This document shows, in pieces, positions 1 through 37,609 of a stretch of 37,609 nt of DNA. The position numbers were made by a program, and so were the translations under genes. Source of the DNA: Gammaproteobacteria bacterium (lineage in GTDB: Bacteria > Pseudomonadota > Gammaproteobacteria > Arenicellales > UBA868); NCBI GenBank assembly GCA_022450155.1, contig JAKUQR010000028.1, positions 1 through 37,609 of the forward strand. Reading direction: 5' to 3'. Under the pieces are notes generated by a model. The model was given only the letters and a program-made list of their open reading frames with translations. It made no database searches and was not told the DNA's origin. The first letter of the stretch is position 1, and each line of letters opens with the position of its first letter.

Positions 1-478
1 CAAGAAAAGTTCCCGCCGTCAGCACCACGGACCGGGCGTCAACAGTCAGTCCACTCTGCGTAACGATACCGGTTACGCAATCGTTCTCGATAACCAGACC
101 GTCCACGGCCTGTTGAAAAAGGCTCAGGTTCGGCTGGTTTTCAACACGCTGACGAATCGCCTGTCTGTACAGCACCCGGTCAGCCTGAGCACGAGTCGCC
201 CGCACCGCCGGACCTTTTCTAGCGTTGAGGATGCGGAACTGTATTCCGGCTCGATCAATTGCCTGTGCCATCGCCCCACCCAAGGCATCGATTTCTTTGA
301 CGATATGGCCCTTGCCAATTCCGCCAATGGCCGGGTTACAGGACATCTGTCCGATGGTCTCTATACTGTGGGTGATCAGCAGCGTTCGGGCGCCCGTCCG
401 CGCGGCGGCGAGCGCCGCTTCGGTACCTGCATGCCCACCGCCGATTACGATGACATCAAACTGGTCTGGGTATTTCAT
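1..478 (-). CDS. mnmG: tRNA uridine-5-carboxymethylaminomethyl modification enzyme MnmG (5' part)
   Basis: MnmG (GidA) is the FAD-binding partner of MnmE. Together they install the cmnm5/nm5 group on U34 of several tRNAs in the cytoplasm. I read the minus strand from the ATG at 478: the protein starts [20 protein letters not shown], which is the family's N-terminal dinucleotide-binding fold with GGGHAG. It continues with the highly conserved [12 protein letters not shown] segment around residues 47-58 and [14 protein letters not shown] near residue 90. The first 159 codons are present; the gene runs off the left edge. Only 16 bases separate its start from the stop of the upstream coiled-coil gene, so the two may be co-transcribed. 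In most Gammaproteobacteria mnmG lies next to mnmE; here about 9 kb of other genes separates them. Identity is secure. Confidence 0.96.
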
Positions 479-494
479 TTGCCAGCATGCCTGC

Positions 495-3400
495 CTAGTT
501 CTTGCTCCAATAATAGTCGTAGCGACTGTGAATCTGACTGGTAAACGATACCGCCTCAGCATGGGATAGGCTGGTATCGTCAGGAAACCAGACGGCGGTA
601 TAGAGTTTTGTGCCGTGCTGTTCTTTCAAGGTTTTCAATTGCACATGCAATTGTGCCCTCGACAGCTCAACGTATCCGTCCCCACCCGGCAACTTGAGAG
701 CATAGTGGTGGCCAGTTTCATCCTTCCAGTACTGTATGCGAACCACATAGCGGCCCACCTTGCTTCGCGCCGGTTTGATCAGCCGATTGTACTCGTACTC
801 AAGTTCCGTATTGCGGGCTTTCAGGATCTCAAGTGCTTCAAGATCTTCTTTTAGCAAATCCCGTTCCTGCTTGAACGCCGCTACCTCGTCCGCATGTTTG
901 GCGCGCAGGGTCTCCAATTCTACTTTGGTCAGCTTGTACTGTTCGCCCACCGCTTCGAGCTGGCCCGTCAACGAGGCTTTTTCTTCGGACAACGATGTGG
1001 CCCGCGCCTCAAGTGACTGCTTGTCCTGTGTCAACCTTTGGTTTGCTGCCTCAAGCTGTTCGCGTGCTTGCGCAACCACAGCCATTTCCTGTTGCAGTGT
1101 CTGCTTCAGGGTGGCCAGTTCCGCCAGCCGACGCGCCAGGGAACGCTTCTCTTCGGAAAGACGGGCAGCATCCTCTTTATACTTTCTCTGGGCCGAAGCC
1201 AGTTGGTCTTTCAGTGTCTCCAGCCGTGCTACCTGCGCGCGCAACACAGAGTTCTTCTCGAACAGCTCGTCACGTTTCTGCGCTAACTCCGCATTCTCAT
1301 CAGTTTCAAGCAATAGCTTGAGCTGTAAATCTCGTCTAAATTGTTCAGCAACGCTCAGCTTGTCAATCAGGGTGAGGGTGTCCTGCTCCGCCTCTTGTCG
1401 ACCTGCCTCGTCCTGTGCTTTTGCCTGCGTTAACTCAGCGTAAGCATCTCGCAGGGACTGGATTTCGTTTCTCAGCTTGACGATCTCACTCCGCTGGTTA
1501 CTGCGCGCATCCTCGAGTGTTGTGATCTTTCCGGTCGCTTCCTGGTGCTCGGTCTGCAGCCGGTCATATTCGTGCTGCAGGGACTGGATTTTGTTGCTCA
1601 GCTTCACGATCTCGATCTGTAAGTCGCTGCGAGCAGACTGAAGCGAAGTGGTCTCGCTTGAGGCCTCCTCGTAGGCTGATCTCAGCTGATCATGCTCGTG
1701 CTGCAGTGCGCGCTTCAGCTCGCCCAATACCGCAAGTTCTGTGCGCAGGGTAGTATTACGCTCAGCAAGTCCCGCTTTGTCTTTCTGCAACGCCGACAGT
1801 GAAGCAGTCAGGCGTTTGATCTGTTCCTTGAGTTGCTCGCGAACCGCTTCAATATCTAGCAGCCGGCGTCCCTGTCCAACAACGGTTTCGGTCAGCACGG
1901 CTTTTTCTTTGTCGATCTCGGCTTTTTCTCCAGCCAGCGCCTCATACTGCGCCTCAAGGGCTTTTTTGAACGTCACCAGCTCGGCCAGCTCACGGGCAAG
2001 GGAGCGTTTTTCCGCTGATAATGCCGTTCGCTGGGTCGTCAGGCCAGCTTTGTCTTGCGCCAGCTGCTGGCCCGTCGATACTGCTCGGTCTCGTTCTCCG
2101 GAGACCTCGGCAAGGTTCTGTTCCAACACCGCCTTCAGCGCCGTGAGTTCTGCTAACTGGCGCACCAACATAAGCTTGTCTTCGGCGAGTTTCGCGCTCC
2201 GTGCTTCGAGTGATTGGCTATTTTGTTGCAGCTTTTGGTTGGCTGACTCGAGCTGTGTGCGCGCTTCGGTCGCTATACCTAAATCCTGTTGTAGCGTTTG
2301 TTTCAGGGCAGCCAGTTCGGCCAGCTTTCGCACCAGTGACAGGTTTTCTTCAGACAACACCGTAGTCTGCGTCTGCAGGGTCTGTTTGCCCTGTTGTAAC
2401 GTGGCCTTTTCGGCCTCAACAAACTTGTATTCACCAAGCAGTTCGGTGATCTGGTTCTCCAGTTTCGCACGCACCGACACCAGTGCTTGGTGTTTTTCCG
2501 TCATGGACAGCAAATCAACCTTCAGGCTGTCCCGTTCCTGACCGATTTGACCCTTGTCTTCAAGCAACGTCAGGCGAACCTGCTCTAGCGCCGCGACATC
2601 CCGCAGCAGCACATCAATCCGCGACTGGCGATCGACTCCAGTCGCCAGTGCTTGCTCGCGTTCGTTTTCAGTCTCGCCCAGCTGCAACTGTAGGGTAGCG
2701 ACTTCACTGCCCAGTGCCGCAATTCTCGATTCAAGCGTTGCTTTTTTCTCCGATAGAACCATCTTGTCCAAGGTTAGCTGATCGCGTGACAATCTGACTG
2801 TATCCAGTTCCTTGGTGAGCCCCTGAACTGTTTCTTTCAGGCCGGTTTTTTCACCCTGCAGGCGCCCGCGGTCGCCGAGCAGTCCCGCGATCTGGCTTTC
2901 AAGCTGAAGACGCAGTTCAATCAAGGCGTTGTGTTTTTCATCCAGAGACATAAGCTCACCGGACAATTGATCTCTTGTTTCAATCAGGTTGCGCTTGTCA
3001 CCTGCCAGGCTGTCGCGGACCTGTTCGAGTGCCGAGACATCTCGTAGTAGCTCGTCTATTCGCGACTGCCGCTCGGCGGAGGTGCCCTGAACCTGATCGC
3101 GCTCTATGCTCGTTGCAGACAGCTGCTGTTCAAGACCTGAGATTTCATTGCCAAGTGCGACTATTCTCGATTCCAGTGTTCCCTGTACGCCCTGCAACGA
3201 AGACTTATCCAAAACCAGTTGATCGCGGGCCGCGGAAACGGTTGTGTTCCGTTCGATTAATTCCGCTTTCTCGTCCGATAGTGCTGTCCGTTCACCGATC
3301 AACGCCGCGACTTCGTTTTCAAGCTCCAGTCGCAGCGCCTCCAGTGACTGATGCTTCTGCGCGAGAGATAGCAGTTCGCCTTCCAGGTTATCCCGTTCAC

Positions 3401-3818
3401 CAGTCAGTTGCCCTCGCTCGTCGGTCAAGTTGTCGCGGACCTGTTCTAGCGCCGCGACATCTCGCAGTAGATCGTCTATTCGCGACTGCCGCTTCTCCGA
3501 CACCGCTTCCGCCCGCTCGTGCCTGGCCTCGGTCTCACCGAGCTTGAGGTGCAACGCGGCGACCTCGTCACCAAGGGAGGATGTCTTGAGCTCGAGTGCC
3601 GTGCGTTCGGTCGTGACCTGCTGCTCGTATGCCATCGTGGCTCTCAACTGTCGAACCAACTCCATGTTTCGGATCAGGATGACCACCAGCGCAAGCAGAA
3701 ATATCATGACGATAACGGTCATGACATCGGTAAACGACGGCCAGACGCTGTCCTCGTTGGTGGCTAGCTGACCTGATGGCGAGACCCTAAGGTCTACAAA
3801 CCCCTCGGTACGAATCAT
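495..3818 (-). CDS. Membrane-anchored giant coiled-coil protein with MotB/ExbD-like N-terminal helix
   Basis: I do not recognise a named family for the full 1107-residue protein. Residues 1-30 are short and acidic. Residues about 28-49 form one transmembrane helix beginning [13 protein letters not shown], whose Asp31 matches the proton-binding aspartate of MotB/ExbD/TolR-type stator subunits. Residues about 52-1015 are almost continuous heptad coiled coil rich in E, Q, L, R and K with no proline or glycine breaks of note. About 87 residues form a compact C-terminal domain (from [16 protein letters not shown] near 1021). No OmpA-like peptidoglycan-binding motif is visible. Three long repeats begin with RQSRID at residues 110, 250 and 397. 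The start overlaps the stop of the MotA-like gene by four bases (ATGA), which implies translational coupling. The likely role is the second subunit of an ion-driven motor or channel; substrate and partner are unknown. Confidence 0.85.
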
Positions 3819-4744
3819 CGCCGCGGGGTTTTGAGCCGGAACCCTTCTCTGAGGAGCTCGATCATCTGCTCCAGTGCGCCACTGTTGCGCTGCATCTCGT
3901 CGCGATAGCTGGAGAGGAGTTCCTTTAGCTCATCAGCCACCTCGGCGTACTGTGCCTGAGAGGCATCGAGCCTTTTTACCAGTGCGGCAGCAGCCCGAAT
4001 AATGTCAGAGAAATCCTCTATGACTGTCTCCGTGGTGACCTGAAATCGAGGCAGCAAGACGGTCGCTGTGGCCTCTTCAACTCGACTGATCACGTGCGTC
4101 TGCACGTCTGTCAGGCGAAGGTAAAAATAACCGAAAAATAAATAAGCCAAAATGGCTGTCATGGTCGTGGATAAGGCAGCCGACATACCGTGGATAACCA
4201 TCCCCAAGCCGCCGATCTCGGTCGCCGTGGCCACCATGTTAGAGGCACCGAAAAGTGCAACGGACAGCGAAACAATGGTGCCAAACACACCGGTCAAAAT
4301 GAGAACGTTCTGAACAAACCTAGGAAAACTGTTACGACTGGATTCATCAGCCACAAGGGTAGCCGCCAAAGCATTATGGTTGACCGACGATCGGCGATCG
4401 TGGAGGTCGCGCAGCGTGCGATAACGCCTCAGAATGATGGTGCCTTCCGCCACACCTCTCTCTGGATCCGTGCCACTGTCCATATTGTCCAGAAACTGTC
4501 CCATCGCCTGTTCTTCAAGGCTGTAGCTGATAAAAAGCCGTACCAGTTGATACATCCCGGACAAAAATAGCAGAACGATACCGCCGTTGATGAACAAGCC
4601 AACCTGGGTCAGTTGATTCCTCAGATAGACCTCCGACAGAAACTCCCGCTGCCACAGGACTACCGACAGACAGATTACAGCAAGCACTGCAAGCTGAATC
4701 AGGATCGGCTTGATATAGCTGGTTTGACGCATGAACACGGGCAT
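3815..4744 (-). CDS. MotA/TolQ/ExbB-type ion-channel protein
   Basis: The 309-residue protein (from the ATG at 4744; an in-frame TTG at 4789 and an ATG at 4732 are alternatives, none with a clear ribosome site) has four predicted membrane helices at about 12-31, 48-73, 145-167 and 178-208. A cytoplasmic loop lies between helices 2 and 3, and a long amphipathic C-terminal helix runs from 217 to 302. Helix 3 carries GVFGTIVSLSVALFG and helix 4 GGLGMVIHGMSAALSTTMTA, matching the GLLGTV...ALxTT pattern of the MotA/TolQ/ExbB channel core. These families use a proton or sodium gradient to drive movement of a partner. The partner here is evidently the downstream coiled-coil protein with its Asp-bearing helix, since the genes overlap by four bases. 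There is no flagellar, TonB or Tol-Pal gene nearby, so it is probably a separate stator type. Family assignment is good; function is inferred. Confidence 0.82.
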   Translation of the reverse strand: MPVFMRQTSYIKPILIQLAVLAVICLSVVLWQREFLSEVYLRNQLTQVGLFINGGIVLLFLSGMYQLVRLFISYSLEEQAMGQFLDNMDSGTDPERGVAEGTIILRRYRTLRDLHDRRSSVNHNALAATLVADESSRNSFPRFVQNVLILTGVFGTIVSLSVALFGASNMVATATEIGGLGMVIHGMSAALSTTMTAILAYLFFGYFYLRLTDVQTHVISRVEEATATVLLPRFQVTTETVIEDFSDIIRAAAALVKRLDASQAQYAEVADELKELLSSYRDEMQRNSGALEQMIELLREGFRLKTPRR

Positions 4745-4965
4745 TATGGGCTGTCGGTCATTGTGAAATCGCCCTCGACCAGGCGACAATACGTTAGTCC
4801 AGATTATCCCATGATTTCCAGCTCAACTTCATGACAAATTGTGTCTTTGTCCAGGTTTTCTACCCCCGTTGTGGCCGCCTGTTTGAGCCCAGGCAAGGCG
4901 GGCTACCCAGGTATCGCTTGTGAGTCCGCAGGTGATCTATTATACTATGTAGTAGTACTAACAAT

Positions 4966-5208
4966 TTGGGAGTGCCGTTCTTGCCAGCGCCTCGGAAGCC
5001 CCCCCCATCCTGGTGGTTGCTGGGATACCTTGCCCAATATCAACCTCAAGCACTGCTGACAACACTGGAAAAAGCGGGCCTACCCGCCGATCGCGTTTAT
5101 CAGGTGGCTGCAGAAACAGCCCAAAACCTACCCAGTCAGGACTATCGTCGCCTGTCTAAGACCTGGGCCGTGCGTCGGTTACGCTACCGCAAAGTACCAC
5201 AGATCTAG
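4966..5208 (+). CDS. Possible small hypothetical protein
   Basis: This open frame of 80 codons starts at TTG 4966, with GTG 4972 as an alternative. It lies in the 525-bp gap between the divergent MotA-like gene and the convergent ureohydrolase gene. The product would be a basic helical protein with a tail rich in Arg (RRLSKTWAVRRLRYRK) and a segment LEKAGLPADRVYQVAAETAQ that reads like real protein rather than a shadow frame. There is no good ribosome-binding site and I recognise no family. The rest of the gap (4745-4965 and 5209-5269) shows nothing I can support. It could be a remnant or a chance frame. Confidence 0.35.
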   Translation: MGVPFLPAPRKPPPSWWLLGYLAQYQPQALLTTLEKAGLPADRVYQVAAETAQNLPSQDYRRLSKTWAVRRLRYRKVPQI

Positions 5209-5269
5209 CGGGAAAATACGGATTGTATTAGTTAGTAGTACATTCATTAGGATTGATGGAGGGAACAGT

Positions 5270-6271
5270 TCAACCCGATCTGCTTTCTGAGACCCGGATT
5301 GCCAGAATACACAGCATTTCGAATAAGATGGTGGCGGCGTGCAAGGCAGTGTTGCCTGATGGGTCGAGGGGGGGAGAGACTTCGACGACATCGCCACCGA
5401 TAAAATCCAGTCCTGTGAGTTCGCGAATCAGACGTTGTGCTTCGCGCATGGTGATGCCGCCGGCCTCGGGTGTGCCGGTGCCGGGCGCATAGACCGGATC
5501 CAAACCGTCGACGTCGAAGGTCAGATACGCCGGCCCGTTACCCACCACGCGTTTGGCTTCCCGGGCTACCGCCTGCCAGCCCAGATCTTCGAATTCTTCG
5601 ATGGTAATCACCCGCATCCCGCTGTCCCGCGAGTAGTCGAGGCCATCGGCGAAGTTCTGGCCACCGCGAATCCCGATCTGTACGGTTCTCCGGGGATCGA
5701 TCAACCCCTCTTCTGTCGCCAGACGAAACGGTGCGCCATGATGAAATTTTGACCCGGAAATCGCCGGCCAGGTATCAGTGTGGGCATCAATATGGACCAG
5801 CCCCAGCGGTTGATCGTAGCCGGGCGCCAGTGCTTTTAGAATCGGGTAGGTGACTGAATGATCGCCCCCAACGGCCAGAGGGCGGACCCCCGTTTTAGCA
5901 ATGGCCAGAAAATACCGTTCGATATCGTTGATGGCCTGGTCCAGGTTGAATAAGTCATTAAAGCGGACGTCACCCAGGTCTGCTACGCGGGCCCGGTCAT
6001 ACGGCCGCTCCCCCGTTGCGACATTGATCGCGCGCATCAGGGTTGACTCATTTCGCACTTCCCGGGGGCCATAACGCGCCCCGGTTCGGCAGGTCAAGCC
6101 ACCGTCGTAGGGTATTCCGATGATCCCGATATCCACCCCATCGAGCGATTCGACGAGCGGCGTACGCATAAAGGTCGCCACTTCAGTAAAGCGAGGCGCC
6201 TGCATGGGCTCATAGGGCTCGCCGGTAATATCGGTTCGCTGGTAAAAATCTTTTTGCTCTGTGTTTGACAT
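5270..6271 (-). CDS. speB: Agmatinase-family ureohydrolase
   Basis: Ureohydrolases of this family use a binuclear manganese centre to release urea from a guanidino compound: agmatine, guanidinobutyrate, guanidinopropionate or similar. The metal-binding motifs are all present in the 333-residue protein: GGDHS at 135-139, DAHTD at 162-166 and TFDVDGLDP at 251-259, giving ligands His138, Asp162, His164, Asp166, Asp253 and Asp255. I chose the ATG at 6271 because a CAGGAG ribosome site sits about seven bases upstream; an in-frame TTG at 6277 is less likely. No arginine decarboxylase, transporter or polyamine gene is adjacent, so the substrate cannot be fixed; agmatinase is the usual name, and a guanidinobutyrase or another guanidino hydrolase is equally possible. 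It is transcribed toward the MotA-like operon. Confidence 0.88.
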   Translation of the reverse strand: MSNTEQKDFYQRTDITGEPYEPMQAPRFTEVATFMRTPLVESLDGVDIGIIGIPYDGGLTCRTGARYGPREVRNESTLMRAINVATGERPYDRARVADLGDVRFNDLFNLDQAINDIERYFLAIAKTGVRPLAVGGDHSVTYPILKALAPGYDQPLGLVHIDAHTDTWPAISGSKFHHGAPFRLATEEGLIDPRRTVQIGIRGGQNFADGLDYSRDSGMRVITIEEFEDLGWQAVAREAKRVVGNGPAYLTFDVDGLDPVYAPGTGTPEAGGITMREAQRLIRELTGLDFIGGDVVEVSPPLDPSGNTALHAATILFEMLCILAIRVSESRSG

Positions 6272-6310
6272 CCTCAATCTCCTGGTCGCTGTCCCGTTAT
6301 GCGGGCTTAG

Positions 6311-6507
6311 TCACCGCACGTCCTTGAATTGTGCGCTGTTTCGACCCTTTGTGACACCATCAAGTTCTTCGGCTATCAGGACGGTGTTCTAGCCAATGCC
6401 GGTGGTCACTACGGCGATTGTGCGCAGACCCAGGCTTTAGTCGATAGACTCACCTCAAACAACCTGTGCGCCAGATGGTTTTTCCGCTGAGCACTGACGG
6501 CCCATAA
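6311..6507 (+). pseudogene. Possible frameshifted gene remnant upstream of the crotonase gene
   Basis: From the stop at 6308 an open frame runs to a TGA at 6488 and reads like genuine protein (DTIKFFGYQDGVLANAGGHY, then GDCAQTQALVDRLTSNNLCA). Near 6472 the sense appears to continue in another frame as [11 protein letters not shown], ending at TAA 6505-6507, as though one base had been lost. There is no convincing start codon or ribosome site. I do not recognise the parent gene. Together with the RidA-like fragment on the other side of the crotonase gene it suggests that this neighbourhood has been eroded. Confidence 0.3.
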
Positions 6508-6527
6508 GACAAACTCGGAGTAACCCC

Positions 6528-7337
6528 ATGTCTGACCGTTACATTGACTACGACAAACTACTGATCGAACGCCCGGCCGACGGTATCCTGAAGATCACAT
6601 TCAATAAGCCTGAGAGTTTTAACTCGGTGGATTCTCAAACACACTCTCAGCTGACCGAAATATGGCGCGACATCGATGCGGATTCGACCGTGCGCGCGGT
6701 TCTCGTAACCGGGGCAGGAAAGGCGTTCTCTGCGGGCGGTGATTTTGACCTGATCGAGGAAATCATGGACGACCCGCAAACGAGGATGCGAGTCTGGAAG
6801 GAAGCGCGTGACCTGGTTTACAACATTATCAATTGCAACAAAGTCATCGTTTCAGCGATTAACGGCCCGGCGGTTGGCGCGGGTCTGGTGGTGGGCCTGT
6901 TGGCTGACGTATCTATTGCAGGTAAAGCGGCTCGCATTGTGGATGGTCACACGCGTCTAGGGGTGGCCGCCGGAGACGTTGCCTGCATCATTTGGCCCCT
7001 GCTGTGCGGCATGGCCAAATCCAAATACTACCTGCTAACCTGCAGGCCACTGAAAGGCGAGGAGGCTGAACGCATCGGTCTGGTGTCCTTGTGCGTAGAC
7101 GACGACCAGCTACAAGAGACAGCACTGGAGATAGCGACCGAACTGGCGAATGGGGCACAGAGTGCGATCCGCTGGACCAAGTACGCCTTAAACAACTGGC
7201 TTCGGATGGCCGGGCCCACGTTTGATACGTCGACTGCGCTCGAAATGCTTGGCTTCACGGGCACCGAAGTGAAAGAGGGTCTGGCTTCTCTCAAAGAAAA
7301 ACGATCGCCTCAGTTTGCTAAAGATTGTCCGCTGTAA
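6528..7337 (+). CDS. Enoyl-CoA hydratase/isomerase (crotonase) family protein
   Basis: This 269-residue crotonase-fold protein is expected to bind an acyl-CoA thioester in the cytoplasm. The oxyanion-hole segments are visible: [11 protein letters not shown] around residue 65-75 and [20 protein letters not shown] around 109-128. The two glutamates that act in classical enoyl-CoA hydratase are not there. The position equal to rat Glu144 (GGGCELA) reads GAGLVVG, and the PE of the Glu164 region reads HT in [12 protein letters not shown]. The reaction is therefore probably not simple hydration; isomerisation, decarboxylation or C-C bond cleavage are possible. A GGAG ribosome site lies about seven bases before the ATG. 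It is flanked by two gene remnants and has no fatty-acid oxidation partner here. Confidence 0.85.
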
Positions 7338-7365
7338 CTGCGCTGTACAACCAGTCGAACCCCTG

Positions 7366-7563
7366 GTGTTACCCCGCACGCACATCAATCCTCCAGGTCA
7401 CTGGGTAACCGAACCAAAGCTGCCTTACAGCCAGGCAGTGCGTTGTGGTGAACTGATCTTCACAACCGGGCAGGTTGCATTGGATACAGATCTTACTGTC
7501 ATCGCCGCGACTGATTCACGTGGCCAGATCCGCGCGGCGGTTGATGATCGTTTTAGGGATTAG
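7366..7563 (+). pseudogene. Truncated RidA/YjgF-family gene fragment
   Basis: From a possible GTG at 7366 the frame reads THINPPGHWVTEPKLPYSQA then VRCGELIFTTGQVALDTDL. This resembles the N-terminal part of RidA (YjgF/YER057c) enamine/imine deaminases, whose YSQAV-G--IFTTGQ pattern is distinctive. RidA proteins are about 130 residues; this frame stops after about 65, at TAG 7561, and the sequence then turns AT-rich without any trace of the C-terminal half or its catalytic arginine. It starts shortly after the crotonase stop and has no clear ribosome site. I read it as a 3'-truncated remnant rather than a working gene. Confidence 0.6.
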
Positions 7564-7637
7564 ATATCTACTGGCTTTTTATAGACTATTTGCCGATACA
7601 GAACTTACATTATTTTTATTAAGGCTTTTTTGTATTT

Positions 7638-7669
7638 TTTGTTCCCAAAGCATCTAAGTGGGGAACAAA
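7638..7669. repeat. Inverted repeat in AT-rich intergenic stretch
   Basis: A perfect 9-bp inverted repeat, TTTGTTCCC at 7638-7646 and GGGAACAAA at 7661-7669, is separated by 14 bases. It sits in an AT-rich stretch (about 7565-7680) that begins where the RidA-like fragment breaks off. It could be a terminator-like hairpin for the crotonase transcript, a regulator site, or the edge of a vanished element. Apart from this and the operator candidate at 7801-7830, I see nothing in 7564-7864. Confidence 0.5.
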
Positions 7670-7800
7670 TTTATTGCGAACCTGACGATATATCCCCCGT
7701 CCGTCACGCGATGGCCAAGACAACAACCGTTGCCGTCATTGATCAGCACAAGCTAGTTTGCGACCGGTAGAAGCGGTTGGTGCTATGGCACCTTTGGAAC

Positions 7801-7830
7801 TGGGCAAACTATGTAGAATCAGTTTACCCA
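7801..7830. promoter_or_regulatory. Palindromic candidate operator upstream of hutU
   Basis: TGGGCAAACT at 7801-7810 and AGTTTACCCA at 7821-7830 form a near-perfect inverted repeat (9 of 10 pairs) with a 10-base spacer, ending 34 bases before the hutU start. The position and dyad symmetry fit a dimeric repressor or activator site. The sequence is not one I can assign to HutC or another named regulator, and no regulator gene lies nearby. Confidence 0.45.
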
Positions 7831-7864
7831 ACGAAAATTTTTGGATAAGTCAGGACATAGGACT

Positions 7865-9562
7865 ATGCCAGCCACGACACTCAACCGATACGCACCAGAA
7901 CGACACATCAAAGCGCCAACCGGGAATGAACTTCAGTGCAAGCACTGGGGGGCCGAGGCCCCGATGCGAATGCTGATGAACAACCTGGATCCTGAGGTTG
8001 CGGAAAACCCGGCCGAACTGATCGTCTACGGTGGGGTCGGTCGGGCTGCCCGCGACTGGGACAGTTTCGATCAAATTATAAGTTCGCTCAAGAACCTCGA
8101 GGAGAACGAAACACTGCTCGTCCAATCGGGTAAGCCCGTCGGTGTGTTCCAGACCCATGAAGAAGCTCCCCGGGTGCTGATTGCCAACTCGAACCTGGTT
8201 CCTCACTGGGCAACACTGGAACACTTCTCAGAACTGGATCAACAGGGCCTGATGATGTACGGACAGATGACGGCTGGATCCTGGATCTATATCGGCTCCC
8301 AGGGCATCGTCCAGGGGACCTATGAAACGTTTGCGGAACTGGCCCGACAGCACTTTAACGGTTCGTTCGAGGGCCGGTGGATACTGACAGCGGGGCTCGG
8401 CGGTATGGGCGGCGCCCAGCCGCTGGCAGCGACCATGAACGGCGCCTCGATGATCGCCGTGGAATGCAACATGCAGTCGATTGAGTCGCGCCTGCGGACA
8501 CGCTACCTGGATGCGTGGGCCGACAATCTGGACGACGCCCTCAAGCTGGTCGAGGATGCCCACAACAATGTCCGACCTATCTCGGTGGGTTTGCTGGGTA
8601 ACGCCGCCGACGTGTTTCCGGATATCGCAGCGCGTTCCCGGCAGGATCCCAGATACCTGCCCGATGTGGTGACCGATCAGACCTCCGCCCATGATCCCCA
8701 GGCCGGCTATCTGCCCCAGGGCTGGTCAGTTGACGATTGGATCGAGCGCCGGCGAACTGACCCGGCCGGTGTTGCTGACGCAGCCAAAGCATCCATGGCG
8801 GTTCAGGTGCGGGCGATGCTGGATTTCTGGGAGCGGGGAATTCCGGTGGTGGACTACGGCAACAATATCCGCCAGATGGCTCAGGAAGTCGGGGTCAAGA
8901 ACGCTTTCGACTATCCTGGATTTGTGCCCGCTTACGTCAGGCCCCTGTTCTGCACTGGTACAGGGCCTTTCAGGTGGGCGGCGCTGTCGGGGGACCCCGA
9001 AGACATCTACAAAACCGACGTAAAGGTCAAGGAACTCATCCCGGATAACCCGCACCTGCACCGGTGGCTGAACATGGCCCGAAAGCGAATCGCCTTCCAG
9101 GGCATGCCGAGCCGTATCTGCTGGGTGGGACTGGGCGATCGCGATAGGATTGGGCGGGCCTTTAATCAGATGGTGGCAAATGGCGAGCTGAGTGGACCGA
9201 TCGTGATCGGCCGCGATCATCTCGACAGCGGATCGGTTGCAAGCCCAAACCGCGAGACCGAAAACATGAAAGACGGGTCAGATGCTGTTTCCGACTGGCC
9301 GATACTCAACGCGCTTCTGAACACGGCATCAGGTGCGACATGGGTGTCTTTTCATCATGGCGGTGGTGTGGGTATCGGTTTCTCCCAACATGCCGGTTTG
9401 GTCATAATGGCTGATGGTTCAGCCTCGGCGGATCGAAAACTGGCCCGCGTGTTGTGGAACGATCCTGCCACCGGTGTAATGCGTCACGCCGACGCGGGTT
9501 ACGAGGAGGCGATAGCATGCGCCCGGGACAAAGGTCTAAACTTGCCGGGAATTTTGGTTTAA
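7865..9562 (+). CDS. hutU: Urocanate hydratase
   Basis: Urocanase hydrates urocanate to imidazolone propionate, the second step of histidine breakdown, using tightly bound NAD+ as an electrophile. The 565-residue length matches the family (about 555-565). Visible landmarks are the glycine-rich NAD-binding stretch [13 protein letters not shown] from residue 177, the active-site segment [13 protein letters not shown] with Cys419, and the conserved C-terminal [17 protein letters not shown] chose the ATG at 7865, preceded by AGGA, over the in-frame TTG at 7841, because the family starts near this point. None of hutH, hutI, hutG or hutC is in the window, so the gene stands alone here. A palindromic site just upstream may control it. 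Confidence 0.95.
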
Positions 9563-9694
9563 CCCTGTCTGGGTCAGATGCTCGCAACAGAATCTGGTGA
9601 TTCGAATAACGTCCTGTGACGAGCGTTGTTTGACTGCCTCATTCCGACCAAGGCCAAATGGAAAGATTTGGGTCGCCCCACTTGGATAGACCCC

Positions 9695-11035
9695 CTATTT
9701 ACCGATGCAGAACGTCGAGAAAATCTGGCCGAGCAGGTCTTCCGTGGTGACTTCGCCCGTAATTTCACCCAGTGCGAGCTGTGCCAGACGAAGCTCCTCC
9801 GCAAGTAGCTCCTGAGCCGACCCGACGTGTTGTTCTGCGGCGTGCAGATGCGATTGTGCTTTGAGCAGTGCCTCAATGTGGCGCCGGCGGGCCATCAGCG
9901 GCGCTTCACCCAAACAGGTATAGCCAAGCGCTTGTTGAATAGCTTGCTCCAGAGCATCGATACCCGCACCTGTCTTGGCCGAGACTGAAACGCCTTCGCT
10001 GCCTTCGTTTACTACAGTCCCTGCTGGCCTGCCACTGAGGTCACACTTGTTATAAACCCGAAGTATTTCTCCTGCGCCGGGCGCCATTGATGCGTGATCC
10101 TGGCTGGTGTGTGGTGCGGTATCGTCGATTACAAACAGGACCAAGTTGGCCTGTTCAATCGCCTGTGTCGCCCGACGAACACCCTCTTCTTCGACGTAAT
10201 CAGTGCTTTCTCTCAAGCCCGCCGTATCGATCAGCTGGACCGCTAGTCCAGCTATGTCGATCGTCGTGTCGACCACATCGCGCGTGGTGCCCGGGGTGAT
10301 GCTGACGATGGCCCGGTCTTCTCGCGCCAGCGCATTCAGCAGGCTTGATTTTCCGGCATTGGGCAATCCAGCCAGCACGACCCGGGCGCCATGGGCCAAT
10401 AGACTTCCCGGCCGGGCCTGGTCCAGCAATGACGCCAGTATCTGACTGGTGTGATTTAACCGGGCTTGTGCAGCGCTCGAATCCAGAGCGCTCACGGGCT
10501 CTTCAGAGAAGTCAATTTCTGCTTCGAAATTTACTCTTAAATCTCCTATCTCCTTCGATAGTGCGTTTATCTCCCTTGAAAATGACCCCATCAACGAGCG
10601 TATGGCAGCCCGCGCAGCGGCCTGTGTCTGGCTGTCAATGAGATCGGCGACCGCTTCGGCCTGAGCGAGATCCAGTCGGCCATTGAGAAATGCCCGCTCA
10701 GTGAATTCACCCGGCCGGGCCGGGCGGGCGCCGTGGCTTAAAACGCTGGCCAGAACGCCGTCCAGTACCCGGGGTCCGCCGTGGCCTTGGAGCTCCAGTA
10801 CATCCTCGCCGGTGTAAGAGGCCGGCGCGGCAAAATAAAGTACCAGTCCCTTGTCCAGTGGCGAACCATCGGCCGCTCTGAACACCCGGTGCGTGGCTTG
10901 TTTCGGCGGTGGCAGCACACCGGTGATGGCGTGCGCGATGACCCCGGCGCGAGGCCCTGATATCCGCACTATGCCGATAGCGCCTACGCCAGGCGGCGTC
11001 GCGATAGCGGCGATGGTATCTTGATCCTGTTGCAC
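9695..11035 (-). CDS. mnmE: tRNA modification GTPase MnmE
   Basis: MnmE (TrmE) is the GTPase partner of MnmG in making cmnm5U/nm5U at the tRNA wobble position. The N-terminal folate-binding domain begins DTIAAIATPPGVGAIGIVRI. The GTPase domain shows G1 (GLPNAGKSSLLNAL), G3 (IDTAGLRE) and G4 (NKCD), and the protein ends with the invariant CIGK, whose cysteine is essential for modification. A GTG at 11035 gives 446 residues, close to the usual 450. The frame is open back to an ATG at 11098, which would add 21 residues and overlap the end of yidC; neither has a strong ribosome site. Position just after yidC is the normal gammaproteobacterial arrangement, but mnmG does not follow. Confidence 0.95.
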   Translation of the reverse strand: MQQDQDTIAAIATPPGVGAIGIVRISGPRAGVIAHAITGVLPPPKQATHRVFRAADGSPLDKGLVLYFAAPASYTGEDVLELQGHGGPRVLDGVLASVLSHGARPARPGEFTERAFLNGRLDLAQAEAVADLIDSQTQAAARAAIRSLMGSFSREINALSKEIGDLRVNFEAEIDFSEEPVSALDSSAAQARLNHTSQILASLLDQARPGSLLAHGARVVLAGLPNAGKSSLLNALAREDRAIVSITPGTTRDVVDTTIDIAGLAVQLIDTAGLRESTDYVEEEGVRRATQAIEQANLVLFVIDDTAPHTSQDHASMAPGAGEILRVYNKCDLSGRPAGTVVNEGSEGVSVSAKTGAGIDALEQAIQQALGYTCLGEAPLMARRRHIEALLKAQSHLHAAEQHVGSAQELLAEELRLAQLALGEITGEVTTEDLLGQIFSTFCIGK

Positions 11036-11078
11036 CGTTCGTGACCGCAGTCGACCGGGCGATGTCAACTCGCCTGAA

Positions 11079-12782
11079 CTAGCCTCCGGATGCCGCAATC
11101 TTTCGTGTGATCACCCACTGCTGGCCAATGGACAGAAGGTTGTTCACCAACCAATACAGCACCAGCCCAGCGGGAAACCACAGAAAGAAGATCGTAAACA
11201 TCACTGGCATGGCCAGCATGATGTTTTTTTGCATCGGGTCAACTGGTGTGGGGTTTAGGATCGTCTGACCAAACATAGAAGCGCCCATGAGCAGCGGCAG
11301 CACGTAGTACGGATCCTGAACGGAAAGGTCCTTGATCCATAACATAAACGGTGCTTGCCGCAACTCGACGCTTTCCAGCAACACCCAGTACAACGAGATA
11401 AAGACCGGAATCTGTATTACGATCGGCAGGCAACTGCCAAGAGGATTGATTTTTTCCTTTTTATAAACCTCCATCATTGCCTGCTGGAACTTCTGTTTGT
11501 CGTCGCCAAAGCGCTCCTTGAGCGTTTTCATACGCGGCTGGAGATTCTTCATCTTCGCCATCGACTTATAGCTGGCCGCCGACAGCGGATAGAACACGAG
11601 CTTAACCAGCAACGTCAGTAGAATGATGGACACACCCCAGTTTTGGACAGTGCGGTGGATGTAAGTCAATAACCAGAACAGCGGCGATGAGATCGGTGTC
11701 AGCCAGCCGTAATCCACTGTTAACTCCAGCTGCTGGTTCTCCTCGGTGAGACGTTTCTGTTCTTTAGGCCCAACGAACAGTCGAGCATTCAGAGACCCTT
11801 GTCTACCGGCCGGCACGACGGTCGGCTCTACACTCTTGTAACCGATGTGATAATGCGGTTGGCTGTCTCGGGCTGTGACCGTTGAATAGAACTCATAAGC
11901 GCTGCTCCCCCGCGGCAGCAGCGCACCCACGAAATAGTGCTGCAACATGGCTACCCAACCCGAGGGTGTGTTGCGTGCCAGATTCTCGTCGTACATGTCA
12001 TCAAAATCTATCTTCTGGTACTTGTCTTCCGGTGTGTAAATAACGCCACCTGTGTAGCTTGGCAGCCGGCCAAAGAAGCCGAGTCCACTAGATTTCTGCT
12101 CGACCTTAGTGCGAAGTATCTGGTTATATAGGAACCCTTGCCACGCTGTGGCGGTGGCGTTGTCGATCTCGTAACGGATGTCGATGTAGTAGCTATTTCG
12201 ATAAAACGTATAAACCTTGCGATACCCAACACCATCGGGGCTTTGCCACCTAAGAATCGCTTCTACGCGATCGGCAGCGGGTGACAAATAATAATTGTGT
12301 TGATCAGCGACGTATCGTGTATGGTGATTTGGTAACTCGCCCTGTGTGCCCAAGAGGCCGCCCTGGATAACAAACAGGTCAGCGCCCTCTTCGTTTAACA
12401 GCCGAAACGGTTCATCTGGATTCTCCAGCTTTTCGGGATATGTCAACAACTCTAACCGCCTCAGGTCACCGCCATAGGAATCTATGACGGCGCGTATGAG
12501 GTCTGTTTCAACCACCACGATATCACCTGTGGGCAAGCTCTTTAATGTCGGTTTAGGAATTCCAGTTACAGCAGTGTTTGTGTTTGTGTTTGTGTTGGCG
12601 GTGGTCGGCGCACTGGGGACGTCTTCGGTGTTCACCGCGATGGTTTGGCTCTGCCCAGTTTGAGCAGCTATTTGCGATGTCATTACCGCTACGGGGGCTG
12701 CGTTGTGCTCGACCCAAGCCTGCCAAATCAGGACCAACACCAGCGCCAAACCAGTAAACAGTATGAGTTTTTGGAAATCCAC
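11079..12782 (-). CDS. yidC: Membrane protein insertase YidC
   Basis: YidC inserts and folds inner-membrane proteins, alone or with SecYEG; its clients include the ATP synthase a and c subunits encoded further along. I place the start at GTG 12782, giving MDFQKLILFTGLALVLVLIWQAW, the usual first helix; the frame stays open to 12848 inside yidD. Residues after helix 1 include a low-complexity TNTNTNTNT linker and the large periplasmic domain. The C-terminal insertase core follows (QNWGVSIILLTLLVKLVFYP, then NPLGSCLPIVIQIPVFISLY and PAGLVLYWLVNNLLSIGQQW). At 567 residues it is slightly longer than the E. coli protein. It lies between yidD and mnmE in the conserved rpmH cluster. Confidence 0.96.
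   Translation of the reverse strand: MDFQKLILFTGLALVLVLIWQAWVEHNAAPVAVMTSQIAAQTGQSQTIAVNTEDVPSAPTTANTNTNTNTAVTGIPKPTLKSLPTGDIVVVETDLIRAVIDSYGGDLRRLELLTYPEKLENPDEPFRLLNEEGADLFVIQGGLLGTQGELPNHHTRYVADQHNYYLSPAADRVEAILRWQSPDGVGYRKVYTFYRNSYYIDIRYEIDNATATAWQGFLYNQILRTKVEQKSSGLGFFGRLPSYTGGVIYTPEDKYQKIDFDDMYDENLARNTPSGWVAMLQHYFVGALLPRGSSAYEFYSTVTARDSQPHYHIGYKSVEPTVVPAGRQGSLNARLFVGPKEQKRLTEENQQLELTVDYGWLTPISSPLFWLLTYIHRTVQNWGVSIILLTLLVKLVFYPLSAASYKSMAKMKNLQPRMKTLKERFGDDKQKFQQAMMEVYKKEKINPLGSCLPIVIQIPVFISLYWVLLESVELRQAPFMLWIKDLSVQDPYYVLPLLMGASMFGQTILNPTPVDPMQKNIMLAMPVMFTIFFLWFPAGLVLYWLVNNLLSIGQQWVITRKIAASGG
12574..12596. repeat. Hexanucleotide microsatellite inside yidC
   Basis: GTGTTT is repeated 3.8 times in perfect tandem at 12574-12596. 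On the yidC strand this encodes the alternating Thr-Asn linker (TNTNTNT) between the first helix and the periplasmic domain. Because the unit is six bases, slippage would change the linker by two residues without breaking the frame. Confidence 0.8.
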
Positions 12783-12801
12783 TTTTAGCGCTTCAGCGAT
12801 G

Positions 12802-13038
12802 CTAGCAGCTGGAGGTGCCCGCGTTCTCGTCTGGCACCATGTCCACACCCCCAGGGTGCCAGGGGTTACAGCGGATCAGCCGGCGCAGAGTCAGCCAGGC
12901 ACCGCGGGTTACTCCGTGACGCTCGATGGCCTCTATGGCGTAGGACGAACACGTGGGATAGAAACGGCAGGTCGGCCCCAATAGCGGACTGATCAAGTAC
13001 CGATATCCGCGTAGTACCCCTGTGATTACTTGCCGCAT
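12802..13038 (-). CDS. yidD: Membrane protein insertion efficiency factor YidD
   Basis: This 78-residue protein has the whole YidD signature: [20 protein letters not shown], then [20 protein letters not shown] and [15 protein letters not shown]. YidD is a peripheral inner-membrane protein with an amphipathic N-terminus that helps YidC-dependent insertion. Its start lies within the last 13 bases of rnpA (overlap 13026-13038), and yidC follows directly, so rpmH-rnpA-yidD-yidC behave as one operon. It is slightly shorter than the E. coli protein. Confidence 0.95.
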
Positions 13039-13382
13039 TTATCTCTCACTCGTCTCCAGTGGCCGAACAGGCTCTGATCGACCTGCAGGCGATCGGTTTC
13101 GTTAGCTTCCTGGCGCGCAATCACAACCAGATCCAGACCAACCAGAGGCTCCTTATGACAACGAAAAGATTCTCGGACGCGACGCTTCAGTCGATTGCGC
13201 CGCACCGCTTTGTTGGACACTCGTCGGGAGACTGTGATGCCGAGCCGCGCGCTGCCTGTCTGGCGCCTCGCCGCATAAACGGTAAACAGGCGATCATCGC
13301 TACGGCATCGTCTGGCAATCGTCGTGCGGTAATCCACACCACGCAAGAGGCGTTCGCTTCGCATGAAGCGGGCATTGCTCAC
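13026..13382 (-). CDS. rnpA: Ribonuclease P protein component
   Basis: RnpA is the small basic protein that binds the M1 RNA and helps RNase P trim tRNA 5' leaders. The 118-residue protein carries the family's RNR motif region, [20 protein letters not shown] at about residues 52-71, plus GITVSRR before it and the DLVVIAR strand after it. The start used is GTG 13382; an in-frame ATG at 13364 (MRSERLLRG) would also give a full domain. It lies 25 bases after rpmH and overlaps yidD. Confidence 0.94.
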
Positions 13383-13408
13383 TGCCGGCGGATAACGTCG
13401 CCCGGCAC

Positions 13409-13543
13409 TCAGGCGCTGAGCTGCGCCCGGCCTTTGGCTCGTCGCGCGCTGATCACGGCTCGTCCTGCGCGTGTTTTCATCCGCGCCCTAAAACCATGTC
13501 GTCGTTTCCGTTTAACTTCGCTGGGCTGGAAGGTCCGCTTCAT
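13409..13543 (-). CDS. rpmH: 50S ribosomal protein L34
   Basis: The 44-residue protein, read on the minus strand from the ATG at 13543, starts [20 protein letters not shown] and ends with the family's KGRAQLSA, a normal L34. It is a short, very basic component of the large ribosomal subunit. It is the first gene of the leftward origin-proximal operon, facing away from dnaA across the origin region. Confidence 0.97.
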
Positions 13544-13589
13544 AATGCGTATCCCGAATTCTGTGGCCGGCTTTCAAAAAAGGCGTCGG

Positions 13590-13619
13590 ACTTTACTCGT
13601 AATTATGGCGTAATGTCAA
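13590..13619 (-). promoter_or_regulatory. Candidate sigma70 promoter for rpmH operon
   Basis: On the minus strand a perfect -35 TTGACA (13614-13619) is followed after 18 bases by TAAAGT (13590-13595), a four-of-six match to the -10 box, ending about 47 bases before the rpmH start. The two DnaA boxes lie just upstream of it. Confidence 0.5.
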
Positions 13620-13643
13620 TGGTTTTAGGGGTCTCTAGCACGC

Positions 13644-13680
13644 TGTGGATAAAATAATGTAGGACAATTTCTGTGGATAA
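13644..13680. other. DnaA boxes of the rpmH-dnaA origin region
   Basis: Two perfect DnaA boxes, TGTGGATAA (reverse of TTATCCACA), lie at 13644-13652 and 13672-13680, in the same orientation and 28 bases apart. They sit in the 247-bp rpmH-dnaA gap, where both an origin element and dnaA self-regulation are known in related bacteria such as Pseudomonas. The diverging gene directions around this point support the origin being here or in the nearby dnaA-dnaN gap. No further perfect boxes are visible in the gap, so this may be only part of oriC. Confidence 0.75.
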
Positions 13681-13790
13681 CTTCCAATATATCGTTTAGA
13701 CTGGCCACCATGACAGCAGCCGCACAGTCACGACAATAAACTTAAATCGCGCCGAAAGCGCTGTCGACAAACCCGACCAACCCTATACCT

Positions 13791-15128
13791 GTGTCCACCG
13801 CCCTTTGGAAACTTTGCTTAAGTCGTCTCGAAGACGACCTCTCCGCCCAGCAGTTCAATACCTGGATCCGGCCACTGCACGCCGTCGAAAACGCTGACGG
13901 TCTGACGCTGCTAGCGCCCAACCGATTTGTGCGCGACTTCGTACACAGAGAATACCTGGGGCTGATCTCTAGCCTAGCGAAAAACTTCAGCCCCAAACCC
14001 GCAGCAATCAGACTGGATATCGGCAGTGAGCAGGCAGGCAGCACTGTTACCGCTACAGCCGATCAGTCACCGGTAGCCCACAACAAAGGCTCGACTGCTC
14101 TGGGTTTTGAAGGCCGTCTCAACCCAGCTTTTACCTTTGAGACCCACGTTGAGGGTAAATCCAACCAACTGGCCCGGGCCGCTGCCAGCCAAGTCGGGGA
14201 AAACCCGGGGCAAGCCTATAACCCGTTGTTTCTTTACGGGGGTGTCGGTTTAGGTAAAACACACCTGATGCAAGCTGCCGGTAATCTGACCCGGCAACTT
14301 AGGCCGGAAGCCAAAGTCGTGTACGTACACTCCGAACGGTTTGTGGCCGATATGGTCAAAGCCCTGCAGCATAACAAAATCAATGATTTCAAGCGTTATT
14401 ATCGATCTCTGGATGCCCTGCTGATTGACGACATTCAGTTCTTTTCAGGAAAAGAGCACTCACAGGAAGAATTTTTCCATACTTTCAATACGTTACTAGA
14501 AGGCCAGCGACAAATCGTGATTACCAGTGACCGCTTTCCGCGTGAGATTTCCGGCGTCCAGGAGCGCCTGATTTCCCGTTTCGGTAGCGGCCTGACCGTC
14601 CCGATCGACCCGCCCGAACTCGAGACTCGAATGGCCATCTTAAAAATCAAAGCCCAGCAGAAAGGCGTCGACCTGCCCGAAGACGTGTGTTTTTTTGTAG
14701 CCAAACAGATTCGGTCCAATGTGCGGGAACTCGAGGGCGCGCTCCACCGGATAATCGCCAGTGCTAACTTTACCGGACGCAAGATCAATATCGACCTTGC
14801 TCGGGAAGCACTGCGCGACCTGTTGGTTTTTCAGGAACGCCAAATCACCATACAGAATATCCAGAAAGTCGTCGCGGAATATTTCAAGATGCGCATCTCG
14901 GACCTGCATTCCAAGCGGCGTAACCGTCAGATTACCCGACCTCGCCAGATCGCAATGGCGCTGGCCAAAGAACTCACCACTATGAGTTTGCCAGAAATTG
15001 GCGACGCTTTCGGGGGTAGAGACCACACAACCGTATTGCACGCTCAACGCAAGGTCAGCGAGTTAATCAAGACGGACCCTAAGATCAGCGAAGACTACCA
15101 GAACCTACAGCGCCTTCTGAGTGGATAA
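13791..15128 (+). CDS. dnaA: Chromosomal replication initiator DnaA
   Basis: DnaA binds DnaA boxes, opens the origin and loads the DnaB helicase. The GTG start at 13791 gives 445 residues. Domain I begins [20 protein letters not shown]. The AAA+ domain opens with [20 protein letters not shown], then Walker [10 protein letters not shown] and Walker [10 protein letters not shown]. The C-terminal DNA-binding domain ends with the signature [15 protein letters not shown]. Domain II is short, explaining the slightly reduced length compared with E. coli. Perfect DnaA boxes upstream suggest self-repression. Confidence 0.97.
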
Positions 15129-15322
15129 CGTGTGGGCTTCCAGTGAGAAACTATGGCATGATTTCCTAGATGCGAATTTCACACCACCTTGTTCACCTTG
15201 TGCCGGATTTGATCCACAGCATTACACACACGACCATTTATTATTATCCCTTTGTTTTTATTGATTAAAATAACTTAATCTCTTTATCAACAGGCTTAAT
15301 TACATTAGTTAACAAACTATCT
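15129..15322. other. AT-rich dnaA-dnaN intergenic region, possible origin unwinding element
   Basis: The second half of this gap (about 15225-15322) is the most AT-rich stretch of the origin area. Two near-consensus DnaA boxes with one mismatch each are visible: TGATCCACA at 15210-15218 and TTATCAACA at 15284-15292. A 6-bp inverted repeat, GATTAA (15263-15268) and TTAATC (15275-15280), lies between them. The combination fits a DNA-unwinding element with weak DnaA sites; a dnaN promoter may also be here. No gene is present. Confidence 0.5.
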
Positions 15323-16423
15323 ATGAAATTATTAATAGAACGAGACCAACTATTAACACCACTCACTACCGTTACCAGCGTAGTAGAGCGGAGACAAACA
15401 CTGCCTATTTTGGCGAACGTGTTGGTACAACTGGACAGCAACACTCTCACGCTGACCGGCACCGATCTGGAGGTAGAAACCACCATTGAAACCACTGTTC
15501 TAGATGGCAGTGACGGTCAGTGCACCGTGACCGCTCGTAAACTGCTCGACATTACTCGTGCGCTACCCGAAAACGCAAAACTGGAATTCAGCACAGAAGG
15601 AAGCAAGCTGAAAATTAAGTCGGGACAGAGCCGCTTCACCTTGCAGACCCTGCCAGCTGCCGATTTCCCGCGGCTCGAGACGGAGAACTGGGAGGAACGG
15701 GTTCGCCTGGAGCAATCAGCGCTGCGGAGCCTTTTCGACAAAACAGCCTTTTCGATGGCGCAACAGGACGTCCGGTATTTTTTAAATGGTGTGCTGATTG
15801 AACTGGATGGTGACACGATGATCTCCGTAGCGACGGATGGACACCGGCTGGCGCGCAGCCGAACCAAACTACCCGCTGCTGCTGGGGCGCAGCGTCAGGT
15901 TATCGTTCCGCGGAAGGCTGTTCTGGAGCTCAACCGATTCCTGGCCGACGGTGGAGACGAGATAACGCTGGAACTTAATCCAAATCACGTGCGATTCAGC
16001 CGACCCGGCGCACAATTGACAAGCAAACTGATCGATGGAAAATTCCCGGACTATAAAGCCGTCATGTCGCAAGTCCTGTCACAAAAAATGGTCGCTGACC
16101 GGGAACAGCTCCACGAAGTGCTGGCGAGAACTTCGGTGCTGACCAACGAAAAATATCGGGGCATCCGGCTGAATTTATCCAACGGCTGTTTGAAGCTGTC
16201 GGCACACAATCCAGACCATGAAGAAGCCAGTGACGAGGTGAGCGTGGATTATGAAGGCGACAGCCTGGAGATTGGATTCAACGTGACTTACCTGATGGAT
16301 GCGTTGCGGGCCATGTCGACAAAGACCGTAGAGGCCGAGTTGCACGACGGCAACAGCGGGTGCATGCTTCACGAGCCTGATGATGATGACACGCTGTACC
16401 TGATCATGCCCATGCGATTGTAG
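15323..16423 (+). CDS. dnaN: DNA polymerase III subunit beta (sliding clamp)
   Basis: The beta clamp is a dimeric ring that tethers DNA polymerase III and many repair factors to DNA. The 366-residue length is exactly that of E. coli. Recognisable segments include the start MKLLIERDQLLTPLTTVTSV with VERRQTLPILANVL, DGHRLARS in the second domain, and the C-terminal LIMPMRL that closes the protein-binding pocket. It follows dnaA after an AT-rich gap with no strong ribosome site. recF does not follow; the next features are two parS sites and gyrB. Confidence 0.97.
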   Translation: MKLLIERDQLLTPLTTVTSVVERRQTLPILANVLVQLDSNTLTLTGTDLEVETTIETTVLDGSDGQCTVTARKLLDITRALPENAKLEFSTEGSKLKIKSGQSRFTLQTLPAADFPRLETENWEERVRLEQSALRSLFDKTAFSMAQQDVRYFLNGVLIELDGDTMISVATDGHRLARSRTKLPAAAGAQRQVIVPRKAVLELNRFLADGGDEITLELNPNHVRFSRPGAQLTSKLIDGKFPDYKAVMSQVLSQKMVADREQLHEVLARTSVLTNEKYRGIRLNLSNGCLKLSAHNPDHEEASDEVSVDYEGDSLEIGFNVTYLMDALRAMSTKTVEAELHDGNSGCMLHEPDDDDTLYLIMPMRL

Positions 16424-16459
16424 ATAAGTAGGACCCTACAACAGCCTGCCGGGTTTCGG

Positions 16460-16475
16460 TGTTTCACGTGAAACC
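16460..16475. other. parS: parS site 1 (ParB-binding centromere site)
   Basis: TGTTTCACGTGAAACC matches the bacterial parS consensus TGTTTCACGTGAAACA at 15 of 16 positions, with the palindromic core GTTTCACGTGAAAC intact. It lies 37 bases after the dnaN stop. ParB-CTP loads at such sites and spreads, and ParA moves the origin region to the cell pole. Confidence 0.92.
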
Positions 16476-16509
16476 ATAGGCTTGAAGCCCAGGTACCTGT
16501 GAGATCCGT

Positions 16510-16525
16510 TGTTTCACGTGAAACA
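16510..16525. other. parS: parS site 2 (perfect consensus)
   Basis: TGTTTCACGTGAAACA is a perfect 16-base parS, 50 bases downstream of the first and in the same gap between dnaN and gyrB. The parA and parB genes are not in the window; in relatives they follow mnmG and rsmG, which would lie beyond the left edge. Confidence 0.96.
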
Positions 16526-16601
16526 CCGTGAAAAGCCCATAAAATAGCCGTTTCTGCGGCCTAGCAACCCTCGTTTGTGATAGAATAAAAGCCCACCATA
16601 A

Positions 16602-19034
<2,433 letters not shown>

Positions 19035-19050
19035 TAAAATCAATTACTTA

Positions 19051-19428
19051 TCAGTGAAGGGTGCGAGGCGCTGAAAGCACAAAACGCGGAATGGTGGCGT
19101 CGAACGTACGGCCGTCTTCAGCCACCATCTGGTAAGTACCGTGCATCGTGCCCACGGGCGTCTCAATGACCGCACCGGACGTATAGCGAAAACCCTCCCC
19201 AGGTTTGAGCACCGGCTGTTCACCGACTACGCCCTCACCTTCGACCTCTTCGGTTCGGTTATCAGCATCGGTGATGAACCAGTGCCGAGAAATGAGTTGG
19301 GCGGTGACAGAGCCGCGGTTTACCAGGGTGATGGTATAGGCAAAAACAAACCGGTCTTCATCGGGTTCAGAGTGTTCAGCGACATAGGTCGTTTCGACCT
19401 GAACGTCGATGTCGTAGGGGTTTTCCAT
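19051..19428 (-). CDS. apaG: ApaG domain protein
   Basis: ApaG is a 125-residue fibronectin-III-like protein, here of exactly the usual length. Visible conserved parts are the strand RFVFAYTITLVNRGSVTAQL, then SRHWFITDADN, PGEGFRYTSG and GTMHGTYQMV. Its biochemical role is uncertain; it is linked with ApaH and reported to bind nucleotides or magnesium/cobalt. It follows apaH by 18 bases on the same strand and converges on gyrB. Confidence 0.94.
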   Translation of the reverse strand: MENPYDIDVQVETTYVAEHSEPDEDRFVFAYTITLVNRGSVTAQLISRHWFITDADNRTEEVEGEGVVGEQPVLKPGEGFRYTSGAVIETPVGTMHGTYQMVAEDGRTFDATIPRFVLSAPRTLH

Positions 19429-19446
19429 AATATTGACGCTCCTGTT

Positions 19447-20262
19447 CTACCGGCCACAACGGACAGTTACGATGTTACCGTTTTCTGACTGCAGATGCAT
19501 TGCTGCCAGTTGCCGACCCCAGACACAGCCACCATCTATGCAGTAGAGCGTCCGCTGTTGGTAAATACCAAGATCTGACCAGTGTCCAAAGATTATCCGC
19601 GTATTGCCCAGTGGTTGCCCGTTTATATCAAACCAGGGCTTGAGCGGGGCCGGCGCTGCGGCGGGCAACCCCTTGAATTCCAGTTCAAGGTCAAGATCCG
19701 GCGTGCAGTAACGCATCCGGGTAAATGCATTGGTAATGAAGCGCAGGCGGTCCCAGCCGGTTAACCGATCATCCCAGCGGGCCGGGGCGTTTCCGTAGAT
19801 GTGGGCAAGAAAGTCCAGCCACTGGTCTGAGCGTAATATGTTTTCTACTTCGTGGGCCAACAACAGTCCCTGATGCAGCGACCAGCCCGGATAAAGCCCG
19901 GCGTGCAGCAGCGCTGCATTCAGGCCGGAGTCGAAATGGGCCAGGGGCAGGTGGCGGATAAAATCGGTCAGTTCATCTAAATCAGGGGCGTGCAGTAGAT
20001 GATCAAGCCGGTAGGTAGGCTTATTTTGGTGCAGCCCTGCCGATAGGGCCAAGAAATGAAGGTCGTGATTCCCCAACACCACGGTTGCCCGACCCTTTAA
20101 CGATTTGACGAATCGGAGCACAGCCTCGGAATTGGGGCCACGACTGACAAGATCGCCCACGAACCAGAGGCAGTCAGAATCGGGGTTGTAGCGGATTTTA
20201 TCGAGCAAGCGCTCAAGACAAGACATACAGCCCTGAACGTCGCCAATGGCCCAGGTGGCCAA
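19447..20262 (-). CDS. apaH: Symmetrical bis(5'-nucleosyl)-tetraphosphatase ApaH
   Basis: ApaH cleaves Ap4A and related dinucleotides, including Np4 caps on RNA, into two nucleoside diphosphates. The 271-residue protein has the metallophosphatase motifs in order: GDVQGC at residues 7-12, GDLVSRGP near 36-43 and GNHDLHF near 65, plus a downstream histidine in ALLHAGLYPGW and the closing FGHWSDLG. It belongs to the mlaA-apaH-apaG minus-strand group with short gaps; apaH precedes apaG, the reverse of the E. coli order. Confidence 0.95.
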   Translation of the reverse strand: MATWAIGDVQGCMSCLERLLDKIRYNPDSDCLWFVGDLVSRGPNSEAVLRFVKSLKGRATVVLGNHDLHFLALSAGLHQNKPTYRLDHLLHAPDLDELTDFIRHLPLAHFDSGLNAALLHAGLYPGWSLHQGLLLAHEVENILRSDQWLDFLAHIYGNAPARWDDRLTGWDRLRFITNAFTRMRYCTPDLDLELEFKGLPAAAPAPLKPWFDINGQPLGNTRIIFGHWSDLGIYQQRTLYCIDGGCVWGRQLAAMHLQSENGNIVTVRCGR

Positions 20263-20280
20263 CGTCGAACTCAGCCCAGC

Positions 20281-21105
20281 TCAGTCACTGAGTGGTTCGA
20301 GACTCCACGCCCGGCGTTCGGCGGGTGGGAGGTCGTCGTAGATCGCGGCGAGACGCTGTTGCCAGTAAGATTCGCGGACAAACAAGTAGGGATCGAGCTG
20401 AAGTTTTAGGATATGGTCTGCGATGAGCAGTTCAGCGCGCGCGTTGAATGTGCGCAGGGCGTAGCCCAGGGTGAGATCACGACCACTGGCGTTATATGAC
20501 ACAGGGTCGGGGTAGATAAACGCCGGGACAAGCGCGACGGCATCACGGACATTGCTGGCCCCCAGCAGCGGTAACACCAAGTAGGGCCCGGACGGCAGTC
20601 GCCACCGGGCCAGGGTCTGACCATAGTCCTCTTCGTGCGGCGGCCTGCCAACAGCACCAGCGACGTCGAAAAGGCCGGCAACACCGAGGGTGCTGTTGAT
20701 AAGCAGTCGTTCAAAGTCGAGGCGACCCTGAGCAAACCGCCCCTGTAATACATCGTTGGCAATCGTTGCGGGCAGCTGCAGGTTGCTAAAAAAATTCCTG
20801 ACCGACAATCGGACCGCTGACGGCACGGCGTGGGCGTAAACTACAGTGACGGGGCGAATCAAAAAACGGTCCAGGCCATCATTGAAGCCGAAGACCATAC
20901 GATTCACAGGTTCAAGAGGATCAGTGAGTTGGAGCGGTGAAGGACTGTTATAACCGAGTTTTTCTGAGCTAGCACAACCAGTGAGCAGCAGCGGTAGAAT
21001 CAGGAGCAGCGCTAGACCGTTGTAGCAGATACCGCTACTCAGGGGCCGCTGACTTAAGTCAAGTCGCCGGATGGCCGAGTATGCCCAACGGTACACGAGT
21101 CGCAT
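20281..21105 (-). CDS. mlaA: MlaA/VacJ family outer-membrane lipoprotein
   Basis: MlaA sits in the outer membrane and removes misplaced phospholipids from the outer leaflet, passing them to MlaC and the MlaFEDB transporter. The 274-residue protein has a long positively charged leader followed by a hydrophobic run ending in the lipobox LLTGC with Cys44. Then come the family landmarks DPLEPVNRMVFGFNDGLDRF, FFSNLQLPATIANDVLQGRF and PLLGASNVRDAV. The leader is longer than usual, but I find no better start. No mlaBCDEF gene is in the window. It is transcribed toward apaH with an 18-base gap. Confidence 0.92.
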   Translation of the reverse strand: MRLVYRWAYSAIRRLDLSQRPLSSGICYNGLALLLILPLLLTGCASSEKLGYNSPSPLQLTDPLEPVNRMVFGFNDGLDRFLIRPVTVVYAHAVPSAVRLSVRNFFSNLQLPATIANDVLQGRFAQGRLDFERLLINSTLGVAGLFDVAGAVGRPPHEEDYGQTLARWRLPSGPYLVLPLLGASNVRDAVALVPAFIYPDPVSYNASGRDLTLGYALRTFNARAELLIADHILKLQLDPYLFVRESYWQQRLAAIYDDLPPAERRAWSLEPLSD

Positions 21106-21155
21106 AGACCGACTATAAGCCCGGCCGAGGTTTCCGAACAGCCTTTACCATCGGA

Positions 21156-22742
21156 TCAGCCAAGCCATCGATTAACCCGTGAAACATCCTCTTCGTTAAG
21201 CTGGCCTGCCAGCTGTTCCAGCACCAGGACCTGCAGGACATAATCATAACGCGCTTTGAGGTAGTCTCGTTCGGCCCGGAACAGGTCTCGTTGTGCGTTG
21301 AGCACCTCAATGTTGGTGGTTAAGCCTGCGGCAAAGCCTTCTTCTTTGGCCTGAAGCGCGCTTTCTCCGGCGGTAACAGCTTGTGCCAGCGCGGTGATTC
21401 GACGCAGCTGACTATTGATACTGAGAAATGCTTGGCGTGTCTTGCGCTGAATTTCTCGGCGAGCCGATTCGTAGCGGGCGCGGGCAGCATTGTGATTCGA
21501 AGTCGCTTCTCTGATCTGGGCGTTGATGAGGCCGCCTTGATAGAACGGCAACTTGAACAACAGGGTCAAGCTGGCGTCGGTGCCGTCGGCCGATGCACGG
21601 TCAGAGTATTCGGCAGATAGATTCAGCCCCACCGTGAGTCGCCGTAATGCTTGTTGCCGGTCGATCTCTGTTTCAGCCGCCGACGTGTCCAGTGACAGTG
21701 CTTTGAGTGACCGATTGTCCAATAGGGCCCGGCCGATCCACAGCCCAGCATCATCAGGCTGTGGCTTCGATAATGCCGCAGCGGGAGACAGTGACAGCAG
21801 CGTACCGGGGTCCCTGCCCACCAGGGCGACCAGCACCTGCCGCATGTCGACCAGCACCCGTTGGGCTTCGATACCTTCAGCTACAGAGTATTCGTAGCGG
21901 GCCCGGGCGTCGTAAAGATCGGTCCGGGTGCCCAGGCCAACATCGAGCCGCTCTTCGGCGAGTTCCAGCTGTCTACGAATAGCCCGCTGGTTACGCTCTG
22001 ACAGCTCTAGGTTATCCTGGGCTGAGAGTACCGCAAAATAACTGTTGGCCACGCGTTGAATCAGTGATTCAGCGGCGATCTGGTAGTTAACATCCGCCGC
22101 ATCAGTCTGCAGGCGTGCTTGCTTGATCAGAAGACGGCTTGAACGGTCGTATATCGATTGCTTGAGTGACACTGTGGCTGATGCGGCCTGATTGGTCAGA
22201 TCCCTGGAGACGAGTGTGTAGCTGCTCGACGCAGATAAATGTGGCCGGAATGCGGCTAGGGCCTGAGGAATAGCTTCTTGCCCAGCTTCACGCCGGTGGA
22301 CTTGTGTTGCGAACTCAGGATCGCTGGACCACGCCAGACGATATATGGCCAGCAGGTCGATACCGCTGGTCGTCGACTCTGAAGAAGAGACAATGACCGT
22401 TGTCGCTGAATCACGGGCCGTGTCAGTGTCGGTTTGCGCTGGGTTTTCGTTGTCAGTGGTAGCGGAGACGCCTGTAGTGACGGTGGCCGCCTGGGTCTGA
22501 CTTTCTTCCTCGTCGGATTCGACCGCCGGCGCGCTGGTAATCTTAAGGGACTGGCCGGGGTAGATTACGCCGCTCTCGTCCAGACCGTTCCACGCCATTA
22601 GGTCCGCGCAGCGCACCCCGAACAGTTCTGCGATTTCGCACGGCGTGTCCCCAGGTTGCACGGTGTACTGATTCTGGGCTGAAACCCAAGTGCTGCCCGA
22701 CGCCATCAGAATAACTACGGTGTAAAGGAACGCTTTAATCAT
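21156..22742 (-). CDS. TolC-family outer-membrane efflux protein with N-terminal LysM domain
   Basis: TolC-type trimers form the outer-membrane channel of type I secretion and multidrug efflux. From the ATG at 22742 the 528-residue protein has a signal peptide (MIKAFLYTVVILMASGSTWV, cut after SAQ). A LysM module of about 45 residues follows (QYTVQPGDTPCEIAELFGVR to YPGQSLKI). A Ser/Thr/Glu-rich linker comes next, then two outer-membrane efflux repeats (LLAIYRLAWSSDPEF, LTNIEVLNAQRDLFRAERDY). LysM binds peptidoglycan, so the fusion would anchor the channel to the wall or guide its assembly. The frame extends to TTG-type starts near 22805, but that would precede the signal peptide. The isoaspartate methyltransferase gene upstream is a frequent neighbour of tolC homologues. 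Confidence 0.88.
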   Translation of the reverse strand: MIKAFLYTVVILMASGSTWVSAQNQYTVQPGDTPCEIAELFGVRCADLMAWNGLDESGVIYPGQSLKITSAPAVESDEEESQTQAATVTTGVSATTDNENPAQTDTDTARDSATTVIVSSSESTTSGIDLLAIYRLAWSSDPEFATQVHRREAGQEAIPQALAAFRPHLSASSSYTLVSRDLTNQAASATVSLKQSIYDRSSRLLIKQARLQTDAADVNYQIAAESLIQRVANSYFAVLSAQDNLELSERNQRAIRRQLELAEERLDVGLGTRTDLYDARARYEYSVAEGIEAQRVLVDMRQVLVALVGRDPGTLLSLSPAAALSKPQPDDAGLWIGRALLDNRSLKALSLDTSAAETEIDRQQALRRLTVGLNLSAEYSDRASADGTDASLTLLFKLPFYQGGLINAQIREATSNHNAARARYESARREIQRKTRQAFLSINSQLRRITALAQAVTAGESALQAKEEGFAAGLTTNIEVLNAQRDLFRAERDYLKARYDYVLQVLVLEQLAGQLNEEDVSRVNRWLG

Positions 22743-22773
22743 GTTGGTTTTGAATCCGCCGTAAATCTTGAGG

Positions 22774-23427
22774 TTAGAAGGTAAATGCTGAGGGGGTCCG
22801 GACATTAATCAGGGGCGGCAAACTGGTGTCAAAAATAGAGTGTTCAGTCGATTCTTCATTATCGCCGCGGCTATAGAGCATAGCCTCCATGACGGGTGAC
22901 TGGCCAACAATCGCGACCAGCCGACCACCCGGTGCCAGCCGATTGCGGTGGGCACGAGGTGGAACGGGCACCGAGCCGGTGAGAATAATTGCGTCCCAAG
23001 CGTCGTCTTCGGTCCAGTCTTCAGCAGCGTCTCCTTCTTCGAACGTGGCGTTGACAATGCCCAGGTTTTCGAGCCGGGTCGCAGCAGGCCTCAGAAAGTC
23101 ACCATAGATGTCGACGCTTGTAACATGGGCGCAACAACTGGCCAAAAGAGCAGTCAGGTAGCCAGTGCCGGTACCGACCTCGAGGACCCGATCAGTGGAC
23201 GTTAATGCCAGGGCCTGGGTCAAACGGGCTTCAACCTTGGGCTGCATCATGCACTCACCGTGGCCGATCGGCAGGTTTAAGTCAGCAAACGCCAAATCCC
23301 GATCTTTTGGGGGCACAAACAGTTCGCGGGGCAGTTTCTTCAGCAACGCTAATAACGCTGGATCCAGCACCTCCCACGGGCGAATCTGCTGTTCAATCAT
23401 GTTAAACCGGGCGAGCTCGATATCCAT
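22774..23427 (-). CDS. pcm: Protein-L-isoaspartate O-methyltransferase family protein
   Basis: Members methylate isoaspartyl residues in damaged proteins, using S-adenosylmethionine. The 217-residue protein starts MDIELARFNMIEQQIRPWEV at the ATG 23427. It has ELFVPP, the substrate-loop equivalent ECMMQPKVEARLTQAL, SAM-binding motif I VLEVGTGTGYL at 81-91, and the acidic motif SVDIYG. The loop lacks the TISQP sequence of canonical PCMT, as in the divergent subgroup often found beside tolC, so true repair activity is not certain. It lies 31 bases upstream of the LysM-TolC gene. Confidence 0.85.
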   Translation of the reverse strand: MDIELARFNMIEQQIRPWEVLDPALLALLKKLPRELFVPPKDRDLAFADLNLPIGHGECMMQPKVEARLTQALALTSTDRVLEVGTGTGYLTALLASCCAHVTSVDIYGDFLRPAATRLENLGIVNATFEEGDAAEDWTEDDAWDAIILTGSVPVPPRAHRNRLAPGGRLVAIVGQSPVMEAMLYSRGDNEESTEHSIFDTSLPPLINVRTPSAFTF

Positions 23428-23769
23428 TGTTTGACAGATGGTGACTAAGAAAGCTAAAAATTTTATCACAGGCATGGGCGTAGTAGCGGACACCTGTGCC
23501 TAGAACAACCGCTGCTGGCTACGGCATCAGTGAGCTTTAGTCAGCCGAATAAAATCTTCTCGACCAGGACAGCTCATTTCGGATTTAATACCAAGCGGGT
23601 AAGACAATAAATCTGTGACAACAGGAGAACTTCGGGACAGGCAGATCAGATCCAACACAAGCTCGACAGGATGCTGGCAGAACGCAGACAGCAGGGTCAG
23701 CAAAGATGCCCATGAATACGCGGTTATGGCGAACCCTGTAGGACAGTTTCTGAAGGCCCCGGGCGCGTG
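23428..23769. other. Intergenic region between pcm and the atp promoter
   Basis: This divergent gap of about 340 bases holds no frame that I can support as a gene. Short frames exist on both strands but lack ribosome sites and family features. It presumably carries the pcm promoter at its left end. Confidence 0.5.
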
Positions 23770-23798
23770 TTGACCGTGTTTGGGCGCTCACCTATACT
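23770..23798 (+). promoter_or_regulatory. Strong sigma70 promoter of the atp operon
   Basis: TTGACC at 23770-23775 and TATACT at 23793-23798 are separated by exactly 17 bases, each matching its consensus hexamer at five of six positions. Transcription would start near 23805, about 108 bases before atpI, which leaves a leader. This is the best-looking promoter in the window and fits the heavy expression of ATP synthase genes. Confidence 0.75.
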
Positions 23799-23912
23799 GC
23801 GCGACCCCTGCGGCGGTGTACCGGCCTTGTTTTAGTATCTGCGCCGGAGCGTTTATCTCGCGTATTGGTCATCGTGAGGCAGCGTGATTGAGGCGATGAA
23901 ACAACAGACAGT

Positions 23913-24305
23913 GTGCCGGGCGAGAACGTGTTAAGACGAGTGCTGGCAGCACAGTGTGGGGTGACGGCGCTACTGGCGCTCGCCCTCTGGCTATTCGGAC
24001 CGAATCTTCTGCACTCGGCATTGGTCGGTGCCGGAATCGGCGTGGCTGGGAATGGGTATGCGGCTTGGCGTGTGTTTGCTGGCAGTCGCTCGAACAATGG
24101 ATCGGTTGCGATGTTCGAGCTTTACCGGGCGGAATTTAGCAAACTCGTAATCATCGGCGTACTGTGCGGGTGTGCTTTTATAGCCCTTGAAGATTTGAAC
24201 TTTGCTGCCTTTCTGGGCGGGTTGGTCTCGGCGACCCTCGCGTCTGTGGTTACAGCGGCGACACATACGGTCGAGTTACCGGAACAAGTGGGAAGACAGA
24301 TTTAA
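23913..24305 (+). CDS. atpI: ATP synthase subunit I
   Basis: AtpI is a small membrane protein that helps assemble the c-ring and is the usual first gene of the operon. The 130-residue frame from GTG 23913 has four hydrophobic segments (VTALLALALWLFG, SALVGAGIGVAGNGYAA, LVIIGVLCGCAFIAL, AAFLGGLVSATLASVV) and the charged stretch ELYRAEFSKLV typical of the family. A second GTG at 23928 is an alternative start; neither has a clear ribosome site. atpB follows after six bases. Confidence 0.82.
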   Translation: MPGENVLRRVLAAQCGVTALLALALWLFGPNLLHSALVGAGIGVAGNGYAAWRVFAGSRSNNGSVAMFELYRAEFSKLVIIGVLCGCAFIALEDLNFAAFLGGLVSATLASVVTAATHTVELPEQVGRQI

Positions 24306-25172
<867 letters not shown>

Positions 25173-25235
25173 GCGGCCCAGCATCAAGCGAAGAATTATT
25201 GGTATCAAGCTGACTTTTCTTAATAGGAGAAACTC

Positions 25236-25472
25236 ATGGAAATTGCTTTACTCTACGTTGCCGGCGCGGTTCTGCTCGGTTTAGCCGGTGTGGGCGTCGG
25301 TGTGGGTGTGGGCGTGCTCGGCGCACGATTCCTGGAGGGCATCGCCCGACAGCCAGAGCTGCTGCCGATGCTCAGGACCCAGTTCTTCATCGTTATGGGC
25401 TTGGTGGATGCTATCCCGATTATCGGTGTGGCCATCGCGCTCTACATCATGTTCGCCGTAGTGGGCGGTTAA
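25236..25472 (+). CDS. atpE: ATP synthase Fo subunit c
   Basis: Subunit c is the two-helix hairpin that forms the rotor ring. The 78-residue protein carries the ion-binding Asp58 in [16 protein letters not shown] and the loop ARQPEL. The first helix has five alternating glycines (GVGVGVGVG, residues 18-26), a more regular pattern than the GAAIGIGI of E. coli; helix packing through this motif influences ring size. A GGAG ribosome site lies well placed before the ATG. Residues around Asp58 indicate a proton rather than sodium ring. Confidence 0.97.
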
Positions 25473-25502
25473 TAACTTGGCTTTTTCGGACGGAAACAGG
25501 TT

Positions 25503-25973
25503 ATGAACATCAACTTGACGCTGATCGGGCAGACTATTGCATTTGCGGTCTTCGTCTGGTTCTGCATGAAGTTTGTTTGGCCGCCTATCATTACAGCACT
25601 GAACGAACGCAAAACCCGGATCGCTGATGGCCTTGCCGCGGCGGATGAAGGTCAGCGTGAGAAGGCGCGGGCAGAAGAATACGCCGCAGAGGCTCTTGAA
25701 GAAGCCAAGGGACAAGCGCAGGAAATCATACGCAGAGCAGAACGACGCGAGACAGAAATCGTCGAGGAAGCCAAGTCTACTGCACGCACTGAGGGCGACC
25801 GTATTCTCACGGCTGCGCGGGGCGAGATCGACAAGGAAATCAATCAGGCGCGCGAAGCTTTGCGAGCACAACTCGCTACCTTGGTGGTTGCCGGTGCAGG
25901 ACAGATTCTGGGTCGAGAAGTGGGTGAAAGTGATCACGCTAAGCTGATCGATGATCTCGCCCAGGAACTTTAG
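25503..25973 (+). CDS. atpF: ATP synthase Fo subunit b
   Basis: Subunit b forms the peripheral stalk. The 156-residue protein matches E. coli in length. It has an N-terminal membrane helix ([20 protein letters not shown]) and a long charged helical domain rich in Ala, Glu and Arg, with the dimerisation and delta-binding C-terminus. It starts 30 bases after atpE. Confidence 0.96.
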
Positions 25974-26008
25974 CCGGTATCGGCGGATACCTATGAAGCG
26001 CGAAATCT

Positions 26009-26545
26009 ATGGCTGAACTTTCAATTATTGCAAGACCCTATGCACAGGCGGTTTTCGAGCTTGCTAAAGCAAGTGGGGACTATTCCCGTTGGTCACAAGC
26101 ACTCGAATTTCTGGCCGCAGTAGCAATGGACCCAGATATGGGCGCATTGTTCAACAACCCCAGAGTATCAAGGCGCGAGCTCGCTGTTGTGATAACGGAA
26201 ATTTGCAGTGAGCGGCTCGATGAGAACGCCCGGAATCTGGTGCGATTGCTGGCGCAGAACCAACGTCTTCACGCCTTGCCCTCAATTGCCGAGCAATACG
26301 AGCACCTACGCGCAGAAGCTGAGCGGACAATCCAGGCAGAACTGGAATCCGCATTGCCGGTAACCGAAAGTCAGCAGCAGCGGATCGCCGAGGCGCTTAG
26401 CGAACGTATGGGCCGACGCGTGGAACTGGCGGTAAGAATTAATGAATCACTCCTCGGCGGTGCTGTCGTACGCGCCGGGGACCTGGTGATCGACGGCTCG
26501 GTTCGGGCCAGACTCGAGAAACTGGCCACCGCCATCAGCGGCTGA
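26009..26545 (+). CDS. atpH: ATP synthase F1 subunit delta
   Basis: Delta joins the peripheral stalk to the top of the alpha-beta ring. The 178-residue protein begins with the typical IIARPYAQAVFELAKASG and ends with the conserved GGAVVRAGDLVIDGSVRARL strand region. It lies between atpF and atpA as expected. Confidence 0.96.
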   Translation: MAELSIIARPYAQAVFELAKASGDYSRWSQALEFLAAVAMDPDMGALFNNPRVSRRELAVVITEICSERLDENARNLVRLLAQNQRLHALPSIAEQYEHLRAEAERTIQAELESALPVTESQQQRIAEALSERMGRRVELAVRINESLLGGAVVRAGDLVIDGSVRARLEKLATAISG

Positions 26546-26581
26546 TCGGCCACAAACGGAGCGATTGAGAGGAATTCAGGT

Positions 26582-28129
26582 ATGTCCATGCAGCTAAACC
26601 CCTCCGAAATCAGCGAACTGATTAAGGAACGGATCAAGGATTTCGATGCCAGTGCCGAAGCCCGCACAGAAGGCACCGTGGTGAGTTTGACAGACGGCAT
26701 TACGCGTATTCATGGCCTGGCGGATGCCATGCAGGGTGAAATGTTGGAGTTTCCAAACGATACGTTCGGTCTTGCGCTTAATCTTGAACAGGACTCTGTC
26801 GGCGCTGTGGTGCTCGGAGACTACGAGCATATCGTCGAGGGTGATACCGTCAAATGTACCGGCCGAATCCTACAAGTGCCGATCGGAGTTGAGCTGCTTG
26901 GCCGGGTTGTGGATTCACTCGGCGTACCGATTGATGGCAAAGGCAATATTGACACAACGCAGACATCGCCGATTGAAAAGGTGGCGCCAGGTGTGATCAG
27001 TCGTCAGTCCGTCTCAGAACCGGTACAGACCGGCCTTAAATCAATTGATGCCATGGTTCCAGTTGGACGCGGCCAACGCGAACTGATCATAGGTGACCGA
27101 CAGACCGGGAAAACCGCGGTAGCGATTGATACGATCATCAATCAGAAAGGCACCGGGATCAAATGCATTTATGTCGCCATCGGACAAAAAGCGTCGTCGG
27201 TGGCCAACGTGGTGAACAAGCTGGAAGAACATGGCGCTATGGCACATACGATCGTGGTTTGTGCTTCAGCAGCCGAGTCGGCGGCGATGCAATACATCGC
27301 ACCCTACTCCGGCTGCGCCATGGGCGAATATTTCAGAGACAAAGGCGAAGACGCTCTCATCATTTATGACGACCTGACCAAGCAAGCCTGGGCTTATAGA
27401 CAGGTGAGTCTGTTGTTGCGCCGTCCACCGGGTCGAGAAGCTTATCCTGGCGATGTGTTTTATCTTCACTCAAGGCTGCTGGAGCGAGCTGCCCGGATCA
27501 ACGCCGATGAAGTGGAAAAGCTCACAGACGGGCAAGTCAAGGGACAGACTGGATCGCTAACGGCACTGCCGATAATCGAGACGCAAGCTGGGGACGTCTC
27601 GGCCTTCGTACCCACCAACGTCATCTCCATCACCGATGGGCAGATTTTTCTGGAAACTGATCTTTTCAACGCAGGCATACGTCCAGCCATCAATGCCGGG
27701 TTGTCAGTCTCCCGAGTCGGCGGCGCAGCACAATGCGCGTTGATCAAGAAGCTGGGCGGTGGGATTCGGCTCGCACTCGCACAGTATCGTGAACTGGCTG
27801 CGTTTTCCCAGTTTGCCTCTGATCTGGATGAAGCAACTCGTCGGCAGCTGGAAAGGGGTGAGCGGGCGACCGAGATGATGAAGCAGAAGCAGTATTCACC
27901 CATGTCAGTGGCGGAGATGGGCGTCAGCTTGTTTGCAGTCAACGAAGGCTATCTCGATGATGTTGAAGTCAAAAAGGTCGTGGACTTCGAGCAGGCGCTG
28001 CTAAGCCATATGATAAGTCAGCAATCAGACCTGATCGAGGCGCTGAATCGCGATCAGGAGTATGACGATGATATCGCTGAAAAGCTTCACGCGGCCCTGA
28101 AGGACTTCAAGGCCAACGGCAGCTGGTAA
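26582..28129 (+). CDS. atpA: ATP synthase F1 subunit alpha
   Basis: Alpha carries the non-catalytic nucleotide sites of F1. The 515-residue protein has the P-loop GDRQTGKT, the signature [17 protein letters not shown], and the arginine-finger region within it. A GAGAGGA ribosome site precedes the ATG at 26582. Length matches E. coli (513). Confidence 0.98.
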
Positions 28130-28168
28130 CCGGACCTATCCACAAAGATTACGGCAAGATAACAGGAA

Positions 28169-30456
<2,288 letters not shown>

Positions 30457-30476
30457 TTAAAGGCGGATCCCAGCAC

Positions 30477-30902
30477 ATGGCCAATACCATCAGAGTTAAT
30501 ATCGTCAGTGCCGAACAAGATGTATGGTCCGGAGAAGGCACCATGGTGTTTGCGCCTGCCGAGATGGGAGAGATCGGCATTGCGCCACAACACGCTCCGC
30601 TGCTGACACGTCTCAAGCCCGGCGAAATTCGAGTACAGCAGGAATCTGGTGAAGAGCAGTTTTTCTTTGTTTCCGGTGGCATGCTAGAGGTCCAGGGGCA
30701 TGTTGTGACTGTGCTTTCGGATACGGCGCTCAGAGCCAAAGACCTCGATGAGGCCGCAGCGCTCGAAGCACAGCGCAGAGCCGAACAGGCGTTAGCCGAC
30801 CGCGGCGGCGAACTGGAACTGGCAAAGGCTAAGGCCGAGCTGATACAAGCAGCCGCACAACTACGTGCCATCAACAAACTTCGCGGCCGAGGCCGCGCCT
30901 GA
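30477..30902 (+). CDS. atpC: ATP synthase F1 subunit epsilon
   Basis: Epsilon binds the foot of gamma and inhibits hydrolysis. The 141-residue protein has the N-terminal beta sandwich (MVFAPAEMGEIGIAPQHAPL, FVSGGMLEVQGHVVTVLSDT) and a C-terminal pair of helices rich in Ala, Glu and Arg. It is the last ATP synthase gene; the SlyD-like gene begins 35 bases later and is probably on the same transcript. Confidence 0.96.
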   Translation: MANTIRVNIVSAEQDVWSGEGTMVFAPAEMGEIGIAPQHAPLLTRLKPGEIRVQQESGEEQFFFVSGGMLEVQGHVVTVLSDTALRAKDLDEAAALEAQRRAEQALADRGGELELAKAKAELIQAAAQLRAINKLRGRGRA

Positions 30903-30936
30903 TAACAGGCCGCCGACCACGCGGCGATCGTTTAAG

Positions 30937-31416
30937 ATGTCGTCTTTGCTGGTTACTGAAAACAAGTTCGTCTCAATCGTTTATACGATTAGAGACAGCA
31001 GCGGTACGATCGTGGAGTACAGCGATCTACCGGTTTGCTATGTGCATGGCGTCAGTAGCAGTCCATTGTTTCCACAAGTCGAAACTGCCTTGGAGGGTCT
31101 GTGCAAAGGAGAACAGGTCGACGTATTTCTGACATCCTCTGAAGCGTTTGGGGATCATGATCCGGACCTGATCTACTTCGATGAACTTGATAACACGCCC
31201 GAAGAGCTGCATTTTGTCGGTGCTGAAGGGGATGCCGAGAATGACCAGGGCGAGATCCTGCATTTTGTCGTCACCGATATCAACGACGGCAAAATTACAG
31301 TCGATGGAAATCACCCATTGGCTGGTCAGGATATAACTTTTACAGCACGCGTTGCCGATATCCGGGACGCAACAGCGGAAGATATCAGCGAGCAGGTCCA
31401 GCAGCTCTTTCACTGA
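30937..31416 (+). CDS. slyD: FKBP-type peptidyl-prolyl isomerase, SlyD-like
   Basis: SlyD-type FKBPs catalyse prolyl isomerisation and act as chaperones. I start at the ATG 30937 (MSSLLVTENKFVSIVYTIRD); the frame is open to 30865 inside atpC but the extension has no homology. Visible family parts are the split FKBP core (ALEGLCKGEQVDVFLTSSEA, FGDHDPDL), the insert-in-flap domain between, and VDGNHPLAGQDITF near the end. The histidine- and cysteine-rich metal-binding tail of E. coli SlyD is absent (159 residues). It lies between atpC and glmU, where Gammaproteobacteria usually have no gene or another one. Confidence 0.88.
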   Translation: MSSLLVTENKFVSIVYTIRDSSGTIVEYSDLPVCYVHGVSSSPLFPQVETALEGLCKGEQVDVFLTSSEAFGDHDPDLIYFDELDNTPEELHFVGAEGDAENDQGEILHFVVTDINDGKITVDGNHPLAGQDITFTARVADIRDATAEDISEQVQQLFH

Positions 31417-31475
31417 GCCGCAAACCACTGCTAAGGCGACTGTATCCGCCAGCTGTTTACAGTAATATCCCCATC

Positions 31476-32852
31476 ATGACCTTCGAAGTGATCGTGCTTG
31501 CAGCAGGCAAAGGCACGCGCATGCAATCGCGCGAACCTAAGGTTATGCAGGACCTCGCAGGTAGATCGTTATTCAGCCACGTAATGACCACCGCAGCCGG
31601 GTTACAGCCCTCTCACATACACGTGGTCCATGGGCACGACGACGGCGTTTTACAGCGTGCGGTCCAGCAATTGTCCGGTGTGAACTGGGTTTGTCAGGAT
31701 CAACAGCTGGGAACAGCCCACGCCGTATTGCAAGCGCTACCGGCAGTGAATCCGGAGTCCGACGTCCTGGTGCTTTACGGTGATGTACCATTGATCAAAC
31801 AACCTACCCTGGCGTCACTCGTGGCCGCTGTCGCAGGCAGGAACCTGGTTGTACTGACAGCACATGTGCCGGAGCCCGGTGGCTATGGCCGTGTGGTCAG
31901 GGGGCGCGACGGATCTGTCGCGCGCATCGTAGAGGAGCGAGATGCCAACGAGGATGAAAAAGCAATCTGCGAAATCAACACAGGATTTATCGCTGCGCCT
32001 GCGACAGTGTTAAGCAGACTGCTGGAGCGAATTGGTAACGAAAATGACCAGGGTGAGTATTACCTCACCGATGCCGTCGGCCACGCGGTCGAGAGCGGCA
32101 CGCCTGTGCTGACGCACACGACGACAGATATTGATGAGGTCAGCGGCGTCAATACAGCCCAGCAGCTTGCACGCCTGGAGCGCGCTTACCAGGCGCGTCA
32201 GGCTGAAGAACTGATGCGCGCGGGATTGTGTTTACGGGACCCGATCCGATTCGATTTGCGCGGCACAATGGAGTTCGGTACCGACTGTATGATTGATGTC
32301 AATGTGTTGTTGGTGGGCCACGTTGTCTTGGGCAACAATGTCACGATTGGTACTAACTGTACCGTAGTGGACAGCGAATTAGGGGATGGTGTTAGCGTCA
32401 AACCGAATAGTGTGATTGAAGGTGCCAGAGTTGGTTCGGACTGCAGCATCGGCCCGTTTGCACGGTTACGCAGCGGGACCGTGCTGGCGAAGGGAGCCCG
32501 CGTTGGAAATTTCGTAGAACTCAAGGAAACCCGCATGGGTGAGGGATCTAAAGCCAACCATCTGGCTTACGTTGGTGATGCTGAAATAGGACGAAACGTG
32601 AATATTGGTGCGGGCGTGATTACTTGCAACTATGACGGTGCCAATAAACACAAGACCCTGATCGGCGACGATGCGTTTATAGGTTCGGACAGTCAGTTGG
32701 TGGCGCCGGTAGAAGTCGGACCTGGGGCAACCGTTGGTGCCGGATCTACGTTGACAGGTAACGCGCCGGCCGGGAAACTTACGTTGAGTCGGAGCAAGCA
32801 GGTCACGCGGGATAATTGGCAAAGACCACAGAAAAAGGATCAGGTAAAGTAG
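31476..32852 (+). CDS. glmU: Bifunctional UDP-GlcNAc pyrophosphorylase / glucosamine-1-phosphate acetyltransferase
   Basis: GlmU makes UDP-N-acetylglucosamine for peptidoglycan and lipopolysaccharide. The 458-residue protein has the N-terminal uridyltransferase signature VIVLAAGKGTRMQSREPKVM, the GTAHAV segment, and GEYYLTDAV. The C-terminal left-handed beta helix shows hexapeptide repeats and the acetyltransferase active-site segment ANHLAYVGDAEIGRNVNIGA. It lies directly before glmS, the earlier step of the same pathway. Confidence 0.97.
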   Translation: MTFEVIVLAAGKGTRMQSREPKVMQDLAGRSLFSHVMTTAAGLQPSHIHVVHGHDDGVLQRAVQQLSGVNWVCQDQQLGTAHAVLQALPAVNPESDVLVLYGDVPLIKQPTLASLVAAVAGRNLVVLTAHVPEPGGYGRVVRGRDGSVARIVEERDANEDEKAICEINTGFIAAPATVLSRLLERIGNENDQGEYYLTDAVGHAVESGTPVLTHTTTDIDEVSGVNTAQQLARLERAYQARQAEELMRAGLCLRDPIRFDLRGTMEFGTDCMIDVNVLLVGHVVLGNNVTIGTNCTVVDSELGDGVSVKPNSVIEGARVGSDCSIGPFARLRSGTVLAKGARVGNFVELKETRMGEGSKANHLAYVGDAEIGRNVNIGAGVITCNYDGANKHKTLIGDDAFIGSDSQLVAPVEVGPGATVGAGSTLTGNAPAGKLTLSRSKQVTRDNWQRPQKKDQVK

Positions 32853-32907
32853 CTGAAAGCTGCCTAGCTGGACAATTACAGATTATCAGCATGCGGTCGG
32901 TCTCAAA

Positions 32908-34737
32908 ATGTGCGGAATAATTGGCGCGGTCTCAGGGGCCGATGTGGCGCCATTTTTGCTGAAGGGATTACAGCGACTGGAATACCGAGGCTACGATTCC
33001 GCCGGTGTCGTGGTTATCAATGATGCTGGCGGGTTCGATCGTTCACGGGCTGTTGGAAAGGTTGAAATGCTAGAGCAGGCCCTGTCGCATAGAAATCTCT
33101 CTGGCTCGACAGGACTCGCCCACACACGCTGGGCGACTCATGGTGCTGTCACCGAACTAAATGCACATCCGCACATCTGCCAAGACACGCTGGCGCTGGT
33201 TTGTAACGGCATAGTCGAGAACCACGACGAACTGCGGCAGGCGCAGACGGACTACGGCTTGGTTTTTACTTCCGAAACCGATACTGAAGTAGTGGTGCAT
33301 CAGATCTACATGCACCTGAACACGGGTCAGGATCTCGCAGAAGCAGTCCGCAGCACGGTTCAGGAACTAGATGGCAGTTTTGCGCTGGGGGTTGTTCAAG
33401 CCACAGAACCCGGCCGCATGATCGCCGCCCGTCAGGGACCACCACTGATCATAGGATTGGGCAAAGACGAATTTTTCATCGCGTCCGACATAGCTGCCCT
33501 GCTTTCAGTGACCCGCCGGTACATCGTGATGGAGAACGGTGACATTGCCGATATTCGGAACGGCACGTGCACGATTCGTGATGCTCGTGGTAATCCCGTA
33601 GAGCGGCCTGTGCGGGAAAGCAACCAGTCCGGCGGCGATGTCGAACTGGGGGAGTTTTCTCATTACATGCACAAGGAGATCCACGAACAACCCCGAGCTG
33701 TTGCGGATACGCTTGAAGGGCGCCTGGCCGGAGATCGTGTCCTTGAACAGGCTTTCGGCCCGCAGGCGATGAATATTTTCAACCAGACGCAACAGGTGCA
33801 AATCATTGCCAGTGGCACGAGTTATCATGCTGGGCTCGTCGCCAAACACTGGTTTGAATACGTCGGTGTGCCTTGTGAAGTGGAAGTCGGCAGCGAGTAC
33901 CGCTATCGGCGTCATGCGCCACGCGGTGGAACGCTCCTTGTGACGATTTCCCAATCGGGTGAGACAGCAGATACCCTCGCCGCGTTGGTAGAAGCCCAAC
34001 GTCAGGGAATTGTAGGCTCGTTGGTGGTGTGCAATACGCCGGAATCCTCTCTCGTGCGGGAGTCAGACTTAAGTTTTATGACCCATTCAGGCCCTGAGAT
34101 CGGGGTTGCATCCACCAAGACCTTCACTGCTGCCATGACTGGGCTGATGATGCTGGCACTGGTGCTCTCGCGGCGCCATGGCTTCGACGCAGGCTTTGAA
34201 GCGCACGTGGTCAAACAACTGAGATCGCTGCCAAGTGCGTTGGAAAAAGTTCTGGACATCGAGGATGAAATCGCCCAGATGGCGAAAGCATTCGGTAACA
34301 AGGCCAACGCGCTGTTCCTGGCCCGCGGGGCGCATTACCCAATTGCTCTGGAAGGGGCACTGAAACTCAAAGAGATTTCCTATATTCATGCCGAAGCCTA
34401 CCCTGCAGGTGAACTCAAGCATGGCCCGCTTGCTTTGGTTGATGAGCACATGCCAATTGTCGCCGTTGCGCCGAACGACGCGCTGCTGGAGAAGCTGAAA
34501 TCGAATCTGGCTGAAGTGCGGGCCCGTGGCGGGCGGTTATTCGTTTTTGCTGATCCGGAAACCGGCTTCGAGCGTGAGGAAGATCTTGAGCTGATTCACG
34601 TGGCCCAGGTGGACAGTGCAGTGGCGCCCATTGTGTTCACACTGCCGATGCAGTTGTTGGCCTATCATGCGGCCTTGATCAAGGGCACGGATGTGGATAA
34701 GCCGCGCAACCTCGCCAAGTCGGTTACCGTGGAGTAG
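32908..34737 (+). CDS. glmS: Glutamine-fructose-6-phosphate aminotransferase
   Basis: GlmS converts fructose-6-phosphate and glutamine into glucosamine-6-phosphate, the entry step of amino-sugar synthesis. The 609-residue protein has Cys2 as the glutaminase nucleophile (MCGIIGAVSG), HTRWATHG and CNGIVENH in the N-terminal domain. Two SIS domains follow (IASGTSYHAGLVAKHW, ISQSGETADTL, STKTFTAAM), then ALKLKEISYIHAEAYPAGEL and the C-terminal KPRNLAKSVTVE. Length equals E. coli GlmS. There is no strong ribosome site; translation may follow from glmU. A GC-rich hairpin follows the stop closely. Confidence 0.97.
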   Translation: MCGIIGAVSGADVAPFLLKGLQRLEYRGYDSAGVVVINDAGGFDRSRAVGKVEMLEQALSHRNLSGSTGLAHTRWATHGAVTELNAHPHICQDTLALVCNGIVENHDELRQAQTDYGLVFTSETDTEVVVHQIYMHLNTGQDLAEAVRSTVQELDGSFALGVVQATEPGRMIAARQGPPLIIGLGKDEFFIASDIAALLSVTRRYIVMENGDIADIRNGTCTIRDARGNPVERPVRESNQSGGDVELGEFSHYMHKEIHEQPRAVADTLEGRLAGDRVLEQAFGPQAMNIFNQTQQVQIIASGTSYHAGLVAKHWFEYVGVPCEVEVGSEYRYRRHAPRGGTLLVTISQSGETADTLAALVEAQRQGIVGSLVVCNTPESSLVRESDLSFMTHSGPEIGVASTKTFTAAMTGLMMLALVLSRRHGFDAGFEAHVVKQLRSLPSALEKVLDIEDEIAQMAKAFGNKANALFLARGAHYPIALEGALKLKEISYIHAEAYPAGELKHGPLALVDEHMPIVAVAPNDALLEKLKSNLAEVRARGGRLFVFADPETGFEREEDLELIHVAQVDSAVAPIVFTLPMQLLAYHAALIKGTDVDKPRNLAKSVTVE

Positions 34738-35084
34738 TGGGGGTCGGGGGTAATCAAACCCCCCAAAATACCGAGGTTTTCCTAACTTTCGTCCTTTCTG
34801 TCCGTGCTACCCATCTCTGGGTCGCACCATATTCGCAGTATCAGCAGTTCCTATACGGCACCATTAGTGATTTCAGGCAAAAAGGGTGGAATTACCGGCA
34901 CATTGCCGACTGGTTGAACCAGAACGATTACAAGACCCCACGGGGTAAGATGTTTCACGGGTCACACGCACACTCCATCGTTAAGAAGAAAAAGACCAGA
35001 GAAGTTAGATTGAACCATCGGTATGAACCAAAACTGTCTAACTTTGCCCTCCGGTTCGTTGATAAAACCCTTATCAATCAATAA
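34737..35084 (+). CDS. Recombinase-domain-like HTH protein, probably 5'-truncated
   Basis: The frame from GTG 34737 to the stop at 35084 gives 115 codons, but its first 30 or so run through the glmS hairpin and look non-coding. The part from about 34830 on resembles the helix-turn-helix 'recombinase' domain of large serine recombinases: GWNYRHIADWLNQNDYKTPR, then SHAHSIVKKKKTREVRLNHR. No methionine start or ribosome site precedes this part and no resolvase catalytic domain is present. I read it as a small stand-alone relative common in marine bacterial genomes or as a fragment. Its final 21 codons recur at 36387-36451, showing that this gene type has been copied or recombined here. Confidence 0.55.
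   Translation: MGVGGNQTPQNTEVFLTFVLSVRATHLWVAPYSQYQQFLYGTISDFRQKGWNYRHIADWLNQNDYKTPRGKMFHGSHAHSIVKKKKTREVRLNHRYEPKLSNFALRFVDKTLINQ
34746..34763 (+). terminator. Candidate hairpin after glmS
   Basis: GGGGGT (34746-34751) and ACCCCC (34758-34763) form a 6-bp GC-rich stem with a 6-base loop, eight bases after the glmS stop. No run of T follows, so an intrinsic terminator is likely but not certain. It also marks the change from the core region to the lower-GC accessory segment. Confidence 0.5.
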
Positions 35085-35095
35085 CCGACATACCT
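35031..35095 (+). repeat. Direct repeat copy 1 (3' end of recombinase-like gene)
   Basis: This 65-base stretch matches 36387-36451 at 60 positions without gaps. It covers the last 18 codons (KLSNFALRFVDKTLINQ and stop) plus 14 bases beyond the stop. Four of the five differences are synonymous and the fifth changes Lys to Arg, so both copies descend from genes that were under selection as protein. Confidence 0.85.
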
Positions 35096-35128
35096 ACCAT
35101 CCCAGACATTCCGTCCTAAACTACCCCG

Positions 35129-35512
35129 ATGAAAAACCTGACCCTCACTATCTGCTTGACCCTTGCGGTTCTTTTGGGAGGTTTGGGGTGTAGTGGGGGT
35201 GGAGATTACGAGAAGGGAGTTGCTGCTTATAACAGGGATGACTTCGCAACTGCTCTGCGTGAATGGACACCTCTTGCCGAACAGGGGGATGCCGATGCCC
35301 AATACAATCTCGGTGTAATGTACCGCAAAGGACACGGTGTTCCACAGGACAAAGTCTATGCCCATATTTGGTATAACATTGCCGCAACATCTGGGAACAA
35401 AAAAGCGATCAAAAACAGAGACATCCTTGCTGAAGAAATGACCCCTGCCCAAATAGAAAAGGCACAAGACCTTGCCCGTGAATGTATTCGTAAGAAATAC
35501 AAAGGGTGTTGA
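35129..35512 (+). CDS. Sel1-repeat lipoprotein candidate
   Basis: The 127-residue protein has an N-terminal signal sequence (MKNLTLTICLTLAVLLGGLG) followed by Cys21, which resembles a lipoprotein cleavage site although the box GLGC is imperfect. The body holds Sel1-type (TPR-like) repeats: WTPLAEQGDADAQYNLGVMY, RKGHGVPQD, then YAHIWYNIAATSGNKKA. Such proteins act as scaffolds in the periplasm or outer membrane; the partner is unknown. It lies inside the segment flanked by the two direct repeats. Confidence 0.8.
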   Translation: MKNLTLTICLTLAVLLGGLGCSGGGDYEKGVAAYNRDDFATALREWTPLAEQGDADAQYNLGVMYRKGHGVPQDKVYAHIWYNIAATSGNKKAIKNRDILAEEMTPAQIEKAQDLARECIRKKYKGC

Positions 35513-35555
35513 GTGGATTTGTAACTCTACAAACTAAAGACGACTTTCATCCTCG

Positions 35556-36212
35556 ATGAAACAAATCCTCACAACGATAGACGACTTGGTGGAACGGGAC
35601 GGTCTTTACTACAAAGAGTTTACCGATGTTCCGTTTACGGGGGACATTACGGATAAAACAACACAGGGAACATTCAGAAACGGGGAAAAAGAAGGTCCTT
35701 GGGTCGAATACCAAGACAACGGACAGTTATCGTATGAAGGAACCTACAAGGACGGTATACAAGAAGGTCCTTGGGTCCAGTACTACGAAGACGGACAGTT
35801 ATCGTACAAAGGAACCTACAAGGTCGGTGAAGAAGAAGGTCCTTGGGTCTATTACCACGACAACGGACAGGTGTGGTACGAAGGAACCTACAAGGATGGT
35901 ATACAAGATGGTCCGTGGGTTGAATACTGGAAGAACGGACAGTTACGTTGGAAAGGCAACTACAAGGACGGTAAGGAAGATGGACCTTGGGTTCATTACT
36001 ACCCCAACGGACAGTTATCGTCCAAAGGAACCTACAAGGATGGTGAGAAAAAAGGTCCTTGGGTCCTTTACTGGTACAAAGGACAGTTATCGTCCAAAGG
36101 AACCTACAAGGATGGTGAGAAAGAAGGTCCTTGGGTCTATTACCTTCCTGACGGACAGTTATCGGACAAAGGAACCTACAAGGACGGTGAGTTAGTAAAA
36201 CAATATCAATAG
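35556..36212 (+). CDS. MORN_2-repeat protein of the YwqK type
   Basis: The 218-residue protein opens with DLVERDGLYYKEFTDVPFTG and then consists of seven to eight 24-residue repeats of the pattern G-YKDG---GPW--Y--NGQL, the MORN variant found in proteins annotated as YwqK-family antitoxins (COG2849). The repeats are exact in period at DNA level (72 bases: GGACAG recurs at 35721, 35793, 35865, 35937 and on). There is no signal peptide. I see no toxin gene beside it, so the antitoxin label should not be taken as function; binding to membrane or protein partners is more likely. A hairpin follows the stop. Confidence 0.85.
   Translation: MKQILTTIDDLVERDGLYYKEFTDVPFTGDITDKTTQGTFRNGEKEGPWVEYQDNGQLSYEGTYKDGIQEGPWVQYYEDGQLSYKGTYKVGEEEGPWVYYHDNGQVWYEGTYKDGIQDGPWVEYWKNGQLRWKGNYKDGKEDGPWVHYYPNGQLSSKGTYKDGEKKGPWVLYWYKGQLSSKGTYKDGEKEGPWVYYLPDGQLSDKGTYKDGELVKQYQ
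35721..36163 (+). repeat. In-frame 72-base tandem repeats
   Basis: A 72-base unit encoding 24 residues repeats with little change across the YwqK-type gene, including near-identical stretches such as GTCCTTGGGTC and GGACAGTTATCG. The high nucleotide identity suggests recent duplication or slippage. This is a coding repeat, not a CRISPR array. Confidence 0.8.
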
Positions 36213-36234
36213 ACCCCTCGTTTTACGGAGGGGT
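36213..36234. terminator. Hairpin between convergent genes
   Basis: ACCCCTC (36213-36219) and GAGGGGT (36228-36234) form a perfect 7-bp stem with an 8-base loop immediately after the YwqK-type stop and next to the end of the 41-codon minus-strand frame. It could terminate both; no long T run follows on the plus strand. Confidence 0.6.
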
Positions 36235-36360
36235 TCATTCATAGTTTGATGGTGGTTTCTTTTTACCTAAAACTTGATACGGACCGAATAGTTTCTCGAT
36301 CTTTTCTGTATTGACCCATTTCTTCTTTCGTTTTTCTAACGACTTCTCTCGCACCTTCAT
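36235..36360 (-). CDS. Possible 41-residue basic protein
   Basis: Read on the minus strand from the ATG at 36360, this short frame starts MKVREKSLEKRKKKWVNTEK and ends with LGKKKPPSNYE. It is strongly basic and lysine-rich, and its composition looks like a real protein, with a likely helix followed by a proline-containing tail. The frame is open for about 11 codons further upstream without a start. I see no ribosome-binding site and recognise no family. It ends at the hairpin shared with the convergent YwqK-type gene. Without it, the 36213-36526 stretch would hold only the hairpin and the second direct repeat. Confidence 0.35.
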   Translation of the reverse strand: MKVREKSLEKRKKKWVNTEKIEKLFGPYQVLGKKKPPSNYE

Positions 36361-36386
36361 TGAGAAGGACCCGACGATATCCCCCG

Positions 36387-36451
36387 AAACTGTCTAATTT
36401 TGCCCTCCGATTTGTGGATAGAACCCTTATCAATCAATAACCGACATACCT
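36387..36451 (+). repeat. Direct repeat copy 2 (remnant of a second recombinase-like gene)
   Basis: This is the partner of 35031-35095, 1356 bases downstream in the same orientation, at 60 of 65 identical. In frame it encodes KLSNFALRFVDRTLINQ and a stop. Upstream the similarity fades after RYPP and a plausible helix-turn-helix part is missing, so only the 3' end of the gene remains. Confidence 0.85.
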
Positions 36452-36526
36452 TCGCATTCCCGGAACTCCCAAATTCCCGGTAGTATTGTGTGGATAGGAC
36501 CATTGGAAGTCTTGGGTATTACAACT

Positions 36527-36625
36527 ATGAATAGAACCCGACCACTCTTTCTTTTTTGCTTTCTCGTGCTCGCAAGTCTATTCGCATACAACTGGTATGC
36601 GAATGAGGTGACTATCGATGGGTGA
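36527..36625 (+). CDS. Signal-peptide-like leader ORF overlapping the MORN gene
   Basis: This 32-residue frame begins MNRTRPLFLFCFLVLASLFA and continues YNWYANEVTIDG. It looks like a complete signal peptide or membrane anchor with nothing after it. Its stop overlaps the start of the MORN gene (ATGGGTGA), which is in another frame. Either the two are translationally coupled, or they were one secreted MORN protein split by a frameshift. Confidence 0.5.
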   Translation: MNRTRPLFLFCFLVLASLFAYNWYANEVTIDG

Positions 36626-37184
36626 AATAACTATTGATTGGGAGGAAGGAACTTACACTGGGGAAGTGTCCAATAATGTCCCGAATGGTGAGGGTACCTA
36701 CACATTTGACGATGGAGACAAGTATGTCGGGGAATTCAAGGATGGACTACCGAATGGTCAGGGCAGCTACACCTATCCCGATGGAGCAAAGTATGTTGGG
36801 GAATTCAAGGACGGTAGAAGGAATGGTCAGGGCACTTACACCTATCTTGATGGGAACAAGTATGTCGGTCAATGGAAGGACGGGAACTTTCATGGTCAGG
36901 GCACCGAAACTTATCCTGATGGAAGAAAGTATGTCGGGGAATACAAGGACGACAAAAAGCATGGTCAGGGCACCTACACCTTTGCCAGTAAAGAAAACTT
37001 AGGGGACACATATGTCGGGGGATGGAAAGACAATAAGAAGCATGGTCAGGGCACCTACACATTTGCCAGTGGATCAAAGTATGTCGGGGAATTCAAGGAC
37101 GGCAACCCTTGGAAAGGAACCGAATGCGACAAAGATGGAACTGTAATTACGACCTATTCGGAAGGTGTTGAGACAAAGATATAA
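36618..37184 (+). CDS. MORN-repeat protein
   Basis: The 188-residue protein is built of about seven MORN repeats of 23 residues, pattern YVGEFKDG--NGQGTYTYPDG, with exact 69-base spacing (TATGT recurs at 36723, 36792, 36861, 36930). One repeat is enlarged by four residues (81 bases, to 37011), and the last is at 37080. MORN proteins bind lipids or serve as extended scaffolds. From its own ATG it has no signal peptide, but the overlapping upstream frame encodes one. It lies just after the second direct repeat, near the end of the accessory segment. Confidence 0.85.
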   Translation: MGEITIDWEEGTYTGEVSNNVPNGEGTYTFDDGDKYVGEFKDGLPNGQGSYTYPDGAKYVGEFKDGRRNGQGTYTYLDGNKYVGQWKDGNFHGQGTETYPDGRKYVGEYKDDKKHGQGTYTFASKENLGDTYVGGWKDNKKHGQGTYTFASGSKYVGEFKDGNPWKGTECDKDGTVITTYSEGVETKI

Positions 37185-37236
37185 GATGAGAGAAAGGTTT
37201 ACAGTTTTAGTGGGATGTTGGGAATAACATAACGTG

Positions 37237-37609
37237 ATGAAACGTCTGTTTGCCATCGGTCTATCTCTTTTGATGTTAGTCAGTTCCTATGCGTATTCCA
37301 ACCTACTCGACGAATTCATTAAGATGGAGAAAGTTGCTTATAAAGGGCAAACCTTTCCTCAGATTGCAGTCTATTTTGCCAAAAGCGGACACAAAAACTC
37401 AGCAATTCTCTATTTGGATACAGACAAACATCTACGAATTGTTGTTGAGGCATTTCTGAATGGGAAATGGCAAAAACCGAAATGTGGAAAAATAAAAGAT
37501 GGCCTATTCGTCAATCACATTGGTAGGCCGGTTGACATAATTTCAGAACCGCATCGTGGCCTTTCAATCTTCTGTTTCTGGCAGGGCGAGTATGGGATTG
37601 AGCAAAATT
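37237..37609 (+). CDS. Secreted hypothetical protein (5' part)
   Basis: The frame from the ATG at 37237 is open to the right edge (124 codons seen). It starts with a signal peptide, MKRLFAIGLSLLMLVSSYAY, followed by NLLDEFIKMEKVAYKGQTFP and a mostly polar, lysine-containing chain with two cysteines (KPKCGK, SIFCFW). I do not recognise the family. The lower GC content matches the other genes of this right-end segment. Confidence 0.6.
   Translation, partial: MKRLFAIGLSLLMLVSSYAYSNLLDEFIKMEKVAYKGQTFPQIAVYFAKSGHKNSAILYLDTDKHLRIVVEAFLNGKWQKPKCGKIKDGLFVNHIGRPVDIISEPHRGLSIFCFWQGEYGIEQN

Follow-up and report, generated by a model that had tools for sequence, protein, structure and literature searches.

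Gram-negative bacteria must bring inner-membrane energy to the outer membrane, which itself has no energy source, and the Tol and Ton systems are thought to use separate transducers attached beside the motor. Several ion-driven motors have been described with which the gene pair analyzed here can be compared. In TolQR, the linker of TolR is disordered and spans over 25 residues, as given in the accessible parts of two accounts (PMC4646322, PMC8928145). The rod of Zorya is made up of the C-termini of ZorA, bundled in the cytoplasm, and ZorB terminates in a Pal-like domain that binds the wall (available portion of PMC11890865); flagellar MotB consists of a plug, a linker and an OmpA-like domain (available portion of PMC12505986). 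For TolQ-like motors with pore-helix vWA proteins, which have a periplasmic vWA fold and come mostly as heterologous pairs, the axle subunit itself was proposed as the force transducer (available portion of PMC12204202). How force is transferred across the periplasm is not settled, both from general knowledge and from the accessible part of PMC8928145. Here we describe a two-gene family, denoted A/B, that is probably an additional 5:2 ion-driven motor of the Tol/Ton/Mot class in which the axle bears its own trans-envelope shaft.

Domain anatomy of the A/B pair

In the window, that is, the whole analyzed stretch of 37,609 nucleotides, genes A (3815..4744; coding 3818-4744, stop codon 3815-3817) and B (495..3818; coding 498-3818, stop codon 495-497) are both located on the minus strand, and an ATGA overlap joins the two reading frames. 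They encode, respectively, a 309-aa channel subunit predicted to have the ExbB/TolQ fold and a 1107-aa axle subunit with a coiled coil. The 5' part of mnmG (2..478, minus strand) starts 16 bp downstream of gene B and runs off the contig, and dnaA is encoded at 13791-15128. The preliminary description of this locus had reported the same overlap and 16-bp gap, both of which are seen here, and had placed the pair beside the origin, which is true for this window. The domain anatomy of the pair, given below, is well supported.

Protein A is an ExbB/TolQ-type subunit according to its modeled fold (pLDDT 78.9), with four membrane helices predicted from the model. In a Foldseek search against PDB, the best rows were ExbB and TolQ (best E 2.8e-3, probability 1.00; neither the A model nor the model of the end domain of B, discussed below, yielded rows at E 0.001 or less), and the VIA Z scores were 12.8 for ExbB, 12.5 for TolQ, 10.4 for ZorA and 8.7 for MotA, with the caution that, for helical bundles, Z under about 13 can arise by chance. 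The MotA/TolQ/ExbB superfamily fills the first 40 Foldseek rows and the first 23 VIA rows. At the sequence level, the Pfam family MotA_ExbB matches protein A below the cut-off (E 4e-4; 20.5 bits, cut-off 22.9) and 32 of the 33 A family members at E up to 0.1 (best 1.4e-5). PDB sequence searches with A alone or with the 33-row profile of A did not find motor proteins, and comparison with NCBIfam yielded scattered weak similarities that included ZorA for 2/33. Thr156, Thr193 and Thr194 are invariant in both the 16-row and the 33-row alignments, which fits what a Thr ring requires. Past the last membrane helix, the protein continues for about 95-100 residues (as estimated from the modeled helix boundary), comprising a conserved, presumably cytosolic helix (about residues 205-301, with an estimated start; 3833..4132, minus strand) that ends in a conserved GFRL peptide (residues 301-304).

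Protein B starts with a presumed cytosolic tail (residues 1-25; 3744..3818, minus strand) that carries a conserved GFxDLR motif and is followed by a ZorB/MotB-like transmembrane helix (residues 26-49; 3672..3743, minus strand). Residues 21-76 match ZorB (PADLOC model ZorB3, E 6.7e-7), and the first 67 residues match the ZorB structure 8vvn in PDB at E 0.0056; with a 17-row family profile of the helix, the hits include 8vvn at E 1.8e-5 and, in addition, a designed membrane protein (E 0.0012). No Pfam family clearly claims the helix (ExbD in 3/17 rows, best E 0.025, beside unrelated matches). Asp31 (codon 3726..3728, minus strand), the predicted ion-binding residue, aligns with the Asp of ZorB and is kept in all 189 B rows, which come from overlapping sets. 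Thus, B possesses one helix and a conserved Asp, as the axles of 5:2 ion-driven motors require. The preliminary description had read this segment as a MotB-type helix with a functional aspartate; the similarity to ZorB and MotB is indeed present, and loss of Asp31 in homologs was not seen.

The C-terminal domain of B (residues 1014-1107; 498..779, minus strand), which the preliminary description left unassigned, appears to adopt the TolR/ExbD periplasmic fold, an assignment based on the modeled fold and on a shuffled profile control. The core of the model is confident and forms a small TolR-like fold. The first Foldseek row is TolR 5by4 (probability 0.99, E 0.062), with an unrelated ribosomal chain close behind by E value (0.081) but not by probability (0.66). 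The best VIA matches are TolR 2jwk (Z 8.3, 73 residues, 2.3 A), TolR 5by4 (Z 8.0) and ExbD (Z 6.4), compared to 5.6 for the next, unrelated structure. The profile of the domain aligned with the profile of 29 TolR/ExbD periplasmic domains with a score of 21.0, which was not reached in any of 300 column shuffles (maximum 18.8). In direct searches, Pfam detected ExbD in 2 of the 45 end domains (with E 0.066 at best and in the company of other chance-like matches), a PDB sequence search with the profile returned nothing useful, and the Pfam scans of B and of the 45 end domains gave no OmpA or vWA matches. A fold of the TolR/ExbD type points to the envelope as the probable site of function rather than to DNA, which the preliminary description had also considered.

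Length, continuity and sidedness of the rod

Between the membrane helix and the end domain, B forms a continuous heptad coiled coil (residues 53-1013; 780..3662, minus strand) whose 961 residues include neither Pro nor Cys. The hydrophobic period is 3.5, with a power of 86.4, whereas 500 shuffles did not exceed 12.3, and the phase is nearly constant. At 0.15 nm per residue, the rod in the window would be about 143 nm long if straight. The rod of about 140 nm in the preliminary description thus holds for the window but represents the extreme of the family: complete B proteins range from 292 to 1107 aa, with a median of 360 aa and the B of the window being the longest, the coil spans about 150-960 residues, and the shaft measures about 25-29 nm in the common short forms. 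One of the short homologs, from Sedimenticola selenatireducens DSM 17993, has a B of 357 aa.

The rod length varies in whole heptads. The 45 distinct rod lengths fall, modulo 7, on remainders 0 (19 lengths), 4 (19), 1 (5), 2 (1) and 5 (1), with p 2e-13, whereas the control moduli 5, 6 and 8-12 gave p 0.38-0.94. When all 90 representatives, rather than distinct lengths, were counted, modulus 7 gave p 8.5e-49, and moduli 8-12 deviated weakly (p 0.0006-0.017), which we put down to related rows having equal lengths. Among the non-zero length differences between sister pairs, 16 of 20 are multiples of 7 (p 8e-11); the underlying tree comes from a quick search with 38 of the 87 inner branches open, so that several pairs are poorly supported and the pairs are only roughly independent. 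On the tree, the transition between long and short B occurs 7 times, with at least 4 changes forced by starred branches. By comparison, the C-terminal helix of A, in 16 distinct lengths, shows no preference for multiples of 7. All length statistics leave out 24 of the 189 B rows (19 that run off a contig and 5 with N-runs). These shifts indicate that the rod is one continuous coil; whole-heptad changes are expected in any unbroken coiled coil and so are evidence of continuity, not of torque.

The genome is assembled in 77 contigs and N-runs occur in five B rows of relatives, so that the long coil could be considered an artefact of assembly or gene calling. We find this barely credible because no direct DNA repeats of at least 40 bp were found within B (12-base seeds), the heptad register is unbroken, congeners encode a homologous B of 806 aa, and in f11, another family of the order, B forms of 754-966 aa are present; thus, the length of B is not an obvious assembly artefact. 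In the congeners, the rod is under purifying selection, with dN/dS of about 0.12 (coil, 0.115-0.118; A, 0.11; end domain, 0.04-0.06).

The charge distribution around the B helix goes against the positive-inside rule (net -2.2 on the N side, -0.2 on the C side) and does not favor the usual orientation. B could accordingly be inserted in reverse, with the coil and the end domain in the cytoplasm, acting on DNA or another internal target in the manner of the ZorA tail; the cytoplasm is also roomier for a 143-nm rod, and the best NCBIfam matches of B are SMC-type coils. The latter matches are probably compositional: the similarity to SMC and Rad50 is nearly confined to the coil and scores far below the cut-offs, and we rejected the possibility that B is an SMC-like DNA-acting protein. 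Reverse insertion appears very unlikely given that the helix runs in the same sense as the aligned helix of ZorB, a protein with a periplasmic C-terminal domain, and that the end domain has the predicted fold of two periplasmic domains. Moreover, B almost entirely lacks Cys, as expected of an exported chain: across the 90 representatives, there is 1 Cys in 36,893 residues of B, compared to 84 in 28,603 residues of A and 49 in 6,454 residues of 13 other proteins of the window.

Distribution and genomic neighborhood

Gene A was detected in 55 of the 369 sampled genomes of the class, and the pair is carried by many little-studied marine and sulfur bacteria as well as by Sedimenticola strains kept in culture. 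The A/B pair is therefore a widespread family without a name: among the literature matches listed, as far as their accessible parts go, none describes it, including PMC12505986 (the figures of which may include members), PMC12204202, PMC11890865, PMC4646322, PMC10771500, PMC8928145 and PMC7156740. As relatives of the window, we took, besides the window itself, all 57 matches with E below 1e-60, leaving out two fragments of one genome and the weaker matches; loci lacking a readable B amounted to 1 of 80 in one set and 2 of 54 in another.

The adjacency to mnmG, from which a shared operon had been surmised, recurs in the order of the window, where 39 of 58 loci have B and mnmG no more than 100 bp apart, but not class-wide (0 of 52); a second set gave 22 of 79 and shares genomes with the 58 loci, so that the counts of 39 and 22 overlap. 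The adjacency thus belongs to the order of the window and says little about function, and we rejected the mnmG operon as a functional clue. Gene families next to the pair each recur in at most 13 of the 79 loci.

Ten genes of the window and 10 neighbors elsewhere were assigned by Pfam to housekeeping, metabolic, transport or signaling families, with one left without a match. The latter 10 were scanned out of 18 neighbors located at nine loci; nine belong to metabolic, transport, signaling, peptidase or repeat families, and nothing was found for one. A tenth locus, L235, yielded no neighbors. PADLOC applied to these 10 proteins gave one weak match (4.3e-6), a Sel1-repeat protein. No ZorC/D or ZorE effectors were detected among the 10 window genes (Pfam) and the 10 neighbors elsewhere (Pfam and PADLOC), and searches of phage and plasmid collections with gene A gave no match at E 1e-5, lending no support to an association with mobile elements. 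The link to defense genes, which the preliminary description suggested looking for, thus did not emerge in these neighbors or collections. These findings bear on the reading of A/B as a divergent Zorya-type phage defense system, suggested by the B helix, which is nearest to ZorB among both solved structures and PADLOC models. With neighbors of this kind, no plasmid or phage match, a short C-terminal helix in A and, at the tip of B, a TolR-like domain where ZorB has a Pal-like one (accessible part of PMC11890865), we consider this reading highly improbable.

A tol cluster and an ExbBD-type pair are encoded in the same genome as well, which would make A/B an additional motor. An ExbD/TolR match was obtained in 25 of the 26 genomes searched, and we rejected the possibility that A/B stands in for a missing Tol or Ton motor.

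Proposed machine and comparison with known motors

Profile, fold and conservation support the stator-like motor of the preliminary description, in which B carries the rod and supplies the axle with its Asp. We infer the stoichiometry, the rotation, the parallel dimer, the periplasmic side and the target as follows. Five A subunits would form a ring around an axle of two Asp31-bearing B helices, and ions passing Asp31 would turn the ring and the axle against each other. In the periplasm, the two B chains would continue as a stiff shaft, a two-stranded coiled coil with parallel strands, capped by a TolR/ExbD-like dimer. B would thereby unite in one chain the role of TolR (pore helix and wall-binding domain) and that of TolA (trans-periplasm rod), and the machine would maintain the envelope by exerting torque or a pulling force on the outer membrane or the outer face of the wall. 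We think that these are the sites of work because the 25-29 nm shaft of the common short forms is long enough to span the wall as far as the outer membrane. In contrast, the rod of the window is several times longer than a normal periplasm, so that a straight radial shaft is impossible for the long forms.

Beyond this reading, two others concern how force would pass through B. Possibly, although we consider it the minority case, B is a passive anchor: its TolR-like tip would hold on to the outer membrane or the wall, with the coil as no more than a long tether, and the ring of A would turn, its C-terminal helices with the GFRL peptide driving or recruiting a cytosolic partner, comparable to the rotor contact of the flagellum or the tail of ZorA. 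Published models, in the parts accessible, hold TolR or ZorB at the wall while TolQ or ZorA turns (PMC8928145, PMC11890865); the A C-terminus and the GFxDLR motif of B are conserved, and the poor length conservation of B is tolerable for a tether. A freely hinged tether, however, should take any length change, whereas the rod lengths shift by heptads, and the limited recurrence of neighboring families leaves no partner gene visible. More speculatively, and rather doubtfully, B may be a true drive shaft, in which a stiff coil on the rotating axle carries torque to the TolR-like head, the heptad rule fixes the register of the head to Asp31, and long rods run along the periplasm rather than across it, acting as flexible cables that bring torque to points as far as about 140 nm away from the motor.

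Under the favored reading of A/B as a motor with its own shaft, the pair may be a new machine carrying membrane energy across the cell envelope and adds a family without a name to the envelope machines. A two-gene motor with the axle drawn out as a rod would be a simpler system, whose length, stiffness and register could be altered heptad by heptad, as evolution has already done.

Compared to the known systems, A/B combines features in a distinct manner. With TolQR(A), it shares the ExbB/TolQ-like channel fold of A, the predicted TolR periplasmic fold of the B tip and the axle Asp, but the short disordered linker of TolR is replaced by about 150-960 coiled-coil residues, and tolA, tolB and pal are not beside the pair in the window, the tol cluster of the genome being separate. 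ExbBD(TonB) provides the best fold match of A, and the tip also matches ExbD; however, ExbD is short and TonB is a separate transducer, and no TonB-type gene is found among the 20 genes scanned around A/B. The B membrane helix is closest to ZorB, and the A fold also matches ZorA, whereas the rod is on B instead of ZorA, the end is TolR-like, and A lacks a long cytoplasmic tail. The single Asp-bearing helix on B and the two-gene A-B order resemble flagellar MotAB, but the tip is TolR/ExbD-like rather than OmpA-like and A matches MotA less well. Finally, the vWA-containing TolQ-like motors share with A/B the proposed use of the axle subunit as the force transducer, but, in place of the vWA fold and heterologous pairing, the single B gene of A/B provides both a coiled coil and a TolR-like domain.

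Genomic context and distribution of the gene pair

In the window, both genes are encoded on the minus strand, where gene A (3818-4744), for a predicted channel subunit of 309 aa, is followed downstream by gene B (498-3818), for a predicted axle subunit of 1107 aa; the two share the four bases ATGA at the junction. The mnmG gene, interrupted by the contig edge, starts 16 bp past the end of B. The window is the complete contig C28 of a 3.2 Mb genome assembled in 77 contigs; dnaA, gyrB, yidC and mnmE on the same contig place the pair near the origin. B is located just ahead of mnmG in 39 of the 58 loci from the order of the window. In the window, A is separated from mnmE by a partly opposite-strand block (5270-9562) of an arginase-family gene, enoyl-CoA hydratase and urocanase; relative L090 carries a similar block, and at loci L111 and L114, A immediately follows mnmE. 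Outside this order the neighbours differ, a glycerate-kinase-like gene appearing in 7 of the 79 loci of the genome_contigs set. The same genome encodes a separate tol cluster adjoining ruv genes and an ExbBD-type pair adjoining msbA-like and lpxK-like genes (neighbours named by eye from the sequence). Elsewhere in the window, an outer-membrane efflux protein of 549 aa (21156-22805) contains an OEP domain and, near the N-terminus, a LysM domain, a seemingly unusual pairing.

A was found in 61 of the 100 related genomes, that of the window included (E 0.001); four of these yielded weak matches only, which are probably other MotA-like proteins. At E 1e-20, 55 of the 369 genomes sampled from the class carry A, as do 28 of the 398 in the phylum sample; apart from that of the window, the other 27 are labelled as outside the class, and B with its motif was readable in all nine loci of the phylum sample looked at. 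A relative is encoded by 316 stretches of genome_contigs, of which 80 loci were kept, including Sedimenticola, Candidatus Thiodiazotropha and a large number of marine assemblies. Within the order of the window, A is absent from all 18 sampled genomes of family f10 (for example, G041, G049 and G054), 12 of the 18 being more than 90% complete; these genomes offer a natural comparison for working out what need the pair serves. Two genomes carry A twice, as similar copies in G007 (loci L034 and L035, 78% and 77% identical to A of the window) and as a close and a distant copy in G014 (contigs C114 and C86, 88% and 57%); these are either paralogues or products of mixed assemblies.

Predicted ring subunit, axle helix and tip domain

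A alone matches Pfam MotA_ExbB weakly (20.5 bits, cut-off 22.9), and 32 of the 33 aligned family members reach E 0.1 or better. No NCBIfam family names A clearly, and PDB sequence searches with A or its profile returned no motor protein. With a model of A built from 33 sequences (pLDDT 78.9), Foldseek placed ExbB and TolQ chains on top (best E 2.8e-3), and rows 1-40 were all ExbB, TolQ or MotA. Structural comparison gave Z scores of 12.8 for ExbB, 12.5 for TolQ, 10.4 for ZorA and 8.7 for MotA, values that, as the comparison tool warns, helical bundles can reach by chance; despite this warning, the top 23 rows all belong to the MotA/TolQ/ExbB superfamily, to which the modelled fold thus appears to belong. 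Thr156, Thr193 and Thr194 are invariant in the 16-row and 33-row alignments and, by analogy, might correspond to the threonine ring that TolQ forms with T145 and T178 (PMC8928145). A long C-terminal helix and the conserved peptide GFRL close the A chain. Judging by the alignments, two short conserved peptides, LLxxGFRL (A residues 298-304) and GFxDLR (within B residues 1-25), both presumably cytosolic, look like docking or contact motifs.

Residues 21-76 of B match ZorB models, and a 17-row profile of the helix (residues 26-49) retrieved solved ZorB chains from the PDB (1.8e-5 and 2.2e-4) and, next in rank, a designed membrane protein (E 0.0012); in a Pfam scan, no family clearly claims the helix. 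The aspartate of the motif WP[SAT][FL][TAS]D is retained in all 189 B rows: the order set supplied 58 (the window and 57 others), genome_contigs 79 and the class set 52. Some genomes occur in more than one set; the 165 complete rows were reduced to 90 representatives by removal of near-copies. The corresponding aspartate of ZorB is crucial for defence (PMC11890865).

The last 94 residues of B (1014-1107) form a tip domain conserved in a 45-row alignment and modelled with core pLDDT above 90. The first Foldseek row against the PDB was TolR 5by4 (E 0.062, probability 0.99) and the second a ribosomal chain (E 0.081, probability 0.66). Structural comparison ranked TolR 2jwk (Z 8.3, 73 of 74 residues, 2.3 A), TolR 5by4 (Z 8.0) and ExbD 8vgc (Z 6.4) ahead of unrelated chains (5.6 or less); given the tool's note that unmatched models can reach Z near 8, a profile comparison was added. 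The tip profile scored 21.0 against 29 TolR/ExbD periplasmic domains from the genome of the window and its relatives, compared with 13.2 for the reversed control and a maximum of 18.8 for 300 column-shuffled templates. Because the three best structural rows represent one axle-subunit fold, on a protein already possessing an axle helix, the modelled tip likely adopts the TolR/ExbD fold. TolR binds peptidoglycan after removal of its swapped strands (PMC4646322), and ExbD binds it transiently (PMC10771500).

Three features, the alignment to ZorB, the periplasmic tip fold and the scarcity of cysteine in B (1 in 36,893 residues among the 90 representatives; 84 in 28,603 for A), make it highly probable that the rod and tip are periplasmic; the charge around the helix (net -2.2 on the N side, -0.2 on the C side) does not point to the periplasm.

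The rod and its length in heptad steps

The rod (residues 53-1013) contains neither proline nor cysteine, and its hydrophobicity has a period of 3.5 residues (power 86.4 vs a maximum of 12.3 in 500 shuffles), with a nearly constant heptad phase along the chain. One core position is 74% Leu; at the other, hydrophobic residues make up 40% and Lys/Arg 38%, compared with 12% Lys/Arg in 46 short relatives, whose core occupies the identical two positions counted from the aspartate. Given this Lys/Arg-rich position, the long rod of the window may be softer. If straight and two-stranded, with the rise of 0.1485 nm per residue of such coiled coils, its 961 residues would span about 143 nm. The 165 complete B proteins have a median length of 360 aa, with extremes of 292 and 1107 aa, that of the window being the longest seen, and proline occurs in five of the 165 coils. 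Among three congeners with an 806-aa B, dN/dS of the rods is 0.115-0.118, similar to that of A (0.11, one pair), and the tip is constrained more strictly (0.04-0.06).

Rod length was measured from the aspartate to a conserved arginine where the tip domain begins. Modulo 7, this distance leaves a remainder of 0 in 61 of the 90 representatives, 4 in 22, 1 in five, and 2 and 5 in one each; for the 45 distinct distances, the counts are 19, 19, 5, 1 and 1 (remainders 0, 4, 1, 2 and 5; p 2e-13). In coiled coils, a remainder of 4 marks the classic stutter. Moduli 5, 6 and 8-12 had no effect on the distinct distances (p 0.38-0.94); the weak deviation for moduli 8-12 among the representatives (p 0.0006-0.017) is probably due to shared ancestry. 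Of 28 sister pairs in the A tree, 20 differ in length, 16 of these by multiples of 7 (p 8e-11), including 266 and 301, and the C-terminal helix of A (16 distinct lengths) follows no such rule. Lengths shifting by heptads or by the stutter remainder argue that, throughout the family, the rod acts as a single uninterrupted coil. The long/short label changes seven times on the A tree, at least four changes being forced by starred branches, so that a repeated origin of the long forms is probable.

Proposed mechanism and comparison with known motors

The A-B pair is real, conserved and structurally unusual, and has no name in the libraries searched; as a variant of the ion-driven 5:2 motors, it has strong support with respect to anatomy and moderate support for the mechanism proposed here. 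B would combine TolR and TolA in one chain, as an axle carrying its own shaft. For a different family, with vWA domains, PMC12204202 proposes the same principle, in which the axle subunit turns within the ring and transmits the force; this precedent lowers the novelty of the principle and raises the plausibility of the idea. The shaft itself may turn, or it may be stationary, with B a passive anchor and the ring of A turning around it. No rod of 100 nm or more could stand upright in a periplasm of normal width; the long rod may lie lengthwise against the wall, curve or double back, hinges being disfavoured by the unbroken register.

The shortest rod, of about 150 residues, would span 22 nm, and the commonest (aspartate-arginine distance 196-224, 41 of the 90 representatives) about 25-29 nm, so that a straight rod would bring the tip beyond the wall towards the outer membrane with no unfolding. 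TolR is proposed to rearrange and extend a linker to reach the wall some 9 nm away (PMC4646322).
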